Source: Holophagaceae bacterium (lineage in GTDB: Bacteria > Acidobacteriota > Holophagae > Holophagales > Holophagaceae). Taken from it: a stretch of DNA of 59,480 bases. Below the pieces are notes generated by a model. The model was not told the DNA's origin and did not search any database. It saw nothing but the letters and a program-made list of their open reading frames with translations. Position 1 is the first letter of the stretch. Every line of letters begins with the position of its first letter. The stretch spans positions 1 to 59,480 of the forward strand of contig JANYBM010000056.1 of the NCBI GenBank assembly GCA_025361125.1, in the 5' to 3' direction. Below are positions 1 to 59,480 of this stretch, piece by piece. The position numbers were made by a program, and so were the translations under genes.

Positions 1-874
1 CCGAAGGCAATTCAAACTTGGGAGATGGCTTCACACTCTACGAGGAATACCGGGGACTGGTTGCGAAAGGGGAACACAAAAGGCTGGACCCCAAAAAGAA
101 GGAGCTGTTCGTCGTGAACAAATGCGGAGCCGATGTGGACGCCGGCATCGCCTTGTTCGAGCGGGCCGCTGACCTGAGGATCATCCAGGGGCTCGAGACG
201 GAAATGGACCCGAACAGGGTCGTGAACTTTCATGGCAACTCGGTCGCCCGGGGTGGCTCCCAGCATGGGCTGGTGCTGGACTTCGGTGCCACCGACGGCG
301 GGGCGGCGCAGGCGCAGCCAGTGAAAAGCGGCGCGACCTTCACCCCGTCCCCCGGTGCGGTCCAGCGGATCCATTTCGCCCAGGGCTTCAACGCCTTTGG
401 ACCTGCAGCCGCGGCCAAGGACGTAGCCCACGAGCTTGGCCATGCCTGTGGGCTCCGGCACCACGGGGAGTCGGGTACGGTGCAGCTGGATTCCTACCTG
501 TTCGATTCCAACAACAATCTGGTGTTCCCTGCGGGCGACACCAACTGGGACCTGTACGACTCCCAGGGCCGGTTGATCACACAGCGGCCCTTCACCATAC
601 CGTCGGGGGGGAAGGTGGCCTGGTCCAGGGGCACTCCCGCCGGGGGGACGTCGGCTGTGTCATGTGCTACGAGTCGGTCTTCTCCTTCGCCTACCAGGCC
701 AGTGCCGGGCGCAAACAACTGGCGAACAAGCCCGAGGTGGCCCCGGGGACGGGGCTCTGCACGAGCCCGACCGGGACGCAGTACAACGCGCCAGGCCATT
801 TGCCATGGCCCCTGTTCGGAGACGCTGATGCCGGACGGGGCAACTGCAAGTCGAAAGTGAGAGTGACTGACTAG
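1..874 (+). pseudogene. Metzincin-type zinc metalloprotease, 5'-truncated by the window and frameshifted
   Basis: This is the 3' part of a gene for a probable secreted zinc protease; its frame is open from base 3, so the start lies outside the window. The zinc motif HELGHACGLRH (about bases 429-461) fits HExxHxxGxxH of metzincins, with three zinc-binding His and a catalytic Glu. The frame then loses sense: after about base 611 it becomes Ser/Pro/Arg-rich and runs to 860. A second frame (positions 2 modulo 3) carries the plausible continuation with GDVGCVMCYES (about 647-679), which looks like the metzincin Met-turn, and ends in TAG at 872-874. The switch maps to or near a run of seven G at 605-611. 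It could be a true null allele, slippage or phase variation, or a base error. The exact protease family is not resolved. Confidence 0.7.
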
Positions 875-1903
875 CTAGAGCCCACGCCCCGCGCTCTTCC
901 CCGCGCAGCGCAGGTCCTGACAGGCTTGGGTCACGCGGTCGGCCATGCTCTGCTCGGCTTTTTTCAGGTAAGGCCGCGGATCATAGGCTTTCTTATTGCC
1001 AACCTCGCCATCCACCTTCAACACGCCATCGTAATTCTTGAACATGTGGTCGGCGATGGGACGGGTGAACGCGTATTGAGTGTCGGTGTCGATGTTCATC
1101 TTGATGACGCCGTAGTCAAGGGTTTCGTGGATCTCTTCCAGGCTGGAACCGGAACCGCCATGGAAGACCAGCATGGCGTCGGCACCTCCGCAAGCCGCGG
1201 CGATGGCTGCTTGCCCGTCCCGCAGGATCGTGGGTTTGAGCTGCACATTGCCCGGCTTGTAGACACCGTGCACATTGCCGAAAGTGGCCGCCAGCATGTA
1301 GGTGCCGATGGGCGCGAGAGTCTGGTGCACCGCGACCATGTCGCCCGGCGTGGTGTAGAGCTTCTCCTTGCCCACGCCACTGGTGTCGTGGCCGTCCTCT
1401 TCTCCGCCGACGACGCCGATCTCCATCTCCAGAATCAGGTCAACGGCGGCGCAACGCTTCAAGAGCTCGCCCGACATGCGGATGTTTTCTTCCAGAGGCA
1501 GTTCACTGCCGTCGAACATGTGGGCATTGAAGAGGTTCCCAAGCCCAGCGGCGGCGCGGCGTTCGGCCTCCGCGAGGAGCGGCAGCACGAACCTGCCGAG
1601 GTATTTCGGCGCGCAGTGGTCCGTGTGCAGCGCCACGTTCACATCGTATTCCCTTGCCATCAGATGCACGTATTCCGCCATGGCGATGGCGCCCTTCGCC
1701 ATATCCTTCACACCCAATCCGCTGAAAAATTCCGCGCCTCCGGTGGATATCTGCACGATGCCGTCGGCCTTGGCCTGCTTGAGGCCCAGCAGCACGGCAT
1801 TCACGGTCTCGGTGGAGGTCACGTTGAAAGCCGGGAAGGCGAAGCGTCCTTCCTTCGCCCGCTGGAGCATCGCCCGGTACTGACTCGGATTTACCACCGG
1901 CAT
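875..1903 (-). CDS. fba: Class II fructose-bisphosphate aldolase
   Basis: The enzyme reversibly cleaves fructose 1,6-bisphosphate to dihydroxyacetone phosphate and glyceraldehyde 3-phosphate in cytosolic glycolysis and gluconeogenesis. The 342-residue protein shows the class II metal-site stretches ALHTDHC, LEMEIGVVGGEEDG and ATFGNVHGVYKPGNV, the phosphate-binding VFHGGSGS and the C-terminal NIDTDTQYAFTRPI. It closely resembles the actinobacterial (mycobacterial Fba) subgroup, down to the ending DLRCAGKS. The ATG at 1901-1903 is chosen because GAGG lies just upstream on that strand and the family begins there; an open extension to 2032 has no homology. It is divergent from ppx/gppA, with 162 bases between them that must hold both promoters. 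The family assignment is firm. Confidence 0.96.
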   Translation of the reverse strand: MPVVNPSQYRAMLQRAKEGRFAFPAFNVTSTETVNAVLLGLKQAKADGIVQISTGGAEFFSGLGVKDMAKGAIAMAEYVHLMAREYDVNVALHTDHCAPKYLGRFVLPLLAEAERRAAAGLGNLFNAHMFDGSELPLEENIRMSGELLKRCAAVDLILEMEIGVVGGEEDGHDTSGVGKEKLYTTPGDMVAVHQTLAPIGTYMLAATFGNVHGVYKPGNVQLKPTILRDGQAAIAAACGGADAMLVFHGGSGSSLEEIHETLDYGVIKMNIDTDTQYAFTRPIADHMFKNYDGVLKVDGEVGNKKAYDPRPYLKKAEQSMADRVTQACQDLRCAGKSAGRGL

Positions 1904-2065
1904 GATCAACCTCGCCAAAGCCTCAAGGATAGTCCGCGGGCGGCGATCTCCCAAACGGCAAGAAAGCGGTTCAAGGCCCGGCGGCTTTCTTGGATCCGTC
2001 CAAGAGTGGCGCTGGGACGCAGCAGAATTCATCGCCGCGCATCAGTCCGGCGCTACAGTGGTTCC

Positions 2066-3580
2066 ATGAAGATCGCGGCCATTGATGTGGGGTCCAACTC
2101 CATCCACCTGGTGGTGGTGGAGAGCGATGGCAATGGCGGCCATCATGTGCTGGCCAAGGAAAAGGCCATGGTGCGCTTGGCGCGGGGGGGGGCGAAGAGC
2201 GGCCGTATCGGCGGAGAAGCTTTCGCTGCGGGCTTGGAAGTCTTGGAGAAGATGAAGGGCATCATTGCTTCATTTGAATGCGAAACCGTGATGGCCTGCG
2301 GCACCGCGGCCCTGAGGGACGCGGCCAATGCCGCTGAGTTCGTAGCCAAAGCGGCCAAGTTCGGCATTGCCATCCGCGTGATTTCCGGTGAAGAAGAGGC
2401 CCGGCTCATCCATCAGGCCGTGAGCCACGCCATTCCGTTTCCCGAAGAACCCGTGGTGCTCATGGATATCGGCGGTGGGAGTACTGAAATGACCTGGGTC
2501 AAGATGGGCCGGATCGAGGCGAGCATTTCCATCCCATGGGGACTGCAACGACTGGCGGATGCCAGCGCCACCGCGGACCCTCCCTCAGCGAAAGATTTGA
2601 AGGCCGTCACCGCCCTGATCCGCAAAGCTCTTAAAAAAGCCCGCAAAGGACTACCCAAGAATTTACCGCAAGCGAGGCTGGTACTGGGTACTTCGGGCAC
2701 CTTGGAAGATTTAAGCCGCGGAGCAAGCGGCGAATACACTTTCACCACAGAACAGCTACGGCCCTTCCGCCAGAAGCTTTGGCGCAACAATTCCAAGAAC
2801 CGCATGGAAAAACTTGGAGTGGATCTCAAACGCGCGGAAGTCCTTCATGTGGGCGCCTCCTGGGCTTCGGCTCTGCTGGATTGGGTAGGAGCGAGCGAAG
2901 TCCGCGTATTACCGGTTGGCTTGCGTGAAGGCATGATCTGGGAAGCCCTCAAACATGGTGGTGTCGCCATTCCACCTTTATCCGAGCGGCGGCGTGCTTC
3001 GGTAGAGCAACTGGCCCTGCGCCTGGACCCGGACCCAGGCCATAGCATTCATGTGCAGCGGTTGTCGGACCAATTGTTCCTAGCCCTACGCCCTCATTTC
3101 GAGTTGGGCGACCCCGAGCGAGAATGGCTGTCCTACGCTGCGCGACTGCACGATGTTGGCTTTTCCATTTCCGAAAAAGGGCATCACAAGCATGGTGCTT
3201 ATCTCATTCGCAACGCCAGCCTGCAAGGTTTCTGGCCTGAGGAAACCGAAATCATTTCCCAGGTGGTGCGGTATCACCGCGGCAAGGCGCCGGATCCAAC
3301 CAAGCACGAAGCCTTCCTGCAACTGGAGCCCTGGCATCGGAATGTAGTCGAAAAACTAAGCGCCATCCTGCGGGTCGCCGATGCCCTGGATCGCCGCCGC
3401 CGCCAATCCGTTCATGGCCTCCGCATCGAAAATGGGGGTGATGAGCTGCACCTGGTCTTGGAAGCCGCAGGCGATCTCAGGGCCGAGCTTCAAGCCGTGG
3501 AAGAAAAGGGCGAAATGCTCTTTGGGATGCTGGAAATGCCCGTGGAAATCAGCGTGGAAAGCGGCGGTTTGAAGGATTGA
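2066..3580 (+). CDS. ppx: Ppx/GppA family exopolyphosphatase / pppGpp phosphohydrolase
   Basis: The protein is 504 residues. The N-terminal two thirds is an ASKHA (actin-like) phosphatase: AIDVGSNSIHLVV at residues 5-17 is phosphate loop 1, MACGTAALRDA follows, and DIGGGSTE is phosphate loop 2. The last third carries an HD-type domain (ARLHDVGFSISEKGHHKHG, then VVRYHRGKAPD), as in the longer Ppx proteins. Members remove terminal phosphate from polyphosphate or from pppGpp, and sequence alone does not separate the two. The reading frame is open far upstream (to 926) but only as the antisense of the aldolase gene. The ATG at 2066 begins exactly at the conserved N-terminus and is therefore chosen. 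The gene is followed after 57 bases by pyrC. Confidence 0.9.
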   Translation: MKIAAIDVGSNSIHLVVVESDGNGGHHVLAKEKAMVRLARGGAKSGRIGGEAFAAGLEVLEKMKGIIASFECETVMACGTAALRDAANAAEFVAKAAKFGIAIRVISGEEEARLIHQAVSHAIPFPEEPVVLMDIGGGSTEMTWVKMGRIEASISIPWGLQRLADASATADPPSAKDLKAVTALIRKALKKARKGLPKNLPQARLVLGTSGTLEDLSRGASGEYTFTTEQLRPFRQKLWRNNSKNRMEKLGVDLKRAEVLHVGASWASALLDWVGASEVRVLPVGLREGMIWEALKHGGVAIPPLSERRRASVEQLALRLDPDPGHSIHVQRLSDQLFLALRPHFELGDPEREWLSYAARLHDVGFSISEKGHHKHGAYLIRNASLQGFWPEETEIISQVVRYHRGKAPDPTKHEAFLQLEPWHRNVVEKLSAILRVADALDRRRRQSVHGLRIENGGDELHLVLEAAGDLRAELQAVEEKGEMLFGMLEMPVEISVESGGLKD

Positions 3581-3637
3581 GCCTTGTTCATGTTTCGTCT
3601 AGCCCTCAGCTAACATGAAGGAACCCGGAGATGAACA

Positions 3638-4933
3638 ATGTCCCTGCTCGTGAAGAACGCCCGAATTCTGGACCCGGCCCAAAAATTGGACGTGGTGGGC
3701 TCGTTATTGGTGGTGGAAGGCGTGGTCACGGCCATCGGACCTGAAGCTGAGCGGGATCCTTTATCCTCAGGCGCCACTGAAATTCTGGATGTGGGTGGTA
3801 AGCTGCTCACGCCCGGATTCATTGATCTTCACGTACATTTTCGGGAGCCGGGCCAGACACGAAAAGAGTCCATTGAAACGGGATCGCGCGCTGCGGTCGC
3901 CGGAGGCTTTACCAGTGTCTGCGCCATGGCCAACACGCGGCCCGCCAACGACTCCGTGGCCATCACCGAACTGATGCTTGCCAAGGCCAACGCCGCTGGG
4001 CTCTGCCGCTACTTCCCGCTGGGCGCCTTGACCAAGGGCATGGAAGGCGAGGAACTTTGCGATTTCGGAACGCTTAAAGCAAGTGGGTGCGTGGCTTTCA
4101 GCGACGACGGCCTGCCGGTGATGAACGCCGAGATCATGCGCCGGGCACTGGAATACACCGCTTGGCTGAACATCCCCATCGTCGCGCACGAGGAGGACAA
4201 ACAACTGGCGGGGGAGGGCTACATGCACCAGGGTGCGGTGAGCGCCGCCTTGGGCTGCCTGGGCATCCCCAGCGCGGCAGAGGAAGCCATGGTAGCCCGG
4301 GACATCGTGTTGGCGGAGCACACGGGGGGCCACTTGCATCTGGCGCACCTCAGCACCGCCGGTTCCCTGCGCATGGTGCGCGAAGCGAAAGCCCGTGGCT
4401 TGAAGGTCACGTGCGAAGTCACGCCCCACCACTTCGCGCTGACCGACAGAGAACTGATGAAGTTCGATTCGGACTACAAGATGAACCCGCCCCTGCGTAC
4501 CGAAGCTGATCTCGATGCAGTTCTGCAGGCGTTGGCAGACGGCACCGTTGACGCCATCGCCACCGATCATGCTCCCCATGGCTGGGATGACAAGGAAGTG
4601 GAATTGCCGATTGCGGCCTTCGGTGTCATCGGCCTGGAAACCGCATTTCCGCTCACGCTTCAACTGCTCGTGAACAAGAATATTATTCCCCTGGAGAGAG
4701 CCATTTCCTTGCTCACCTGGGAACCCGCGAAGGTCTTCCATCTGGATGAAAAAGGCCTTGGCTCATTGAAGGTCGGAGCACCCGCAGACTTCACTTTGAT
4801 TGATCTGAATGGAACCGTGAAAGTGGACCGCGCGTTCATCCAGAGCCGTAGCTACAACACACCGTTCAAAGGCTGGGAACTGCCGGGAAAGATCGCAGGG
4901 ACCTGGCTGGGCGGAAAACGGGTTTGGGGTTAA
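3638..4933 (+). CDS. pyrC: Dihydroorotase
   Basis: The enzyme cyclises N-carbamoyl-aspartate to dihydroorotate in de novo pyrimidine synthesis. At 431 residues it belongs to the class I group. Evidence in order: the metal-binding DLHVHFREPG (about residues 62-71), the MANTRPAND loop, SDDGLPV, CEVTPHHFALT, NPPLRTEADL and the catalytic IATDHAPH. The carboxylated Lys seen in some members is not obvious in this type. It stands without other pyr genes. The next gene, an SDR, starts directly after its TAA, so the two are probably co-transcribed although no metabolic link is evident. Confidence 0.95.
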   Translation: MSLLVKNARILDPAQKLDVVGSLLVVEGVVTAIGPEAERDPLSSGATEILDVGGKLLTPGFIDLHVHFREPGQTRKESIETGSRAAVAGGFTSVCAMANTRPANDSVAITELMLAKANAAGLCRYFPLGALTKGMEGEELCDFGTLKASGCVAFSDDGLPVMNAEIMRRALEYTAWLNIPIVAHEEDKQLAGEGYMHQGAVSAALGCLGIPSAAEEAMVARDIVLAEHTGGHLHLAHLSTAGSLRMVREAKARGLKVTCEVTPHHFALTDRELMKFDSDYKMNPPLRTEADLDAVLQALADGTVDAIATDHAPHGWDDKEVELPIAAFGVIGLETAFPLTLQLLVNKNIIPLERAISLLTWEPAKVFHLDEKGLGSLKVGAPADFTLIDLNGTVKVDRAFIQSRSYNTPFKGWELPGKIAGTWLGGKRVWG

Positions 4934-5737
4934 ATGTCCTCTTATCTGGAAGGGAAAATCGCCTTTATCACGGGGGCAGGCTCGGGTATCGGACAGGCGA
5001 CAGCCTTGCGTTTTTCATCGGATGGCGCGGTTGTCGTGGTCGCGGACGTGAATTTTTTCGTGGTGGCGGAACTCGCGGATCGCATCAAGAACTCGGGCAG
5101 CCAAGCCTTGGCCCTGAACTTGGATGTGAGCAATGAATCCCAGTGGGAAGCCGCACTTGCTGAAACACTGAAGGCTTTTGGACGCCTGGACATCCTGGTA
5201 GCCTGCGCAGGCATTTCCTTCGCCAAACCTGTGGCTGCAATGACCCTTGATGAATGGCGGAAAGTGATGGCGGTGAACCTGGACGGTGCATTCCTGGCCG
5301 TGAAGCACGGGATCAGTGTGATGCGAGGCCGCAAGGGCGGAACCAACGGAAAGGGAGGCAGCATCGTGCTGGTGTCCTCGGCCTCGGGAATCAAGGCCAC
5401 ACCCGGCGCCAGCGCCTATGCTGCCAGCAAGGCGGGGCTGAACATGCTGGCGAAATCCGCCGCTTTGGAATGCGCTGCGGCCAAGGATGGCATCCGCATC
5501 AACGTGGTGGTGCCAGCTGGCGTCCGCACACCCATGTGGACATCCATACCCTTCTTTCAGGAACTCGCTGTAGCCCAGGGCGAAGCGGCGGCATGGGCCA
5601 GTTTGGAAGCTTCCCAGCCCTTAGGACGCTTCGCAAGGCCCCAGGAAATCGCCGCCGCCATCCGTTTCCTGGTCTCGGATGAAGCCGCGACGATGACCGG
5701 CAGCGAACTTGTGATTGACGGTGGGTACACGGCCTAG
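4934..5737 (+). CDS. SDR family NAD(P)-dependent oxidoreductase
   Basis: The protein is 267 residues, the usual size of a classical short-chain dehydrogenase/reductase. It has the Rossmann glycine motif TGAGSGIGQA (about residues 13-22), a dinucleotide-specificity Asp in VVADVN, the NAG-like ACAGIS, a Ser in VLVSSASG, and the catalytic YAASKAG (Tyr-x-x-x-Lys). The end has MTGSELVIDGGYTA, typical of the 3-oxoacyl-ACP reductase-like subgroup. The ATG abuts the pyrC stop codon with no space (TAAATG), which suggests coupled translation. The substrate cannot be deduced: a sugar, polyol or acyl ketone is possible. It is not the main FabG, since no fatty acid genes are near. Confidence 0.88.
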   Translation: MSSYLEGKIAFITGAGSGIGQATALRFSSDGAVVVVADVNFFVVAELADRIKNSGSQALALNLDVSNESQWEAALAETLKAFGRLDILVACAGISFAKPVAAMTLDEWRKVMAVNLDGAFLAVKHGISVMRGRKGGTNGKGGSIVLVSSASGIKATPGASAYAASKAGLNMLAKSAALECAAAKDGIRINVVVPAGVRTPMWTSIPFFQELAVAQGEAAAWASLEASQPLGRFARPQEIAAAIRFLVSDEAATMTGSELVIDGGYTA

Positions 5738-5770
5738 GTCCCGCCTCTCATCTACTGCGATACTCATCCC

Positions 5771-6343
5771 ATGACCACCTCCTCAAACACTTGGCGTTGG
5801 GCTGCTATCACGGGGCTTTGGGTCCTGGTGGCGAGCATTAGCTTCGTGGTGGTGGTTCAAGCCATGCTGGTATCCTTCGCGCCATTTGGGCATTGGCAGG
5901 TGCCAGGGCTAGTAAAGGTGGAGATCACGAATATCGAGCGGGACGAGCAAGGCAAGATCACGGGCAGGGTTCTTGCCCAAAAAGAGGGACGGAATCACAT
6001 CCTCATTTTGGCCAAAGAGGAATGCCTGAAAATCGAGGCCGAAGAAGAGATCTGGGTTTTGGAAAACTACTTCACCGGGGGCGCCCGGCCCGACCAATTC
6101 CTGTTGACTCCCCAGCGCCTGCTCATGGAGTATCCAGAGCCGCTCATTCTGCTGGCACTCCTGGCCATCCGTTGGCTTCGCCGCGCCCAAATCAAGGCTG
6201 CCAAACAAATCCCTGACCAGCCTCGAACCGTGTGGCGGGATGAGTTCTACACGAAGGCAGGACGATTTTCCCAAACTGAGGCGTCCCACACACTCGAAGA
6301 ACCTGGACAAGGCTCGCAGAAAACTCACAATGACTCATTCTGA
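5771..6343 (+). CDS. Hypothetical membrane protein
   Basis: The protein has 190 residues and belongs to no family I recognise. Residues about 10-37 form a hydrophobic segment (WAAITGLWVLVASISF onward). The middle is a mixed, charged domain that looks like a small beta-rich fold. A second hydrophobic segment near 120-135 (PLILLALLAIRWL) is followed by a basic stretch and a polar tail. Two transmembrane helices with the middle domain outside the cytoplasm is the likely topology. It lies 33 bases after the SDR gene and 12 bases before the next gene on the same strand, so the three may be one transcript. Confidence 0.6.
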   Translation: MTTSSNTWRWAAITGLWVLVASISFVVVVQAMLVSFAPFGHWQVPGLVKVEITNIERDEQGKITGRVLAQKEGRNHILILAKEECLKIEAEEEIWVLENYFTGGARPDQFLLTPQRLLMEYPEPLILLALLAIRWLRRAQIKAAKQIPDQPRTVWRDEFYTKAGRFSQTEASHTLEEPGQGSQKTHNDSF

Positions 6344-6355
6344 AAGGAGTCAACC

Positions 6356-6994
6356 ATGAAAATTGGCATTCTGGGGTCCGGAGAGGTGGCCAAAGCCCTG
6401 GCAGTTGGCTTCCTCAGCCATGGCTATGAAGCAATGATCGGTACGCGCACCCCTTCCAAACTGGCGGACTGGGTGGCTCAGCATCCCAAGTGCTGGATCG
6501 GGGGTTTTTCTGATGCTGCGAAATCTGCCGAAATCCTTGTACTGGCGGTGAAGGGAACGGCTGCCGCCGACGTACTGCGCACAGTAGGCGAGCTGAATCT
6601 TGCGGGCAAACCCATCATTGACGCCACCAACCCCATTGCGGATGCCCCGCCCACCCATGGCGTGTTGGCGTTCTTCACGGGTCCTAATGAGTCCTTGATG
6701 GAGCAGTTGCAGCGGGAGTTTGCGAGCGCCAAATTCGTCAAAGCCTTCAACTCTGTTGGCAGCGCATGCATGGTGAACCCCCAGTTTAAAAGTGGCAAGC
6801 CGACCATGTTCATTTGCGGCAATGACGAAGACGCAAAGAAAACCGTGTCCGGAATCCTGGATAGGTTCGGCTGGGAAAGCGCCGACATGGGCCAAGTGGA
6901 AGCGGCCCGGGCCATCGAGCCGCTGTGTATCCTCTGGTGCATCCCCGGCTTTCTGAGAAATGACTGGGTCCACGCCTTCAAGCTGATCTCCTGA
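6356..6994 (+). CDS. NAD(P)-binding protein, F420-dependent NADP reductase-like
   Basis: The protein has 212 residues. An N-terminal Rossmann motif, KIGILGSGEVAKALA (residues 2-16), is followed by IGTRTPSKLADW, the usual NADP-phosphate-binding position of the F420-dependent NADP reductase family. Next come VLAVKGTAAADVL, DATNPI and KAFNSVG, all landmark positions of the family (compare vKAfNtv). Many bacterial members act on unknown partners rather than F420, so no substrate is proposed. The SD AAAGGAG lies just ahead of the ATG. The final region is shorter than in archaeal Fno. It is the last gene of the plus-strand run before a convergent lipoprotein gene. Confidence 0.8.
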   Translation: MKIGILGSGEVAKALAVGFLSHGYEAMIGTRTPSKLADWVAQHPKCWIGGFSDAAKSAEILVLAVKGTAAADVLRTVGELNLAGKPIIDATNPIADAPPTHGVLAFFTGPNESLMEQLQREFASAKFVKAFNSVGSACMVNPQFKSGKPTMFICGNDEDAKKTVSGILDRFGWESADMGQVEAARAIEPLCILWCIPGFLRNDWVHAFKLIS

Positions 6995-7011
6995 CCGCAG
7001 GCCAGTTGCAG

Positions 7012-7075
7012 CGCGTTCCCCACTATGGGTGGTAGCCGCCGCAAAGGTAGCCCTCTCAGCAGCCGCGGCAACTGG
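7012..7075. other. Inverted repeat between convergent genes
   Basis: CCAGTTGC near 7012 pairs with GCAACTGG near 7068. GC-rich inner segments could extend the structure. It lies between two convergent genes and may be a bidirectional terminator, but no U-tract follows. Function unproven. Confidence 0.3.
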
Positions 7076-7140
7076 GTCCACTCGGTGTGAAGTTAGATGC
7101 AGGGGCCCCGTTGGCAGCAGGATCCCGAGCCTGAATTTGG

Positions 7141-8976
7141 TCAGTTGACCGTGAAGGTGGTGACATTCACGGTGGCATTTGGGCTGCAGGACCCACTGAA
7201 AGAAGTGGTGGAGCCCTTGTTGATGATGCGTACAGAGTAGGTCTGGGCGGCGTGTCCCGAGCTGCAATCCCCGTACCAGACGACCTTCACCTGGTAGCTG
7301 CCATGCGGTGCCGCGCCAGTGGGCCAATAGATATTCTCGGGCTTGCCATCAATGTAGTTGCTGCACTTGTTGTCCCGATCCAGCGAGCCCCCCGTAGCTG
7401 ACGTGAGGTGGTTGTAATAGATCTCCTCGCCCGAGGGTTCGATGACGTGGAGGTCCAGATCAACCCCGGGTGCCGCGAGGCCCCAGGTCAAGGTCACTTG
7501 GACATCCCCCGTGCCTGCGCTAGGGGTGAAGGTGGGCTGGCAGGGGCACGGACCCGTTATGGCACCACCTGGCGGGGCGCTGTAGGAGATGTCTCCCGAG
7601 GTGAGCCAGCCGTTGGCGTAGGTGGAGGGACCGGTGATGCGCATGTTGTCCAGGAACCAGTGGACTGGCTGTCCGGGAGGAGTTAAGAATGTTCCCGAGG
7701 TCGCCATTTCTGCACAGACCCGGTAGGTGCCCTGGACCAGGAACCATCTGCCCGAATTGTTCCACCCGATCTCGCCCATGGGCGCCCACATGGCCTGGCC
7801 GCCCCAGGAACCAGCCACGCTTGGGGCTTGGGCTGGATAGGTCACCGAATTAATCTGGTCCACGCAGAGCTTCAACCAGTAATTGCTGCTGGCATTGGTC
7901 ACCATGAAGGCGCCGTCGGCGGTATTGTCCACGGTGCCGTAAGTTGCGAACCAGGGGGAAAATTTGAGGGCCGGGCCACTGACAGTGTGAGCGGCCGGGT
8001 TATAAGTGCTGGGGATGAGTACGGCCTGGTTGGTGGTCGGGTCAACCCGGTAGAGGTGCACTAGATTTGACTGCCGGTCCCCGGACACCGGAAGGGTGAC
8101 CATCACGGGTCGAGCCATGGTGAAGCCCTCTGGGCCCAGGCGGTAGACATCTGTCGTGACGGACTCGCCCGGAGGCAAAGTGGGTGTGGAGGCGGCTATT
8201 TTCTCCAGGGAAAAAGTCATGGTCCCGGTTCCTGTGCCGTTCGAGTTGGTCGGCGGTACCGCGTACAGCGGAACCGTGATCTTCGCACCCAAAGGCGTGG
8301 CGATGACGCCGCTGGCATTGGTGTTGACCGCCCCCGTGGCGCTGTCTGCCACGGGCGCGGTGAGGGTGACCGTAGCGGTGCCTGTGGCCGTGGTCGTGGC
8401 ACCTCCGCTGGAATTGGTGGCCGTCAGAGTGTAGGTTGTCGTGGCGCTGGGGGAGACGGTGGTGGATCCGGTCAGGGCCACTGTTCCAACGCTGTGGTCG
8501 ATGGAGGCGCCGGTGGCGCCGCTGATTGACCAGGCAAGCGTCGAAGTCCCTCCGGATGGGACGCTGGCAGGCGTTGCGGTAAAGGACGCGATGACCGGCG
8601 GCGGGACCACCACGACGGTGGCTGCGCTCGTGGAACTCCCTTTGGCATTGGTGGCCGTCAACGTGAAGGTGGTGGTGTTCTGGGGACTGACGACGGTACT
8701 GGTGCCGGTCACCGTCCCCACGCTATTGTCGATGCTGGTGCTGCTGGCATTGCTGACGGACCAGCTGAGGGTGGAGGACTGGCCCCGCCCGATGGTGGCA
8801 GGGCTGGCTGAAAAAGAACTGATGTTGGGCGAACCGCCCCCGGCGTCCTCACTGGTCCCGGAAGAGCACCCGATGAAGGCCATCACCATCACCCCTGCCA
8901 ACACGGCAAGTGCTCTTTGCACGCTCCTCAGCGTGAAGGGTGAGAACATCCTCCCGGACAACAACGCGCCGAACAT
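7141..8976 (-). CDS. Putative lipoprotein with Ig-like repeats and a DUF2135/YfaP-like domain
   Basis: The protein has 611 residues. The N-terminus has basic residues, a hydrophobic stretch and MAFIGCSS, a plausible though imperfect lipobox with Cys near residue 37. Two tandem Ig-like repeats of about 78 residues follow (about 48-125 and 128-205), each with SFxAxPAxxxxG, STLxWSxS, a central DxSVGTV, and TTTxTLTATN. A long middle part of unknown fold comes next. The C-terminus (about 492-590) contains VDLDLHVIEPSGEEIYYN and GSYQVKVVWYGDCS, like the DUF2135 (YfaP) domain. This fits a surface or periplasmic binding or adhesion protein. The ATG at 8974-8976 has AGGAGG six bases upstream. It is transcribed convergently with the F420-reductase-like gene and divergently from lysR. 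Confidence 0.75.
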   Translation of the reverse strand: MFGALLSGRMFSPFTLRSVQRALAVLAGVMVMAFIGCSSGTSEDAGGGSPNISSFSASPATIGRGQSSTLSWSVSNASSTSIDNSVGTVTGTSTVVSPQNTTTFTLTATNAKGSSTSAATVVVVPPPVIASFTATPASVPSGGTSTLAWSISGATGASIDHSVGTVALTGSTTVSPSATTTYTLTATNSSGGATTTATGTATVTLTAPVADSATGAVNTNASGVIATPLGAKITVPLYAVPPTNSNGTGTGTMTFSLEKIAASTPTLPPGESVTTDVYRLGPEGFTMARPVMVTLPVSGDRQSNLVHLYRVDPTTNQAVLIPSTYNPAAHTVSGPALKFSPWFATYGTVDNTADGAFMVTNASSNYWLKLCVDQINSVTYPAQAPSVAGSWGGQAMWAPMGEIGWNNSGRWFLVQGTYRVCAEMATSGTFLTPPGQPVHWFLDNMRITGPSTYANGWLTSGDISYSAPPGGAITGPCPCQPTFTPSAGTGDVQVTLTWGLAAPGVDLDLHVIEPSGEEIYYNHLTSATGGSLDRDNKCSNYIDGKPENIYWPTGAAPHGSYQVKVVWYGDCSSGHAAQTYSVRIINKGSTTSFSGSCSPNATVNVTTFTVN

Positions 8977-9177
8977 GATTGCCTCCTGCTTTGTTTAATT
9001 GATGTAACGACTGGATGCTTCTCAGACGCTGCCAAACTTCAAACCGTGTTGTTTTGCGCGGAATATGGTTGATTGCTTATAAATATCAAGGGATCCAGTG
9101 TTACTTGTGCCTTTTGGCATTACTTCCCTTCCTGGTTGGGGCTTCATCCCATCAGGCAATTCAATGCATAATCCGGC

Positions 9178-10101
9178 ATGGCCCTCCGCAAACTGCAGCG
9201 CCACCTTACCTGGCTGGAATCCTTCGTCATCACCGTGGAAACGGGGACCTTGGAGGGTGCGGCCCAGCACCTTGGCGTGGCGCGCAGCGTGGTGAGTGAG
9301 CATTTGAGAGCCCTCGAAGAATCAGTAACCACAGGTGAGCAACTATTGGAAAGGGGTCCTGGCAAACGGCTCAAGCTCACGCCACGGGGCGAACGCCTGT
9401 ACGCCGCCACCCAAGGTCCGCTTCACCAATTGGATCTGAAACGCCTTCAGGATTTCGCGAGCCTGGAACCCAATTTAAGGCTGGGGTTGAACCCCACGCT
9501 TTCAACCGCTTTGCTGGATGGGATCACCAAGGAAATGGCCCGGCGAGCCATCAAGCTGGAGACCAGCTTTGGCGGCGCCTTCGATCTGGTGCGGCAGGTG
9601 CAAACCCGGCAACTGGATCTTGCGCTCGGGTTCACACCCCTGCCCCCGCATCGCGGCCTTGAAAGTCAGGTTTTGGCAAGATTGCCCTTCGTGGTGCTGG
9701 CAGCAGCTGGGTCCCCCACAGCGAAGAAACACGACACACGACAATATTTGAAAGTGGCGGATCTGGCGGATCTGGCTTTCGTGGATTGGTTGCGGGATGA
9801 TCCCTACGGCGGCGCCAATAGCCAACGATTCGCCGAGGCCAGTATCACCGTGAATGAAGTGGCCCGGGTAGAGAGCTTTCTACAGCTCTACCCTGCCCTG
9901 CGGGCCTACGGAGCCTGCGCCATCACTCCAGATTTACGACCCCTGGCGCCCTTTCCGGCCGACCTACGGGTTTGGAAACTCCTGGAGCCCACACCCCAAT
10001 TCGTGGAAGTGGTGGCCCTGGAACCCGCGGGTGGCGCGCGAGCCGAGGCCCTGGCTTGCCTGGGTTTCCTGAAGGCCCACCTGACTAGATTTCATTCCTA
10101 G
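9178..10101 (+). CDS. LysR family transcriptional regulator
   Basis: The protein has 307 residues, the family's usual size. The N-terminal winged helix-turn-helix spans about residues 10-68: FVITVETGTLEGAAQHLGVA, SVVSEHLRALEE and LLERGPGKRLKLTPRGERLY are the classic LysR landmarks. The rest is a periplasmic-binding-protein-like effector domain. The gene sits 85 bases upstream of phhA on the same strand, so control of aromatic amino acid hydroxylation is a reasonable inference. LysR genes more often face their targets, so autoregulated co-transcription or an independent target remain possible. The effector is unknown. Confidence 0.88.
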   Translation: MALRKLQRHLTWLESFVITVETGTLEGAAQHLGVARSVVSEHLRALEESVTTGEQLLERGPGKRLKLTPRGERLYAATQGPLHQLDLKRLQDFASLEPNLRLGLNPTLSTALLDGITKEMARRAIKLETSFGGAFDLVRQVQTRQLDLALGFTPLPPHRGLESQVLARLPFVVLAAAGSPTAKKHDTRQYLKVADLADLAFVDWLRDDPYGGANSQRFAEASITVNEVARVESFLQLYPALRAYGACAITPDLRPLAPFPADLRVWKLLEPTPQFVEVVALEPAGGARAEALACLGFLKAHLTRFHS

Positions 10102-10104
10102 TCG

Positions 10105-10118
10105 TAATACCGACGTTA
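10105..10118. promoter_or_regulatory. Small inverted repeat upstream of phhA
   Basis: GTCG-TAATAC-CGAC lies in the 85-base gap between lysR and phhA. It is placed where an operator would be. No clear -35/-10 pair accompanies it. Low confidence. Confidence 0.25.
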
Positions 10119-10186
10119 TAGTCTAACTTTACTGGATTTCCGTCAGATGAGATGAGCCCCATAGTTGGTTTCTGGAGCTTTCATCC

Positions 10187-11740
10187 ATGACCCCAACGGA
10201 ACAAGCCATTCAAGCCCTTCCCAAGCACCTTCAAAGATTTGTGGTTGCCCAGGATTGCGATGCCTATACCCCACGGGATCATGCCGTGTGGCGCCACATC
10301 CTGAGCCGCTTGACTGAGCATTTGAAAGACAAGGCCGTCGAGAGTTACTTGAGGGGGCTGGAAGCCACGGGCATAGGATTGGAACGCATTCCAAGCTTGG
10401 ATGAGATGAACGAGAAGCTGGTCCGTCTGGGCTGGAGCGCCGTATCCGTGCGGGGTTTCATCCCTCCGGCGGTGTTCACGGAACTGCAAAGTCTTGGCGT
10501 TCTGGCCATCGCCGCGGACATCCGTACTTTTGAGCATGTGGAGTATACGCCCGCCCCGGACATCGTCCACGAGAGCGCCGGGCACGCACCGATCCTTTCG
10601 GATTTGCGTTACGCCGAATATCTGAAACGAAGTGGTGTCGCGGGTTTCAAAGCCATCGCATCGGTGGAAGACCAGGCTGTTTTCGAAGCGATCCGCAACT
10701 TGAGCGTGGTGAAAGAGGATCCAGCTGCCACTTCGGAGGATATCCAATTATCCGAGGAACGATTACAGGCCGCGTGTGCCAGCCGCTGCTACGTCAGTGA
10801 AAACACCAAGGCTTCACGCTTGTACTGGTGGACTGCTGAATACGGCCTCGTGGGCGATCTGGAGCATCCGAAGATCTATGGCGCAGGGTTGCTATCCTCC
10901 ATCGGTGAAGCCGAGCGCTGCCTTTCAAAAGATGTGGAAAAACTGCCCTTGAGCCTGCTTTGCGCAGAAACCGAATACGACATCACCACCATGCAGCCGC
11001 AGCTTTTCGTGGCCAAGGATTTCGATCATCTTTTCGAAGTATTGGAAGCATTTGAATCCACCATGGCTTGGAAACGAGGCGGGGATTTTGGCCTGAATGA
11101 GGCCCTACGGGCTCGGACGGTCAATCAGCTGCTGCTTGCAGATGGACTGGAACTGAGCGGAAAAGTGGTGGAGGTCACTGTCGGTCTTGAAACGGCCACG
11201 GCCCTTCGCGCATCTTTGGCGCGTCTAGAGGGTCCCATTCTTCTGTCGCGAAATGGTCGCGCGCTGCAGAAACCCTGGTCCGGTGAAGTTTTGGTTGTTT
11301 TCGGGAAGGCAGCGTTACCCAGCCGCGGGGCTTTCGCTGTGAAACTGGCCTCAGGCCTTGCCATCTCCGGCTTCCTGGTAGGCGATCATGAAGCCATCAA
11401 TTTGCTGGCTCAGCAGGACGGCAAACTTTTGAAGGTGCCTTCCAGGGCCCTTCTGCTCATCAGTGAAGACCTGCCATCAGTGGCTGGTGGCCCAGCAGAC
11501 CCGGGCGCCTGGGACCAGTGGTTCGGAGCGCAGAATGCCTTCGCCGAAGGTGACGCCGAAGCCCAGGCCCGAGCCCGGAAGGCCGCAGCCCTGAGCCCTC
11601 GATTGGCCGAGATCTACAAAGCCGTACGGGCCATGCGGGAAAGCGGAAAAGCAGATGCCTCACAACTTCAGGCCTGGTCTGTAGAGGCCCAGGATGACTG
11701 GCTGCTTCAAGAAGAAATCCAAGAGCTGCTGAATCCGTAA
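10187..11740 (+). CDS. phhA: Phenylalanine 4-monooxygenase (aromatic amino acid hydroxylase), long form
   Basis: This is a pterin- and iron(II)-dependent hydroxylase converting Phe to Tyr. The iron ligands are visible: His128 and His133 in PDIVHESAGHAP and Glu218 in YWWTAEYGLVG. The family's FIPP and YTPAPDIVHE stretches are also present. At 517 residues it is about twice the proteobacterial enzyme (about 260-300). Residues 1-330 hold the catalytic fold and about 190 C-terminal residues form an extension whose fold I do not recognise, as in other long bacterial forms. No N-terminal ACT domain is seen. Phe hydroxylase is the better call over Tyr or Trp hydroxylase because the adjacent gene is the pterin-recycling dehydratase. 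Confidence 0.9.
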   Translation: MTPTEQAIQALPKHLQRFVVAQDCDAYTPRDHAVWRHILSRLTEHLKDKAVESYLRGLEATGIGLERIPSLDEMNEKLVRLGWSAVSVRGFIPPAVFTELQSLGVLAIAADIRTFEHVEYTPAPDIVHESAGHAPILSDLRYAEYLKRSGVAGFKAIASVEDQAVFEAIRNLSVVKEDPAATSEDIQLSEERLQAACASRCYVSENTKASRLYWWTAEYGLVGDLEHPKIYGAGLLSSIGEAERCLSKDVEKLPLSLLCAETEYDITTMQPQLFVAKDFDHLFEVLEAFESTMAWKRGGDFGLNEALRARTVNQLLLADGLELSGKVVEVTVGLETATALRASLARLEGPILLSRNGRALQKPWSGEVLVVFGKAALPSRGAFAVKLASGLAISGFLVGDHEAINLLAQQDGKLLKVPSRALLLISEDLPSVAGGPADPGAWDQWFGAQNAFAEGDAEAQARARKAAALSPRLAEIYKAVRAMRESGKADASQLQAWSVEAQDDWLLQEEIQELLNP

Positions 11741-11749
11741 AAGCATGAA

Positions 11750-11798
11750 TATCAACGCTTGACCTTCAACCTTCAACTCTCAACCTTTAACTCTTGTT
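11750..11798. repeat. Degenerate heptanucleotide array
   Basis: Seven consecutive 7-nt units occupy the gap between phhA and phhB: TATCAAC, GCTTGAC, then CTTCAAC twice, TCTCAAC, CTTTAAC and TCTTGTT. The phase is kept although the sequence drifts. It would lie in the phhA-phhB transcript. Similar arrays occur at 15870, 43487 and 44604. Confidence 0.75.
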
Positions 11799-11811
11799 CC
11801 CCGGAGTCCCC

Positions 11812-12057
11812 ATGCATTGGATCGAACGCGACGGCGCCCTGCACCGTGACATCAAGACGCCGGATTTCTTGACGTCCTTCACCCTAGTAAGCGCCGTGGT
11901 AGCACCCGCCGAAGCTATGAACCACCACCCGGACATCGAGTTCGGATGGGGCTATGTGCGCATCAAGCTCACCACCCATGATGCCGGCGGTGTAACTGAA
12001 AATGATCACAAATTGGCCGCGATGATTGATTCGGCGATCATGCCCTTAAACTGCTGA
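11812..12057 (+). CDS. phhB: Pterin-4a-carbinolamine dehydratase
   Basis: The enzyme dehydrates the 4a-hydroxy-tetrahydropterin left by the aromatic hydroxylase so that the cofactor can be reduced again. The 81-residue protein is slightly shorter than the family's usual 95-105. It has the signature MNHHPDIEF followed by KLTTHDAGGVTENDHKLA, which holds the catalytic His residues. The ATG at 11812 is preferred over an in-frame TTG at 11794 because it starts at MHWIERDG and the purine-rich CGGAG lies just ahead. It is placed 71 bases after phhA, and its TGA abuts the murD stop on the other strand without a spacer, so any terminator must lie inside one of the genes. Confidence 0.92.
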   Translation: MHWIERDGALHRDIKTPDFLTSFTLVSAVVAPAEAMNHHPDIEFGWGYVRIKLTTHDAGGVTENDHKLAAMIDSAIMPLNC

Positions 12058-13413
12058 TCAACCGTTTGCCCACGCCCTCACCAGCGCTTCGAAGCGATCG
12101 CCCCGTTCTTCAAAATGTGTGAACTGATCAAAACTGGCGCAGGCGGGGCTCAGGAGCACCTGATCACCGCTCTTTGCTAGCTCCAAGGCATGGTGCACCG
12201 CGGCATCGAAGGTGACCACCACGTCGTGGGAAAGGTCGCCCAAATCCCGTTCGAGTTGTGGGATGGCTTCCCCCAGAAACACGAGCTTGCGCAGTTTTCC
12301 ATTCAGCTCCTCGCGCAGGGGTTGATAACTCGCGCCTTTGTCTGTGCCCCCAAGAAGCAGTACCAGCGGGCCTTTAAGGGCACGAATGGCAATGACCGTG
12401 GCGTCCACATTGGTGCCTTTGGAATCGTTGTAGGCACGGACGCCGTTCTTTTCCCCACAGAAAGCGATGCGATGGGCGAGACCCGGATAGGAGCGCAATC
12501 CCTCCCGGATGGCATCAATCGAAGCACCACCCTGCCGGGCAAGCAATAGCGCGGCCAGGGCATTTTCCACGTTGTGATCGCCAGGTATTTTCAACTCTGA
12601 ACGACTCAATACCTCTGTGATCCGTCCGTCTGGATTTTTAATGCAAAGCTTGCCATCGGGGCCACAAAAGGCACCCGGTCCGGAAGGCGTAGCCCATCCA
12701 AATGTAGCGATGGCACCCCTTCCAGTAGCATCGGACCACCATTCTGAATGGGCGGCTGGCACCACCCGTAGATCGTTTTCAGTTTGCCGTTCGAAGATCC
12801 GCAGCTTGGCTTGGCGGTAAGCTTCCAGCGTCCCATGTCTGGCCAGATGATCGGGCGTCAGGTTCAGGAAAGCCGCTCCCTCCGCATGAAATTCCGTGAT
12901 GGTTTCAAGTTGATAGCTGGACAATTCCAATGCATAGCTCGTTCCTGGGCTGCTTTCCTTCACCGCTTGCAGGAAGGGTTTTCCCAGATTCCCACACGCC
13001 ACGGCCTGGATTCCGGCGGTGCTCAATAGGTGAGCGAGCAAGTCCGTGGTGGTGCTTTTTCCGTTGGTGCCCGTGATGGCGAAAATGCGCGAGCCATCCC
13101 CCTTCACCCGCAGGGCGCGATGTGCCAATTCGACTTCGCCGATGACGGAGAGGCCTCGTTTAACCGCCTCTGCCACAAAGGGGAGGCGCGGGCTGATGCC
13201 AGGGCTCAAAACCACTTCGGCGCAATCATCCAGAAGTGAGAGCGGATGATTGCCCCACACCGCCGGCACATGATCTTTAAGCAGCGTTGCCAACTGGGCT
13301 TCTGAGGGGAGCGCATTGCTGTCTGTGACCACGACCTCGGATCCCTGGGTTGCCAGAAAACGGGCAGCAGCCAACCCGGATTTTCCAGCCCCCACAATGA
13401 TGGTTCTAGCCAT
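12058..13413 (-). CDS. murD: UDP-N-acetylmuramoyl-L-alanine--D-glutamate ligase
   Basis: The enzyme adds D-Glu to UDP-MurNAc-L-Ala with ATP in the cytosolic stage of peptidoglycan synthesis. The 451-residue protein has the three Mur ligase domains: an N-terminal Rossmann-like UDP-binding domain (IIVGAGKSGLAAARFL), the central ATP-binding domain with AITGTNGKSTTTDLLAHLL (about 113-131), ALELSSYQLE and FLNLTPDHLARHG, and a C-terminal domain with YNDSKGTNVDAT and LLLGGTDKG. SPACASFDQFTHFEERGDRF near the end is the MurD signature. AGGAGG stands just ahead of the ATG. The gene is isolated here rather than inside a division-cell-wall cluster. Confidence 0.97.
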   Translation of the reverse strand: MARTIIVGAGKSGLAAARFLATQGSEVVVTDSNALPSEAQLATLLKDHVPAVWGNHPLSLLDDCAEVVLSPGISPRLPFVAEAVKRGLSVIGEVELAHRALRVKGDGSRIFAITGTNGKSTTTDLLAHLLSTAGIQAVACGNLGKPFLQAVKESSPGTSYALELSSYQLETITEFHAEGAAFLNLTPDHLARHGTLEAYRQAKLRIFERQTENDLRVVPAAHSEWWSDATGRGAIATFGWATPSGPGAFCGPDGKLCIKNPDGRITEVLSRSELKIPGDHNVENALAALLLARQGGASIDAIREGLRSYPGLAHRIAFCGEKNGVRAYNDSKGTNVDATVIAIRALKGPLVLLLGGTDKGASYQPLREELNGKLRKLVFLGEAIPQLERDLGDLSHDVVVTFDAAVHHALELAKSGDQVLLSPACASFDQFTHFEERGDRFEALVRAWANG

Positions 13414-13658
13414 GGTTCCTCCTCAACTAGCCTAGCTCCAATAGCGCTCACCTATTGCAGTTACAAAGCTGTAAGAAGTGCAGGAGATAAGCATTCGTCT
13501 CTATTCGTGACTGCTTTTTCTACAAAATGGACGCGATCAAGCCTTGCTCAGGAACCCATCACAGGATCTTCACAACACTTAACCGCATCAAGGGTGGGCA
13601 TCTGCCTCTGTGAGGTATAAGCTTGGCTCCACACCATCCCACCGCGTAGTCTGTCTTT

Positions 13659-14456
13659 GTGGCCCCGGAGCCCAGTTTGAGTACGGACATCCTAAACAGC
13701 CTTCTAAGCTTTCAGCGGCCTTTGGTGCCCTACGCGCACCCGATCTATAGCGTTCGCAGTGCGCGGGTGATGGCTCAGGAAATGCTTTTCCGCTTCAAGG
13801 ATGACAACGGCGAAATGCTCACGGTGGGTACCATTTTCGCCGACGACACCATTCCCTACGAACAAAAAGTGAGCCTGGATCTGCTCTGCCTGGACGCAGG
13901 CTTCAAGTTGCTTTCAGGAACGGTCCCTGTGGACCGGATGCATTTCATCAATTTGGAACCCAGCACCCTGGCCCATCCGGATTTCTGGAAACACCTTCCC
14001 CGCTGGGTGGGTGGGTTGGAAGTGAACCCTGGCCAAGTAGTGGTTGAATTCACAGAGAGCCACTCGCTGCATCGCCTGGATGAGCTCCAGGCCTATGCCA
14101 AGCGCCTCCGCGATCATGGCCTGAAGATCGCCGTGGATGATTTGGGCGCGGGCGTGGCATCTCTCACCCATATGGCAAGGTTGGCGCCTGATTTCATCAA
14201 GGCTGATCGCAGCCTGGTGGAGCAGGTCCACCGTCGCCCCTATCAGGCCGCCCTGTTGAATGCGTTGGCCCATTTCGCCGAACACATGCGGGTTGGGTTC
14301 ATCGCCGAAGGGGTTGAATTATACGAAGAACTGATCACCGTAATGGATGCGGACGTGCCTTGGGTTCAAGGCTTTGTATACGGCCGCCCCGAACCCATCC
14401 TGGATCTTGAAGCCGCCATCAGGGCCGCGCAGGGTAAGGACCAGCAAGTGTCCTGA
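13659..14456 (+). CDS. EAL domain protein, putative c-di-GMP phosphodiesterase
   Basis: The protein has 265 residues and consists almost only of an EAL domain, so it may lack its own sensor. The motifs are variants: QEMLFRF for EALLR, FINLEP with its Asn, VEFTES with its Glu, AVDDLGAG with the two metal Asp, FIKADRSL with the catalytic Lys, FIAEGVE and VQGFVYGRP. All main metal and catalytic residues seem kept, so c-di-GMP hydrolysis to pGpG is possible, though degenerate EAL proteins often act as binding or scaffold proteins. The start is a GTG. No ATG lies upstream in frame, and the next in-frame ATGs would remove the EAL-like motif. It converges with truB. Confidence 0.8.
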   Translation: MAPEPSLSTDILNSLLSFQRPLVPYAHPIYSVRSARVMAQEMLFRFKDDNGEMLTVGTIFADDTIPYEQKVSLDLLCLDAGFKLLSGTVPVDRMHFINLEPSTLAHPDFWKHLPRWVGGLEVNPGQVVVEFTESHSLHRLDELQAYAKRLRDHGLKIAVDDLGAGVASLTHMARLAPDFIKADRSLVEQVHRRPYQAALLNALAHFAEHMRVGFIAEGVELYEELITVMDADVPWVQGFVYGRPEPILDLEAAIRAAQGKDQQVS

Positions 14457-14465
14457 TCAGCTGCG

Positions 14466-14534
14466 AGGGGTGAGGCTCACGCCCCAGGGGCGCCCCAGAA
14501 GCCGCCACCTTATTGAACCGCAGACCTCACCCCT
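14466..14534. terminator. Inverted repeat between convergent EAL and truB genes
   Basis: AGGGGTGAGG (14466-14475) pairs with CCTCACCCCT (14525-14534), a perfect 10-bp stem with a 49-base loop that itself contains the hairpin GCCCCAGGGGC. Its position between convergent genes suggests a bidirectional terminator. No clear U-run follows, so this stays tentative. Confidence 0.45.
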
Positions 14535-14555
14535 AGTACCTCATTGCACCCAAGG

Positions 14556-15449
14556 CTATAGCCCGCCCCGCAGATTCGCGAAGGTTCTAAGCAGACTTTC
14601 CTGCTCACGGAGCAAGGCCACCAGCCGGCCTTCATGCAAGGCCCGGATGGGAGCCACAGGGTCAGGGAATCCCTCCGGCAGGTTCCAGGTGGCTGCTTGG
14701 AGTTCACCCAAGGGGATGCTGCGGCCATGATCAAGGTTGCTGGCCTCTTCATCGTTGAGTTTGCGGGTTGGGCACCAGGGCACCAGATCTTCGCCATGTA
14801 CCCAGGTGCGCGCGCCTTGGCCGGGGTCCTTCCATGGCCCGATGGCGCTGCGATGAAGTCCAGCAAGATGGGCGCCACAGTTGAGCTTCCGGCCCAGGTC
14901 CCGGGCCAAAGAGCGCACGTAGTATCCCCCTCGACAGGTGAGTTCAAGACGACTGTGTTTCGGCAACTCATGGTCCAGCCATTTGGCCTCGTGCAGAAAA
15001 ACCCGCGACGGTGGAAGGATGACTTCTTCACCTCGATGGGCCTTACGATAGGCTGCTTCACCAGCAATTTTTTTCGCGCTGGTGGCGGGTGGCACCTGGT
15101 CTTGCCAGCCCAAAAAGGTGGTCAGAGCCGCCTCCAGCAATTCAGGGGATAACGAGGTGGGATCGCCTTCTGTCATCACCTGGCCCAGGTGATCATAAGT
15201 ATCTGTCTCAGTGCCCCAAGCGATCTCCGCCACATAAGTCTTGGGCAACGGGTGCATCAGCTCCATGAGCCGGGTGGCCTGGCCCGCGAGTATCAGCAGC
15301 AGGCCACGGGCGAAAGGATCCAGCGTACCGCCATGACCCACAGGGTATTTCTTCAAGCCCTCTTCCCTGGCCTCCCGCGTGAAAGTTCGCACCACGTCAA
15401 AGCTCGTGCCCCCGATTTCTTTGTGAACCAAGTAAATACCAGGCTCCAT
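14556..15449 (-). CDS. truB: tRNA pseudouridine(55) synthase
   Basis: The enzyme makes pseudouridine at position 55 in the T-loop of tRNAs. The 297-residue protein has HGGTLDPFARGLLLI with catalytic Asp44, KTYVAEIAWGTETDTYD, and GGYYVRSLARDLG, all hallmark TruB motifs. A C-terminal part of about 60 residues is divergent. Its ATG overlaps the rbfA stop codon by one base (TGATG), so translation is probably coupled. rbfA-truB adjacency is common in bacteria, where both follow infB; infB is not in this window. Confidence 0.96.
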   Translation of the reverse strand: MEPGIYLVHKEIGGTSFDVVRTFTREAREEGLKKYPVGHGGTLDPFARGLLLILAGQATRLMELMHPLPKTYVAEIAWGTETDTYDHLGQVMTEGDPTSLSPELLEAALTTFLGWQDQVPPATSAKKIAGEAAYRKAHRGEEVILPPSRVFLHEAKWLDHELPKHSRLELTCRGGYYVRSLARDLGRKLNCGAHLAGLHRSAIGPWKDPGQGARTWVHGEDLVPWCPTRKLNDEEASNLDHGRSIPLGELQAATWNLPEGFPDPVAPIRALHEGRLVALLREQESLLRTFANLRGGL

Positions 15450-15850
15450 CAGGCTTCTGGCTTTTCAGAGAGCTCAGGTTCAGCAGGCCGCGCGGCACGC
15501 TCCTTTTCCAACTCCACAAGAATTTCTTCCATGCGGTTGCCTTCGGTAAGAGATGCATCCGGAAAAAATTTCAACTCCGGCACACGTTTCATTTCAAGTA
15601 CTTTGGCCAAATGGGTACGCAGGAAACCAGCGGCTCGACCGAGCGCTTTTCGACTGAGAGCAACCTGGGCTTCGTCGGATTTGCCAGCGGCAGGCAGGGC
15701 CGTAAAGTAAACCCGCGCCTGGCTGCGGTCCGGCGTGACCCGCACCGCCGTGATGGTGACGAAACCCAGCTCCGGGTCCCGCAGCTCCCGCAGGATGATG
15801 GTGGAAAGCAGGAATTGGATCTGATCTTCAAGGCGTTCAGGGCGGTTCAT
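15449..15850 (-). CDS. rbfA: 30S ribosome-binding factor A
   Basis: RbfA is a cold-shock and 30S maturation factor that binds near the 16S rRNA 5' helix. The 133-residue protein has the type II KH-like layout with DQIQFLLSTIILRELRDPEL, VTITAVRVTPDRSQARVYF and HLAKVLEMKRVPELKFFPDA, followed by a charged, Pro/Glu-rich tail after about residue 112. The ATG has GAGGAAC upstream. It is the first gene of a pair with truB. A heptad repeat array lies upstream, between it and the polyprenyl synthase gene. Confidence 0.95.
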   Translation of the reverse strand: MNRPERLEDQIQFLLSTIILRELRDPELGFVTITAVRVTPDRSQARVYFTALPAAGKSDEAQVALSRKALGRAAGFLRTHLAKVLEMKRVPELKFFPDASLTEGNRMEEILVELEKERAARPAEPELSEKPEA

Positions 15851-15869
15851 GGTGCGTTCCTCAACTGAC

Positions 15870-15904
15870 TGACACTGCTCAGTGCTCAGTGCTCAGTGTC
15901 CAGT
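15870..15904. repeat. Heptanucleotide array (GCTCAGT type)
   Basis: The array reads TGACACT, three exact GCTCAGT units, then GTCCAGT, in strict 7-nt phase. It lies in the 75-base gap upstream of rbfA and downstream of the polyprenyl synthase gene, in the 5' region of the rbfA-truB message or in its promoter. Confidence 0.8.
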
Positions 15905-15925
15905 GTAACGGGGATGAATGATTGG

Positions 15926-16924
15926 CTATTTGGTCCGGGCCAACAACGCTTCCGGGATGTCCAAAAGCAGGGCCTTGGTCTCGGCGTCGCCAGCCATCCC
16001 CTGAATGGCTTCTGACGCAGCGGAAGAGGCCTTGTGGGCCAAGGCACGGGTTTCCTGAAGGGCATCCTGACTCGCCAGCAACTCGCGTAGTTCGTCTTCA
16101 TCTGCAGTGGACACAGGCGCCGATTCGCCGTTGGCCCAGATGCGCTCCACGATGGGTCGAACTTTTTCAGGCACCCGTTCCAGGAGGTTCAGCATGGGGA
16201 GTGTGAGTTTCCCTTCCCGCAAATCGCTGAAGGCCGGCTTGCCCAACTGCTCGCTGGTGGCGGTGTAATCCAACAGATCATCCGTGAGCTGAAACGCTCG
16301 GCCAATCTCCAGGCCATAGCTTCGAAGGATTTCGCACTCCGTGGCATCGCGTTTGGCCATGACTGCGGCGGATTCCGTGCAGCCCCCGAACAACAGTGCC
16401 GTTTTCCGTTCCTGGATTTCGAAATACTCTTTTCGCGAAGTCTCCAGGCTGAAGAGCACATCGTTTTGGATGAGTTCGCCCTCGATCATGCGCGTGGTGA
16501 CTTCCGCCAGAATTTCCATGAGCCGCCAATCGCGGCCCTGAATGGCGCTGGCCATGGCATGAATGTAAAGCAGGTCGCCAAAAAGCACTGTCAGCGTGTT
16601 GCCCCAAAGCGTATTCACCGTAGGCTTGCCACGCCGCAGCTTAGCGTGATCAATGATGTCGTCATGCACCAGGGTGGCTGTGTGGATGAGCTCAAAAATG
16701 GCGCCGAAGCGCACTTCCAGATCCGACTCCACCCCACAGAACCTTGCACCCAACAGCACGAGGGCTGGCCTTAATCGTTTACCTTGTTGCCCGCTGCGCA
16801 CATGGGCCGCCAGCTTTTCCGCCACCGCCACATCGCTGCGCAGCACCCGCTGCAATTCCACTTCCACCGCGGCCAGCTTAGTCGCAATGGGCAGGAAGTA
16901 ACGACTCAGGTCAAGACGGGACAC
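15926..16924 (-). CDS. Trans-polyprenyl diphosphate synthase (quinone side chain)
   Basis: The enzyme condenses isopentenyl diphosphate with an allylic diphosphate to a long polyprenyl diphosphate, most likely for menaquinone or ubiquinone tails. The 332-residue protein has GKRLRPALVLLG, the first Asp-rich motif LVHDDIID, RRGKPTVN, GDLLY, EGELIQ, and the second Asp-rich motif QLTDDLLDY. Small residues before the first motif favour a long product, but chain length cannot be read with certainty. The GTG at 16922-16924 (VSRLDLSRYF) is chosen. An ATG at 16975 would overlap yajQ by 44 bases and add residues without homology. It follows yajQ at 7 bases. Confidence 0.9.
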   Translation of the reverse strand: MSRLDLSRYFLPIATKLAAVEVELQRVLRSDVAVAEKLAAHVRSGQQGKRLRPALVLLGARFCGVESDLEVRFGAIFELIHTATLVHDDIIDHAKLRRGKPTVNTLWGNTLTVLFGDLLYIHAMASAIQGRDWRLMEILAEVTTRMIEGELIQNDVLFSLETSRKEYFEIQERKTALLFGGCTESAAVMAKRDATECEILRSYGLEIGRAFQLTDDLLDYTATSEQLGKPAFSDLREGKLTLPMLNLLERVPEKVRPIVERIWANGESAPVSTADEDELRELLASQDALQETRALAHKASSAASEAIQGMAGDAETKALLLDIPEALLARTK

Positions 16925-16931
16925 CCGTGGC

Positions 16932-17429
16932 TCAGCTTCTGAAATTCGTGAATTGCAAGTCCACGCCCTGGTCATTTTTTTTGAACAGCGCCATGGCCTC
17001 TTGCAACATGTCCTTATCCTTGCCCGAAATCCGCAACTGATCGCCCTGGATGCTGGCTTGGGCCTTGAGTTTGCTGTCCTTTAATGCCGCCACCAGTTTT
17101 TTCGCTTTTTCAATGGGGATGCCCTGGTTGATCTTTACCACTTGGCGCACGGTACCCTTGGTGGCCTGTTCCAGTTTGCCGTATTCCATCGCACGAATAC
17201 TCACGCCCCGCTTGTGGAGTTTGGATTGCAGCACATCAATCACAGCCTTGAGCTTGATTTCATCGTCGCTCTTTAGGATCAGCTCTGCTTCATCCTTCAT
17301 CTCAATGTCGCTCGTAGAGCCCTTGAAATCGTAGCGCTGGCCGATCTCCTTCATGGCCTGCGCCACCGCATTCTTCACTTCGGTGATATCCACTTTGGAG
17401 ACAACATCAAAACTGCATTCGGTGGCCAT
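16932..17429 (-). CDS. yajQ: YajQ family nucleotide-binding protein
   Basis: The protein has 165 residues, the normal family length. Conserved family stretches seen are SFDVVSKVDITEVKNAV, RYDFKGSTSDIE, KLHKRGVSIRAMEYGKLE, VKINQGIP and the ending GVDLQFTNFR. Some YajQ proteins bind c-di-GMP and act as effectors. The EAL gene nearby gives only circumstantial support for that role here. It lies between the PLP enzyme gene and the polyprenyl synthase gene, all on the minus strand, and may be co-transcribed with the latter. Confidence 0.94.
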   Translation of the reverse strand: MATECSFDVVSKVDITEVKNAVAQAMKEIGQRYDFKGSTSDIEMKDEAELILKSDDEIKLKAVIDVLQSKLHKRGVSIRAMEYGKLEQATKGTVRQVVKINQGIPIEKAKKLVAALKDSKLKAQASIQGDQLRISGKDKDMLQEAMALFKKNDQGVDLQFTNFRS

Positions 17430-17462
17430 GGGAATCCTCCAGAGCCACTAATGTACCAGCGC

Positions 17463-18719
17463 TCAGGCGTGTGTTCCCACTTTAGCCATGGCCTTCACGA
17501 TGGCTTGCTCCAGATCCGCCCATAGATCTTCAGGATTTTCGAGTCCCACGGATAGCCGAAGCAAACCAGGGCCAATGCCGCTGTGCGCTTTGGATTCCGC
17601 ACTCACCACCCGGTGGGTGAGGGCCGCGGGATGCTGGATCAAGGTGTCCACGGAGCCTAATGAAACCGCTGGGGTCATAAGCTCCAAGCTCCCCATGACC
17701 GTGGACGCGAAATCGAAATTCTCGACCTCAAAAGCGATGAGTGACCCTGGACCACGCATTTGGGTACCTACAAGACCCTTGGGATCGCCCCCTTCCAAGC
17801 CGGGGTAGTGGACCTCCTTGATCCCCGGATGGTCTTTCAATTTCTGCGCAATGAATTTCGCGCCTTCCTGGGCCGCCCGAACGCGCAAAGACAACGTGGG
17901 GAGGCCGCGATGCAGCAGGTAGGCGGCCAGAGGGTGCAATACCGAGCCTGTGATGACACGGACCTTCCGTAGTTCGGTGGCCCATTCAACATTGGTCGCC
18001 ACCACACCCGCCAACACATCGCCATGGCCGCCAATGAATTTCGTGGCGCTGTGCAGCACCATGGTGGCGCCAAGCTTCAATGGGTTTTGCAACACCGGGG
18101 TAGCAAAGGTCGAGTCCACCAGAACCGGAACACCACAAGCCTGGACTACCACGGATTCAATATCTAAAAGCGTCAGGGTTGGATTGGCGGGAGTCTCCGC
18201 GATCACCAGCACTGTATCTGAGCGCAGGGCCTCGCGGATGCCATCGGGCTCGGCCCAGGAGACCTCAAGACCCAGCATCCCCGAAGCGATCAGGTGATCC
18301 GATCCGCCGTAAAGAGGCCGCACCGCGACCACGTGGCCACCTCCCATGGATCGCGCGCAGTGCGCGCTCCCGCTCGCTCCGCTCTCGGACACGGGAACCC
18401 TTTGTTTTGCCGCCAGCAAGCAGGCTGTCATGGCCGCCATTCCCGAAGCGAAGGCCACGGATTCATCGGCGCCTTCGAGTTGTGCCAGGGCCTCTTCAAA
18501 ACGCCCTACAGTGGGGTTATACAGGCGCGAATAAACGGGATTGTGCTTGTCCTGGCCGCCCATGGCCATAAGCTCCAGACTCTCGCCACCCCGGGCCAGG
18601 TCATGCAGTGGGTAGGTGCTGGACAGATCCAGGGGGAGCGCGTGGACCCCGAGAATTGCCAGATCTTCTCGGCCCGCATGCACCGCCATGGTTTCAAAGG
18701 AAAGGGCTTGGTGCGGCAT
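17463..18719 (-). CDS. Trans-sulfuration family PLP enzyme (cystathionine synthase/lyase or methionine gamma-lyase-like)
   Basis: A cytosolic Cys/Met-metabolism PLP enzyme of 418 residues. Landmarks are YSRLYNPTVGRFEEALAQLE, FASGMAAMTA, the pyridine-stacking VRPLYGG, DSTFATPVLQNPLKLGA and the Schiff-base Lys in HSATKFIGGHGD. The methionine gamma-lyase Cys is absent (YGG instead of YGC), which favours a cystathionine gamma-synthase/lyase-like role, but specificity stays open. The protein is about 20 residues longer than its family because RVPVSESGASGSAHCARSM is inserted between LLAAKQ and GGHVVAV; the matching DNA is a copy of an intergenic repeat (18349-18401). GGAGG precedes the ATG. It faces an Lrp-type regulator across a phased palindrome array. 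Confidence 0.88.
   Translation of the reverse strand: MPHQALSFETMAVHAGREDLAILGVHALPLDLSSTYPLHDLARGGESLELMAMGGQDKHNPVYSRLYNPTVGRFEEALAQLEGADESVAFASGMAAMTACLLAAKQRVPVSESGASGSAHCARSMGGGHVVAVRPLYGGSDHLIASGMLGLEVSWAEPDGIREALRSDTVLVIAETPANPTLTLLDIESVVVQACGVPVLVDSTFATPVLQNPLKLGATMVLHSATKFIGGHGDVLAGVVATNVEWATELRKVRVITGSVLHPLAAYLLHRGLPTLSLRVRAAQEGAKFIAQKLKDHPGIKEVHYPGLEGGDPKGLVGTQMRGPGSLIAFEVENFDFASTVMGSLELMTPAVSLGSVDTLIQHPAALTHRVVSAESKAHSGIGPGLLRLSVGLENPEDLWADLEQAIVKAMAKVGTHA
18349..18401. repeat. Palindromic repeat inserted in frame in the PLP enzyme gene
   Basis: A 53-base stretch, from GATCGCGCG to GGGAACCCT, contains a CGCGC-GCGCG hairpin and GCTCGCTCCGCTC. It aligns over its whole length, at about three quarters identity, with intergenic DNA at 52731-52782. 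An 18-base core (GCGCGCAGTGCGCGCTCC) recurs exactly, inverted, at 44786-44803. It encodes the extra residues of the PLP enzyme. Confidence 0.8.
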
Positions 18720-18734
18720 GGGAGGCCTCCGGAC

Positions 18735-18775
18735 TTGAATTCAGTTGAATTCAGTTGAATTCAGTGTGGAATTCG
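18735..18775. promoter_or_regulatory. Phased GAATTC palindrome array, likely Lrp-type operator
   Basis: GAATTC occurs at 18737, 18747, 18757 and 18769. The first three sit in exact TTGAATTCAG decamer repeats, so the palindromes recur on one face of the helix. The array fills the 96-base gap between the PLP enzyme gene and the divergent Lrp/AsnC gene, where an autoregulated operator is expected. Confidence 0.65.
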
Positions 18776-18815
18776 TTCAATTTTGTTTCAGCCGAATAGA
18801 TTGCGGAGTTTCCCC

Positions 18816-19280
18816 GTGAAAATCGATCTTGACCGAATAGATTTCAATATATTGATGCTTTTACAGAAGGATGATCGGCGCTCCAACAAAGAGCTGGCTG
18901 CCGCAGTGGGCTTGGCCCCCTCCAGTTGCTTGGCCCGGGTGCAGCGACTTCGGGAAGCAGGCGTGATCAAGGGTTTCCATGCGGAGGTGGACCCGGAATA
19001 CCTGGGTATCGGACTGCAATCCCTTATCGCCGTGCAGCTTCAGAAGCACAGCCGACCCATCGTGAAAGGCTTTTGGAAACACGTTCTTGGTCTGCCTGAA
19101 GTGCTGGCGGTCTATCACGTAACGGGTGAGTATGACTTCCAGATCCATGTGGCTGTGCGAGATGCCCATCACCTGAGAGACCTTGCGCTGGATGCCTTCA
19201 CCACACGGGCTGAAGTCTCGCGCATCGCCACGAGCCTGATTTTCGAATCTATCCGCAAAACAGAGCTGCCAAAACTGTGA
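18816..19280 (+). CDS. Lrp/AsnC family transcriptional regulator
   Basis: The protein has 154 residues. The N-terminal helix-turn-helix covers about 5-50: DRIDFNILMLLQKDDRRSNK, ELAAAVGLAPSSCLARVQRL and REAGVIKGF. The C-terminal RAM/ACT-like effector domain has VLAVYHVTGEYDFQIHVAV. The GTG at 18816 is chosen because GGAG lies seven bases upstream and the family starts there; an in-frame TTG at 18783 would overlap the operator array. It is divergent from a trans-sulfuration PLP enzyme, an arrangement known from the methionine gamma-lyase regulator MdeR of Pseudomonas, so sensing of methionine or a related amino acid is inferred. Confidence 0.9.
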   Translation: MKIDLDRIDFNILMLLQKDDRRSNKELAAAVGLAPSSCLARVQRLREAGVIKGFHAEVDPEYLGIGLQSLIAVQLQKHSRPIVKGFWKHVLGLPEVLAVYHVTGEYDFQIHVAVRDAHHLRDLALDAFTTRAEVSRIATSLIFESIRKTELPKL

Positions 19281-19315
19281 GTGATTTGAAAGGCACAGCG
19301 CGCTACCGCCTGCAC

Positions 19316-20635
19316 TTAGCCCAGCGCCCGTTCCGCGAGACGTCCCAGATCAGCGGTGCCCTGGCTGTTGGCGAGGGATTTCGTCACGGCGATCAGTAGG
19401 GCAGACTGAGCCTGTTCCGGTAACAGGGGCAAGAGGTCCACAACCGCTGCCACGCTGAGAATGTGCTGGCTGTGATTGAATGCGGGATCATTCTGGCTGG
19501 CGGCTTCGGCCAGGATGCTCAACAGAGCAGCCGTGCCCTGCTCTTCCTGCAATTTGCTGGCGAGGTACATGGCCTGGGGCGGCTCCGAATCAAGGATGGC
19601 ATCCAGCAGGCCCATGGCCAGGTCCTCAGGCATTTTCCGGGGTGGTGCAGGCCTGACGCGACGCTCTTCCTCATCGGTGGGAAACAGGTTCACCAAGGCT
19701 GCGGCTTGGACGTACAGACGAGGATCCCCGCCTTCCATCTGCCTCATCGCATGGGTCGCAAGATAGACCAACGTGCAGGTGGTTTTCCCTTCGAGATCAC
19801 GGCGGGCATCCAATTGTTTTTCTGAAGCCGCGAGCACGAGCATGGCCAAGAGGTCGCCGCTGCCGAAACCCTCACGAAGCTTGGCGATGAAGTGATCGAG
19901 CAGTTCCACCAGGCCCAGATCACAAATCTCCCGAGCTCCGGCTGAGTGAGCTTCGGGACTTAATCGCGCCGAGCGTACTTCCACCTGGAAGGCATCATCC
20001 CCCATCCGCTTGCCGGCCCGCTGACTCCAGAATTCGTCGGTGAGTTCCGTGGCGGCCAGCCATGCCACCAGCCCCAATAGGTATTTGCCAGTGGCTTTGG
20101 GAGATTCCAGTGCGAGGAACAACTCTCCAAGCTGATGGGCCATCACTGCTTTGTGGCCGACATTGGCCATATCGTTTTGCACCAGGGAGCCCAAAGCCTG
20201 AAAATCATCCAGCGTTGGCGCTTCGATGCCCAGCATCTCGCCATAGGCGATGGACGGGCGCTTTTTGGCGATGGCAGCGCGCACGTTCTGCCAGGAACCA
20301 CTGCCGCGACCAATGGCTTTCAAGCCACCGGTACCGGGTCGTCTTCCTTCGTGGGCGAAGGCATGAAGCTGGGTGGCAAGGATGCGATGAAAGCTTTTTT
20401 CCGCAAGCAGTGGGCGCAGCTTGAACGCAGCCCGCAGTCCCATCAAACCATGGGGTACGCCCGGTGAATACGCTTCCCAATCAATCAGCGGAATGAGGGC
20501 CTTCACCGCCTCCCGCACCGCATCACGGATTCCATCCGGATCCTGTATACGCGCAGCAAAGATTCTGAAGAAGCCATCATCGGGCTGCTCCAACTGGGCT
20601 TTCCAGCCATCCATCATCCCGTTCGGCAGACTCAT
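19316..20635 (-). CDS. Hypothetical protein, coupled to the upstream unknown gene
   Basis: The protein has 439 residues and I do not recognise a family. It appears all-alpha and soluble with no signal peptide. The first third has scattered His residues (SPGVPHGLMGL, FHRILATQLHAFAHEGRR) and the middle has MAHQLGELFLALESPKATGK, a pattern of the kind found in helical metal or cofactor proteins, though nothing proves binding. A Pro-rich segment lies near residue 335. The ATG at 20633-20635 overlaps the TGA of the upstream gene (ATGA), which supports this start over a much longer frame reaching 20890. It is probably made together with the 204-residue protein and may be its partner. Confidence 0.6.
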   Translation of the reverse strand: MSLPNGMMDGWKAQLEQPDDGFFRIFAARIQDPDGIRDAVREAVKALIPLIDWEAYSPGVPHGLMGLRAAFKLRPLLAEKSFHRILATQLHAFAHEGRRPGTGGLKAIGRGSGSWQNVRAAIAKKRPSIAYGEMLGIEAPTLDDFQALGSLVQNDMANVGHKAVMAHQLGELFLALESPKATGKYLLGLVAWLAATELTDEFWSQRAGKRMGDDAFQVEVRSARLSPEAHSAGAREICDLGLVELLDHFIAKLREGFGSGDLLAMLVLAASEKQLDARRDLEGKTTCTLVYLATHAMRQMEGGDPRLYVQAAALVNLFPTDEEERRVRPAPPRKMPEDLAMGLLDAILDSEPPQAMYLASKLQEEQGTAALLSILAEAASQNDPAFNHSQHILSVAAVVDLLPLLPEQAQSALLIAVTKSLANSQGTADLGRLAERALG

Positions 20636-21246
20636 ATTGGTATGCCAGAGGTTTCGGCGATTCGAAGCTCCCAATGATGTTGGAAGGCCCGTGTCCACAC
20701 CACTGATTCGCGTTTGACTTGGGCCTCCAGGAGCCGTGCTTCCAACTCCTTGCGAAGGGTTTCGGTCTCCTGGCCCAGCATGGCTTCGGCAAGCTTCAGC
20801 AAGGCTCTTCGGGCCGATCTTTCGGCATCGAAGTGATCCAGGAAACCCGGTGCGTCCGGCGCTGGGGTCGAAGCTTTGAGCCGCTGCCAATTCTCGAAGG
20901 CGATGCGCGCTTTGGGGTCCGAGCGCAACGGTTCCGAGACCCCGGACCAGGCACCCAGATCAGCCGTGGGTGATTCGCCCCGATGCAGGGCTTCCCTCAA
21001 CAGCAAGCCCCTGGCTACGTCCTTGGCGATGTGCTCCACCTTCACGAAGGATCTTGGTCGCGGTCGCTTGGCGCGCCGTTGAAAATAGGCACCCATGGCG
21101 TTGATGATGATTTCCGTGGGTATTCCTTCACCTTCCCAAAGCTGTAACTGGCGGAAGTCCTCGCTGCTCAAAAAGGCGCTGCGTCCATGCAGATGAAAGG
21201 CCCACTCCGCCTCCATCCAATCCCATTCTTCGCGGGAGTAGGTCAT
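20632..21246 (-). CDS. Hypothetical helical protein
   Basis: The protein has 204 residues, with no signal peptide or membrane segment. The N-terminal 60 residues are rich in Trp, Glu and aromatic residues (YSREEWDWMEAEWAFHLHG) and include LWEGEGIPTEIIINAMGAYF, a helix pair of a type I have seen in unannotated bacterial proteins. A basic segment (RRAKRPRPRS) follows, and the C-terminal half is predicted coiled or helical (LLKLAEAMLGQETETLRKEL). It is the first gene of a two-gene unit on the minus strand, just downstream of tRNA-Thr on the same strand. No function is proposed. Confidence 0.6.
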   Translation of the reverse strand: MTYSREEWDWMEAEWAFHLHGRSAFLSSEDFRQLQLWEGEGIPTEIIINAMGAYFQRRAKRPRPRSFVKVEHIAKDVARGLLLREALHRGESPTADLGAWSGVSEPLRSDPKARIAFENWQRLKASTPAPDAPGFLDHFDAERSARRALLKLAEAMLGQETETLRKELEARLLEAQVKRESVVWTRAFQHHWELRIAETSGIPI

Positions 21247-21298
21247 CAGGACCTCGGCTTCAACGTGCCCTCACTGTCGAACTGATCATTGCATTCAT

Positions 21299-21373
21299 TG
21301 GAGCCGGCGAAGGGAGTCGAACCCCCGACCTGCTGATTACGAATCAGCTGCTCTACCACTGAGCTACACCGGC
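21299..21373 (-). tRNA. tRNA-Thr(CGU)
   Basis: On the minus strand the acceptor stem GCCGGTG pairs with CGCCGGC. The D-arm has GCTCAGTGGTAGAGC. The anticodon arm is GCTGA-TTCGTAA-TCAGC, giving anticodon CGU, which reads ACG (Thr). The T-arm has GGGGGTTCGACTCCC with TTCGA. Discriminator U and an encoded CCA follow (21299-21302). The gene is complete, 75 bases. Confidence 0.97.
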
Positions 21374-21408
21374 CGAATGGGTAAGTGTGCCTTGAAAGGG
21401 GCGCGGGA

Positions 21409-23526
21409 TCAAGGGTTGAGGCTGATCTTCATCCCCAAGGACTTGACGGTGAAGGCCCATTCGTCGGCGGCCTCGTCAATTAATTTGGTGGTGGGTTTCC
21501 CTGCGCCATGACCGGCGTTGGTCTCGATTCGGATGAGCGCGGGGGCGGGCCCAACCTGATCCGATTGGAGCTGGGCTGCAAACTTGAAGCTGTGGGCGGG
21601 CACCACACGATCATCGTGATCGCCCGTGAAGACCAGTGTGGGCGGGTATTTCACGCCGGGCTTGAGATTCTGAAGTGGGCTGTACTTGATGAGCGTATCG
21701 AAATCAGCCTTGGTTTCACTGCTGCCGTAATCGCTCTTCCAGGCCCAGCCGATGGTGAATTTGTGGAAGCGCAGCATGTCCATGACACCCACATGGGGCA
21801 GACATGCTCCAAAAAGGTCAGGTCGTTGGGTCATGCAGGCACCCACCAGAAGTCCGCCATTGCTGCCTCCCCGGATGGCGAGCTTAGGCGTGGACGTGTA
21901 CTTGTTCTTGATGAGCCATTCGGCCGCGGAGATAAAATCGTCGAACACGTTCTGTTTATGCTTCAAACGCCCTGCATCGTGCCATCCGGAACCGTACTCT
22001 CCGCCACCACGTAGGTTAGCCAGTGCGTAGACACCTCCCATTTCAAGCCAGGTGAGCGTTTGGACACCGAAGCTGGGCGTCAGCGAGATGTCGAAACCGC
22101 CATACCCATAGAGCAGCGTGGGATTTTGTGCATCCAGTTTCAGGCCCTTCTTATGGACCAGGAACATGGGGATCTTTGTCCCATCTTTGGACGTGAAAAA
22201 CACTTGCTTGGTCTCAAAGTCCGTAGGTTTGAAATCCACCTTCGGGCGCTTGAAGACCGATGCTTTTCCGGTGGTGAAATCAAACCGATAAACCGTGCTG
22301 GGATACGTGAATGACGTGAAGGCATAGAAGCCCTCTTGGTCCTGGCGACGCCCGCTGAGGCCCCCAACGGTGCCCAGGGTCGGCAACTGGATGTCACGCT
22401 GCTTCTTGCCGTCCAGATTGAAGATCTCCACCTTTTCGTTGGCGTCGTGCATCCAGACCACCACCAGGCGGTTGTCGATGAGATCCACGGCCTGGAGCAC
22501 GTCCTCCCCTTGGGCGATCAGAGTCTTCCAGTCCTTGCTCTCAGGCTTGTCCCGACGGATGGCTACCAGCTTATGTTTTGGCGCGTCCTTGTCGGTGCTG
22601 ATATAGAACAAGTCTTCGTCATTGCCGATGACGCTGTAGTCCGCGTCAAAATGATCAAGAAAAGGTTCGATGGTGGCGCCGGGCTTGCCGAGATCTTTCA
22701 GGAAAATCCGGTTCTTGTTTTCAGTGCCTTCACTCTGGTGGATCAGCAGCCACCTTCCATCTTCGGTAACTTGGGCGCCCAGACCCCAATCCGGGTGGTC
22801 GAGGCGTTCATAGATCAGGGCGTCCTGGGCCTGCTGGGTCCCTATTTTATGAAAATAGACTTTCTGATTCTTGTTCACACCCTTCATGGCGTCGCCGGTT
22901 GCTGGGGCGGCGTAAGCACTGTAGTAGAAGCCCGAGCCATCTTTCATCCAGGCAGCACCGCTGAACTTGGACCATTTGATTTCATCCTCAAGATCTTTGC
23001 CCGTGGCCACATCCCGCACTTTCCAGGTGACCCAGTCGCTACCACCCACGGAAATGCCATAAGCCAGCAACTTGCCATCCTCACTGGTGGAGATGCTATT
23101 GAGGGCGATGGTGCCGTCTTTACTCAGAGTGTTGGGGTCCAGCAAGATGCGGCCGGCATCCTTCAAGTCTTCGGTCACGAAGAGCACAGCCTGGTTCTGC
23201 AAGCCATCATTGCGGTTGTAGAAGTAATGACCCCCACGCTTGAAGGGAACGCCAAAGCGCTCATAGTTCCAAAGCTTGGTGAGCCGGGTCTTAATGGCCT
23301 CCCGCTCAGGAATGGCGTCCAAATAAGCGCGGGTCACTTTATTTTGGGCTTGCACCCAGGCCTTGGTGTCGGGCGCGTTGTCGTCCTCCAACCAGCGATA
23401 GGGATCCGCCACCTGGGTGCCAAAGTAGTCTTCCACTACCGCATCCCGCCGAGTATCCGGGTATTTCAGCGGAATCTGGGCCATCAGTGCGGTGGCGGCA
23501 AGCAGGGTCATCAGGGGAATCCTCAT
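21409..23526 (-). CDS. Prolyl oligopeptidase family serine peptidase (S9A), secreted
   Basis: The protein has 705 residues, the usual size for prolyl oligopeptidase. Residues 1-16 (MRIPLMTLLAATALMA) form a signal peptide. YPDTRRDAVVEDYFGTQVAD and PYRWLED are the family N-terminus. A seven-bladed propeller occupies the middle, and the C-terminal alpha/beta hydrolase domain has LRGGGEYG, the nucleophile Ser near 554 in RGGSNGG, the Asp near 637 in GDHDDRV and the His near 671 in NAGHGAGK. It cleaves short peptides after Pro, probably in the periplasm. The ATG at 23526 has TGGAG upstream; an open extension to 23565 lacks homology. Confidence 0.95.
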   Translation of the reverse strand: MRIPLMTLLAATALMAQIPLKYPDTRRDAVVEDYFGTQVADPYRWLEDDNAPDTKAWVQAQNKVTRAYLDAIPEREAIKTRLTKLWNYERFGVPFKRGGHYFYNRNDGLQNQAVLFVTEDLKDAGRILLDPNTLSKDGTIALNSISTSEDGKLLAYGISVGGSDWVTWKVRDVATGKDLEDEIKWSKFSGAAWMKDGSGFYYSAYAAPATGDAMKGVNKNQKVYFHKIGTQQAQDALIYERLDHPDWGLGAQVTEDGRWLLIHQSEGTENKNRIFLKDLGKPGATIEPFLDHFDADYSVIGNDEDLFYISTDKDAPKHKLVAIRRDKPESKDWKTLIAQGEDVLQAVDLIDNRLVVVWMHDANEKVEIFNLDGKKQRDIQLPTLGTVGGLSGRRQDQEGFYAFTSFTYPSTVYRFDFTTGKASVFKRPKVDFKPTDFETKQVFFTSKDGTKIPMFLVHKKGLKLDAQNPTLLYGYGGFDISLTPSFGVQTLTWLEMGGVYALANLRGGGEYGSGWHDAGRLKHKQNVFDDFISAAEWLIKNKYTSTPKLAIRGGSNGGLLVGACMTQRPDLFGACLPHVGVMDMLRFHKFTIGWAWKSDYGSSETKADFDTLIKYSPLQNLKPGVKYPPTLVFTGDHDDRVVPAHSFKFAAQLQSDQVGPAPALIRIETNAGHGAGKPTTKLIDEAADEWAFTVKSLGMKISLNP

Positions 23527-23633
23527 GGTGATCTCCAGAATCTCAACGACCTTAAAGCATCGCATGATGATGGTATTTGGGGTGACCTAATTGGGAGTCA
23601 GTGGTAGGCTCCCCAAAACAATTGGAGGCAAGG

Positions 23634-24962
23634 TTGGCCGCATCCAGCAAGAAAGTCTTCGTTCTAGACACCAACGTTTTATTGCACGACCCCACTGCCA
23701 TTTTCCATTTCCAGGAACACGATGTGGTGATTCCCATCGTGGTGATCGAGGAAATAGATCATTTCAAGAAGGACCAGACCGAGATCGGACGCAATGCGCG
23801 CACGGTTTCGCGCCAACTGGACCACCTGCGCGAAAAGGGCAGCTTGAGCCTGGGCGTGAAGATGGATGGCGGCGGCACCGTGAAGGTAGACGTGGCTATG
23901 CATCCGCTGGACTTGGGCATTCCCAGCCTCGACAAACATCACGCGGACAATCACATTCTGGCTTGCGCCCAGGCCCTGTTGAAGTCCCGTAAAGAAAAAG
24001 TCGTCCTGGTCACCAAGGACTCGAATTTGCGCATCAAGGCCGATGCGGCAGGTCTGCTGGCGGAGGACTACACCACCGACATGGTGGAGATGGAAGAACT
24101 TTACAGCGGTACTTCCACGATGGATGTGGATGGTGCGCAGATTGATCAACTCTTCGACAAGGGCATGGCCCCACCTGCCGACCATCGTCTCAATCCGAAT
24201 CAATTTGTCACCCTGCAGGACAAGGCCAATCCCAGCCATACGGCCCTGGGCCGCTTTTACCAGACCGATGGGCTCATCCACCCCATCAAGCGCCTGGAGC
24301 AGGCTCCATGGGGCATCAAGCCCCGCAACCGCGAACAGCAGTTCGCCCTGGAACTGCTCCTGGATGATTCCGTCCAGGTGGTCACCCTGCTGGGCAAGGC
24401 AGGCACAGGAAAAACGCTTTTGGCCATCGCCGCGGGCTTGGTGCAGGTCGTGGATGATGAGCGCTACCACAAGCTGCTGGTGAGCCGCCCGGTCATGCCC
24501 ATGGGCCGGGACCTGGGTTATCTGCCGGGCGATGTGGACGAAAAATTGCGGCCCTACATGCAGCCCATCTACGACAACCTGGACTTCATCGTCGCCGCCA
24601 ACATGGATATGCGGCGTCGTTCCACGCTCACGGCCGGACAGCTCGAAGAAGGCGGCTACCTCAGCATCGAACCGCTCACCTACATCCGGGGCCGCTCCAT
24701 TCCCCAGCAGTACATGATCGTTGACGAAGCCCAGAACCTCACGCCGCACGAAGTGAAGACCATTCTCACCCGCGCTGGGGAAGGCACTAAGGTGGTCTTC
24801 ACCGGAGACCCGCAGCAGATCGACAATCCCTATGTGGACGCCAGCACCAACGGCCTCAGCTTTCTGGCGGAACATTTCAAGCGCCAGGACGTCAGCGGCC
24901 ACGTGACCCTGACCAAAGGCGAGCGCAGCAAATTGGCGGAGCTTGCCAGCAATCTGCTGTGA
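23634..24962 (+). CDS. PIN domain-PhoH family ATPase
   Basis: The protein has 442 residues with an N-terminal PIN RNase domain (residues 6-150: VFVLDTNVLLHDP, VIEEIDHFKK, HHADNHILACAQ, LVTKDSNLRIKA, keeping the acidic metal residues) and a C-terminal PhoH ATPase domain (VVTLLGKAGTGKTLLAIAAG Walker A, YMIVDEAQNLTPHE Walker B, VVFTGDPQQID). The same fusion occurs in PhoH2 proteins, known as RNA unwinding and cleaving enzymes and sometimes encoded with a small antitoxin. No antitoxin-size gene precedes it here. The start is a TTG at 23634 with GGAGG five bases upstream; a GTG at 23601 is possible but has no SD. It is divergent from the prolyl oligopeptidase gene. Confidence 0.92.
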   Translation: MAASSKKVFVLDTNVLLHDPTAIFHFQEHDVVIPIVVIEEIDHFKKDQTEIGRNARTVSRQLDHLREKGSLSLGVKMDGGGTVKVDVAMHPLDLGIPSLDKHHADNHILACAQALLKSRKEKVVLVTKDSNLRIKADAAGLLAEDYTTDMVEMEELYSGTSTMDVDGAQIDQLFDKGMAPPADHRLNPNQFVTLQDKANPSHTALGRFYQTDGLIHPIKRLEQAPWGIKPRNREQQFALELLLDDSVQVVTLLGKAGTGKTLLAIAAGLVQVVDDERYHKLLVSRPVMPMGRDLGYLPGDVDEKLRPYMQPIYDNLDFIVAANMDMRRRSTLTAGQLEEGGYLSIEPLTYIRGRSIPQQYMIVDEAQNLTPHEVKTILTRAGEGTKVVFTGDPQQIDNPYVDASTNGLSFLAEHFKRQDVSGHVTLTKGERSKLAELASNLL

Positions 24963-24991
24963 TGAATTGAACTCTAAGCTAGGAGTGAGCC

Positions 24992-25480
24992 ATGGCGGAT
25001 TCGAGTTGGGACAATAACGGTCAGCCCATGCAACGCAAACAAGGCATGTCCATTTGGGCTAAAGTTGCGCTTGGTTGCGGCGTCGTGTTCCTGTTGGGCA
25101 TGGGTGGCTGCGTGGTATTGGGGGCCACCTGCACGAGGGCCATCGGCAAGGCCATGGATGGCCGGGAGTGGGGACAGTTGCAAGCCGCTGTGCAGCAGTT
25201 GCAGACCGAGGAAGGTTGCAAGGCTTTGTACCAATCGAATCCTGATCTCAAGCAGGCCTATCCCACTGAAGAGAACTTCCTGCAGCAAGCAAAGATCTGG
25301 CGCCCGAAACTCGAACCCCTGCCCCCCCAGATGCCAAGCGTGTTCACCGGGAAAATCAGCTATAACGTCCAAGTGAACGGTGGCTTCCGCAAAGTTGAAT
25401 TGGGCTACACCAATGGCATCGGGGGGAAGGTCACCAGTCGCTGGGAGAATGGGCGCCTTCAGATGATTTCGGTGGACTGA
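24992..25480 (+). CDS. Membrane-anchored hypothetical protein, tandem paralog 1
   Basis: The protein has 162 residues. It starts with a short polar stretch (SSWDNNGQPM), then one transmembrane segment at about 18-42 (VALGCGVVFLLGMGGCVVLG), then a domain with LQAAVQQLQTEEGCKALYQS, NPDLKQAYPTEENFLQQAK and WRPKLEPLP. The same plan and many identical positions recur in the next gene, so this is a local duplication. No named family is recognised. AGGAG precedes the ATG. Its TGA shares one base with the ATG of the second gene, which implies coupled synthesis and perhaps hetero-oligomers. Confidence 0.65.
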   Translation: MADSSWDNNGQPMQRKQGMSIWAKVALGCGVVFLLGMGGCVVLGATCTRAIGKAMDGREWGQLQAAVQQLQTEEGCKALYQSNPDLKQAYPTEENFLQQAKIWRPKLEPLPPQMPSVFTGKISYNVQVNGGFRKVELGYTNGIGGKVTSRWENGRLQMISVD

Positions 25481-26025
25481 TGGCCGAATCCAGTTGGGAC
25501 AACAACCGAACAAGCAGACCAGCCAAAAACGGAATGCCGACCTGGATGAAAGTCAGCTTGGGTTGCGGAATCGCGGCGCTTATCCTGCTCTGTACATGCG
25601 TTGGCGGATCGTTCTATCTTCAGCACAAAATCAAACAAGATCCGAAAGGCTTCGAGAACCGGATCAAGGGCATGGTGCAAAAAAAGATTGAGGGCGATTG
25701 GAATTTCTTGCGTAGGGCCATAGAACAAATCAACACCGACGAAGGCGCCAAAGCTCTTTACGCCGCCAATCCGAAACTTAGCCAGCAGTATCCTTCAGAG
25801 GCGCAATTTTTGGAGGCGGTCAAAGGTTGGCGGCCAGAGCTGCAACCCGTTCCAGAGGCCATGCCCGATCTCGACAGCCACGATCTGCAATACACCCAAG
25901 GGCTCGGAGGAGGATGGTTGAGTTACCGCTTCCCTAACGGCAAACACGTGCGCCTGGCTTGGGATAGCAAAAAATCCACCGGTGATCCGAATAGCCACCA
26001 GCTTATTGAATTCACAGTGCGCTAG
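25480..26025 (+). CDS. Membrane-anchored hypothetical protein, tandem paralog 2
   Basis: The protein has 181 residues and is a diverged copy of the preceding protein: ESSWDNN at the start, [20 protein letters not shown] as the single membrane segment, then [20 protein letters not shown] and [20 protein letters not shown] match the paralog. It carries an extra charged stretch after the membrane helix ([19 protein letters not shown]). The bulk should lie in the periplasm as a small globular domain. It starts inside the last codon of paralog 1. tyrS follows after 32 bases, probably on the same transcript. Function unknown. Confidence 0.65.
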
Positions 26026-26057
26026 CTGATCGCTGGGTTTTACGCGAAGATTCAAGC

Positions 26058-27254
26058 ATGACTGCTGTCGAATTGAAGAATGACGCTTTGGAACTGCTGC
26101 TCAAGGGCACGGTGACTTGCCATACACGAGAGTTGTTGAAAGCCAAGTTGGCCAAGGGCGTGCCCCTTCGCGTGAAGGCGGGCTTCGATCCCACCGCGCC
26201 GGATCTTCATCTGGGCCACGGGGTGTTGCTAAGAAAGATGGCCCAATTCCAGAAGCTGGGCCATACCGTGATTTTTCTCATCGGTGATTTCACAGGATTG
26301 ATCGGGGATCCCACGGGCAAAAAGGCAACCCGCCCTGCCCTCACGCAAGAAGAGGTCTTGGCCAACGCAGAGACCTATAAGCACCAGGTCTTCAAGGTTC
26401 TGGACCCCGAGAAAACGGAAATCCGCTTCAACAGTGAATGGATGAGCGCGCTGAAAGGCGAGGACTGGATCCGGTTGGCTTCGAAGTTCACCGTGGCTCA
26501 AATGCTCGAGCGCAATGATTTTCAGAAGCGCATGGCCGACCAGCAGCCCATCAGCTTTCACGAGCTGCTGTATCCCTTGGTGCAGGCCTATGACAGCGTG
26601 GCCTTGAAGGCCGACGTGGAACTGGGAGGCAATGACCAGCTCTTCAATCTCATGCGGGGTCGGGACCTTCAGGATGCCTTGGGGCAACAGCCCCAGGTGG
26701 TGCTGACGGTGCCCCTGCTTCTGGGAATGGACGGGGTGGAAAAGATGTCGAAGAGCCTCGGCAATTACATCGGCTTCCTGGAGGATTCCGACACCCAATT
26801 CGGCAAGACCATGAGCATCAGCGACGCTACCCTGTGGGACTGGTGGCTGCTGCTCACGGATAAGCTGCCTTCCGAAATTGTAGCCATGAAGGCCAGCCAC
26901 CCTATGGACGCGAAGAAGGCCTTGGCCGCCGAAATTGTCAGCCAATTCCATGGCGCCGTTGAAGCGTCCGAAGCCCGAGACCGTTGGATCAAGCGCTTCT
27001 CAGAACGACAGACCTCTGCCGCGCCTGAAGTCAATGTCAGTTCCACGTCGGGTGAGATCCCCTTGGCTAAGCTGCTGGTGGAGCAGGGTCTCGCCTCCTC
27101 CCGCAAGGAGGCCGAAAGACTCATTTCCCAGGGCGCCGTGAGCCTGGATGGCGAGAAAATTTCGGATCCTTCTTTCCGGCTGGCACTGAAGACCGCGATG
27201 AAGTTGCTGGTCAAAGTTGGGAAGCTCAAGCTTCAGCGCTGGGTGGTCCAATGA
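26058..27254 (+). CDS. tyrS: Tyrosyl-tRNA synthetase
   Basis: A class I aminoacyl-tRNA synthetase charging tRNA-Tyr. The 398-residue protein has [13 protein letters not shown] (HIGH-type motif, about residues 44-56), [41 protein letters not shown] and the KMSKS signature in [12 protein letters not shown]. The C-terminal 60 residues form an S4 RNA-binding domain ([20 protein letters not shown]). Length and spacing fit the TyrZ-like bacterial subgroup rather than the E. coli TyrS subgroup. The TGA overlaps the ATG of the next gene in ATGA, so the DUF4388 protein is translationally coupled to it. Confidence 0.96.
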
Positions 27255-29080
27255 CAACGCTTTCAGCCCTTCAGGATCTTTTTCAGCGCCATCGCGAAGC
27301 TGCCACCGGGCAATGGCGCCTGGGGACCGATCCCCAACGAAACATCTTTTTCGATCAGGGGCGCATTGTCTTCGCCCAGAGTACCCATCCTTTGGACCGG
27401 CTCACCCACCTGCTGGTGGAAAAAGGCCGCCTCACACAGGATCAGATGGACTATGCCATGGCCAATCTCCAGCCTGGGATGAGCGTGGGGAAGAACTTGA
27501 TCCAGCTGGGATTCATTACCCAGCGGGATTTGCTGGACATGGCCAAACTCCAGGTGGAGCGGGTCGTCTGGGGCGCCATCGGCACGCCAAATGTGGCTCC
27601 GCTCTTCATGGCCAAGGTTCTCGACGCAACCGTCGTCCGCCTGAGCTTGGATACCTCGGCCCTGCTATTGGGTGGCCTGTTGAATCTCAAGGATCGGGAG
27701 CGTTTGTTGGAGTTGCTGGGACCCCTTTCGCAGGTCATGGTGCTGGACCGGGGCAAGCTCAATGCCCTGGAACTTCCACCAGACCTGGCAAGGGTTCCCA
27801 ATCTCATCAATGGGCGCCGAACCTTGCTTGAATTGAGTCGCGATGCTGCGGCAGAGCCGGTACGGCTGGGTGCCTTCATCCTCTTCTTGCGGGAGATGGG
27901 ATGGGGGCACCTGCAAGATCAGCCGGAACCCACCACCCAGGATCTGTTGGAACTTCCCCTGGGTGCTGAAGATGCCCTGGTCACTCCGGCCGAGCTGCCG
28001 ATGCCGCTGGAAGACACTCCTGCCCTGATCCCACCCATCATCAGCCTCTCGGAGATCCCGGCGCCACCCGAGGCCCCCGAACGCCCGGCCCCAACCCCAC
28101 CCCTGTTTCATAGCATCCAGGCTGCCTCTTCACCAACCCATAACCTGGACCACCTGTCTTCGGCCCTGGACCGCATCAAAGAATCCTGGAATTCCGAGGA
28201 ATTCCAAAAAGCGTCGGTCCCGGTTGATCCAGGTTTCCCACCTGAAGAGGAGGAGGATGACCAAATCCTTCCTCCCCCAGCCGTCGGGGACGAGGTTCCC
28301 ATTCACTACACCATCGAATCCGGGCAGGCGATCATGCCCACGCCCAGCCTCCCGAATCCTTTGCTCCGGCTTCCTCCTGAAGTCGAAGAACTTCCGAATC
28401 CATCTTTTGGTGAGCCTCGGGAAGAAACCCCGCCAAGCGGAATCAGGTGGGGTTTCAGCCTTGCCTTGGGCCTGCTGCTCGGGGGAGGAATCCTCATCAG
28501 CTATTGGTGGACCCACCGCGCAGCAGTCCATCTGCCACCCCATGAACTGGTGGTGCCTTCCGTGGATAGCAAGGGCGGAAGCCAGAATGGGGTTGTGTCG
28601 CCCGCACAAGCGCCGGCTCCGTCCTCATCCACCCCAGCGCCAGAGGCTCATCCAACTCAGGGGCCCCTGCCAGAGATCGAGAACCCCTCTGTTCCAGTCG
28701 CGCCAGCCAGCCCCTCACCCCTTGGACCCAAGTTGGTTCCTGCACCCGGATCCGGGGATGTGCAGTTGAGTAAGGCCTATGCTCAGGGTAAAGCCCACAA
28801 GGCGTCCCTTCCCACAGAATCATGGACCCTGCGCCTCGAGATTGCCTGCCAAAAAGAGACCGTTGAAAATGCCACAAAGATGCTACTGGCAGCGGGCATG
28901 ACTAGTTACACATTACCCATGAAGATGAATGATGGTAAAACTTGCACGCAAATCTTCACTGGGTCTTATAAATCTCGTGACGAGGCGGAATCCCACATCA
29001 AAAACCTGCCTCCCGCTTTCCTTTCTGGCGGTAACAAGCCTCGTCCCTTCCTGGTCTCCGAGATCCCTGAAAAGCAATGA
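27251..29080 (+). CDS. DUF4388 domain protein with one TM helix and SPOR-like C-terminus
   Basis: The protein has 609 residues. The N-terminal 220 residues resemble the DUF4388/PatA-like domain: [20 protein letters not shown] and [20 protein letters not shown], then a [17 protein letters not shown] helix block. A long Pro-rich linker follows (about 220-395), a transmembrane segment near 401-421 ([19 protein letters not shown]), a second Pro/Ala/Ser-rich linker, and a C-terminal domain of about 85 residues ([32 protein letters not shown]) that looks like a SPOR peptidoglycan-binding domain. It thus seems to join a cytosolic sensing domain to the periplasmic wall. It overlaps tyrS by four bases and precedes rlpA, which also ends in a SPOR-like domain. 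Confidence 0.7.
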
Positions 29081-29201
29081 GAGTAAGCAATGAGCTTGCC
29101 CTTATAAGACGTGAATTTGGGTATTTTCCCTTTACTTTATAAGGCATTCCGGTAAACTAATTGGATGGGCCGTGGCGACGGTTCCAGTAGACCGGAGACG
29201 C

Positions 29202-30044
29202 ATGACCTACCCTTTGGCCATAAACGGAAATGCTGTAGGCCTCATCTGGACTCGTCAGGTGGAGATCCGGCTGCTCACCTATAGCCTCAAGTCACCGAGT
29301 GGTGGTTTTCTGGGCAAGGTAAGGCGTTTCACCCCCTCTTCCGCGGCGGCCTTGGGCCTGCTCTTCACCCTGCATTGCAGCCGAGTCGAAGTGAGCCACG
29401 CCGCGCGTCGGAAAAGCCACCTGCCGACTTCGGTGACCTCCGCTGCCATCGGCTTTGAGGAAAGCGGTGAAGCCAGTTGGTACGGAGGCAATGGGGACGG
29501 CTTTTCAGGAAAACCCACCGCCAGCGGGGAAATCTTCAATCCCAAGGAGCTGACCTGCGCCCATCGAACTTTGCCACTGGGTACTTATCTTGATGTGGAA
29601 AATCTCGACAATGGCAAACGGGTGATCGTTAAAGTGAATGATCGCGGTCCGTTCGCGAAGGGTAGAATTCTTGATCTCTCCAAGCAAGCTGCCCTTAATT
29701 TGGGCTTCCTGGCCGATGGATTTACCCAAGTGGCCATCCGGACTGTGGATGTTTCCGGCACTCCCAAGGCGCTGGACCCGAGTCTCGATCAGCTGAACCC
29801 TTACACCATCCAGGTGGCGGCTTTGGCCGAGAAAGCCAACATAGACCGCCTTAGCCGGGACCTGGAGCTGGCTTCCTTCGGTCCCGTGAGTCTTTTGGAT
29901 GCGGTGGCTCGGGATGGCCGCCCCGTGAAGCGCGTTCGGGCTGGCAACTACCTTCGATTGACCGACGCTGAACAGGCCGCCGATAAGGTTGGCAAGTTCT
30001 TCAAGGACCGTGGTGTCGAGCCTTTCATCACCCGCCAGCGCTAA
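29202..30044 (+). CDS. rlpA: Septal ring lytic transglycosylase RlpA family protein
   Basis: The 280-residue protein has a double-psi beta-barrel domain at about 88-175: GEASWYGGNGDGFSGKPTAS, LTCAHRTLPLGT, VIVKVNDRGPFAKGRILDLS. The last 80 residues form a SPOR-like domain (YTIQVAALAEKANIDRLS) expected to bind denuded glycan at the septum. RlpA proteins are periplasmic or outer membrane lytic transglycosylases or their inactive relatives. The ATG at 29202 has CGGAG four bases upstream; a GTG at 29172 lacks an SD. The long N-terminus before the hydrophobic SSAAALGLLFTLHC is unusual, and the real start may be later, but no good later start codon was found. Confidence 0.88.
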   Translation: MTYPLAINGNAVGLIWTRQVEIRLLTYSLKSPSGGFLGKVRRFTPSSAAALGLLFTLHCSRVEVSHAARRKSHLPTSVTSAAIGFEESGEASWYGGNGDGFSGKPTASGEIFNPKELTCAHRTLPLGTYLDVENLDNGKRVIVKVNDRGPFAKGRILDLSKQAALNLGFLADGFTQVAIRTVDVSGTPKALDPSLDQLNPYTIQVAALAEKANIDRLSRDLELASFGPVSLLDAVARDGRPVKRVRAGNYLRLTDAEQAADKVGKFFKDRGVEPFITRQR

Positions 30045-30048
30045 TATT

Positions 30049-30184
30049 TATCCGGGAGGGACCGCCTGCTCGCTCCGCTCGCCACTCCAACCGATCAGTT
30101 GCTCGCGCAACTTCCCGCTCGCAAGCTCGTGGAGGTGGGGACCCTCCTCCCGGACCCCCCACCTCTTGGTCGGGAGGCCCGCCC
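30049..30184. repeat. GC-rich intergenic repeat, copy A
   Basis: The element runs from TATCCGGG to GCCCGCCC. Both ends match, in inverted orientation, 44893-44970. Copy A carries about 65 extra internal bases. It contains GCTCGCTCCGCTCG and a GCTCGCGCAAC hairpin region. Its 3' end supplies GGGAGG seven bases before the ispD ATG, so the ispD ribosome-binding site is repeat-derived. Confidence 0.75.
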
Positions 30185-30865
30185 ATGAGGGCTAAGGTTT
30201 ATCTGGTCATCCCTGCGGGAGGCCAGGGGGAGCGCATGGGCGGAGGCGTGCCCAAGCAATTCCGGGAGTTTGCGGGGAAGCCGTTGTTGCAAGCCACCGT
30301 CGAGGCCTTTTTGAAGCCTGAAATGCCTGTTTTAGCGGGAATATCATTGGCAGTTCCCCTCAATCGCATTGAAGAGGTCCGAACCTGGAATTTTGGTCTG
30401 CAAACCTGGGTGGTGCAGGGTGGCACCTCCCGCCAAGCTTCGGTCCTGGCTGCGCTTTCCTTGCTTCCAGATGAACCGGAAGCCACCATTCTAATCCATG
30501 ATGCCGTTCGTCCCTTTCCCCCCGCCGGTCCAATCCTGGAGGCCATTCGCGCGCTTGCAACATGGGATGGCGCCCTCCTGGGCGAAGCCTCTACGGATAC
30601 CTTGAAGCAGGTGGATCCTCAGGGGCGGATTCTGGCAACCGTCCCCAGGGAAGCCATATTCCGGGCGCAGACACCCCAAGTGGCCACCCTTGGTACTTGG
30701 CGCCGAGCCTTTGCCTGGGCTGCGAAAACAGGCTTCGAAGCTACCGATGACGTGGCCCTGTTGGAAGCCCTTGGGTGTCGCGTTTTGATGGTGTCCTCCC
30801 CGGCCTCCAACCTGAAAATCACCACCCCCGCAGATTGGAATCGGGCTACAGAGTGTGGGTGCTAA
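30185..30865 (+). CDS. ispD: 2-C-methyl-D-erythritol 4-phosphate cytidylyltransferase
   Basis: The enzyme couples MEP to CTP, the third step of the MEP isoprenoid pathway. The 226-residue protein has the nucleotidyltransferase signature VIPAGGQGERMGGGVPKQF (residues 8-26), VVQGGTSRQASV, ILIHDAVRPF (the IspD signature) and DTLKQVD, FRAQTPQVA, ATDDVALLE and LKITTPADW. No ispF is fused or adjacent. The GGGAGG ahead of the ATG belongs to a repeat element. It fits with the polyprenyl synthase elsewhere in the window, which would use its downstream product. Confidence 0.95.
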   Translation: MRAKVYLVIPAGGQGERMGGGVPKQFREFAGKPLLQATVEAFLKPEMPVLAGISLAVPLNRIEEVRTWNFGLQTWVVQGGTSRQASVLAALSLLPDEPEATILIHDAVRPFPPAGPILEAIRALATWDGALLGEASTDTLKQVDPQGRILATVPREAIFRAQTPQVATLGTWRRAFAWAAKTGFEATDDVALLEALGCRVLMVSSPASNLKITTPADWNRATECGC

Positions 30866-30887
30866 AGCCACGGCACGTTCTTATTTT

Positions 30888-30902
30888 TTAATCTAAGATT
30901 AA
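30888..30902. other. AT-rich inverted repeat upstream of lpxC
   Basis: TTAATC-TAA-GATTAA lies in a strikingly AT-rich stretch (about 30880-30935) between ispD and lpxC. It could be a regulator site or promoter region. No good -35/-10 pair with normal spacing was found. Confidence 0.3.
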
Positions 30903-30950
30903 TTAAATCAATAATAAATAATTGGCATGATTCAAGCTTATAGTCTTTCC

Positions 30951-31913
30951 ATGTCGATTTCCAACCGCAATCCTCGCCCCCAGACCCTGGCGGTGCCCAT
31001 TAGCCTGAAGGGCTTTGGCCTTCATGGCAACCTGCCCTGCACGGTTCGGCTTGTACCGGTGGATCGCGCCATCGGTTGGGTTTTCCGTCACCTGCCATCC
31101 GGCACTGATATCCCTGTGAATGCAAAGTTCGCGGGAGATCTGACCCTGGCCACAACCCTGGTGAAGGACGGCATCCGCCTTCAAACCGTCGAGCACCTGT
31201 TGTCTGCCCTGGTGGGTCTGGAAGTGGAGCACTTGCTCATCGAGCTGGATGCCGAAGAATTGCCGATCCTGGATGGCAGTGCCGAGCCCTGGGTCGCGGC
31301 CATCCTCCAGGCTGGTGTCCAGACGCTTGCTGGCCGTCGCCGTTTTATCAAGATCCATCAACCTGTGGAAGTCCAATCAGGCGATGCCAATTATCCCAAC
31401 GATTCCTGCGAAAAATGGATCCGGGTCTCCCCTTCAACTGGCTTGGGGCTGCGAATTCGATACTCCATTGATTTCGACCATCCAGCCATCGGTCATCAAA
31501 GCCGCGAGATCAGTCTCACACCCGATAAATACCGGCGGGAAGTGGGCGCGGCCCGAACCTTCTGCCTGGAAGAAGAAATTGGCACCATGCGATCCCGCGG
31601 CTTGGCTCTGGGCGGTAGCCTGGAAAATGCCCTGGTTTTTGGAGCAGATGGCCCGCTGAACGAGGTGTTGCGCTTCGAGGATGAAGCCGTGCGCCATAAG
31701 ATGTTGGATTTGATCGGCGACTTGGCCCTGCTGGGTGCGCCCTTGGCGGGCCTCGTGGAAGCTCATGCCGCGGGTCACGCCATGCACGTAGCTTTGGCCA
31801 AGGCGATTCTCGCCCACCCCCAAGCCTGGACATGGGAAGAATTGCCCGACGTCCGCGACGCTCGAAAGCAGCCACAGCCGCGCTTCACGCCGGCGTTCGC
31901 AGGTACTGCTTAA
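30951..31913 (+). CDS. lpxC: UDP-3-O-acyl-N-acetylglucosamine deacetylase
   Basis: The zinc enzyme performs the committed step of lipid A synthesis. The 320-residue protein has KGFGLHGN at the start, LQTVEHLLSALVGL with a zinc His, ELDAEELPILDGSA, FCLEEEIGTMRSRGLALGG, RHKMLDLIGDLALLG with the further zinc His and Asp, and the catalytic His in AAGHAMHVALAKAI. This supports an LPS-bearing outer membrane. The ATG at 30951 starts next to the family N-terminus; an in-frame ATG at 30927 is equally usable and neither has a clear SD. hisD begins closely downstream. Confidence 0.95.
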   Translation: MSISNRNPRPQTLAVPISLKGFGLHGNLPCTVRLVPVDRAIGWVFRHLPSGTDIPVNAKFAGDLTLATTLVKDGIRLQTVEHLLSALVGLEVEHLLIELDAEELPILDGSAEPWVAAILQAGVQTLAGRRRFIKIHQPVEVQSGDANYPNDSCEKWIRVSPSTGLGLRIRYSIDFDHPAIGHQSREISLTPDKYRREVGAARTFCLEEEIGTMRSRGLALGGSLENALVFGADGPLNEVLRFEDEAVRHKMLDLIGDLALLGAPLAGLVEAHAAGHAMHVALAKAILAHPQAWTWEELPDVRDARKQPQPRFTPAFAGTA

Positions 31914-31984
31914 TTCTTCTTGCTGCAAACAGCATCCCCTGCGAGGATTCATTTTTCGCCCCCGAGGTACATAGGTGTTACTTC

Positions 31985-33304
31985 ATCTCCTTCATCCGAC
32001 TGATTGACCAGGCCGAGTTGCCGGGTGAAATTTCCGATCTGGTAGCGAGACTGAGCAGGGATGCAGAGGTTGAGCGGGATACTCAGGAACGGGTGGCAAA
32101 GATCCTGGCGGATGTGCATCAGGACGGCTTAGATGCCGTCCTCAGCTACACCGAAGCCCTTGACGGCCTGAAGCTGGATCCATCCAAGCTGCGGGTTCCC
32201 TCGGAAGCTTTAACCAAGGCCTTGGCGAACCTTCGAAGCGAGGACCCGGATCTCATCCAGGCCCTGGAGTCCCTTATCGCCAACGTGCGTCGCTTCGCTG
32301 AAGGGCAACGCCGCTGCATCTCCGATTTGATTCTGGACTTGCCCGGCGGAGGCACCGTAGGGGAACGTTGGGTACCGCTCACCCGGGTGGGGCTCTACGT
32401 GCCAGGTGGCCGTGCTTTCTATCCCTCCACCCTTGCCATGACTGTGATTCCTGCTCAGGTGGCGGGGGTTGGTCGCATCGTGGCGGTGACCCCCCCCAAG
32501 GCTGAGGGGCCGGAGCCGCTGGTGCTGGCTACCGCAGCACTACTCGGGTTGGACGAAATCTACACCCTGGGTGGGGCCCAGGCCGTGGCTTGGCTCGCCT
32601 TTGGGGAGCCCATGGTGGATCTCATCGCCGGACCTGGCAACCGCTTCGTCGCAGAAGCCAAGCGTCAACTGCAAGGCCGCTGCGGCATTGATTCCGTAGC
32701 CGGTCCCACGGAGTTGTTGATCATTGCCGATGGCGATGCGGATGCCGTAGTCCTCGCCGAAGATCTGCTGGCCCAAGCCGAGCATGATCCAGATGCCGCA
32801 GCGGTGCTGGTTTCCGATAACCAGCAGCTGCTCGACCAAGTGGCGGTGGAACTGAAAGTCCGCGTCGCGGCTTCACCCCGCCGCGCGATCCTGGAACAGA
32901 GTCTTTCCGCTCATGGCATGCTCATTTGCGCCGCACGGGAACAGGCCATCGCCTTCGCTGAGGAATGGGCGCCTGAACACTTGGAGCTGGTGGTCGGTGA
33001 TCCCGGAACATGGGCGCCTTTCTTGACCACGGCTGGCGCCCTGTTTCTTGGGCCGTACAGTGGCGAAGCCTTCGGCGATTACGGGGCGGGCCCCAACCAT
33101 GTGCTGCCCACCAGCCGCACCGCCCGATATTCGAGTCCGCTGGGAGTTGCGACCTTTTTGAAGCGCCAGAGCTTGATCCATCTCAGCCAGGCTGACGCGG
33201 CTGCCATGGCCCCATGGGTCCAGCGCCTGGCCCGAGCCGAGGGGCTTTACCATCACGCGAAAAGTGCGGAGCATCGAGGAGATCGAGGCAAGCAAAGGCA
33301 TTGA
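31985..33304 (+). CDS. hisD: Histidinol dehydrogenase
   Basis: The enzyme oxidises histidinol to histidine in two NAD-dependent steps, ending the pathway. Landmarks are VGLYVPGGRAFYPST, VIPAQVAGV, LGGAQAVAWLAFG, IAGPGNRFV, GIDSVAGPTELLI, LAQAEHDPDAAA, EWAPEHLEL, GPYSGEAFGDYGAGPNHVLP. The start is odd: homology begins at ISFIRLIDQAEL, but no ATG, GTG or TTG exists in frame between the 3' part of lpxC and TTG at 32018. Candidates are ATC 31985 (AGGTG seven bases ahead), CTG 32000, ATT 32003 and TTG 32018. I mark 31985 as the homology limit, giving 439 residues; TTG 32018 gives 428. It opens the his operon 71 bases after lpxC. Confidence 0.93.
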   Translation: MSFIRLIDQAELPGEISDLVARLSRDAEVERDTQERVAKILADVHQDGLDAVLSYTEALDGLKLDPSKLRVPSEALTKALANLRSEDPDLIQALESLIANVRRFAEGQRRCISDLILDLPGGGTVGERWVPLTRVGLYVPGGRAFYPSTLAMTVIPAQVAGVGRIVAVTPPKAEGPEPLVLATAALLGLDEIYTLGGAQAVAWLAFGEPMVDLIAGPGNRFVAEAKRQLQGRCGIDSVAGPTELLIIADGDADAVVLAEDLLAQAEHDPDAAAVLVSDNQQLLDQVAVELKVRVAASPRRAILEQSLSAHGMLICAAREQAIAFAEEWAPEHLELVVGDPGTWAPFLTTAGALFLGPYSGEAFGDYGAGPNHVLPTSRTARYSSPLGVATFLKRQSLIHLSQADAAAMAPWVQRLARAEGLYHHAKSAEHRGDRGKQRH

Positions 33305-33365
33305 AGGTTCTATAGTTCCAATGACCTTCCACTCGCCTTCATCCTCTCCGCCCATGGATTCCACT

Positions 33366-35114
33366 ATGTCCTTTCTTCGACCCGATCTTGAAGCAACACC
33401 AGCCTACACACGGCCCGAAGAGCCCGTTGGGTTGGTGCGCCTGCATATGAACGAAGCCCCCGCCGACTGGCCCACTGCGGCCAAAGAAGCCCTGCTGGCG
33501 CGGCTTCGCGTGATGGCTTTTCAGCAATATCCCGAACGCCAAGCCGAGCTCACGGAACGCCTGCGGTTGCGCCTGGGCGCGCCAGAAGGGGGCCTGTTGC
33601 TGGGGCCGTCCAGCGGGAACTTGTTGGATCATGTAGCGCTTGCGGGCCTCCGAGTGGGTGACACCGTCGCGATACCATCGCCAGGCTTCAGCCTCTACCC
33701 CATGCTGGTGCGCCGCCACGGAGGCCAGGTTCGTTCCGTAGAAGTGGGTACGGGTTTTCCGCTGGAGCCATGGTTCCAAGCCTTGGACTGCAGGCAGCTC
33801 TGGATCACATTGCCGAACAACCCCACCGGTGCGTGGCTTGCACCGGATGACCTGGGACCCTTGCTACAGGCTGCCGCCGCATGCGCTGAACCACCCTTGG
33901 TCCTGCTGGACGAAGCCTACGCGGAATTTGCGCCGCTGACCCATCGGCTTGCGGTAGACCGCTATCCGAACCTACTGCTTTTGCGTACTTTCAGCAAAGC
34001 CCTGGCCTCGGCGAGCTGGCGCCTGGGATACCTGCTGGGGGATCCTGTGTTGATCCGCAGACTGGCCGCGCTGCAACTGCCATACACGATCCCTGCGGCA
34101 AGCCTGGAGGCCCTGGACGTGGCCTTGGATTTCGCGCCGGAATTTGAAGCACAGATCCGCGCCACGGCTGCTTTGAGAGATCGTTTGAAAGCATCACTAT
34201 CGAATCACGAGATTGCTAGCAGCGCCGCCAATTTCCTCTACGTCGCGCCGGATCCAACGCCAGCGTTGCAGGCCGCTGGATTATTGGCGCGCGCATTACC
34301 TGGAGCAAACGCGGCTCGGGTGGGAATTGGAACGGAAGCGATCGTCCAACGCACGGTCCTGGCCCTGGGTGCGACCCTCGCCAAAGCCACGCCACGCGGC
34401 CGCAGAGAATTGCTCGTGCTGGACGTGGATGGGGTTCTCATCGAGGCCGAGCGCAGCTTCATGGAAGCTGTGGGTCGTGCGTTAGCGGAGCTTGTACCCG
34501 GTCTTGCCTGGACCGATGCACACTTCCGCGCCTTCAAGCGCGTGGGGGGCTTTAACAACGATTTCCGCCTCTGCTCCGCCGCTTGGGTGCTGGCGCAACA
34601 TGGCGCCGTGGAGCGGCTTTGGACGGCTGACGGCAGTGGATTTCCTGAACTGGAGAGCGAGATCCAGCAGCATGAATCGGCAGCCAAAATCATCGTCCAA
34701 AAGCACTACGCCGAGACGTCCAAACTGGAGCGCCCCCTGATCGAACTAGCAGCGCTGCAATCGCTCGGGTGTGATTTGGCCATCCTCACAGGCCGTCCAC
34801 CCGAGGAATTGCTCATGGCCTTTGAGGTCCTGGGTTGGCGGCTTCCGGCTGTGGCCGACGCTGCCCCGCATCTTCGAAAACCTTCACCCTGTGGCCTTCT
34901 ACAACTCGCTGACGCGTTTCGTGCCCAGACCATCACCTTCGTAGGCGACACCCGCGATGATGCCGCCTGTCTCTCTGCGGCCCGCGCGCTCCGGCCGGAT
35001 CTCCTTTGGCGGTTCGCGGCGGTTGGAGCGGATCGTAACCTCATCAGTACCCGCAACGATCTATCCGCGCCAACACTGCTAGACCTTCTACCTTTGCTCC
35101 AGGAGCAACCATGA
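33366..35114 (+). CDS. hisC: Histidinol-phosphate aminotransferase fused to a HAD-family phosphatase domain
   Basis: The protein has 582 residues and two domains. Residues about 1-340 are HisC, a fold-type I PLP enzyme: LGPSSGNLLDHVAL, ITLPNNPTGAWL, LLDEAYAEF, TFSKALASASWRLGY with the PLP Lys near 211, and VGIGTEAIV with the substrate Arg region shifted. Residues about 345-582 are a HAD phosphatase: LLVLDVDGVL (motif I), ILTGRPPEE (motif II), a Lys in HLRKPSP and FVGDTRDDAA (motif IV). HisB next door has only the dehydratase, so this domain is the likely histidinol-phosphate phosphatase; that role is inference. Start: ATG 33366 at SFLRPDLEATPAY is preferred over ATG 33354 and 33321. hisB overlaps by four bases. 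Confidence 0.9.
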   Translation: MSFLRPDLEATPAYTRPEEPVGLVRLHMNEAPADWPTAAKEALLARLRVMAFQQYPERQAELTERLRLRLGAPEGGLLLGPSSGNLLDHVALAGLRVGDTVAIPSPGFSLYPMLVRRHGGQVRSVEVGTGFPLEPWFQALDCRQLWITLPNNPTGAWLAPDDLGPLLQAAAACAEPPLVLLDEAYAEFAPLTHRLAVDRYPNLLLLRTFSKALASASWRLGYLLGDPVLIRRLAALQLPYTIPAASLEALDVALDFAPEFEAQIRATAALRDRLKASLSNHEIASSAANFLYVAPDPTPALQAAGLLARALPGANAARVGIGTEAIVQRTVLALGATLAKATPRGRRELLVLDVDGVLIEAERSFMEAVGRALAELVPGLAWTDAHFRAFKRVGGFNNDFRLCSAAWVLAQHGAVERLWTADGSGFPELESEIQQHESAAKIIVQKHYAETSKLERPLIELAALQSLGCDLAILTGRPPEELLMAFEVLGWRLPAVADAAPHLRKPSPCGLLQLADAFRAQTITFVGDTRDDAACLSAARALRPDLLWRFAAVGADRNLISTRNDLSAPTLLDLLPLLQEQP

Positions 35115-35695
35115 GACAAAGCACACTGCACCGCGCCACGAACGAAACAGACATCACCTTGAGTCTTTGCCTGGAGGGCGGAGTCGCACAAATTTCCACG
35201 GGTCTCGGTTATTTCGACCATATGCTCATGCAGTTGGCCCGGCATGGCGGATTCGGCTTGGAGATTGAAGCCAGGGGTGACTTGCATGTGGACAGCCATC
35301 ATCTGGTTGAAGATGTGGGCTTGTGTCTCGGCGAAGCCCTGCGTGAGGCCCTGGGCGACCGCAAAGGCATCGCCAGGTGGGGCGAGGCGCACGTGCCCAT
35401 GGATGAAACCCTGGCACGCGTGGTGGTGGATCTCAGCGGTCGGCCCTACTGCGTTTTTCAGGCGGACCTCCCGAAAATCGTTTTCGGGAATGGCTTCCAG
35501 GTAGAGATGGTTCGGGAATTTTTTATCGCCTTCAGTGTCCGGGGCGCGTTCAATCTTCACGCGGCGGTACTCTACGGCGAGAACACCCATCACAAAGTGG
35601 AAGGGCTCTTCAAGGGTCTTGCCCGCGCTCTGAAACAGGCGGTTCACGTGCAAGGTGACGAACTGCCCAGCACCAAAGGAACCCTGACCACATGA
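35111..35695 (+). CDS. hisB: Imidazoleglycerol-phosphate dehydratase
   Basis: The manganese enzyme dehydrates imidazoleglycerol phosphate to imidazole acetol phosphate. The 194-residue protein is the monofunctional form. It has the two His-rich signatures: GYFDHMLMQLARHGG with DLHVDSHHLVEDVG, and FNLHAAVLYGENTHHKVEG, plus GLCLGEALREALGDRKGI and DLSGRPYCVF. There is no N-terminal phosphatase domain as in enterobacterial HisB, which leaves the phosphatase step to another protein. The ATG lies within the final bases of hisC (ATGA). It is followed by hisH with another 4-base overlap. Confidence 0.96.
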   Translation: MRQSTLHRATNETDITLSLCLEGGVAQISTGLGYFDHMLMQLARHGGFGLEIEARGDLHVDSHHLVEDVGLCLGEALREALGDRKGIARWGEAHVPMDETLARVVVDLSGRPYCVFQADLPKIVFGNGFQVEMVREFFIAFSVRGAFNLHAAVLYGENTHHKVEGLFKGLARALKQAVHVQGDELPSTKGTLTT

Positions 35696-36309
35696 TCACG
35701 CTCCTGGACTACGGCGCGGGCAATCTGGCGTCCCTGGAAGGGGCGCTGGACGCCATGGGCTATGTCCATAAACGAGCGGAAACTCCTGCCAACGCTGCGC
35801 CTGAAAGCCTTTGGCTGTTGCCGGGAGATGGCCACTACCACTCAGCTCAACACAGCTTATCGGAAAGCGGATGGTGGGGCGCTCTGCGCACCAGAATCCG
35901 CGAAGATAAGCCCCTGCTAGGCATCTGCGTGGGCCTCCAATTATTGGCCGAGGGCAGTGAGGAGGCCCCCGATGCGCCGGGCCTTGGGGTGTTTCCTGGG
36001 ATGGTTCGCCGCCTCGGGCCCGGTGTGAAAGTGCCGAACATGGGCTGGTCCATGACCACCCGGACTGATGCCCATCCAGCGTTCAAGGCAGACTCCACGG
36101 GTTGGCTGTACTTCGTCCACAGTTACGCCTTGGCGGTAAGCGACTCCACGGTTTTCTCCGCTGAACATGGCCGAACCTTTACGGCCGTGGCTGCGAAGGG
36201 CCGTGTGCTTGCCTTTCAGCCCCACCCGGAAAAATCCGGAGCCTTTGGCCGAGGTCTTCTGGATCATTCCCTGCGCTGGTTAGGCGAAACCCCGCAGGAG
36301 GCAACATGA
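35692..36309 (+). CDS. hisH: Imidazole glycerol phosphate synthase, glutaminase subunit
   Basis: HisH hydrolyses glutamine and channels ammonia to HisF. The 205-residue protein is a triad glutamine amidotransferase: nucleophile Cys in LLGICVGLQLL, NMGWS, YFVHSYA, and the His and Glu in FQPHPEKS. One feature is unusual: the segment normally read as LPGVGAF is LLPGDGHYHS here, replacing residues next to the oxyanion region. The catalytic triad is intact, so activity is expected. It overlaps hisB and hisA by four bases each. Confidence 0.95.
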   Translation: MITLLDYGAGNLASLEGALDAMGYVHKRAETPANAAPESLWLLPGDGHYHSAQHSLSESGWWGALRTRIREDKPLLGICVGLQLLAEGSEEAPDAPGLGVFPGMVRRLGPGVKVPNMGWSMTTRTDAHPAFKADSTGWLYFVHSYALAVSDSTVFSAEHGRTFTAVAAKGRVLAFQPHPEKSGAFGRGLLDHSLRWLGETPQEAT

Positions 36310-37058
36310 TTCAGCTCATCCCATCCCTCGATCTGCTGGGCGGTGGCGTGGTTCGTTTGCTGCACGGCGATTTTGGCAAAGTCACCCACTACGAGTGGAA
36401 GCCCGAAGCTTGGATCACGAAGCTGGTGGAAGCTGGTGCCACACGCATTCATCTGGTGGATCTTGATGGTGCCTTCGGCCTGGCGCTGCAACCGGATTTC
36501 CATGCGTTTCCCAAGCTGTTTCCAGCTGTTCGCTTCCAGTTGGGAGGCGGCCTGCGCAGTCGGGTGATCATCGAGCGGGCTCTGGGAAATGGCTTTGATG
36601 CGGTGGTGGGAACCTTGGCCGTCGAGAAACCGAGGGAACTTGTAGGCCTGCCCTGGGATCGCGTCGTTGTGGCATTAGATCTGCGGGGGGACCGGGTGGT
36701 CACCAAAGGTTGGCAGGCGACGACTTCAGGTGACTCCAAGGATGTGTTCGAAAGCCTGCTCACCCTCGGGTTTACCCGCGCGCTGGTGACTGATGTGAGC
36801 CGGGATGGTGCTATGACGGGACCGGGCCTCGAAGCCACTGAGTGGATCGCGAAGCAAGGGTTTTCAGTACAAGCCTCCGGCGGTTTGCGAAACCTGGATG
36901 ACCTGATCTCTTTGGCAACCATCCCCGGTGTCCAAGGCGCCATCAGCGGCAAGGCACTGCTGGAAGGCCGCATTCCCTTGGATGATCCCCGCACCCGCGC
37001 AGCTCTTTCTGGAGGTGCCGCCCCCAAGGGTGAAGCCGCGTCAGCGGGAGGTGCTTGA
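36306..37058 (+). CDS. hisA: Phosphoribosylformimino-5-aminoimidazole carboxamide ribotide isomerase
   Basis: HisA isomerises ProFAR to PRFAR on a (beta/alpha)8 barrel. The 250-residue protein begins LIPSLDLLGGGVVRLLHGDF with the catalytic Asp at residue 9, followed by IHLVDLDGAFG, QLGGGLRS (phosphate loop), VVVALDLRGDRVVTKGW with the second catalytic Asp, TDVSRDGAMTGPG and QASGGLRNLDDL. About 15 extra Ala/Gly-rich residues at the C-terminus (SGGAAPKGEAASAGGA) are an unusual tail with no obvious role. It overlaps hisH by four bases and hisF by one. Confidence 0.95.
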   Translation: MIQLIPSLDLLGGGVVRLLHGDFGKVTHYEWKPEAWITKLVEAGATRIHLVDLDGAFGLALQPDFHAFPKLFPAVRFQLGGGLRSRVIIERALGNGFDAVVGTLAVEKPRELVGLPWDRVVVALDLRGDRVVTKGWQATTSGDSKDVFESLLTLGFTRALVTDVSRDGAMTGPGLEATEWIAKQGFSVQASGGLRNLDDLISLATIPGVQGAISGKALLEGRIPLDDPRTRAALSGGAAPKGEAASAGGA

Positions 37059-37828
37059 TGCCCGCCAAGCGTGTCATTCCCTGCCTGGATGTGAAGGACG
37101 GCCGCGTTGTGAAGGGCGTCCAATTCCAGAATCTTCGTGCTCTCGGAAGCCCAGTGGAATTAGCCCGGCGCTACGATTTCGAGGGTGCCGACGAAGTAGT
37201 CTTTCTGGATATCAGCGCCAGCGATGAAGGCCGTTCGACGCAGGAATCCTGGGTGCGCCAGGTGGCCCGGGAGCTCACCATTCCCTTCGCGGTGGGCGGC
37301 GGCGTATCCAAGCCTGAAGACTTCACGCGTCTGCTGCGGAACGGTGCCGACAAGGTGGCTGTAAATACTGCCGCAGTCCAGAATCCAGGGCTTGTGCAGG
37401 CAGCCGCGGCCCTGGTGGGATCCCAATGCGTGGTGGCCGCCGTGGATGTTAAGCGCGATCAGGAATGTGGTTGGCGGGTGTTCATCAAAGGTGGCAAGGA
37501 AGCCACCAACCTCTCTGCCTTACCCTGGCTTCGCAGCCTTCAGGAACTCGGAGCAGGTGAGATCCTGCTCACCTCCATGGATCGCGATGGCACCCTTTCG
37601 GGGTTTGATCTGGAACTGCTTCGCGAGGCCGCCAAACTGGAGATTCCCGTCATTGCATCCGGTGGTGCTGGAAAGGAACTGCATTTCCTGGAGGCCTTGG
37701 AAGCAGGCGCCGACGCAGTGTTGGCGGCCACCCTTTTCCATGAAGGCACACTACCCATCATGCAGTTGAAAGAATACCTGAGCGATCGAGGCCAACTCAT
37801 GCGACTGGAGGGACCATGCAAGAACTAA
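37058..37828 (+). CDS. hisF: Imidazole glycerol phosphate synthase, cyclase subunit
   Basis: HisF uses ammonia from HisH to turn PRFAR into imidazoleglycerol phosphate and AICAR. The 256-residue barrel has RVIPCLDVKDGRVVKGVQF with the catalytic Asp, FLDISASDEGR, PFAVGGGVS, DKVAVNTAAV, VVAAVDVKRD with the second catalytic Asp, LLTSMDRDGTLSGFD and IASGGAGKELHF. The ATG at 37058 shares its A with the hisA TGA and has GGGAGG seven bases ahead. hisIE begins 13 bases before its TAA. Confidence 0.96.
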   Translation: MPAKRVIPCLDVKDGRVVKGVQFQNLRALGSPVELARRYDFEGADEVVFLDISASDEGRSTQESWVRQVARELTIPFAVGGGVSKPEDFTRLLRNGADKVAVNTAAVQNPGLVQAAAALVGSQCVVAAVDVKRDQECGWRVFIKGGKEATNLSALPWLRSLQELGAGEILLTSMDRDGTLSGFDLELLREAAKLEIPVIASGGAGKELHFLEALEAGADAVLAATLFHEGTLPIMQLKEYLSDRGQLMRLEGPCKN

Positions 37829-38490
37829 AAGTGAGAGATTTCAATCTGAACCTCCTGCATTTCGATGAGACAGGTCTCATTCCCGGCGTCGTGCAGGCGC
37901 CCTCAGGAGAGGTGCGCATGGTCGGTTATCTGAATCGCGAAGCCCTGGAAATCACGCTGAGTTCTGGCTTTGTGACGTTTTGGAGCCGTTCTCGCCAGAC
38001 CCTTTGGACCAAGGGGGAAGGCAGCGGCAATCGCTTGAAACTCGTGGAAGTGCGCGCCGATTGCGACAGCGATTGTCTACTCATCATCGCTCAGCCCGTG
38101 GGCCCAACCTGCCACCGTGGCACCGACAGCTGCTTCGATGTGGAAGGATCCCTCCCCACAACGGCCACCACCCTGCCCTGGCTGGACCAGCTCGAAACAC
38201 TTTTGAAAAATCGAAAAGCTACTGAATCGTTGACCGGGAGCTATACCCAGAAACTCTTCGCCCAAGGCACCGATCGCATCGCTAAAAAAGTTGTGGAAGA
38301 AGCGGGAGAAGTCATCCTGGCCGCCAAGAATCATGAGCGCCAAACGACGGCCAAGAACCGTGACGACCTGCTTGGCGAAGCGGCGGATTTGTTGTTCCAC
38401 CTGGAACTATTGCTCGTGGAGCGTGGTGTGAGCCTTCATGACGTAGTCAGGCTGTTGAAGGCTCGCCACAGCGATCGGGGCGGTTCCTGA
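37816..38490 (+). CDS. hisI: Bifunctional phosphoribosyl-AMP cyclohydrolase / phosphoribosyl-ATP pyrophosphatase
   Basis: A two-domain protein of 224 residues performing the second and third steps of histidine synthesis. The N-terminal cyclohydrolase (about 1-120) has MVGYLNREAL, FWSRSRQTLWTKGEGSGN, ADCDSDCLLI and GPTCHRGTDSCF, whose Cys and Asp residues bind zinc and magnesium. The C-terminal pyrophosphatase (about 125-215) has YTQKLFAQGTDRIAKKV, EEAGEV and LLGEAADLLFHLELLL, an all-alpha MazG-like fold. It starts inside hisF and its TGA shares one base with the hisZ ATG. Confidence 0.95.
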   Translation: MQELKVRDFNLNLLHFDETGLIPGVVQAPSGEVRMVGYLNREALEITLSSGFVTFWSRSRQTLWTKGEGSGNRLKLVEVRADCDSDCLLIIAQPVGPTCHRGTDSCFDVEGSLPTTATTLPWLDQLETLLKNRKATESLTGSYTQKLFAQGTDRIAKKVVEEAGEVILAAKNHERQTTAKNRDDLLGEAADLLFHLELLLVERGVSLHDVVRLLKARHSDRGGS

Positions 38491-39479
38491 TGGCCACGCA
38501 CACACCGCATTTCCCTGACCTGCTCTTTTCCGGTGCGGCCCGTCTCCGACGCTGGGAGGGCCGTCTCATGGGCCTGCTCGCGGACGCGGGCTATCAAGAA
38601 CTCCGCTCCTCACTGGTCATGCGTGAACCCCATGAGCAAGCCGCGCTGCGTTTTTTCGATGGCGACCACCTGCTGGCACTGCGCTGGGATTACACCACAG
38701 CTCTGGCGCGGATGCTTTCCAAACGGTTCGCCGAGCCGCCCCCGCGGGTGAGTTATGCCGGCGCGGTTTTTCGTCGGGCCAACCAACCCTGGGAACCCGT
38801 GGAGCGCTTCGAGGTGGGTTGTGAACGGATCCACACGGACGAAGTCAGCTGTGAAGAGGCAGATGTGGAACTGGCCCGGCTCCTCATGGCGGTGCCCGCC
38901 ACCCTGGGCCTTCGCGCGGCAATCCTCCAGATCGGGAGCGCTGCGCTTTTGCGTCGCCCCATGGAAGCCGAAGCCTTGCCCAAGGCCATGGCCGACGCCG
39001 TCACCAGGGCTCTGCTGCGGCGTGCGCCCCACCGTGTGCAAGAAGCCCTAGGCGATCACCCCGCTACATCGCGTCTCCTGGCCCACGTTGAGGCGTTGCT
39101 ATCGGAAGCCGAAAGCTCCGACTGTGCCAGCGGATTGCAGGTCCTGGACCGCAGCCCATACTCCCAGCTGTTGAAGGATGAGCGCGAGCACTTGAGAAAA
39201 ACCCTGGAAGCCCTGTCCCCCCTCATTCCCGAAGGACTTGAACTGCGGCTGGATCTGGCGGACGTCCAAGGCCTGGATTTCTACACGGGTCCCACGTTAC
39301 GGCTGTATGCGCCCGGCGCACAGCAGGAACTGGCCGCGGGTGGCCGCTACGATGGTCTTTATCCACAGCTCGGCAAACCCTGGTTCGCCGCTGGTTTTTG
39401 CGTGCGCCTCTCGCCCCTCCTGGATCTGGCGGAAACACGGCCAGATCTCTTCATTTCATTTGAAATGGAGACTCCATGA
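38490..39479 (+). CDS. hisZ: ATP phosphoribosyltransferase regulatory subunit
   Basis: HisZ is a catalytically inactive relative of histidyl-tRNA synthetase that activates short HisG and gives histidine feedback control. The 329-residue protein covers the class II catalytic core only: LRWDYTTALARML, VSYAGAVFRRANQPWEP, ERFEVGCERIH, LDFYTGPTLRLYAPG and AAGGRYDGLYPQLG. The anticodon-binding domain of true HisS is absent, which with the operon context rules out a synthetase. It overlaps hisI by one base and hisG by four. Confidence 0.92.
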   Translation: MATHTPHFPDLLFSGAARLRRWEGRLMGLLADAGYQELRSSLVMREPHEQAALRFFDGDHLLALRWDYTTALARMLSKRFAEPPPRVSYAGAVFRRANQPWEPVERFEVGCERIHTDEVSCEEADVELARLLMAVPATLGLRAAILQIGSAALLRRPMEAEALPKAMADAVTRALLRRAPHRVQEALGDHPATSRLLAHVEALLSEAESSDCASGLQVLDRSPYSQLLKDEREHLRKTLEALSPLIPEGLELRLDLADVQGLDFYTGPTLRLYAPGAQQELAAGGRYDGLYPQLGKPWFAAGFCVRLSPLLDLAETRPDLFISFEMETP

Positions 39480-40144
39480 ATCAGTCAGGTCGTTCCCTCG
39501 GCAAAGAACCGATCCTCATCGCGTTTCCCAAGGGACGCTTGGGCGACGAACTGCTTTCCCGACTCGAAGGCACCGCGTTGGCCCTGGATCAAAAGGCCCT
39601 GAGATCCAGAGTCCTGCGCATTCCCACCGCGACGCCCCAGGTCCAGGTGCTGCTCTTGAAAGGTACCGACCTGCCCCGCTACGTGGCTGCGGGCGTGGCC
39701 AGCTTGGGCATTGTGGGCTCAGATACGTTGGATGAAATGGACGTGGATCTCCTGGAACTTGCGGATCTCCAATTCGGTGCGTGTCGGCTTTCCCTTTGTG
39801 GTGTCGAAGGACTTTCCTTGGATGCGCTGAAACATAAGCCCCATCTGCGGCTCGCAACAAAATTCCTGAAAGCCACGGGCGCATGGCTGAAGCGTGAAGG
39901 TCTTACCGCTGAATTGGTGCCCCTGCAAAGCAGCGTGGAACTGGCGCCCATTCTCGGTTTGGCCGATGCCATCGTGGATCTCGTGCAGACCGGCGAAACC
40001 CTGAAGGCCCATGGCCTCGCAGAAATCAGCGTCCTTGGCACCACTTCCTCTCGACTGATAGCCGCCCGGGTTGCCTACCTGGCCGATCCCGAACGGCTGC
40101 GACCCTTGGCGGCGGAGATAATAAGGCTGTTGTGCAATAAGTAG
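39476..40144 (+). CDS. hisG: ATP phosphoribosyltransferase, short form
   Basis: HisG joins ATP and PRPP, the first and regulated step. The 222-residue protein lacks the C-terminal ACT-like regulatory domain of long HisG and so should need HisZ, encoded just upstream. Visible signatures: IAFPKGRLGDELL, LPRYVAAGVASLGIVGSDTL, LRLATKFLKATGAWL and the PRPP loop DAIVDLVQTGETLKAHGL. It is the last gene of the run, and 94 bases without a clear terminator separate it from a convergent gene. Confidence 0.95.
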   Translation: MNQSGRSLGKEPILIAFPKGRLGDELLSRLEGTALALDQKALRSRVLRIPTATPQVQVLLLKGTDLPRYVAAGVASLGIVGSDTLDEMDVDLLELADLQFGACRLSLCGVEGLSLDALKHKPHLRLATKFLKATGAWLKREGLTAELVPLQSSVELAPILGLADAIVDLVQTGETLKAHGLAEISVLGTTSSRLIAARVAYLADPERLRPLAAEIIRLLCNK

Positions 40145-40238
40145 TTAAAAGGAGACGGTACTAAAGGCGTTCTGGTCATGGTCTTCGTAGTTGGCGAGCG
40201 GATCACGATCGCGTATACCAAGCCGCACGGGAACGGAT

Positions 40239-42449
40239 TTAATGACTTTCCCGGCCCAGGAGATTCCCTAGCCCAGGCTTCATGGCTTCCAGTTCCCAAC
40301 GGAGAGAACCCAAAGACTGGGTCTGGCCTGATTTCCCGAGAGCTCTTCCCCAGACTGCAAACAGCGTTTGGACATCGGGGGCCGCCCGGTCCAGCCAACC
40401 GCCGGTGGATGTGCCGGGCAACAGAGGCAGCGAAGCCCAGGTAGACAGCCAGGACTTGAGCCCTCGCTCCCAAAGGATCCGCATCCAGGCATCCACCTCG
40501 AGGAAACGGTCCTGGTCTTCCAGCGACTTCACCACTGCTAGGCTGATGGCCGCCGGGAGCGGGCCGGGGACCCGAACTCCCAGCTGATACGGAAAGGATT
40601 CAATACCTGCCAACAACGACGCAGGCGGAGGGAGCTTTTGGACCAGACCGGTCCAGGCAACACATGCCTTCCAGTTCGCTTCTTGAAAAGGCCAGTGTGA
40701 TAGGCGCTCCGTCAGGCGGTAAATAATTCGTCGGGCCACCGGGCCCCATAGATCTGGATCTGGCTTGAAATTCAGGGGCCCCGGCGCGGCCTCCAAGACC
40801 TCCAGATCCTCCAGGAATAGCCGCTCAAGTGTTGGATTGGGCAAGCGCGGCTGGAGAAGACGGATTCGCTCACGGCGTGCATCCATCCGATCTGGATGCG
40901 CCTTGATCCATGCCCCGAGAAGTTCCAGTTGTGGAAGCCCTTGAGCCCAAAGGGCGCTCTCAAGGGTTTGGATCGTAGGAAATCCAGCTTGGGAGACCAA
41001 CAGCTGGTCGCCTTGCAGCAGCACCCATCGAACCCCGGAAGGCCAGTTGTAACGCCCTTTAAGATGATCAATCTCTTCAGGACGGAGGGACACCCAACTA
41101 ATCTCCGTAGCATCCCAAAGCGCGAGTGCGGGGTGTCGTTGAACCTCCTCCCACGGTCTCTTGAATGATTCTCCATCCAGCAGGGCCAGACGATGAGGCT
41201 CCAGGGTGGGCAGGGGTGGATCCGGCAGGGGCGCAGTAGCCATGGCAGTCTGGAGAGACACTTTCTGTGCGGCGCTCAGGAGGAATTCAAGGGTTTCCTT
41301 GCTGTTGGGACCACTACCATCCTCAGCTGCGACCCGTTGGAGCGCTTTGGAAAGCCGACTTGAGACTTGAGGCCAAGCCCGGCCGGACTGGATCCGCATC
41401 CAGCCAAGGTAGGCTAGGGCCTCATCCATTTGTCGCAGCTGCAACAATCCTTCCAAGTGGAGTTCTCCCCAAGTCTCCAGCGTCTGGATGATTTGGGGGC
41501 GCCCTAGGCGGGCCACCAAACTTGCCTTGAGGTTCTGATCCACCATCCCCGCAGCCACTATTGCCAATCGAACAGGATCCTTCCGGTACCATCCCTGAAG
41601 GTAGGCTCCAAGAAAGGTGGGTGGCCAAGGCTGGCCAGGCACTCCTTCCAAGGAGGCCAGAAAAGCGGGGCCATCCTCTGTTCCGTCGCCCTCCCGATGG
41701 CTGTAGTCCCTGACCCGCCATAAGATGCGGTTCTCCGGGTCCCTGGCGAGTTGGGGAGGCACCACCGCGAACAGCCTTTTCACGGCATCGCCAAATTCTG
41801 GGTCTTTATCCAGCTCCGCGACCCAGAGGGCAGCCACGGTTGGCCCAAAGGGTTGGGGCCTAGCTTCTGCCAATCCCTGTTCCAAATCCGGGGTATCGGC
41901 GAGTGCTCTCAGCGAGGGAAGCAGCTCCCCCCGGAGCCGTTCCACCCAAGCCCGACTGAGTGTGCCTGCATACTTTCGGTCACGCCCATGACGAGCCAGG
42001 AGAAAGGCCAGTTCGACCTGGGCCTGTCCATCCCCTGGATGGCGGCGCAAGTGTTCCTGGAGAGCCGCACGTAACGGTTTCCAGCCAGCCTTCTCCATGG
42101 TTTCCCGGATGCGGGACGGAGTGGGTACGCCAACTCCGTCAGCAACACGCTCACCCTTCGGGTTGAACAGAACCCACCCCGGTCCCCCTTTGATTTTCAC
42201 GAGAGCCTCGGCTGATTCCAGTTCCAGGGTGATTCGTCTGAACTCCCTCAGGTCCGCTTCAGCGAGAGGATCCTCTCCATACCATTGGAATTCGAGGGCT
42301 GGCGGGGATGACACCAGGACGTAACAATCCGGCGCCCGCAAGTCGCACGCAGCCTTGGTAATGCTCTCCCAGTTAGCTTGCGCGGGGGCGGGAATTACTG
42401 CCTGGAACATGAGGATGAGGGGAAGCGCGATGGAACAGCGCACACGCAT
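40239..42449 (-). CDS. Secreted hypothetical protein
   Basis: The protein has 736 residues with no family I recognise. A signal peptide is clear: MRVRCSIALPLILMFQAVIP then APAQA before Asn, predicted cleavage near residue 25. The mature protein is mostly helical and Trp/Leu-rich; one stretch (QAQVELAFLLARHGRDRKYA) recalls TPR-like helices and the N-terminal part (YVLVSSPPALEFQWYG, GPGWVLFNPKGERV) could be a thioredoxin-like or beta domain. No catalytic motif is visible. It is transcribed toward the his operon and stands alone. A periplasmic or surface scaffold is possible but unproven. Confidence 0.6.
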   Translation of the reverse strand: MRVRCSIALPLILMFQAVIPAPAQANWESITKAACDLRAPDCYVLVSSPPALEFQWYGEDPLAEADLREFRRITLELESAEALVKIKGGPGWVLFNPKGERVADGVGVPTPSRIRETMEKAGWKPLRAALQEHLRRHPGDGQAQVELAFLLARHGRDRKYAGTLSRAWVERLRGELLPSLRALADTPDLEQGLAEARPQPFGPTVAALWVAELDKDPEFGDAVKRLFAVVPPQLARDPENRILWRVRDYSHREGDGTEDGPAFLASLEGVPGQPWPPTFLGAYLQGWYRKDPVRLAIVAAGMVDQNLKASLVARLGRPQIIQTLETWGELHLEGLLQLRQMDEALAYLGWMRIQSGRAWPQVSSRLSKALQRVAAEDGSGPNSKETLEFLLSAAQKVSLQTAMATAPLPDPPLPTLEPHRLALLDGESFKRPWEEVQRHPALALWDATEISWVSLRPEEIDHLKGRYNWPSGVRWVLLQGDQLLVSQAGFPTIQTLESALWAQGLPQLELLGAWIKAHPDRMDARRERIRLLQPRLPNPTLERLFLEDLEVLEAAPGPLNFKPDPDLWGPVARRIIYRLTERLSHWPFQEANWKACVAWTGLVQKLPPPASLLAGIESFPYQLGVRVPGPLPAAISLAVVKSLEDQDRFLEVDAWMRILWERGLKSWLSTWASLPLLPGTSTGGWLDRAAPDVQTLFAVWGRALGKSGQTQSLGSLRWELEAMKPGLGNLLGRESH

Positions 42450-42552
42450 TCGGGATCTCCGGTGAGACTATCAACCTGAACAATTCTGGCAATGACTGCG
42501 TTGCTGAGGCAGGTAGCTGTCAGAAGGTTCAATCCAATCCCAGCACATATCG

Positions 42553-42810
42553 CTACTTAAGCAAAGTTCCAGCGATGAGCATGTCCTTCTTGTCTCGGGT
42601 CAACCGTTTGATCGCCCGTTCCCGGCGAGTGGCTTCGGCTTGAGTGCCAGCGGGTTCCCGGTACACCAGCTCAAAAGGTCCGCGCCCTCGCGTATAGCGC
42701 GCGCCTTTGCCTGCGCGATGGGCTGCCAGTCGTGCTTCGACATCGGGGCTGATGCCGGTATACAAGCTGCCATCGCCGCAGTGCAGGATGTAGACGTGCC
42801 AGGTGCTCAT
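42553..42810 (-). CDS. GIY-YIG nuclease family protein
   Basis: The 85-residue protein is a minimal GIY-YIG domain: VYILHCGDGSLYTGISPDVE has the two Tyr motifs, AARLAAH-type residues carry the catalytic Arg, and EATRRERAIKRLTRDKK holds the Glu metal ligand. It belongs to the YhbQ/UPF0213 group of small stand-alone proteins, some of which nick DNA. It lies divergent to the next conserved gene. Cellular role unknown. Confidence 0.9.
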   Translation of the reverse strand: MSTWHVYILHCGDGSLYTGISPDVEARLAAHRAGKGARYTRGRGPFELVYREPAGTQAEATRRERAIKRLTRDKKDMLIAGTLLK

Positions 42811-42893
42811 TGCTTCAGTCTAGGCTTTGGGCGGTGGGTAGTGGGCTTTCGACTCTCACCCACATGACTCATTTCACAGCGTACACTGGAGGA

Positions 42894-43406
42894 ATGAGCG
42901 ACGCATTCTCAACCTTCCCTGACTCCGCCCGCCTATGGCTCATGGCCTTCCCGCGTCCCTTGGACGAAGGAGAAAAGACTAAACTTGCGGCAGGCTTCGA
43001 GGCTTTCCGCCCCCATTGGAAGACCCATAGCGAGTTGATCGAATCGGCCTGGATGCTATTGGAGGATCAGCTTTTCGTGGTGGTGGAAGCCACCATGGGC
43101 ACGTCGCCTTCGGGCTGCTCCATTGATGCCATGCTTCGCCAAAGCATCAAGCTCGCCGTTCTCCTGGAACTGCCGTTCCTCGATGCCCAAAGCATCGTCG
43201 TCCGTGCCGCGGGCAAACTCAAGGTGGTGGCTAAGTCAGAGTTGGAAGCATTGCTTCAGAACGCCACGCTGGATGCCGCCACGCCGGTCATTGATCTGGG
43301 TCTGTTGGAGTTGGGGCAATTGCGTTCAGGCCAGCTGGAACGACCTTTGGCGAAGACCTGGATCGCTCGGAAATACCGCACGCTCCTGGAGAGCCGGGTG
43401 GGCTGA
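42894..43406 (+). CDS. Conserved hypothetical protein with SGCSID motif
   Basis: The protein has 170 residues, soluble, with no signal peptide. The start (FSTFPDSARLWLMAFPRPL) and the central EATMGTSPSGCSIDAMLRQS resemble a conserved unknown family I recall from Bacteroidetes that is sometimes labelled an ABC transporter ATPase without evidence; it has no Walker motifs here. The invariant-looking Cys-Ser-Ile-Asp may be functional. The ATG at 42894 has a perfect GGAGGA just upstream and is preferred over longer frames from 42810. It is divergent from the GIY-YIG gene. Confidence 0.75.
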   Translation: MSDAFSTFPDSARLWLMAFPRPLDEGEKTKLAAGFEAFRPHWKTHSELIESAWMLLEDQLFVVVEATMGTSPSGCSIDAMLRQSIKLAVLLELPFLDAQSIVVRAAGKLKVVAKSELEALLQNATLDAATPVIDLGLLELGQLRSGQLERPLAKTWIARKYRTLLESRVG

Positions 43407-43486
43407 AGAGTCGAGAGTCAGGAACCATGTGCCATCAGCCCCACTCCCTGTAAAAAAGGTGCGCCATAGGCGCAGCTACATTGGTT

Positions 43487-43563
43487 CTTAGCTCTTAACT
43501 CTGAACTCTTGACCCTTAACCCATCGCCCAATGCCCGGTGCCCGGTGCCCGGTGCCCAATGCC
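43487..43563. repeat. Eleven-unit degenerate heptanucleotide array
   Basis: Eleven 7-nt units follow without a break: CTTAGCT, CTTAACT, CTGAACT, CTTGACC, CTTAACC, CATCGCC, CAATGCC, then CGGTGCC three times and CAATGCC. The array runs up to the stop codon of the next minus-strand gene. Phase is exact while sequence changes gradually from AT-rich to GC-rich units. Confidence 0.85.
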
Positions 43564-43970
43564 TAAAAAATCGGATCCCCAGGCTTGCGCTTCCAGGCTT
43601 CGGGGCGCTGTTTGGCGCCGTCCTGTTTGGGCTTGGCGGTCTTGGCGGCCTGAAGGGTTGTCATTAATAAATTGGAGCCAAGTGAATCCGCCGCGGCCCG
43701 GGTGAGGGTCTGCTTGACCGGGCCTTCTGCAACCAGTTCAAGTTCCGGCTTGGGCGCTTCGACTTTTTCTGCCTGGTCCTGAAGCCGCTTTTTGTACCAG
43801 GCCATGCGTTTGGGATCAATGGCGCGGGTCTTCTTGACCGTGCCGCCCTTCCGCAAGGCCAGTTTGGGTTTTGCCGGTTGTCGGTCTTCACGTAATTCTG
43901 ATTCAGGATTGGAGGCTTCCTCCAGGATCTTCGCCAGGTCCGCCAGGCCGCCAAGGGAACGCTTACTCAT
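43563..43970 (-). CDS. Small basic hypothetical protein
   Basis: The protein has 135 residues, rich in Lys, Arg and Ala, with no signal peptide. The N-terminus is SLGGLADLAKILEEASNPE, followed by a largely disordered, charged middle (KPKLALRKGGTVKKTRAI, MAWYKKRLQDQAEKVEAPK) and a basic tail (AWKRKPGDPIF). Such a sequence might bind nucleic acid, but no family is recognised. The frame continues upstream to 44273, antisense to a DUF2400 remnant; the ATG at 43968-43970 is chosen because sequence quality changes there. Its stop codon abuts the heptad array. Confidence 0.55.
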   Translation of the reverse strand: MSKRSLGGLADLAKILEEASNPESELREDRQPAKPKLALRKGGTVKKTRAIDPKRMAWYKKRLQDQAEKVEAPKPELELVAEGPVKQTLTRAAADSLGSNLLMTTLQAAKTAKPKQDGAKQRPEAWKRKPGDPIF

Positions 43971-44088
43971 GTGGTCTAAGGTCTCCATCTGGGGGCACGC
44001 GCCCCAACCCCTTAGCGTAGCGGGGGAAACCCTGTTGGCCAAGCCAACTTCCTGACTCAAGTACCGAAACCCCACACTGGATTCATGA

Positions 44089-44607
44089 AATCCAGCCTGG
44101 AAGCAGCTGGATCTTGAAAGTGGCGCGGGCCTGCAAGGACACCTGCTGCCACTGTCCGGTGATAGCGCGGATGCGGCCCTTGCACACCTGATGCGGCGAT
44201 TGCGGGCGCACCTGCCCCAGACCCATGGACTACGTTTCAACTTGCCGGACCCCCTGGAAGGGGCCTCCTGCAAGCGCTGGCGCCTATTCTTCCGCTGGAT
44301 GGTGCGGGATGGTTGGCCGGATTTCGGGCTATGGATCCGTTATTTCAAGTACCAGCTCGTCATACCCGTGGACATCCATGTGGCCCGCATCGCGCGCTAG
44401 AACGGGGTGTCCAGCCTTACGACACTTGATGGCCACAGGGCCACTGAGATCACCACCGCACTCAAGAAACGGAACCGCCAGGATCCGCTTAAATACGACT
44501 TCGCCAGCTCCCACCTCGGCATCCTCGGCGACTGCCCCGGCGTCCGCACCCTGCCCGGCTGCAAGCCCTGTCCGCTGGTGGGGATCTGCAAGGCAGGAAA
44601 GCTGTGA
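44089..44607 (+). pseudogene. DUF2400 (TIGR02757-like) remnant with in-frame UAG
   Basis: The frame at positions 1 modulo 3 encodes the C-terminal two thirds of a DUF2400-type protein: LPDPLEGASCKRWRLFFRWM, RDGWPDFGLW, YFKYQLVIPVDIHVARIAR, then an in-frame TAG at 44398-44400, then NGVSSLTTLDGHRATEI, RQDPLKYDFASSHLGI and a Cys-rich end (CPGVRTLPGCKPCPLVGICK). The family N-terminus, about 100-120 residues, is missing: a stop at 44086-44088 closes the frame and a minus-strand gene occupies that place. Truncation plus stop points to a pseudogene. The Cys cluster could bind a metal or Fe-S centre. Function of the family is not established. Confidence 0.75.
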
Positions 44608-44714
44608 GTCGAGAGCCGAGAGTTGAAAAGTTGAAAAGGAGAGAAGTTGAGGAGCTGAGAAGTCCAAGGCCGAGAGTTACAAACTGTTAACTCTTCGACT
44701 CTTCGACTCTTCGA
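44604..44714. repeat. Mixed 7- and 8-nt short-period repeat region
   Basis: From 44604 the units GTGAGTC, GAGAGCC and GAGAGTT (7 nt) pass to GAAAAGTT, GAAAAGGA, GAGAAGTT, GAGGAGCT and GAGAAGTC (8 nt), then back to 7. From 44691 the octamer CTCTTCGA occurs three times. The second block is roughly the complement in type of the first. It begins at the stop of the DUF2400 remnant. Confidence 0.7.
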
Positions 44715-44785
44715 TCCCTGATTCATTACTGCGCCGAAGGCGCAACTGGGCCCGGGCTGACCACGCTCGCGACCCTGCGGGTCGT

Positions 44786-44803
44786 GGAGCGCGCACTGCG
44801 CGC
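44786..44803 (-). repeat. 18-bp palindromic repeat core
   Basis: The reverse complement of these 18 bases (GCGCGCAGTGCGCGCTCC) is identical to part of the repeat inside the PLP enzyme gene (about 18353-18370). It is flanked by more hairpins, such as CGACCCTGCGGGTCG. Confidence 0.7.
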
Positions 44804-44892
44804 GCAGCGGGGCCCCGCAGGGAGCGAGTCCCTGGTGCCGTTCGCGAAGGCGCAGCCTGAGCGATGGTCAGCTGACGCCCAAAAGACCTCAA

Positions 44893-44970
44893 GGGCGGGT
44901 CCCCCGACCAAGAGGTGGGGGGTCCGGGGGGACGTAGCGAGCGAAGCGAGCAGGCGGTCCCCCCCGGATA
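44893..44970. repeat. GC-rich intergenic repeat, copy B
   Basis: This is an inverted, shorter copy of the element at 30049-30184. Shared parts are GACCAAGAGGTGGGGGGTCC, the GAGCGAAGCGAGCAGGCGGTC arm and the terminal CCGGATA. The 65 extra internal bases of copy A are absent. Confidence 0.75.
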
Positions 44971-44980
44971 CATATCAGGG

Positions 44981-45071
44981 GCCGGGCTGACCACGGCACT
45001 CGGGGGAACGACTTAGGGCTGCTTCTTCCGATCTGACCCGGTTCATCGCACCCCGATGCATGGGGCCCGGC
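44981..45071 (-). ncRNA. ffs: Small SRP RNA (4.5S type)
   Basis: On the minus strand the sequence contains GGGTCAGATCGGAAGAAGCA then GCC, matching the universally conserved SRP RNA apical core (GGTCAGG-CCGGAAGGAAGCAGCC, including the GGAA tetraloop and asymmetric loop). The ends pair: 5' GCCGGGC with 3' GCCCGGC, and further in GCATCGGGG with CCCCCGAGTGC, giving one long hairpin of about 91 bases. There is no Alu domain, so this is the small bacterial form, partner of Ffh in membrane targeting. Exact ends are estimated from pairing. Its 3' side abuts a repeat block that duplicates the last 14 bases. Confidence 0.92.
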
Positions 45072-45176
45072 TTGAAATCAGGGTAACCGGGAGCCTTGCT
45101 GGAACCAAAGGCTGCTCCCAAGTAGCTAGGAAATAAGGGCCTGCAAACGGCCTTCAAATAGTTTTCCATTCAGCCC

Positions 45177-45231
45177 TTGACACCCCCATATCTTGGGGTG
45201 ATCCTTTTCTTCCGACACAATCCCTTGAGGT
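45177..45231 (+). promoter_or_regulatory. Candidate promoter with two NrdR-like palindromes upstream of nrdJ
   Basis: CACCCC-N8-GGGGTG (45181-45200) overlaps a TTGACA at 45177-45182. A weaker imperfect palindrome, ACACAATCCCTTGAGGT (45215-45231), lies about 32 bases further, centre to centre, the spacing usual for paired NrdR boxes. The match to the NrdR consensus is only partial. No cobalamin riboswitch features were seen in the nrdJ leader. Confidence 0.35.
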
Positions 45232-45365
45232 TTTACCCTTTAGGCCAATCCATCAGCCACGTATATCGGCATAGTTCTGGATGATGCATGGGTGTCGTGG
45301 TTTTTCCGACTGATTCACCCCATCCCCCCCATCTCAGTTCATCCATAACCGTTCCGAGGGTCCCC

Positions 45366-48300
45366 ATGAAGATTGCGCGCCATTTTACCCGCGAAGGCCA
45401 GGAGCCTCTCGCGGGCATCACCTTCGTGCCCAGGGTCAGCAAGATCACCAAGCTGGATGGCACGGTGGTGTTCGAAGCCAAGGATGTGCTGGTGCCGGAT
45501 ACCTGGTCCCAAGTGGCCGTGGACATCCTGGCCCAGAAATATTTCCGCCGCAAAGGCATCAATGCCGCCAACGGTGGTGAGACCGATGCCCGGCAGGTCT
45601 TCCATCGTTTGGCTGGCTGCTGGCGTCATTGGGGCGAGACCCACGGCTACTTCAATACGCCCGACGATGCCCAGGCCTTCTACGACGAATTGACCTACAT
45701 GCTCGCCAAACAGATGTGCGCGCCCAATTCGCCCCAGTGGTTCAACACCGGCCTGCACTACGCCTACGGCATCTCCGGCCCGGCCCAGGGCCACAGCTAT
45801 GTGGACCCGGAAACCGGTCAAGTCAAGAAATCCACTTCCGCCTACGAGCGGCCTCAGCCCCACGCCTGCTTCATCCAAAGCGTGTCTGACGACCTGGTGA
45901 ACGAGGGCGGCATCATGGATTTGTGGACCCGCGAGGCCCGCATCTTCAAATACGGTTCCGGCACTGGCTCCAACTTCTCCAAGCTCCGCGGCGCCGAGGA
46001 ACCCTTGAGCGGCGGTGGCCGCAGTTCCGGCCTGATGAGCTTCCTGGCGGTGGGCGACAAGGCCGCCGGCGCCATCAAAAGCGGTGGCACCACGCGCCGC
46101 GCTGCCAAAATGGTGACCCTCGATCTGGACCACCCGGATATCGAAGCCTTCATTGATTGGAAGGTCACCGAAGAGCGCAAGGTCGCCATGTTGGCGGTGG
46201 GCAGCCAGTTGGTGAAGCGCCATTGGAATCTTATTTGCGAGTCTGTGGAAGGTTCCACCTCTAAAGACCCAGATCCCAAGACCAATGAAGCCCTGCGCCA
46301 TGCCCTGGCCCGGGCCAAGAAAGAAGGCGTCCCGGCTGCCTTCCTGAGCCAGTGCCTGGGCCGTCTTGCGGATGCGGACTTCGACCGCGACATCAAAGGT
46401 TACGACACCTCCTGGGACGGCGAAGCCTACGCCACCGTAGGCGGCATGAATTCGAACAACTCCGTGCGGGTGCCCGACTCTTTCATGCGGGCGCTGGAGA
46501 GTGATGGTTATTTCGAACTTAAGAACCGAACCAATGGCAAAACCGCCAAGAAGTTGCTGGCCAGGGATCTCTGGAAGAAGATCAACACCGCGGCCTGGAC
46601 CTGCGCTGATCCCGGACTGCAATTCGACACCACCATCAACGATTGGCACACCTGCCCCGAGGATGGCCGCATCAATGCTTCCAACCCCTGCTCGGAATAC
46701 ATGTTCCTGGACGATACCGCCTGCAACTTGGCGAGCTTGAACCTCTGCACCTTCCTGACGGACGATGGTGGTTTCGACCTGGTGGGCTACCGCCACGGCA
46801 TCCGGCTCTGGACCATCGTGTTGGAAATCAGTGTACTCATGGCCCAGTTCCCGTCCGAGGCCATCGCCAAGCTAAGCTACGATTTCCGCACACTAGGCCT
46901 TGGCTATGCCAATCTGGGTGCCATGCTCATGCGCATGGGCATCCCCTACGACAGCGTGGAAGGCACCCAGTGGTGCGCCGCCCTCACCGCCATCCTGACG
47001 GGCGATGCCTACGCCGCTTCGGCTGAAATGGCCGGCGAGCTGGACCCCTTCCCTGGGTATGAACGCAACAAGGAACACATGCTGCGGGTCATCCGCAATC
47101 ATCGCCGCGCGGCCTACAATGCCCCCTCCCACGAATACGAAGGCTTGAGCGTCATTCCCCAAGGGCTGGTGGGCACGGGCATTCCGAAATCCCTGTTGGA
47201 GGCCACCCGTGAAAGCTGGGACGCGGCGCTCATGCTGGGTCAATCCTTTGGCTACCGCAACGCCCAGGTCACGGTGTTGGCGCCCACAGGCACCATCGGC
47301 CTGCTCATGGACTGCGACACCACCGGTGTGGAGCCCGACTTTGCGTTGGTGAAGTTCAAGAAGCTCGCCGGCGGCGGCTATTTCAAGCTGGTGAACAGCG
47401 CCATCCCCGAAGCCCTGATGCGTCTGGGCTACGCCCCCAATCAAATCACAGATATCGAACGTTATGTGGTGGGTTGGTTGGAAATCACCGACGAGACCCC
47501 TGGCATCAGCCGCAAAGAGCTGTTGGCCAAGGGCTGGACCAGCGAGGAGCTCAATGCCATCGAGGAAAAACTCCCCACGGCCTTCGATCCCAGTTTCGTG
47601 CTGCCTTTGGAGCGCCTGGCCCGCGAGTTCGGCGAAGCCGCGTGCAATGTTTTTGTGCAGGCTCTCACCGGCACCATGACCGTGGAAGGCGCGCCGCATC
47701 TCCAGGACGAGCATCTGCCCATCTTCGATTGCGCCAACCGCTGCGGCCGCACGGGCCGCCGCTACATCGCGCCCGCGGGCCATCTGCGCATGATGGGCGC
47801 CTCACAGCCCTTCCTGAGCGGCGCCATCAGCAAGACCATCAACCTGCCGGGCGAAAGCACCGTGAAGGAAGTCGGCGAGATCTACGCAGCCTCATGGCAC
47901 CTGATGCTGAAGGCCGTGGCGCTCTACCGTGATGGCTCCAAGATGAGCCAGGCCATGGCCACCAGCCTGGACCTGCTGGACGGCCTGGAAGCCGCCGAGG
48001 AACTGGCGGACGAAGCCAAGGCCCCTGCCGCCAAGATCGAAGCCATGGCCGCGGCGCAGACCCACGCCCTGGCGCAACAAGTAGTTCGCACCTACCGCCG
48101 CCGCCTGCCCAACCGTCGCGGAGGCTACACCCAAAGCGCCACCGTGGGCGGCACCAAGATGTACCTGCGCACCGGCGAGTACGAAGACGGGCAACTGGGC
48201 GAGATCTTCCTGGACATCCACAAGGAAGGCGCCGCCTTCCGCGCGGTGCTCAACTGCTTCGCCATCGCGGTGTCCATGGGCTTGCAGCACGGCGTGCCGC

Positions 48301-48836
48301 TGGAGGAGTTCTGCGATGCGTTCCTGTTCACGCGCTTCGAGCCCAACGGCCTGGTGCAGGGCAGCGACACGGTCAAGTTCAGCACCTCGATCATCGATTT
48401 CGTGTTCCGCGAATTGGCCATCTCCTACCTGGGCCGCTACGAACTGGCGCAGGTGGAGCCCGAGCAGCTCATGAACCTGACCGCCAAACCCGAAACCCAC
48501 GCCCCCGGCATGGGCATCCCCGGCCGCAGCATCGAAACCACGCCAAGCCTGTTCCCGCCAGAAGCGAGCCTGGGCACCGCCACGGTCGCAGCCGCCCCGC
48601 CTGCCCCGGTACCGGCGCCATCACCGGTACCGACGCCAGCGATGGCCATGGCCGCCCAGCAGCGCACCGCCACCACCGGCATGCCCCACCAGTCCGCCGC
48701 CGCCGTCGCCGCCCGCATCGCCCGCGAAAAAGGCTACACCGGAGATCCCTGCCCCGAATGCGGCCACCTCACGTTGGTAAGGAACGGCGCCTGCATGAAG
48801 TGCCAGACATGCGGCGCGACGACCGGGTGCAGCTAG
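45366..48836 (+). CDS. nrdJ: Adenosylcobalamin-dependent ribonucleoside-diphosphate reductase (class II)
   Basis: The enzyme reduces ribonucleotides to deoxyribonucleotides with a radical from B12 and works with or without oxygen. The 1156-residue protein is the large NrdJ type. Seen in order: MCAPNSPQWFNTGLHYAYG, PHACFIQSVSDDL, the FKYGSGTGSNFSKLRG and SGGTTRRAAKMVTLDLDHP regions, NPCSEYMFLDDTACNLASLN with the active-site Cys and Glu of the barrel (NPCSE), LAPTGTIGLLMDCDTTGVEP, an Ala/Pro-rich linker near 1080, and a C-terminal zinc ribbon (CPECGHL, CMKCQTCGATTGC). The ATG at 45366 matches the family start; the frame is open to 45288. No nrdA/B or nrdD is in the window. Confidence 0.97.
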   Translation: MKIARHFTREGQEPLAGITFVPRVSKITKLDGTVVFEAKDVLVPDTWSQVAVDILAQKYFRRKGINAANGGETDARQVFHRLAGCWRHWGETHGYFNTPDDAQAFYDELTYMLAKQMCAPNSPQWFNTGLHYAYGISGPAQGHSYVDPETGQVKKSTSAYERPQPHACFIQSVSDDLVNEGGIMDLWTREARIFKYGSGTGSNFSKLRGAEEPLSGGGRSSGLMSFLAVGDKAAGAIKSGGTTRRAAKMVTLDLDHPDIEAFIDWKVTEERKVAMLAVGSQLVKRHWNLICESVEGSTSKDPDPKTNEALRHALARAKKEGVPAAFLSQCLGRLADADFDRDIKGYDTSWDGEAYATVGGMNSNNSVRVPDSFMRALESDGYFELKNRTNGKTAKKLLARDLWKKINTAAWTCADPGLQFDTTINDWHTCPEDGRINASNPCSEYMFLDDTACNLASLNLCTFLTDDGGFDLVGYRHGIRLWTIVLEISVLMAQFPSEAIAKLSYDFRTLGLGYANLGAMLMRMGIPYDSVEGTQWCAALTAILTGDAYAASAEMAGELDPFPGYERNKEHMLRVIRNHRRAAYNAPSHEYEGLSVIPQGLVGTGIPKSLLEATRESWDAALMLGQSFGYRNAQVTVLAPTGTIGLLMDCDTTGVEPDFALVKFKKLAGGGYFKLVNSAIPEALMRLGYAPNQITDIERYVVGWLEITDETPGISRKELLAKGWTSEELNAIEEKLPTAFDPSFVLPLERLAREFGEAACNVFVQALTGTMTVEGAPHLQDEHLPIFDCANRCGRTGRRYIAPAGHLRMMGASQPFLSGAISKTINLPGESTVKEVGEIYAASWHLMLKAVALYRDGSKMSQAMATSLDLLDGLEAAEELADEAKAPAAKIEAMAAAQTHALAQQVVRTYRRRLPNRRGGYTQSATVGGTKMYLRTGEYEDGQLGEIFLDIHKEGAAFRAVLNCFAIAVSMGLQHGVPLEEFCDAFLFTRFEPNGLVQGSDTVKFSTSIIDFVFRELAISYLGRYELAQVEPEQLMNLTAKPETHAPGMGIPGRSIETTPSLFPPEASLGTATVAAAPPAPVPAPSPVPTPAMAMAAQQRTATTGMPHQSAAAVAARIAREKGYTGDPCPECGHLTLVRNGACMKCQTCGATTGCS

Positions 48837-48854
48837 TAAGAATCAAAAAATAAT

Positions 48855-48895
48855 CACTACGCGGAGGGCAGCGGAGGGGCAGAGGGCAGCAGAGA
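48855..48895. repeat. Inverted repeat flank, left
   Basis: CACTACGCGGAGGGCAGCGG and following purine-rich bases match, inverted, 50076-50127 on the other side of the BRO-N gene. A related CTCCGCGTAGTG occurs at about 52783-52795. Confidence 0.6.
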
Positions 48896-49003
48896 AGTAT
48901 ATGACCTATTGGAAGTATGTCCTTTCCCCGCAATGAAATTGAAGGCCACTAAGGGTCACCCCTGCCACAAAAGGTAGCGGAGAAAAACCAAGGTTCTAGT
49001 TTC

Positions 49004-49033
49004 TTATCCGTGTTCATCAGTGTTCATCCGTGG
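49004..49033. repeat. Decanucleotide repeats
   Basis: Three 10-nt units: TTATCCGTGT, TCATCAGTGT and TCATCCGTGG. They lie between nrdJ and the BRO-N gene. Confidence 0.65.
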
Positions 49034-49083
49034 TTGAAAGGGCTTTTTTTTAGGTTTTTCATCCCCGTGAATCCCCGCTGTGG

Positions 49084-50007
49084 CTATGTTTTCTTGGATC
49101 GTGGTTTCTTGGCGGGTTTCTTCGCTGCCGGTTTCGCAGGATTCACTGGCAGGGTTCCCTTCGTTTTCATCGGTGGCAAGTAACTTTCACTGGAAACGAC
49201 CTTCTGGCCGGTTCGCGCTTCCAGATCCAATCGTGCCTTCCTTGCGATCCCGCCACCTGTCTTGGCCACGGACTTATTTTCCACCATCCCCTTGGCTTCA
49301 ACGCTTTCCGCGATTTGCCGAGTAGAAAGTTCGGCCAGTGCGGTGAAGATCAGCTCGGCTTCACTCATGTGATCGCGCAGGTTCTGGGTCTTGAGCCCCT
49401 TCATGCCCTTGTGCGCCTGCACGCTCACCTCGGCCCACTCCCGATGAATGATGTTGGTGAGGATGGCGAACTCCTCGCCCTTCTTGATCTCATGGGTGGC
49501 CCAGTAATCGGTGAGCTTGTTGCGGGTTTCTTGGCCCATCATTCGCTGTTGGATCCATTTTTCACTGCGCCCGTGCTTCTGCCAGGTTTCCCGTGCGCGG
49601 TCCAGGGAACGGGCTGGGTCTGCCATTTCCTGCATCCGCTCGTAGCCGACTTTGGCCAGCCAAAGCTTGATGGGTTCAGCTTTATGGCTCGGAACACTTT
49701 GCACAATTCTCAGCAGGGTTTCCGCGTTGGCCACATCGGTGAGGTATTGCTTGCCGTCGGCGGCGGTCAGTTTCAGTCGGTGACAAGTTGTCACCGACTC
49801 GCTGCCCTCCTTGGACAGCCGTTCTTTCAGCTTGTTCCAGTATTTCCGCGCGGTCTGGTAATCCGGCTGTTGTGTCAGAACTTGGACCACATCAATCACC
49901 GAAAAAAACCAAATCTCCTCTGCTTCGTCATACACACGGCGGATGGCATGCCCCTCGAAGATGGCGATGCGATCGTCAGAGTTAGAATTCTCGGCACTCA
50001 AGCTCAA
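49084..50007 (-). CDS. BRO-N domain protein, DinD-like
   Basis: The protein has 307 residues. The N-terminal domain (about 10-125) fits the BRO-N fold found in phage antirepressors: IRRVYDEAEEIWFFSVIDVV, ARKYWNKLKERL, TDVANAETLLRIVQSVPS. The rest resembles DinD, the DNA-damage-inducible protein: AEVSVQAHKGMKGLKTQNLR, DHMSEAELIFTALAELSTRQ and KTGGGIARKARLDLE. The last 20 residues are an Ala/Lys/Pro tail (AAKKPAKKPRSKKT) likely to bind nucleic acid. It has no phage neighbours but lies between inverted copies of a repeat, which hints at transfer as a cassette. No LexA-type box was identified. Confidence 0.82.
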   Translation of the reverse strand: MSLSAENSNSDDRIAIFEGHAIRRVYDEAEEIWFFSVIDVVQVLTQQPDYQTARKYWNKLKERLSKEGSESVTTCHRLKLTAADGKQYLTDVANAETLLRIVQSVPSHKAEPIKLWLAKVGYERMQEMADPARSLDRARETWQKHGRSEKWIQQRMMGQETRNKLTDYWATHEIKKGEEFAILTNIIHREWAEVSVQAHKGMKGLKTQNLRDHMSEAELIFTALAELSTRQIAESVEAKGMVENKSVAKTGGGIARKARLDLEARTGQKVVSSESYLPPMKTKGTLPVNPAKPAAKKPAKKPRSKKT

Positions 50008-50075
50008 CCCTTCTTCAGCAGCGTCCCGGCATAGGCCATGCAGCCTTCGTCATTATCCACATGAATCCAAGTTCA

Positions 50076-50127
50076 TCTTCCTCCGCTGCCCCCCGCTCTA
50101 TCCCCGCTACCCTCCGCGTGGTGTTTT
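50076..50127. repeat. Inverted repeat flank, right
   Basis: CTTCCTCCGCTGCCCCCCGC and CTACCCTCCGCGTGGTG form the inverted counterpart of 48855-48895. A looser copy (CTCCGGTACCGTCCGCGAGG) occurs near 50765-50785. Confidence 0.6.
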
Positions 50128-50136
50128 TAAGTTGCT

Positions 50137-50688
50137 TCAGCCCGCGTGCTGCTTCACCCAGGCGACATAGCGATCCATCCATTTCTGCATGAATTTGCGG
50201 CTGCCTTCGTTGATGTCCCCGGCTTCGTCGAAGAAACCTTCCTTGAACTGCAGGAACACTTCAGGCTGGCCCAGGGTGGGCACGTCCAGGGTCGCCAGGA
50301 TGTTGCGCAGGTGCTGCTGCGCCAGGGCGGTGCCGGTGGCGCCGGGGGACACGCCCACCATGCCCGCGGGCTTGCCCGCCCAGGAGCTCTTGCCATAGGG
50401 GCGCGAAGCGTGGTCGATGGCGTTCTTGAGTAGGCCGGGGATGGAGCGGTTGTATTCGGGCGTCACGAACAGGAAGCCATGGGACGCCTCCAGCTCGGCC
50501 TTGAGCCTCCGGACGCAGGGCCTCTGGTCGCCGTCCTCGTCCATATTGTAGAGCGGCAGGTCATCGATCCTCACTTGAGTGAACGTGAAGTCCGGGGGCG
50601 CCAGCTTGACGAGCGCATCCGCCAGCTTGCGGTTGAGGGACTCCTTGCGGAAGCTGCCGACGAGGACGGCTATCTGGTAATGGCTCAT
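50137..50688 (-). CDS. NADPH-dependent FMN reductase family protein
   Basis: The 183-residue flavodoxin-like protein has IAVLVGSFRKESLNRKLADA (FMN phosphate loop, residues 6-25), LPLYNMDED, FVTPEYNRSIPGLLKNAIDH (signature of the family) and GVSPGATGTALAQQHL. Members reduce FMN, quinones, chromate or azo compounds with NAD(P)H and protect against oxidative stress; the substrate here is unknown. The ATG at 50686-50688 has AAGGAG seven bases upstream and is chosen over an open extension to 50808. Confidence 0.93.
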   Translation of the reverse strand: MSHYQIAVLVGSFRKESLNRKLADALVKLAPPDFTFTQVRIDDLPLYNMDEDGDQRPCVRRLKAELEASHGFLFVTPEYNRSIPGLLKNAIDHASRPYGKSSWAGKPAGMVGVSPGATGTALAQQHLRNILATLDVPTLGQPEVFLQFKEGFFDEAGDINEGSRKFMQKWMDRYVAWVKQHAG

Positions 50689-50900
50689 GCGATCTCCTTG
50701 AAAAGCCGTGATGGATTTTGTTGGGCGATGCAGCCCCAGCAGCGATAGCCGTTCACCCATCTTCCTCCGGTACCGTCCGCGAGGTGGTTTTCTTCTGGGA
50801 TTTTTCAACTTCCATTCATCGGAAACGCAGCGTGGGTGGGCACCTTTCCTAAGACACCTACAATAGAGGTCTGTCCGTTCCCGCGTTTCTCTGGTTCCCC

Positions 50901-52628
50901 ATGTCCCCCGAGCCCGAAAAAATTGGCCGCTATGAGGTTGGATACGTCATCGGACGTGGTTCCATGGGCGTGGTCTATCTGGCCGTGGACCCGCTGCTCA
51001 AGCGTTCCGTGGCCGTCAAGATCATGCGGGGAAAAAGCGGAAACGCCTCTGAAACCATCGAGCGGTTCAAGCGCGAGGCGGAGATCAGCGCGAAGCTGAA
51101 CCACCCGAACATCATCACGGTCTACGACGTGGGCGTGGATCCGGAAATGGGACCCTTCCTCACCATGGAATACATCACCGGCGCGAGTCTGGCGCAAGTC
51201 ATCAAGCTGAACCTGCCGGTGGACGAGGTCATGAAATTGCTCCTGCAAGGCATGTCGGCCCTGCAGGCAGCCCAGCTGGCGGGCATCGTCCACCGGGATG
51301 TCAAACCCGAGAATATGCTGGTGAGCCAGACGGGCCATTTGAAACTCATGGATTTCGGCATCGCCCGGGGCGACCAGTCACGGCTGACCGCCGAGGGGGT
51401 GATGTTCGGCACCCCCACCTATATCGCACCAGAGCTTTTGACTGGCGGCAGCCCGTCTCCGGCCACGGACCGCTATGCCTTCGCCGTGACCGCCTTCGAA
51501 GCCCTCACTGGCGCCCTTCCCTACCAAGGCTCGAGCGTGGGATCGACGCTCTACCGCATCGTCCATGAACCGCCCGCGATTCCACCGGACCTTGCTCCAG
51601 AGCTGCAAGCCGTTTTCCTGCGGGCCCTGTCCAAGGACCCTGCCGCACGGTACCCGGACCTGCCTGAGTTCATGGAAGCGCTCATCAACGCGGCCCCCCT
51701 TGACCGGGAACCACGGGCGAAACTGCTGGATAGCCTGGATGTCGCCAATACGAACACATCCAATTTCAACTTCCTCCCCATCACCTCTGACAATTTGCCC
51801 GCGATCGCAACACCGGGGCCGGACTCCGACGCCTCGGCTTCCACAAGCCAGTCGGATCCCCGGTCCGGCGGGGTTGATCCCGATCCGCCGACTTACCCCC
51901 TTCATCTGGAATCAATCCCAGGATCAAGGTCAGCTTCCACGTTGGCTTTGGCCGAGCCATCCATAAGTCCGCCGAACGTGGAGACCCGCGAATTCCTTCC
52001 TCGAATCGGAACGGATCTCCCGGAGAATCAAGGCCCATCCTTTCCAAAATCGACGCCGTCGCCCACGCCCCAGGTGCTCCGACCGGTCCCCTCTGGCAAA
52101 CCTGGAAAAGGCGGCCACGGACTGCGTTGGGCTGCGCTCACCATTCTGCTGATGGGCGGTCTTGGCGTGGGCGGTTATTTCTTCAGGGGCCCCAAGCAGA
52201 TCGCGCGAACCATCAAAGTGCTCAGTGAGCCCGCGGGTGCCGCGGTCTACCTGGAGGGCCAGAAGATCGGCGAGACCCCCCTCGACCATGTCGAGGTCAG
52301 GGCTGGTGTTTCGATGCTCAGGGTCAAGATGGCGGGCTATCTCTCCCAGAGCTACCGCCTCCGGGAGGGTGAAAATTCGGTGAAGGTTGTGATGAAGCGG
52401 CCACCGCGCGTCGTCGCCGTGGTCACTGATCCACCAGGAGCCACTGTCTTTCTCAATGGCAATCCCATGGGCGTGTCGCCCATCCAGAATCTTGGGATTC
52501 CCGCCGAGGGATCCTCCCAATTGAAGATCACCCATGATGGCTACACCCCGTGGGAAACCGAGGTGGATGCGAACTTTCCCTTCCCGGATCTGATCAGGCT
52601 CACTCCGCTGCCAAAAGCCCGGCACTAG
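50901..52628 (+). CDS. Transmembrane Ser/Thr protein kinase with PEGA repeats
   Basis: The protein has 575 residues. A Hanks-type kinase domain spans about 8-265: GRGSMGVVY (Gly loop), VAVKIM (ATP Lys), HRDVKPENML (catalytic loop), MDFGIARG (DFG), GTPTYIAPELL (APE). All catalytic residues are present. A disordered Pro/Ser-rich linker follows, then one membrane helix near 408-428 (LRWAALTILLMGGLGVGGYF). The periplasmic part carries two PEGA repeats (LSEPAGAAVYLEGQKIGETP and TDPPGATVFLNGNPMGVSP), which may bind wall or surface ligands. It should pass an envelope signal to cytosolic targets. No phosphatase gene is adjacent. Confidence 0.94.
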   Translation: MSPEPEKIGRYEVGYVIGRGSMGVVYLAVDPLLKRSVAVKIMRGKSGNASETIERFKREAEISAKLNHPNIITVYDVGVDPEMGPFLTMEYITGASLAQVIKLNLPVDEVMKLLLQGMSALQAAQLAGIVHRDVKPENMLVSQTGHLKLMDFGIARGDQSRLTAEGVMFGTPTYIAPELLTGGSPSPATDRYAFAVTAFEALTGALPYQGSSVGSTLYRIVHEPPAIPPDLAPELQAVFLRALSKDPAARYPDLPEFMEALINAAPLDREPRAKLLDSLDVANTNTSNFNFLPITSDNLPAIATPGPDSDASASTSQSDPRSGGVDPDPPTYPLHLESIPGSRSASTLALAEPSISPPNVETREFLPRIGTDLPENQGPSFPKSTPSPTPQVLRPVPSGKPGKGGHGLRWAALTILLMGGLGVGGYFFRGPKQIARTIKVLSEPAGAAVYLEGQKIGETPLDHVEVRAGVSMLRVKMAGYLSQSYRLREGENSVKVVMKRPPRVVAVVTDPPGATVFLNGNPMGVSPIQNLGIPAEGSSQLKITHDGYTPWETEVDANFPFPDLIRLTPLPKARH

Positions 52629-52730
52629 GGCATTTCTGGAGTGAGAACCACATGGAAGGCAATGGCGGTGCAGGAGAGCGGAGAACGCCCATCTTCCCGC
52701 GCTACCCTCCTCATTTTCTCCGCTCCCGAC

Positions 52731-52782
52731 GATCGCGCGTGTACGCGCTCCTGCTCGTTCCCCTCGCAGAGGCGGGAACCCT
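52731..52782. repeat. Palindromic repeat, intergenic copy related to the PLP gene insert
   Basis: The stretch from GATCGCGCG to GGGAACCCT has the same order of parts as 18349-18401: a CGCG hairpin, CGCGCTCC, GCTCG and CGGGAACCCT, with about three quarters identity. It lies between the kinase gene and a membrane protein gene. Confidence 0.75.
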
Positions 52783-52824
52783 CCTCCGCGTAGTGCTTAA
52801 ATGGTTGTGTCAGCGGAGCCTGCC

Positions 52825-53535
52825 ATGCCTGATCCAGTCCACTTCGACCATGTGTCCATCGCTCCCTTCGCCTACATCAGCGAGGCCTGGGGGCGGGTGA
52901 AGGGGCAGTACTGGATGTTCCTCGGCGTGACGGTGGGGGGGATGCTCATCGCGGGCCTGGTGCCCTTGGCGGTGATGATGGGTCCCATGATGTGCGGCAT
53001 CTTCCTCTGCTACCGCGAGCAGGGACGTGGGAAACCAGTGAGCTTCGAAATACTGTTCAAGGGCTTCGACCACTTTCTGGAATCGTTCATTGCAGCCTTG
53101 CTGATGGTGGCGGGGAGCCTGGTGCTAGTGGTGCCGATGATAGTCCTGATCATGTTCTCGGGCGTGTTCCTGGGGATGGCCAGCGCCTCATCGCACGCGC
53201 CGCAGGAGGGCACCATCGGCCTGATCATCCTTCTCGCCGTCGGGGCCTTTCTGCTGATCATGCTGGCCTCGGTGCTCTTGAACCTGCTCTTTTCCTTCAC
53301 CTTCCCCCTGATCGTGGATCGCGGCATGAAGGGGATGGACGCCGTGAAACTGAGCATGCGCGCGGCCTACGCGAACATCTGGGGCTTGCTGGGTCTCGGC
53401 CTGGTGGTCTTCGCCGTGAGTCTGGCGGGCGTCTGTTTCTGCTACGTGGGCGCGTTCCTGGTCATGCCCATCACCTTCGGCGCCCACTGGATCGCCTATG
53501 AACGTGTGTTCGGCCTGGCGGAGGCGGATGCTTAG
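52825..53535 (+). CDS. Multi-pass membrane protein
   Basis: The protein has 236 residues with five or six hydrophobic segments: FLGVTVGGMLIAGLVPLAVM, LMVAGSLVLVVPMIVLIMFS, IGLIILLAVGAFLLIMLASV, LLNLLFSFTFPLIVDRG and LGLVVFAVSLAGVCFCYVGA. The motif FPLIVDRGMKGMDAVKLSMR with an amphipathic helix resembles the DUF975-like glycerophosphoryl/poly-membrane family of small integral proteins. The ATG at 52825 has GGAG six bases upstream; ATG 52801 is in frame but has none. Role unknown. Confidence 0.7.
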   Translation: MPDPVHFDHVSIAPFAYISEAWGRVKGQYWMFLGVTVGGMLIAGLVPLAVMMGPMMCGIFLCYREQGRGKPVSFEILFKGFDHFLESFIAALLMVAGSLVLVVPMIVLIMFSGVFLGMASASSHAPQEGTIGLIILLAVGAFLLIMLASVLLNLLFSFTFPLIVDRGMKGMDAVKLSMRAAYANIWGLLGLGLVVFAVSLAGVCFCYVGAFLVMPITFGAHWIAYERVFGLAEADA

Positions 53536-53609
53536 GTCCGCACCATGAGCGCTGTCACAAAATTTTTCAGAACGGTCTAATATGCGGCTTCGGTGCCGAT
53601 CCGGATGTT

Positions 53610-55328
53610 CTACCTTTCTGGCTCCGCAGGCTCCATCGGCATCTCGTAGACACCGGCCAGACTGTACACATGTTCGTCAAGCACTCGCTGGAAACGGGCC
53701 GGGTCCGCTTCGGCGCGGCGGATGACTTTCAGGCAAAGTCCAGCCTGGAGTTCCGTGGCCATGGGTTTCCCATGGACTTGCAAGGCGAACCTGGACATAT
53801 CCCGGACCATGAAATCGAAGATCTGGTCCACCAGGTCATCCGGAATATTCTGCAGCACCGACTGCTCCAGGATGAGCTGACCATAGACCACCAGCGTGAA
53901 GATCTCACCCACGGCCAGCAGGAAATCAATGTCCTTCTGCTGGGCCGCGTCGGGCGCGGCCTTGAGCAGGAATTCCCGGAATGCTTCGATCTGCCCTGCA
54001 AAGATGCGGACATTGGGCAAGGGCCGGCTCTCATAAGCCTTGCGGTAGTCGTGGAACGTGATCTTGCCCAGGCCCTTCGTGGGCCCCTGATCAAACAGGA
54101 AGTCATCATTGCGGGCATCCAGACGAGGCGGAATTCCAGGGTATTCGGCCGGATGGAAGAAGTAGTTCTGCATGAATTTCAGGATGAGCGCGATGTTGAC
54201 GTGGACCGTGCCTTCCAGCTTCGGCAGGCCGCGGATATCGCGCGTGGCCGAATCGAAAAACATCTCCTTCTCGAAGCCCTTGGCGGCGATGACATCCCAC
54301 AGGAGATCCATCACCTGTTCCCCCTGGGTGGTCACCTTCATCTTCATCACGGGGTTGTAGAGCAGGTAGCGGCGGTCCTCTGCTGATGCGGAACGCAGGT
54401 AGTCCGAGGCCCGCTGCGCAAACAATTTCATGGCGGCAAGGCGCGAGAAGGCATCCACGAACGACTGTTTGACATGGGGGAAGTCGGTCACGGACTGGTT
54501 GTAGAGCCTCCGGCCTGAAGCATGGTTGATGGCCTCGTAAAACGCATGGGTGCAAATGCCGATGCTGGCCCAGCCCAGATTGAACTTGCCGATGTTCACG
54601 GTGTTAAGGGAGGCATTCCAGGCGGCGTCGCCGCGGGAAAGAAGGTCCCCCTCGCCGATGGGATAATCGTGCAACACGAACTCGGCCACATAGGACTGGG
54701 TCCCGGTGATGTTCTTCACCAGTTCGTACTTTTCATGCTGGCTGTCCACGGCGAAGAAAATGTATTCCCCACTGTCTGGCAGGCGGCCGAACGTCGACAC
54801 CATGCCTGCCTTGTTGCCGTTGCCGATGTAGAACTTGTCGCCCCGTGCCACATAGCCGCCGCTGGCTTGCGGGATGAGCAGCATGTCCGTGGCGTAGATG
54901 TCGGCCCCATGTTCCTTCTCGGAAAGGCCGAACGCGAAGATCGCGCCTGCGTCCAGAAGCTTCGCGGCCTTCTGCTTCAGGCCCTCGTTGCCGCTCATCC
55001 AGATGGGGCCAAGGCCCAGGATCGTGACCTGCCAGGTGTACCAGTAGACGAGCCCATAGAAGCCCAGCAATTCATTGAAGGCGCAAAGGCGCGATGTGTC
55101 CCAGCGGGCGTCTGGCCCGCCGTAGGTTGTGGGCGTGAGCAGCGTCGCGAAGATCTTTTCCTGCTTCGCGAAATCCAGGAAATCCGCGTACCAGACACGG
55201 CTGAAATCATCCTCCCTGAGCCGTCGTTTTCCCTTGGACTCGAAGAAAGCGACCGTCTTGCGCAGGATTTCATTCAGTTTGGGATCGGGATGGCTGGGCA
55301 CCAGCTTCTGGGGATTGAAGAGGACCAT
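53610..55328 (-). CDS. Acyl-CoA dehydrogenase family protein
   Basis: A flavoprotein of 572 residues in the acyl-CoA dehydrogenase superfamily, longer than the usual 380. N-terminal helices precede IFAFGLSEKEHGADIYATDM, which is the FAD-loop region (typical ALTEPxAGSD), then YIGNGNKAGMVSTFGR and the middle beta domain. The C-terminal helical region has NIGKFNLGWASIGICTHAFY and MKVTTQGEQVMDLLWDVIAA, then an extra domain of about 130 residues. The catalytic Glu cannot be placed with certainty. AAGGAG stands seven bases before the ATG at 55326-55328; an open extension to 55448 lacks homology. It is divergent from the GMC gene group. Confidence 0.88.
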   Translation of the reverse strand: MVLFNPQKLVPSHPDPKLNEILRKTVAFFESKGKRRLREDDFSRVWYADFLDFAKQEKIFATLLTPTTYGGPDARWDTSRLCAFNELLGFYGLVYWYTWQVTILGLGPIWMSGNEGLKQKAAKLLDAGAIFAFGLSEKEHGADIYATDMLLIPQASGGYVARGDKFYIGNGNKAGMVSTFGRLPDSGEYIFFAVDSQHEKYELVKNITGTQSYVAEFVLHDYPIGEGDLLSRGDAAWNASLNTVNIGKFNLGWASIGICTHAFYEAINHASGRRLYNQSVTDFPHVKQSFVDAFSRLAAMKLFAQRASDYLRSASAEDRRYLLYNPVMKMKVTTQGEQVMDLLWDVIAAKGFEKEMFFDSATRDIRGLPKLEGTVHVNIALILKFMQNYFFHPAEYPGIPPRLDARNDDFLFDQGPTKGLGKITFHDYRKAYESRPLPNVRIFAGQIEAFREFLLKAAPDAAQQKDIDFLLAVGEIFTLVVYGQLILEQSVLQNIPDDLVDQIFDFMVRDMSRFALQVHGKPMATELQAGLCLKVIRRAEADPARFQRVLDEHVYSLAGVYEMPMEPAEPER

Positions 55329-55520
55329 GCTTGACTCCTTGGGGTTCGGCTGGGGCCTGGGTGTCTGGCGCGCGTGTTCACGATCGTTCCGGGGCCTCAG
55401 AATTACACGGCTCCAGGCCGGTTTCATCTTGTCCTTGGGTAGGGGCATTGCCCGACGGCCCCGTACGCCGGAACCTCACAACAATGATGAGTTTTTCGCA
55501 GAAACGGCTTACGCTGCCTC

Positions 55521-55925
55521 ATGCCTTCTTCACCATTCAGCTCTGTCCGAGGCGTTTTCAGGGCCATCGCCGCTACTGTCGTGCCCGAAGCGGCCAGGCT
55601 GGATGAAAATAGCTGGCTTGAGCTGGAAGAAATCATCGGGAAGGCGCTGGAAGCCCGCCCGGCAGGGATTCGCCACCAGTTGACGCTCTTGGTGCGCGCC
55701 CTTGATCTCCTGCCCATCTTCCGTTTCGGACGGACTTTTCAGGGACTCGATCCAACGCGCCGCACCCAGTTTCTCCTCGGAATCCAGGATGCCCCCCTGC
55801 TCCTGCTTCGGCGTGGATTCTGGGGCCTGCGGACCCTGATCTTCATGGGCTACTACGGCCGCGAAGAAGGGCGGGCCGAAACAGGCTACCGGGCCGATCC
55901 ACGTGGCTGGGAGGCCCCCCGATGA
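55521..55925 (+). CDS. Gluconate 2-dehydrogenase subunit 3-like small protein
   Basis: The 134-residue protein begins FRAIAATVVPEAARLDEN and includes ALDLLPIFRFGRTFQGLDPT, RRTQFLLGIQDAPL and RTLIFMGYYGREEG, then TGYRADPRGW. This plan (an early P/E motif, a helical middle, and GYYG before a Gly-Tyr end) fits the subunit 3 family that accompanies GMC-type flavin dehydrogenases. It has no clear Tat signal, unlike many members. Its TGA overlaps the ATG of the GMC gene by four bases (ATGA), which strongly supports a complex of the two. Confidence 0.75.
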   Translation: MPSSPFSSVRGVFRAIAATVVPEAARLDENSWLELEEIIGKALEARPAGIRHQLTLLVRALDLLPIFRFGRTFQGLDPTRRTQFLLGIQDAPLLLLRRGFWGLRTLIFMGYYGREEGRAETGYRADPRGWEAPR

Positions 55926-57421
55926 TCGAAAAAGCCTTTGACGTCGTGATCGTCGGATCCGGGGCTGGCGGCGGGACGGTCGCCGAGGAACTCGCCGGGC
56001 TTGCCCGGGATGGGAAGAAAGTCCTGGTTCTGGAAAAGGGGCCACGATTTGCGGATTCCGAATTCGATGGACGCGAGCTGTCCATGGCCCCTTCCCTGTA
56101 CGCGGAAGAAGGCGGATTCCTGACCGCTGAAGGAACGATGACCCTCGCCTTCGGGTCGGCCTATGGCGGTTCGACGGTCGTCTATACCGGGACTTCCATG
56201 CAGCCTCCGGAAAGGGTGATCCGTAGCTGGGGAGTCCCAGGGCTCGATTTTTCGGATCTGGATTCCAGGGCTAAAAAATACGCGGGTGAGAATGGAGTGC
56301 ACCTCTTGCCTCCAGATTTATTGAATGAAAACAATAAATTATTCGTCGGAGGATGCGATAAGGCCGGATACCGGGCCGAGCAGTTCCCCATCAATGTCCG
56401 CGGCTGCAAGGGCTCCAGCCTGTGCAATCTTGGCTGTCCCAACGGCGCCAAGCAGGGCACCCACCGAGTCCAGCTCCCGACCGCGGAGCGGGCCGGCGTC
56501 GAGGTCGTGACCCGGGCCGAGGCGGTGCGGATCGAGGAGCGGGCGCTGATTGTCCAGGTCCAGGAGAAGAAACCCGGAGCGAAAGGTCTTCCCTCGGAGT
56601 GGGCCCCCGGCAAGTACCGCATCAGGGCCGGCACGATCGTGCTTGCGGGCAGCGCCATCGGAACTCCGGCTCTGCTGCTCCGGTCGGATCTCCCTGGCCT
56701 CCCGAAACGCGTCGGTGAAGGCTTCACCTGCCACCCCGCGCATATCCTGGCCGCCGAACATCCCCACCCCATCACGAATGATGTCGGGCATCCGAAAAGT
56801 TTTTTCCTGGACCGCTCCGTGGAGGAGGGCTTCCTCCTCGAAACCTGCATGTACTTCCCTTTCACCACCGCAAAGAACCTGGCCGGGTTCGGCGCCCCCC
56901 ACTCGCACCTGATGCACGCCTTCCCAAGGCTGCAGATGATCTTGGTCCTGGCGTGCGACAAAGCGATTTCCGGCAACCGGGTCACCGTGGACCGCGCCGG
57001 AAAGCCGGTGGTCCACTACCGTTTCACCCCCGAGGTCATCACGTCGCTCATCCGCGCCACCCGCGCTTCGGCGCGGATCTTTTTCGCTGCCGGAGCGCTG
57101 CGGGTCCACGCGCCCTCGGCCGATCCTCCCCTTCTTGAGCGTAGTGAAATTCCAGACATAGATCAGCGCATCGAGGAGCGGCATTTCAAGGAAGGCAAGA
57201 TTTCCGTATCGGCGGCGCACTTGATGGGCGGCTGTGGAATGGGAACAGGCCCTATTGATTCCGTGACGGATTCCTTTGGCCGTGTGCATGGAATTCCCTG
57301 GCTGCGGGTGGCCGATGCGAGCCTGTTCCCCGACTCGCTTGAAATCAATCCCTACCTGACCATCATGGCGCTTGCGGGCCGCGTGGCTGGAAAACTGCTG
57401 GAGGAAAAGGCATGGCAATAA
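55922..57421 (+). CDS. GMC family FAD-dependent oxidoreductase
   Basis: The protein has 499 residues. FDVVIVGSGAGGGTVAEELA (6-25) is the FAD Rossmann motif, followed by VLVLEKG, the AFGSAYGGSTVVYTGTSMQP flavin loop, a Cys-rich insert (GCKGSSLCNLGCPNGAKQG) that may bind an Fe-S centre or structural metal, IVLAGSAIGTPALL, and the C-terminal AHLMGGCGMG and DASLFPDSLEINP with the usual catalytic His/Asn pair region. It oxidises an alcohol or sugar of unknown identity. It overlaps the preceding small subunit by four bases and the ThDP enzyme by ten, so the three are one translational unit. Confidence 0.93.
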   Translation: MIEKAFDVVIVGSGAGGGTVAEELAGLARDGKKVLVLEKGPRFADSEFDGRELSMAPSLYAEEGGFLTAEGTMTLAFGSAYGGSTVVYTGTSMQPPERVIRSWGVPGLDFSDLDSRAKKYAGENGVHLLPPDLLNENNKLFVGGCDKAGYRAEQFPINVRGCKGSSLCNLGCPNGAKQGTHRVQLPTAERAGVEVVTRAEAVRIEERALIVQVQEKKPGAKGLPSEWAPGKYRIRAGTIVLAGSAIGTPALLLRSDLPGLPKRVGEGFTCHPAHILAAEHPHPITNDVGHPKSFFLDRSVEEGFLLETCMYFPFTTAKNLAGFGAPHSHLMHAFPRLQMILVLACDKAISGNRVTVDRAGKPVVHYRFTPEVITSLIRATRASARIFFAAGALRVHAPSADPPLLERSEIPDIDQRIEERHFKEGKISVSAAHLMGGCGMGTGPIDSVTDSFGRVHGIPWLRVADASLFPDSLEINPYLTIMALAGRVAGKLLEEKAWQ

Positions 57422-59127
57422 CCGGCGCGGCGCACGTTCTGCAGGCTTTGGAGGACGAAGGCATCCGCTTGGCCTTCGGGATTCCTGGAACCCACAACAT
57501 CGAGCTTTACGACCTGCTTGTCGCATCCAAATCGGTGCGGCCGGTCCTGGTGACGGATGAGCAGAGCGCTTCCTTCATGGCTGACGCCGCCTGGCGGGCG
57601 TCGGGAATCATGGCCTGCGTCAACATCGTTCCAGGCGCCGGTCTGACCCACGCCATGTCCGGCATCGCCGAAGCCTTCATGGATGGAATCCCGATGCTGG
57701 TACTCGGATGCGGGATCCGTCGGGATACTGGAAAGGCCTACCAGTTGCATGATGTCGATCAACTGGCTTTGGCCGCGCCAGTCACGAAAGGCACCTTCCG
57801 CCCCGAACGCGGCGAAGACATCTACGGAACCATCCGAAAAGCTTGCCGCTTGGCCCGCGAAGGTTGCCCGGGGCCGGTTTTCGTGGAAATACCGGCGAAT
57901 CTTTACATCCTGGGTCAACCAGAATCGGCGCCTTGGCAGGAGGAGAAGCCGGCCAGCCAACCGATTTCTCCTGAGCTTCTGAAACGATGCGCCGAGGTTC
58001 TGTCGAAAGCCAAGCATCCGCTCATCTACCTGGGCCTGGGAGCTGCAGGGGCCGGCGCCGACCTGGTCACCCTGGCCGAAAAGCTTGAAGCGCCCGTCTC
58101 CAGCACCTTCCAGGGCAAGGGCGTGTTTCCAGAAAGCCATCCCTTGTTCCTGTGGCCCGGCTTCGGAGCGGCCGCTCCTTCCTTTGCCCGGGTGGTGGCT
58201 GGAGGTTGCGATGCCACGCTCGCGATCGGGTGCAGATTCGGTGAAGTCGCCACCGGCAGCTACGGACTGGCTCCACCGTCGCCGCTCATCCATGTGGACA
58301 TCGATGCCGGAGCGCTGGGAAGGAATTTTCCGGCTGATATCGCGGTCAACTGCGACGCGGCGGAGTTCGTGCGAGCTCTGCTGCCGATGCTTTCCAGCCG
58401 GGCTGAAAGCGATTATCTGCGAAACAAAATAAAGGCAGGCCGAGCCGAGGCCGCCGCCGAAATCCAGTTGCCCTCCGACACCGGAGTATCGCCTGGCCGG
58501 CTGTTGAAGACCCTGCAGGAGGTCTTTGGGCCGGATACAGTTTTCACCAGCGACAGTGGCAATGGTACTTTTTTGGCCATTGAAGGATTGGTCCTGGACA
58601 AACCTGGGCGGCTGCTCGGTCCGATGGATTATTCCTGCATGGGCTATTCGGTCCCGGCCGCCATCGGCGCCAAGCTGGCCTGCCCGGATGTCCCGGTTGT
58701 TGCCCTCGCGGGTGATGGCGCCTTCCTGATGACAGGCCTTGAAATGTTGACCGCGGCGAGCCTTGGCTTGGCCGCCGCTTTCCTCGTTCTCCGGGACCGC
58801 GAACTGGCCCAGATCGCGCAGTTCCAGGGTGTCGCCTACAACCGGAAAGCCTGCAGCGAACTCCCTGACTACGATCTCGCCGCAATCAGTGCCGGGGTCG
58901 GCGTTGAATGCCTTCAGCTCAAGCAAGATGCGGACATCGGCCAAGTCCTGGAGCGGGCAAAAACCATCCTTTCAGAAGGCCGTCCCGTCGCCATCGACGT
59001 GGCGATCGATTACTCGCGGAAGACTTTTTTCACCAAGGGCGTCGTCCGCACAACCCTCGGCCGACTCCCCTGGATGGATCGCCTCCGCTTCGTGGGTCGG
59101 GCGGTGGGCCGGAAGCTATTCGAATGA
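57412..59127 (+). CDS. Thiamine diphosphate-dependent enzyme (acetolactate synthase-like)
   Basis: The protein has 571 residues in the order PYR, central and PP domain. The catalytic Glu is in VTDEQSASFMADAA (about residue 50) and the ThDP Mg motif is ALAGDGAFLMTGLEML, where the usual Asn of GDG-N is replaced: the sequence continues LVLRDRELAQIAQFQ, like the DGEL-type variant clade. The family includes acetolactate synthase, benzaldehyde or benzoylformate enzymes, oxalyl-CoA decarboxylase and 2-hydroxyacyl-CoA lyase; the context with GMC and acyl-CoA dehydrogenases argues against simple branched-chain amino acid synthesis, and no regulatory subunit is next to it. It starts ten bases inside the GMC gene. 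Substrate unknown. Confidence 0.88.
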   Translation: MAITGAAHVLQALEDEGIRLAFGIPGTHNIELYDLLVASKSVRPVLVTDEQSASFMADAAWRASGIMACVNIVPGAGLTHAMSGIAEAFMDGIPMLVLGCGIRRDTGKAYQLHDVDQLALAAPVTKGTFRPERGEDIYGTIRKACRLAREGCPGPVFVEIPANLYILGQPESAPWQEEKPASQPISPELLKRCAEVLSKAKHPLIYLGLGAAGAGADLVTLAEKLEAPVSSTFQGKGVFPESHPLFLWPGFGAAAPSFARVVAGGCDATLAIGCRFGEVATGSYGLAPPSPLIHVDIDAGALGRNFPADIAVNCDAAEFVRALLPMLSSRAESDYLRNKIKAGRAEAAAEIQLPSDTGVSPGRLLKTLQEVFGPDTVFTSDSGNGTFLAIEGLVLDKPGRLLGPMDYSCMGYSVPAAIGAKLACPDVPVVALAGDGAFLMTGLEMLTAASLGLAAAFLVLRDRELAQIAQFQGVAYNRKACSELPDYDLAAISAGVGVECLQLKQDADIGQVLERAKTILSEGRPVAIDVAIDYSRKTFFTKGVVRTTLGRLPWMDRLRFVGRAVGRKLFE

Positions 59128-59341
59128 TCCATCTTGCCAAGCCGCCGCGGAGACACTTGGCCTTGGAGCTTTCTCATTTTCAAAATTTGGAAGCTGTTTT
59201 AGAGTCCCCTTCGACCGTGGCGGAAACCTTCCTTTCCTGACTGCCCATTCCCACCGCGATCCCGTAGAATGGACCCAAGCCCGCTTCTGGTCCTGAAGGG
59301 GCTTTTATGTTCAGTCCCTGTTCCTTTTTTTGGAGGCGGCC

Positions 59342-59480
59342 ATGTCCACCGTTACCTCGAAAGCTTTAGAACTCATCGAACTTGAAAACCACTACGGCGC
59401 GCACAATTACAGCCCCCTGGATGTAGTCTGCACGCGGGCCGAAGGCGTTTTTCTCGAGGACGTGGACGGCAAGAAATACA
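59342..59480 (+). CDS. rocD: Ornithine aminotransferase, N-terminal part (cut by window)
   Basis: Only the first 46 residues are present: STVTSKALELIELENHYGAH, then NYSPLDVVCTRAEGVFLEDV and DGKKY. This is the characteristic beginning of ornithine--oxo-acid transaminase, with HNYxPLxVV followed by GxFLxDVDGKKY. The enzyme is PLP-dependent and turns ornithine and 2-oxoglutarate to glutamate semialdehyde and glutamate. GGAGG lies seven bases before the ATG. The 214-base gap upstream shows no clear gene. Confidence 0.88.
   Translation, partial: MSTVTSKALELIELENHYGAHNYSPLDVVCTRAEGVFLEDVDGKKY

Follow-up and report, generated by a model that had tools for sequence, protein, structure and literature searches.

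In the window (the whole stretch of DNA analysed here, 59,480 nucleotides of a Holophagaceae genome), the gene for a PLP-dependent enzyme carries 57 additional base pairs that are missing from its relatives. Taken as a whole, the explanation we consider highly probable is that a copy of a Holophagaceae repeat was moved into the gene in trans, passed the filter of selection and has been kept as a neutral loop. The host gene and its insertion are as follows:

17463..18719, minus strand: gene for a PLP-dependent Cys/Met metabolism enzyme, host of the insertion (Pfam PF01053, 323.5 bits)
18342..18398, minus strand: 57-bp in-frame insertion encoding 19 residues, RVPVSESGASGSAHCARSM, absent from orthologs and from the siblings’ empty sites
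18340..18402, minus strand: repeat copy in the PLP gene, at its covariance-model limits (outer stem, hairpin 1, hairpin 2; 79.6 bits)
18353..18367, minus strand: hairpin 2 of that copy, GCGCGC-ACT-GCGCGC (DNA fold, pair counts)

The gene product (418 residues) belongs to the cystathionine gamma-synthase / methionine gamma-lyase family, with 9gj9/9haq as its closest solved relatives. An earlier note on this DNA had claimed about 19 extra in-frame residues before GGHVVAV and had proposed an alignment with orthologs; this alignment shows the window protein alone to have 19 additional residues, placed after ...LLAAKQ[RK] and before GGHVVAV; none of 12 orthologs from the genus and family carries them. 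At the DNA level, the same point is a clean ‘empty site’ in sibling species, which are about 85-90% identical, and the net insertion is 57 bp, the exact ends of which are ambiguous by a few G residues, as are the G-rich ends of RVPVSESGASGSAHCARSM.

Loop modelling, also suggested by the earlier note, predicts a disordered loop for the insert. In an AlphaFold2 model (mean pLDDT 76, pTM 0.78), with a structure alignment built on homologs that named genomes had yielded (Holophagaceae and Acidobacteria MAGs, Geothrix, Myxococcales and actinobacteria), it lies at the turn between the helix spanning residues 93-106 and the strand spanning 129-133; residues 110-126 have pLDDT values below 50 and the fold is otherwise recognisable. 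As the insert sits at a helix-strand turn and is predicted to be disordered, the enzyme most likely still works. The host gene is also under purifying selection, as judged from a dN/dS of about 0.06 between the window’s own genome and sibling G003 (0.08 between two siblings lacking the insert), a test that cannot place the insertion before or after that selection.

The window holds further copies of the same element, and one partial match:

52722..52783, minus strand: second copy, intergenic (covariance model, 69.8 bits)
30084..30146, minus strand: third copy, intergenic and long-form-like (covariance model, 37.1 bits, E 4e-5)
44786..44804, plus strand: 19 bp that match exactly, limited to hairpin 2 and its GGAG (window DNA search)

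The end-to-end alignment of the insert with 52731-52782, reported in the earlier note, holds: a window-internal search aligns 52723-52782 with the PLP insertion at 79% identity over 61 columns (E 2.6e-9), and a 43-base core, with as many as 3 mismatches allowed, has a single occurrence in the window and none in shuffled versions. The inverted core that the note had placed at 44786-44803 stands in part, in that 19 exact bases are shared on the opposite strand; we rejected it as a copy of the element, the model matching there at positions 34-50 only (17.6 bits, E 1.9). The surrounding DNA (44740-44880) is dense in intergenic palindromes, has only one hairpin in common with the element and is probably another type of repeat. 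The copy at 30084-30146 was absent from the earlier list. Separately, the reductase-like and membrane-protein genes that flank the 52722-52783 copy (window 50137-53535) have paralogs on another contig (C57, locus L103), where the gene for the membrane protein again has a copy of the element upstream of it; repeat and flanking genes may have been duplicated together.

Copies are abundant in the genome as a whole, which is a draft (3.13 Mb in 181 contigs, about 92% completeness), such that counts of copies and contexts are incomplete. An initial DNA search found 14 places, and the covariance model at least 49 copies at E < 0.05, a lower bound given that scoring covered 150 of the 2159 candidates from a first look; the further copies that the earlier note proposed to look for thus run to dozens, and the one in the PLP gene is the fifth-best match (E 2.6e-15). 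Nearly all lie outside genes, as assessed by inspection of ORFs and Pfam matches and by a codon-usage test (which called 157 of 185 coding segments correctly, and 5 of 300 shuffles as coding), and they occur in varied gene contexts and in both orientations, some of them directly upstream of genes. The model matched 15 of 37 sampled genomes, all Holophagaceae (Acidobacteriota), with no copies among those 37 in any other family of the class; a scan of 149 genomes across the phylum matched 11 Holophagaceae, plus a single outsider with a marginal score (E 4e-5). That one marginal hit aside, the repeat core was found in Holophagaceae only.

The core, some 57-63 bp, can fold into a conserved three-way junction on one strand: an outer stem, with a purine-rich, GAGG-like stretch on its 5' side, encloses an imperfect hairpin 1 and a perfect hairpin 2, the latter directly preceded by GGGAG in nearly every copy and followed by GAT. 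Among 10 copies from the same genome, aligned with MAFFT, both partners vary at 13 of 20 pairs, which gives 39 compensated cells where shuffles give 15 and slid controls no more than 1, for a structure drawn from one of those copies. Amongst 74 distinct copies from relatives the figures rise to 18 of 20 pairs and 279 cells (86 in shuffles, at most 27 in slid controls), for an alignment that was fitted to the covariance model and is biased towards it. On the modelled strand, G-T pairs outnumber A-C mismatches by about 2:1 (48:21 and 60:34), which is a weak hint, subject to the same fitting bias, that this is the strand that folds.

Several sub-forms can be told apart by eye, one of them with flanks such as GGCCGACATAGAGG...GGAGGGGCC and another, the GAGGAGGGTTCCC sub-form, being the type closest to the copies at 18349 and 52731 in the window. 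There is also a long form of about 150-153 bp, to which a further 5' hairpin and a 3' arm are added, and a nested type, which sits within another copy and breaks it up (L003, L010 and L011); nesting was read from the sequences themselves, a regular-expression search for nested copies having returned none. That copies are found inside copies argues for mobility of the element. Extended outer stems, e.g. CTTTGACAGGAC...GTCCTGTCAAAG, with an AAGG bulge before the core, were seen at L116 (about 1588-1676), L122 and L066, and suggest a longer conserved structure.

The PLP enzyme is not the only protein to have received such a segment: there are six in-frame insertions in unrelated genes of two genomes, and the five beyond the PLP enzyme were verified against orthologs. 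Two of the about 50 copies in the window’s own genome are in frame within genes, the second being in HutD, where about 20 residues split a stretch that is continuous in 8 relatives (the closest about 50-60% identical, with no match in any other member of the genus). Sibling G003 provides the remaining four: a 57-bp insertion between two CxxC motifs of PqiA, absent from five relatives, and in-frame long forms in a TMTC-like TPR membrane protein, a crotonase-like protein and a PAS-domain sensor protein, the orthologs of which are without them. Insertions into genes are found in both orientations, and none of these six coding copies is common to siblings.

Many other long ORFs that run across copies (e.g. 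L057, L064, L065, L066, L078, L083, L097 and L141) were rejected as in-frame insertions, since they have no family match across the copy or probably start downstream of it. Also in G003, a gene that was recognised as PlsC-like by eye from its sequence (L120, 1546-1608) has an in-frame long form with one TAG codon and is possibly a gene in decay. In sibling G001, a crotonase-like gene (L260) has a different insertion of ~30 residues in the same loop as the long element of G003, so that this loop is possibly an insertion hot spot or, alternatively, the G001 insert a degenerate copy.

Drawing on these observations, we propose a probable scheme for how the insert arose. It is one copy of a family of small, non-autonomous and dispersed palindromic repeats of Holophagaceae, the copies of which would be moved by an enzyme acting in trans, one that probably recognises the folded strand, and delivered to G-rich target sequences, GGAGG or GGGG for example. 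Selection would then remove most insertions into genes, the survivors being those with a length divisible by three, no stop codon and a tolerant loop to accommodate them, where they would add a neutral extra peptide.

G-rich words do flank many copies, and are shared by both junctions, where they can be read either as target duplications or as element ends. At the PqiA site a 6-bp GGAGGC is readable as a target-site duplication, and at the crotonase-like gene a near-repeat of about 12 bp was considered as one; the two sites disagree with each other. At L097 (about 1500-1700), ~30 bp from the start of a miaB-like gene are apparently repeated on the far side of a copy, as if by a long duplication upon insertion.

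A bolder extension, which we would not press and think rather improbable, is that the element stands for a new class of mobile DNA, in which the substrate of the putative enzyme is the three-way junction and not the ends of a sequence, and in which units of 57 bp or ~153 bp, being multiples of three and nearly always open in antisense, would be pre-adapted for life in protein genes. Of 35 core copies from the same genome, 31-33 are open in the three antisense frames and 9-19 in the sense frames, against 64-69% and 50-55%, respectively, of shuffles with the same composition; conserved motifs, GATAG among them, may be enough to account for this bias, which is no proof of selection for coding.

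The strong compensatory evolution could also be expected of a transcribed, functional RNA with a regulatory or processing role, one that spreads by duplication and enters coding sequence merely as a by-product. The excess of G-T pairs over A-C mismatches is what a folded strand would produce, and the copies directly upstream of genes would fit such a role; against this, a search of 4227 Rfam families with 301 bases around the PLP-gene copy gave no match up to E 10, copies are nested and sit in varied gene contexts in both orientations, and siblings do not have the coding copies in common. We regard a functional RNA as an unlikely origin for the insert.

Somewhat less likely still is a repeat of the REP/REPIN type, moved by a RAYT (a Y1 HUH transposase), for which the recognised unit would be GGAG plus a hairpin. 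The GGGAG directly before the perfect hairpin does resemble the tetranucleotide tag that precedes REP hairpins (PMC3733652, PMC6006769), and some relatives encode Y1_Tnp. However, the conserved word is GGGAG rather than the GTAG/GTGG or CGTC with a single stem-loop by which REPs are recognised (PMC3733652, PMC6006769), the bases that precede GGAG belong to hairpin 1 and covary with it, and the element is a three-way junction where REPs are single stem-loops. Y1_Tnp (PF01797) has no match in the window’s own draft genome (about 92% complete), nor in the copy-rich and nearly complete G008 and G014, and across the own genome and 36 relatives its presence showed no correlation with copies, leading us to reject the Y1 transposase as the mobiliser. 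Finally, an ordinary lineage-specific loop that resembles the repeat by chance or base composition has next to no probability, for although the insert has a high GC content and chance produces weak partial matches to it elsewhere in the window, the model match is strong (79.6 bits, E 2.6e-15), the 43-base core has no counterpart in shuffled sequence and the same kind of event is seen in five other genes.

With cultured relatives (genus Geothrix) and precise empty sites, the family provides a system for studying the movement of such repeats and the tolerance of proteins to random loop insertions. For annotation it carries a warning: a loop confined to one lineage can be mobile DNA.

Palindromic elements of Rickettsia (RPEs) were reportedly described by Ogata et al. 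in 2000 and 2002. The earlier note had likened the insert to these, as a parallel in an unrelated lineage; the analogy stands as regards in-frame copies in several genes, but cases outside Rickettsia were already on record, namely the intragenic GTAG/CGTC REPs, which encode 20-30 or more residues within ORFs of several species (Di Nocera et al. 2013, PMC3733652). Like those REPs, the Holophagaceae element is a high-copy palindrome that is mostly intergenic and occasionally coding; unlike them, it has no GTAG or CGTC tag, has an outer stem and two hairpins in place of a palindrome of 20-40 bp, and is found in a genome without a Y1 transposase match. MITE-type enterobacterial repeats are likewise on record as fused in frame to genes (PMC2229807), and with the enterobacterial and Neisseria repeats ERIC/RU-1, RU-2, RU-3 and Correia/NEMIS the element shares a non-autonomous, structured and sometimes gene-fused character; those repeats are about 100-200 bp long, and most of them have terminal inverted repeats and duplicate their target sites, whereas here there is a ~60 bp core with G-rich ends, its outer stem supplying inverted ends and the G-rich junction words being possible duplications, none of them clear. 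Palindromic repeats in protein-coding genes of Wolbachia (Ogata et al. 2005, as cited in PMC2229807) are similar in being palindromic and protein-coding, in an alphaproteobacterial host. We found no palindromic family with a three-way junction described for Acidobacteriota in the open-licence papers searched.

The closest likeness in function is that to the RPEs, which are also short dispersed palindromes, intergenic as well as in frame in unrelated conserved genes, where they form a tolerated loop; many copies, six genes with in-frame insertions and a palindromic structure with covariation are all found here. RPEs measure 105-146 bp (PMC2229807), a size that the long form (~153 bp) approaches, and of the R. 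conorii copies reported first, nearly half lie in ORFs (PMC10969869), as against 2 of about 50 in frame in this genome. By analogy, then, we would call the element RPE-like in function, claiming for it membership of neither the RPE nor the REP family. With its unrelated phylum and a conserved three-way-junction core of ~60 bp setting it apart from the RPEs, it shows that protein-decorating palindromic repeats also arose far from Rickettsia, and with a distinct conserved fold.

Follow-up and report, generated by a model that had tools for sequence, protein, structure and literature searches.

Which protein removes the phosphate from histidinol phosphate in a bacterium whose HisB is a dehydratase only? 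The his operon of a Holophagaceae bacterium raises this question. It lies in a stretch of 59,480 nucleotides (the window, always at its full length), and the gene between hisD and hisB is a single open reading frame of 582 residues (33366 to 35114, plus strand) that encodes a HisC-like aminotransferase followed by a C1-capped phosphatase of the HAD superfamily. HisC carries out step 7 of the histidine pathway and histidinol-phosphate phosphatase (HolPase) carries out step 8. A sequence-only reading of the locus had proposed that the HAD half fills the phosphatase step, and our analysis supports that proposal. In our view, the fusion is a bifunctional histidine enzyme in which the HAD half very probably acts as the HolPase (a probability of roughly 0.87). 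This role is the best supported because gene context in many phyla, the phylogenetic profile, the selective retention of the HAD, and the genetics of a Haloferax relative all point to it.

The operon runs in the order hisD, fusion, hisB, hisH, hisA, hisF, hisIE, hisZ, and hisG (Table 1). Profile searches confirmed that every other step of the pathway is encoded here, with hisD, hisB, hisH, hisF, hisIE, and hisG over the cut-offs of their own models and hisA and hisZ under theirs. They likewise confirmed that HisB lacks the HisB-N part. The open frame of the fusion reaches back to a GTG at 33264, and the start common to its relatives is the ATG at 33366. Just upstream of lpxC there is a very AT-rich stretch (30880 to 30925) in a region that is otherwise about 60% GC; it is perhaps the promoter of an lpxC-his run.

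Table 1. Coordinates of the his operon in the window and of the parts of the fusion gene
Feature	Position	Strand	Evidence
hisD, open frame; true start probably near 31970	31832..33304	+	TIGR00069, 433.9 bits
HisC-like half (histidinol-phosphate aminotransferase), residues 1-345	33366..34400	+	TIGR01141; HisC PDB chains; motifs
Short linker between the halves, residues 340-345	34383..34400	+	pLDDT <50 in model
HAD phosphatase half, proposed histidinol-phosphate phosphatase, C1-capped, stop codon included	34401..35114	+	PF00702; TIGR01548; model; 6iah
hisB, dehydratase only; ATG at 35111 overlaps the fusion stop (TGA, 35112-35114)	35111..35695	+	NF002111, 260.1 bits, over cut-off; without HisB-N part
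hisH	35692..36309	+	TIGR01855, 159.5 bits
hisA	36306..37058	+	TIGR00007, 163.4 bits, below cut-off 228.95
hisF	37055..37828	+	TIGR00735, 328.7 bits
hisIE	37816..38490	+	NF002747, 229.9 bits
hisZ	38490..39479	+	TIGR00443, 146 bits, below cut-off 271.65
hisG	39476..40144	+	TIGR00070, 159.4 bits

Both halves of the fusion were recognized by profile. The first matched TIGR01141 with 168.2 bits over residues 5 to 334, under the equivalog cut-off of 276.55, and HisC proteins are its closest sequence matches in the PDB (3euc, 108 bits). The second matched PF00702 with 39.1 bits over residues 349 to 539, above the cut-off of 26.4. The claims that the two domains share one reading frame and that the PLP lysine region and HAD motifs I to IV are present thus held up, with every motif located in the translation. 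The aminotransferase half has the PLP lysine and the active-site residues of fold type I (NNPTG at residue 151, DEAY at 182, TFSKA with the PLP lysine at 208 to 212, and RLGY at 219), and the lysine and its adjoining residues are invariant in 13 aligned fusions. The HAD half carries motif I (DVDGV, 353), motif II (TGR, 475), motif III (KP, 505), and motif IV (GDTRDD, 527), with a GGFNNDF signature at position 34545 of the window. An 11-row HAD alignment has D7, D9, G10, S18, G48, N50, D52, E92, TGR, KP-P, and GD--DD invariant; over 34 rows, the motif I aspartates, the motif III lysine, and the Asp of the GG-N-D stretch are invariant. All alignment-invariant residues are found in the window's fusion.

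The arrangement is stable in the family. Among the 18 same-family genomes of our phylum sample, 17 have the HAD (E of at most 1.4e-84), and 16 of these 17 carry the full fusion with its PLP lysine, so the fusion is not due to chance, a frame error, or an assembly accident. The sole genome without the HAD (G182) is 1.2 Mb and lacks both hisB and a good match to hisC. HisC and HAD are encoded side by side in the operon in four further family genomes (G215, G219, G221, and G238). Some family genomes have a second, better-scoring HisC homologue (about 280 bits) outside the his operon (L199, 5784-6908; L200, 5928-7046), which in G027 and G158 has a clpP-like gene on one side and a recQ-like gene on the other; the assignments of clpP, recQ, ilv, ispD, and rlpA were made by eye from translations.

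We then asked to which class of HAD phosphatase the second half belongs. The best curated model is TIGR01548 (HAD-SF-IA-hyp1) at 57.7 bits, short of the cut-off of 140.2, which is reached in none of the 199 phylum-sample genomes and is reached by the Haloferax relatives. This model is a “hypothetical equivalog” of subfamily IA. The sequence-only reading had held that a HAD match with a firmly different substrate would count against it; TIGR01548 names no substrate. Membership in subfamily IA (C1 cap) agrees with the layout of the protein, in which motifs I to IV occur in order with an alpha-helical cap between I and II. In the model of the HAD half (mean pLDDT, 90.8), the cap helices lie between the strand at 5 to 9 and the strand at 127 to 130. 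Its fold matches are HAD-IA-type structures, and the nearest solved structure by both sequence profile and fold is 6iah, the Thermococcus thioreducens phosphatase Tt82 (109.9 and 121.6 bits; Z of 20.9 over 217 residues at 3.0 A). The comparison with known HolPase classes that had been suggested as a check placed the HAD half outside HisB-N, HisN, and PHP, all of which were rejected by the profile searches, with TIGR01548 the nearest. Against the HisB-N models, TIGR01656 gave 14.2 bits (cut-off, 84.15) and TIGR01261 (hisB_Nterm) gave no match at an E of at most 1.

The available parts of the literature on TIGR01548 yielded only Phytophthora effector work. A plasmid collection searched with the window's HAD gave no match. 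The same collection searched with the HAD of locus L079 gave 190 records, all below 60% identity; those of the 20 listed that bear an annotation are called phosphoglycolate phosphatase, pyrophosphatase PpaX, or simply HAD.

Relatives of the HAD were collected with a scan of one genome per species (84,980 species) using the HAD alignment. This gave at least 236 confirmed relatives, the best 80 of which were kept. Their his neighbors were found by tblastn with the window's his proteins, which undercounts distant lineages. Among these best 80 of at least 236 loci, 29 place the HAD between a hisC and a hisB of its own strand, and 31 place it beside one or both of these genes; at least two his genes occur within 6 kb in 32, and fewer than two in the other 48. 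Twelve of the 80 are HisC-HAD fusions, from Gastranaerophilales (3), an uncultured bacterium, Myxococcota (2), Aminicenantes, Pleionea, Lysobacterales, Marinicella, Cyanobacteria REEB67, and Roizmanbacteria. The order hisC-HAD-hisB is also found in two Nitrososphaerales loci, and in a Nitrosopumilus locus the HAD is just upstream of hisB. Within the sampled phylum, the HAD gene stands alone between hisC and hisB in genomes of families f5, f49, and f66, and a HisC-HAD fusion occupies that seat in genomes of f3, f6, and f27. Since both recur in other lineages, neither the operon seat nor the fusion is peculiar to the window. The fused state requires at least seven changes on a 91-row tree, a quick tree with long branches, built without the short L123 and extended by L076 and ten more loci. 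Elsewhere in the phylum, in a different family, a weak HAD match (L201, G175:C19; 31.1 bits) lies some 4 kb from hisB. No published HisC-HAD fusion was found in the available text of the literature searched, with subscription journals and protein databases outside its scope.

Across the phylum sample, the HAD is kept with the his pathway, with three exceptions. It is present in 27 of the 123 genomes with hisB and in 3 of the 76 genomes without it; the nominal Fisher p of 4e-4 overstates this association because the genomes are related and do not amount to 199 independent cases. Presence was counted at a TIGR01548 E of at most 2.4e-14, excluding weaker matches (171 of 199 genomes have a match of any strength), and G132 was counted as positive despite a long insert in its match and a seat outside any operon. 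Family f5 has the HAD in all four hisB-bearing genomes and in none of the five without hisB. PHP proteins over the hisJ_fam cut-off are found in 4 of 4 and 4 of 5 of these same genomes, respectively, and were rejected as the f5 HolPase on account of their presence in both groups.

The three exceptions are genomes without hisB. One (G006; L074, 7381-9093) has a HisC-HAD fusion with the PLP lysine beside ilv-like (branched-chain amino acid) genes. The other two (G178 and G186; L080, 8055-8834, and L081, 5541-6353) have stand-alone HADs with a variant LNLNNDWD stretch, and these HADs probably have another function. Sixty-six of the 123 hisB-bearing genomes carry neither the HAD, a PHP protein over its cut-off, nor a HisN of at least 220 bits, a threshold set below the curated cut-off of 275.15, which only 2 of the 199 genomes pass. 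A large HolPase gap therefore remains in the phylum sample.

Two genomes of one genus in the window's family (G097, loci L083 and L187; G222, loci L191 and L194) offer a natural separation of the two halves. In both, the his operon has been replaced by a distant one, located about 17 kb away from the old site in G097. The replacement runs hisG-hisC-hisB-hisH-hisF and on to hisD, with hisB at about 40% identity, and its hisC lies directly before hisB with no phosphatase gene between them. The old site follows lpxC, as does the his operon of the window; it has lost hisD but retains the fusion gene. Its HisC part is cut to about 190 residues and has lost the PLP lysine, and its HAD is complete; in G222, the old site also keeps hisH- and hisA/hisF-like pieces. 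When G097 and G222 are compared, the HAD halves share 75.7% identity (pN/pS, 0.46) and the HisC remnants 57.1% (pN/pS, 0.67). Most simply, these sequences suggest that the phosphatase was still needed after the aminotransferase had become dispensable.

Further support came from archaea, as one of the HAD relatives (L122) belongs to Haloferax prahovense. In all 15 genomes of this genus, a single gene passes the TIGR01548 cut-off, with 213 to 229 bits, and the next HAD scores at most 43 bits. The second gene downstream is npdG (TIGR01915, 253.6 bits), with one small frame between as judged by eye. In Haloferax volcanii, npdG is HVO_0433 (PMC8305020); counting back two genes in the order of the locus makes the TIGR01548 gene of Haloferax HVO_0431. 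It lies 10.7 to 12.7 kb from pheA on the same contig and strand in six of seven genomes; in the seventh, pheA is on another contig and the HAD is near the end of its own. For H. volcanii, the available part of PMC4300041 puts HVO_0434 within 385,714-390,107 and a pheA1 (HVO_0449) insertion at 399,114. The same source describes two identical insertion mutants of HVO_0431 as histidine auxotrophs (PMC4300041), and HVO_0431 has already been put forward as a possible candidate for the missing histidinol phosphatase (PMC8305020). In Table 5 of PMC4300041, the insertion sites given for HVO_0431 (1,198,248) and HVO_1312 (1,198,243) are five bases apart, yet the genes themselves are distant from each other, so one of the entries is likely misprinted or misassigned. 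The printed HVO_0431 site is not near HVO_0434.

A separate HolPase elsewhere in the genome would be an alternative. In the window's genome, which is 91.6% complete, none of the three known classes is clearly present. There is no PHP-type (hisJ_fam) match in it or in any of the 18 same-family genomes. We found one inositol-monophosphatase-like protein (IMPase; G000:C46:25393-26118) and one HAD-IIIA protein (G000:C94:34741-35181), which are SuhB-like and GmhB-like, respectively. This absence was not taken as proof of a vacancy, given the 66 hisB-bearing genomes above that have none of the three scored classes. The HAD-IIIA protein might moonlight as the HolPase while the fused HAD does something else: it exceeds the TIGR01656 cut-off with 139.6 bits, as do matches in 36 of 41 family genomes, and a bifunctional GmhB has been hypothesized for bacteria without HisNB (PMC8305728, in the part available). 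However, it scores as GmhB (161.5 and 134.6 bits, slightly under the cut-offs) rather than as hisB_Nterm (70.4 bits), and its gene lies outside the his operon. Moreover, a GmhB-kind match is kept in G182, which lacks hisB, a good hisC, and the fused-type HAD, so the GmhB-like protein does not follow the pathway. We consider this reading very unlikely.

Slightly less likely again is that the single IMPase is the HolPase as a diverged HisN. It does match the HisN model TIGR02067 at 168.1 bits (cut-off, 275.15), and such a protein is found in 187 of the 199 sample genomes, but this one is nearer to the SuhB type (198.3 bits). Presumed true HisN proteins of at least 220 bits occur only together with hisB (14 of 123 genomes versus 0 of 76), and a role for the IMPase would leave the fusion unexplained. 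We give the least credence to the idea that the aminotransferase-HAD fusion serves another pathway with a phosphorylated amine intermediate and sits in the his operon incidentally. HAD phosphatases are often broad in substrate, and the fusion in G006 occurs without hisB and beside ilv-like genes. Against this stand the recurrent seat of the HAD between hisC and hisB (the 29 of the best 80 loci), its survival in G097 and G222 when the his operon was replaced, and the low score (106.4 bits) of the best HisC match that the window's genome has besides the fusion. The auxotrophy of the Haloferax relative, too, is specific to histidine (PMC4300041).

If the HAD half is the HolPase, the N-terminal half would convert imidazole-acetol phosphate to histidinol phosphate by transamination, and the C-terminal half would remove the phosphate of that product. 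With the motif residues in their usual HAD roles, an aspartyl-phosphate would form on the first Asp of DVDGV and Mg2+ would be held by GDTRDD. Catalysis would take place under the alpha-helical C1 cap with its conserved GG-[FWY]-N-[ND]-D stretch. The fusion, its operon, the intact motifs, the recurrence in many lineages, and the survival of the HAD beside a decayed HisC are seen directly in the sequences; the substrate and a role of the cap in substrate choice are inferred, as are the details of the reaction, which follow what is general for HAD enzymes. The fusion would also fix the two steps at a 1:1 ratio. The direct passing of histidinol phosphate from one half to the other, which the sequence-only reading had envisaged, found no support: both domains fold in the full-length model, but its pTM of 0.57 leaves their relative placement uncertain, so whether the two active sites face each other cannot be read from it. 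Channelling is thus possible but unsupported.

The proposed enzyme can be set beside the known solutions to this step. HisB-N, a HAD-IIIA protein without the C1 cap, shares HAD chemistry (HAD-IIIA/DDDD) and, as HisNB, the fusion of a HolPase to another his enzyme; it is fused to HisB, whereas the window's HAD is fused to HisC and has no similarity to hisB_Nterm at the E limit given above. HisN (IMPase-like) and HisJ/HisK (PHP) act at the same step as we propose for the HAD and have unrelated folds. These known HolPases form three unrelated classes, one of them HAD (PMC5516325). The likeness to TIGR01548 and HVO_0431 is closest, as this is the nearest curated model, with the subfamily IA layout, the alpha-helical cap, and the GG-x-N-[ND]-D stretch, and its Haloferax member is tied to histidine by mutants; the window's HAD nevertheless falls well short of the model's cut-off, and the Haloferax gene is stand-alone and outside the his operon. 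Thermococcus onnurineus has a monofunctional HAD HolPase with measured activity and archaeal homologues (Lee et al. 2008, as described in the available part of PMC5516325); it is likewise of HAD type and separate from HisB, and the structure nearest to the window's HAD, 6iah, is also from Thermococcus. That enzyme is not fused, and we liken it by description and not by sequence. The SerB-like HolPases of Proteobacteria, found by histidine-rescued mutant fitness, fill the same gap but are phosphoserine-phosphatase-like and stand-alone (PMC5764234), again set apart here by description and not by sequence.

What this family means for histidine synthesis depends on how far the assignment extends. 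Among prototrophs, the step that GapMind most often rates as low-confidence is HisN, in 42 of 148 (PMC7311316, in the part available). We see an even chance that TIGR01548-type HADs are a widespread bacterial and archaeal HolPase family that fills a good share of this commonest gap in predicted amino acid synthesis and is repeatedly fused to HisC with direct hand-over. If the T. onnurineus enzyme belongs to the same family, the activity is already known in a distant member, and the novelty lies in how widely the family occurs, in its place in bacterial operons, and in its fusion to HisC; if it lies outside, the window's HAD type would be a further HolPase family. The his fusions listed in the available part of a review from 2007 involve hisA, B, D, E, F, H, I, and N (PMC1963479); a fusion that includes hisC would be an addition to them. 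With members in his operons from Nitrososphaerales to Gammaproteobacteria and a matching archaeal histidine auxotroph, the family has an annotation that is directly testable, and the HisC-HAD fusion would be a clean case for hand-over between consecutive enzymes.
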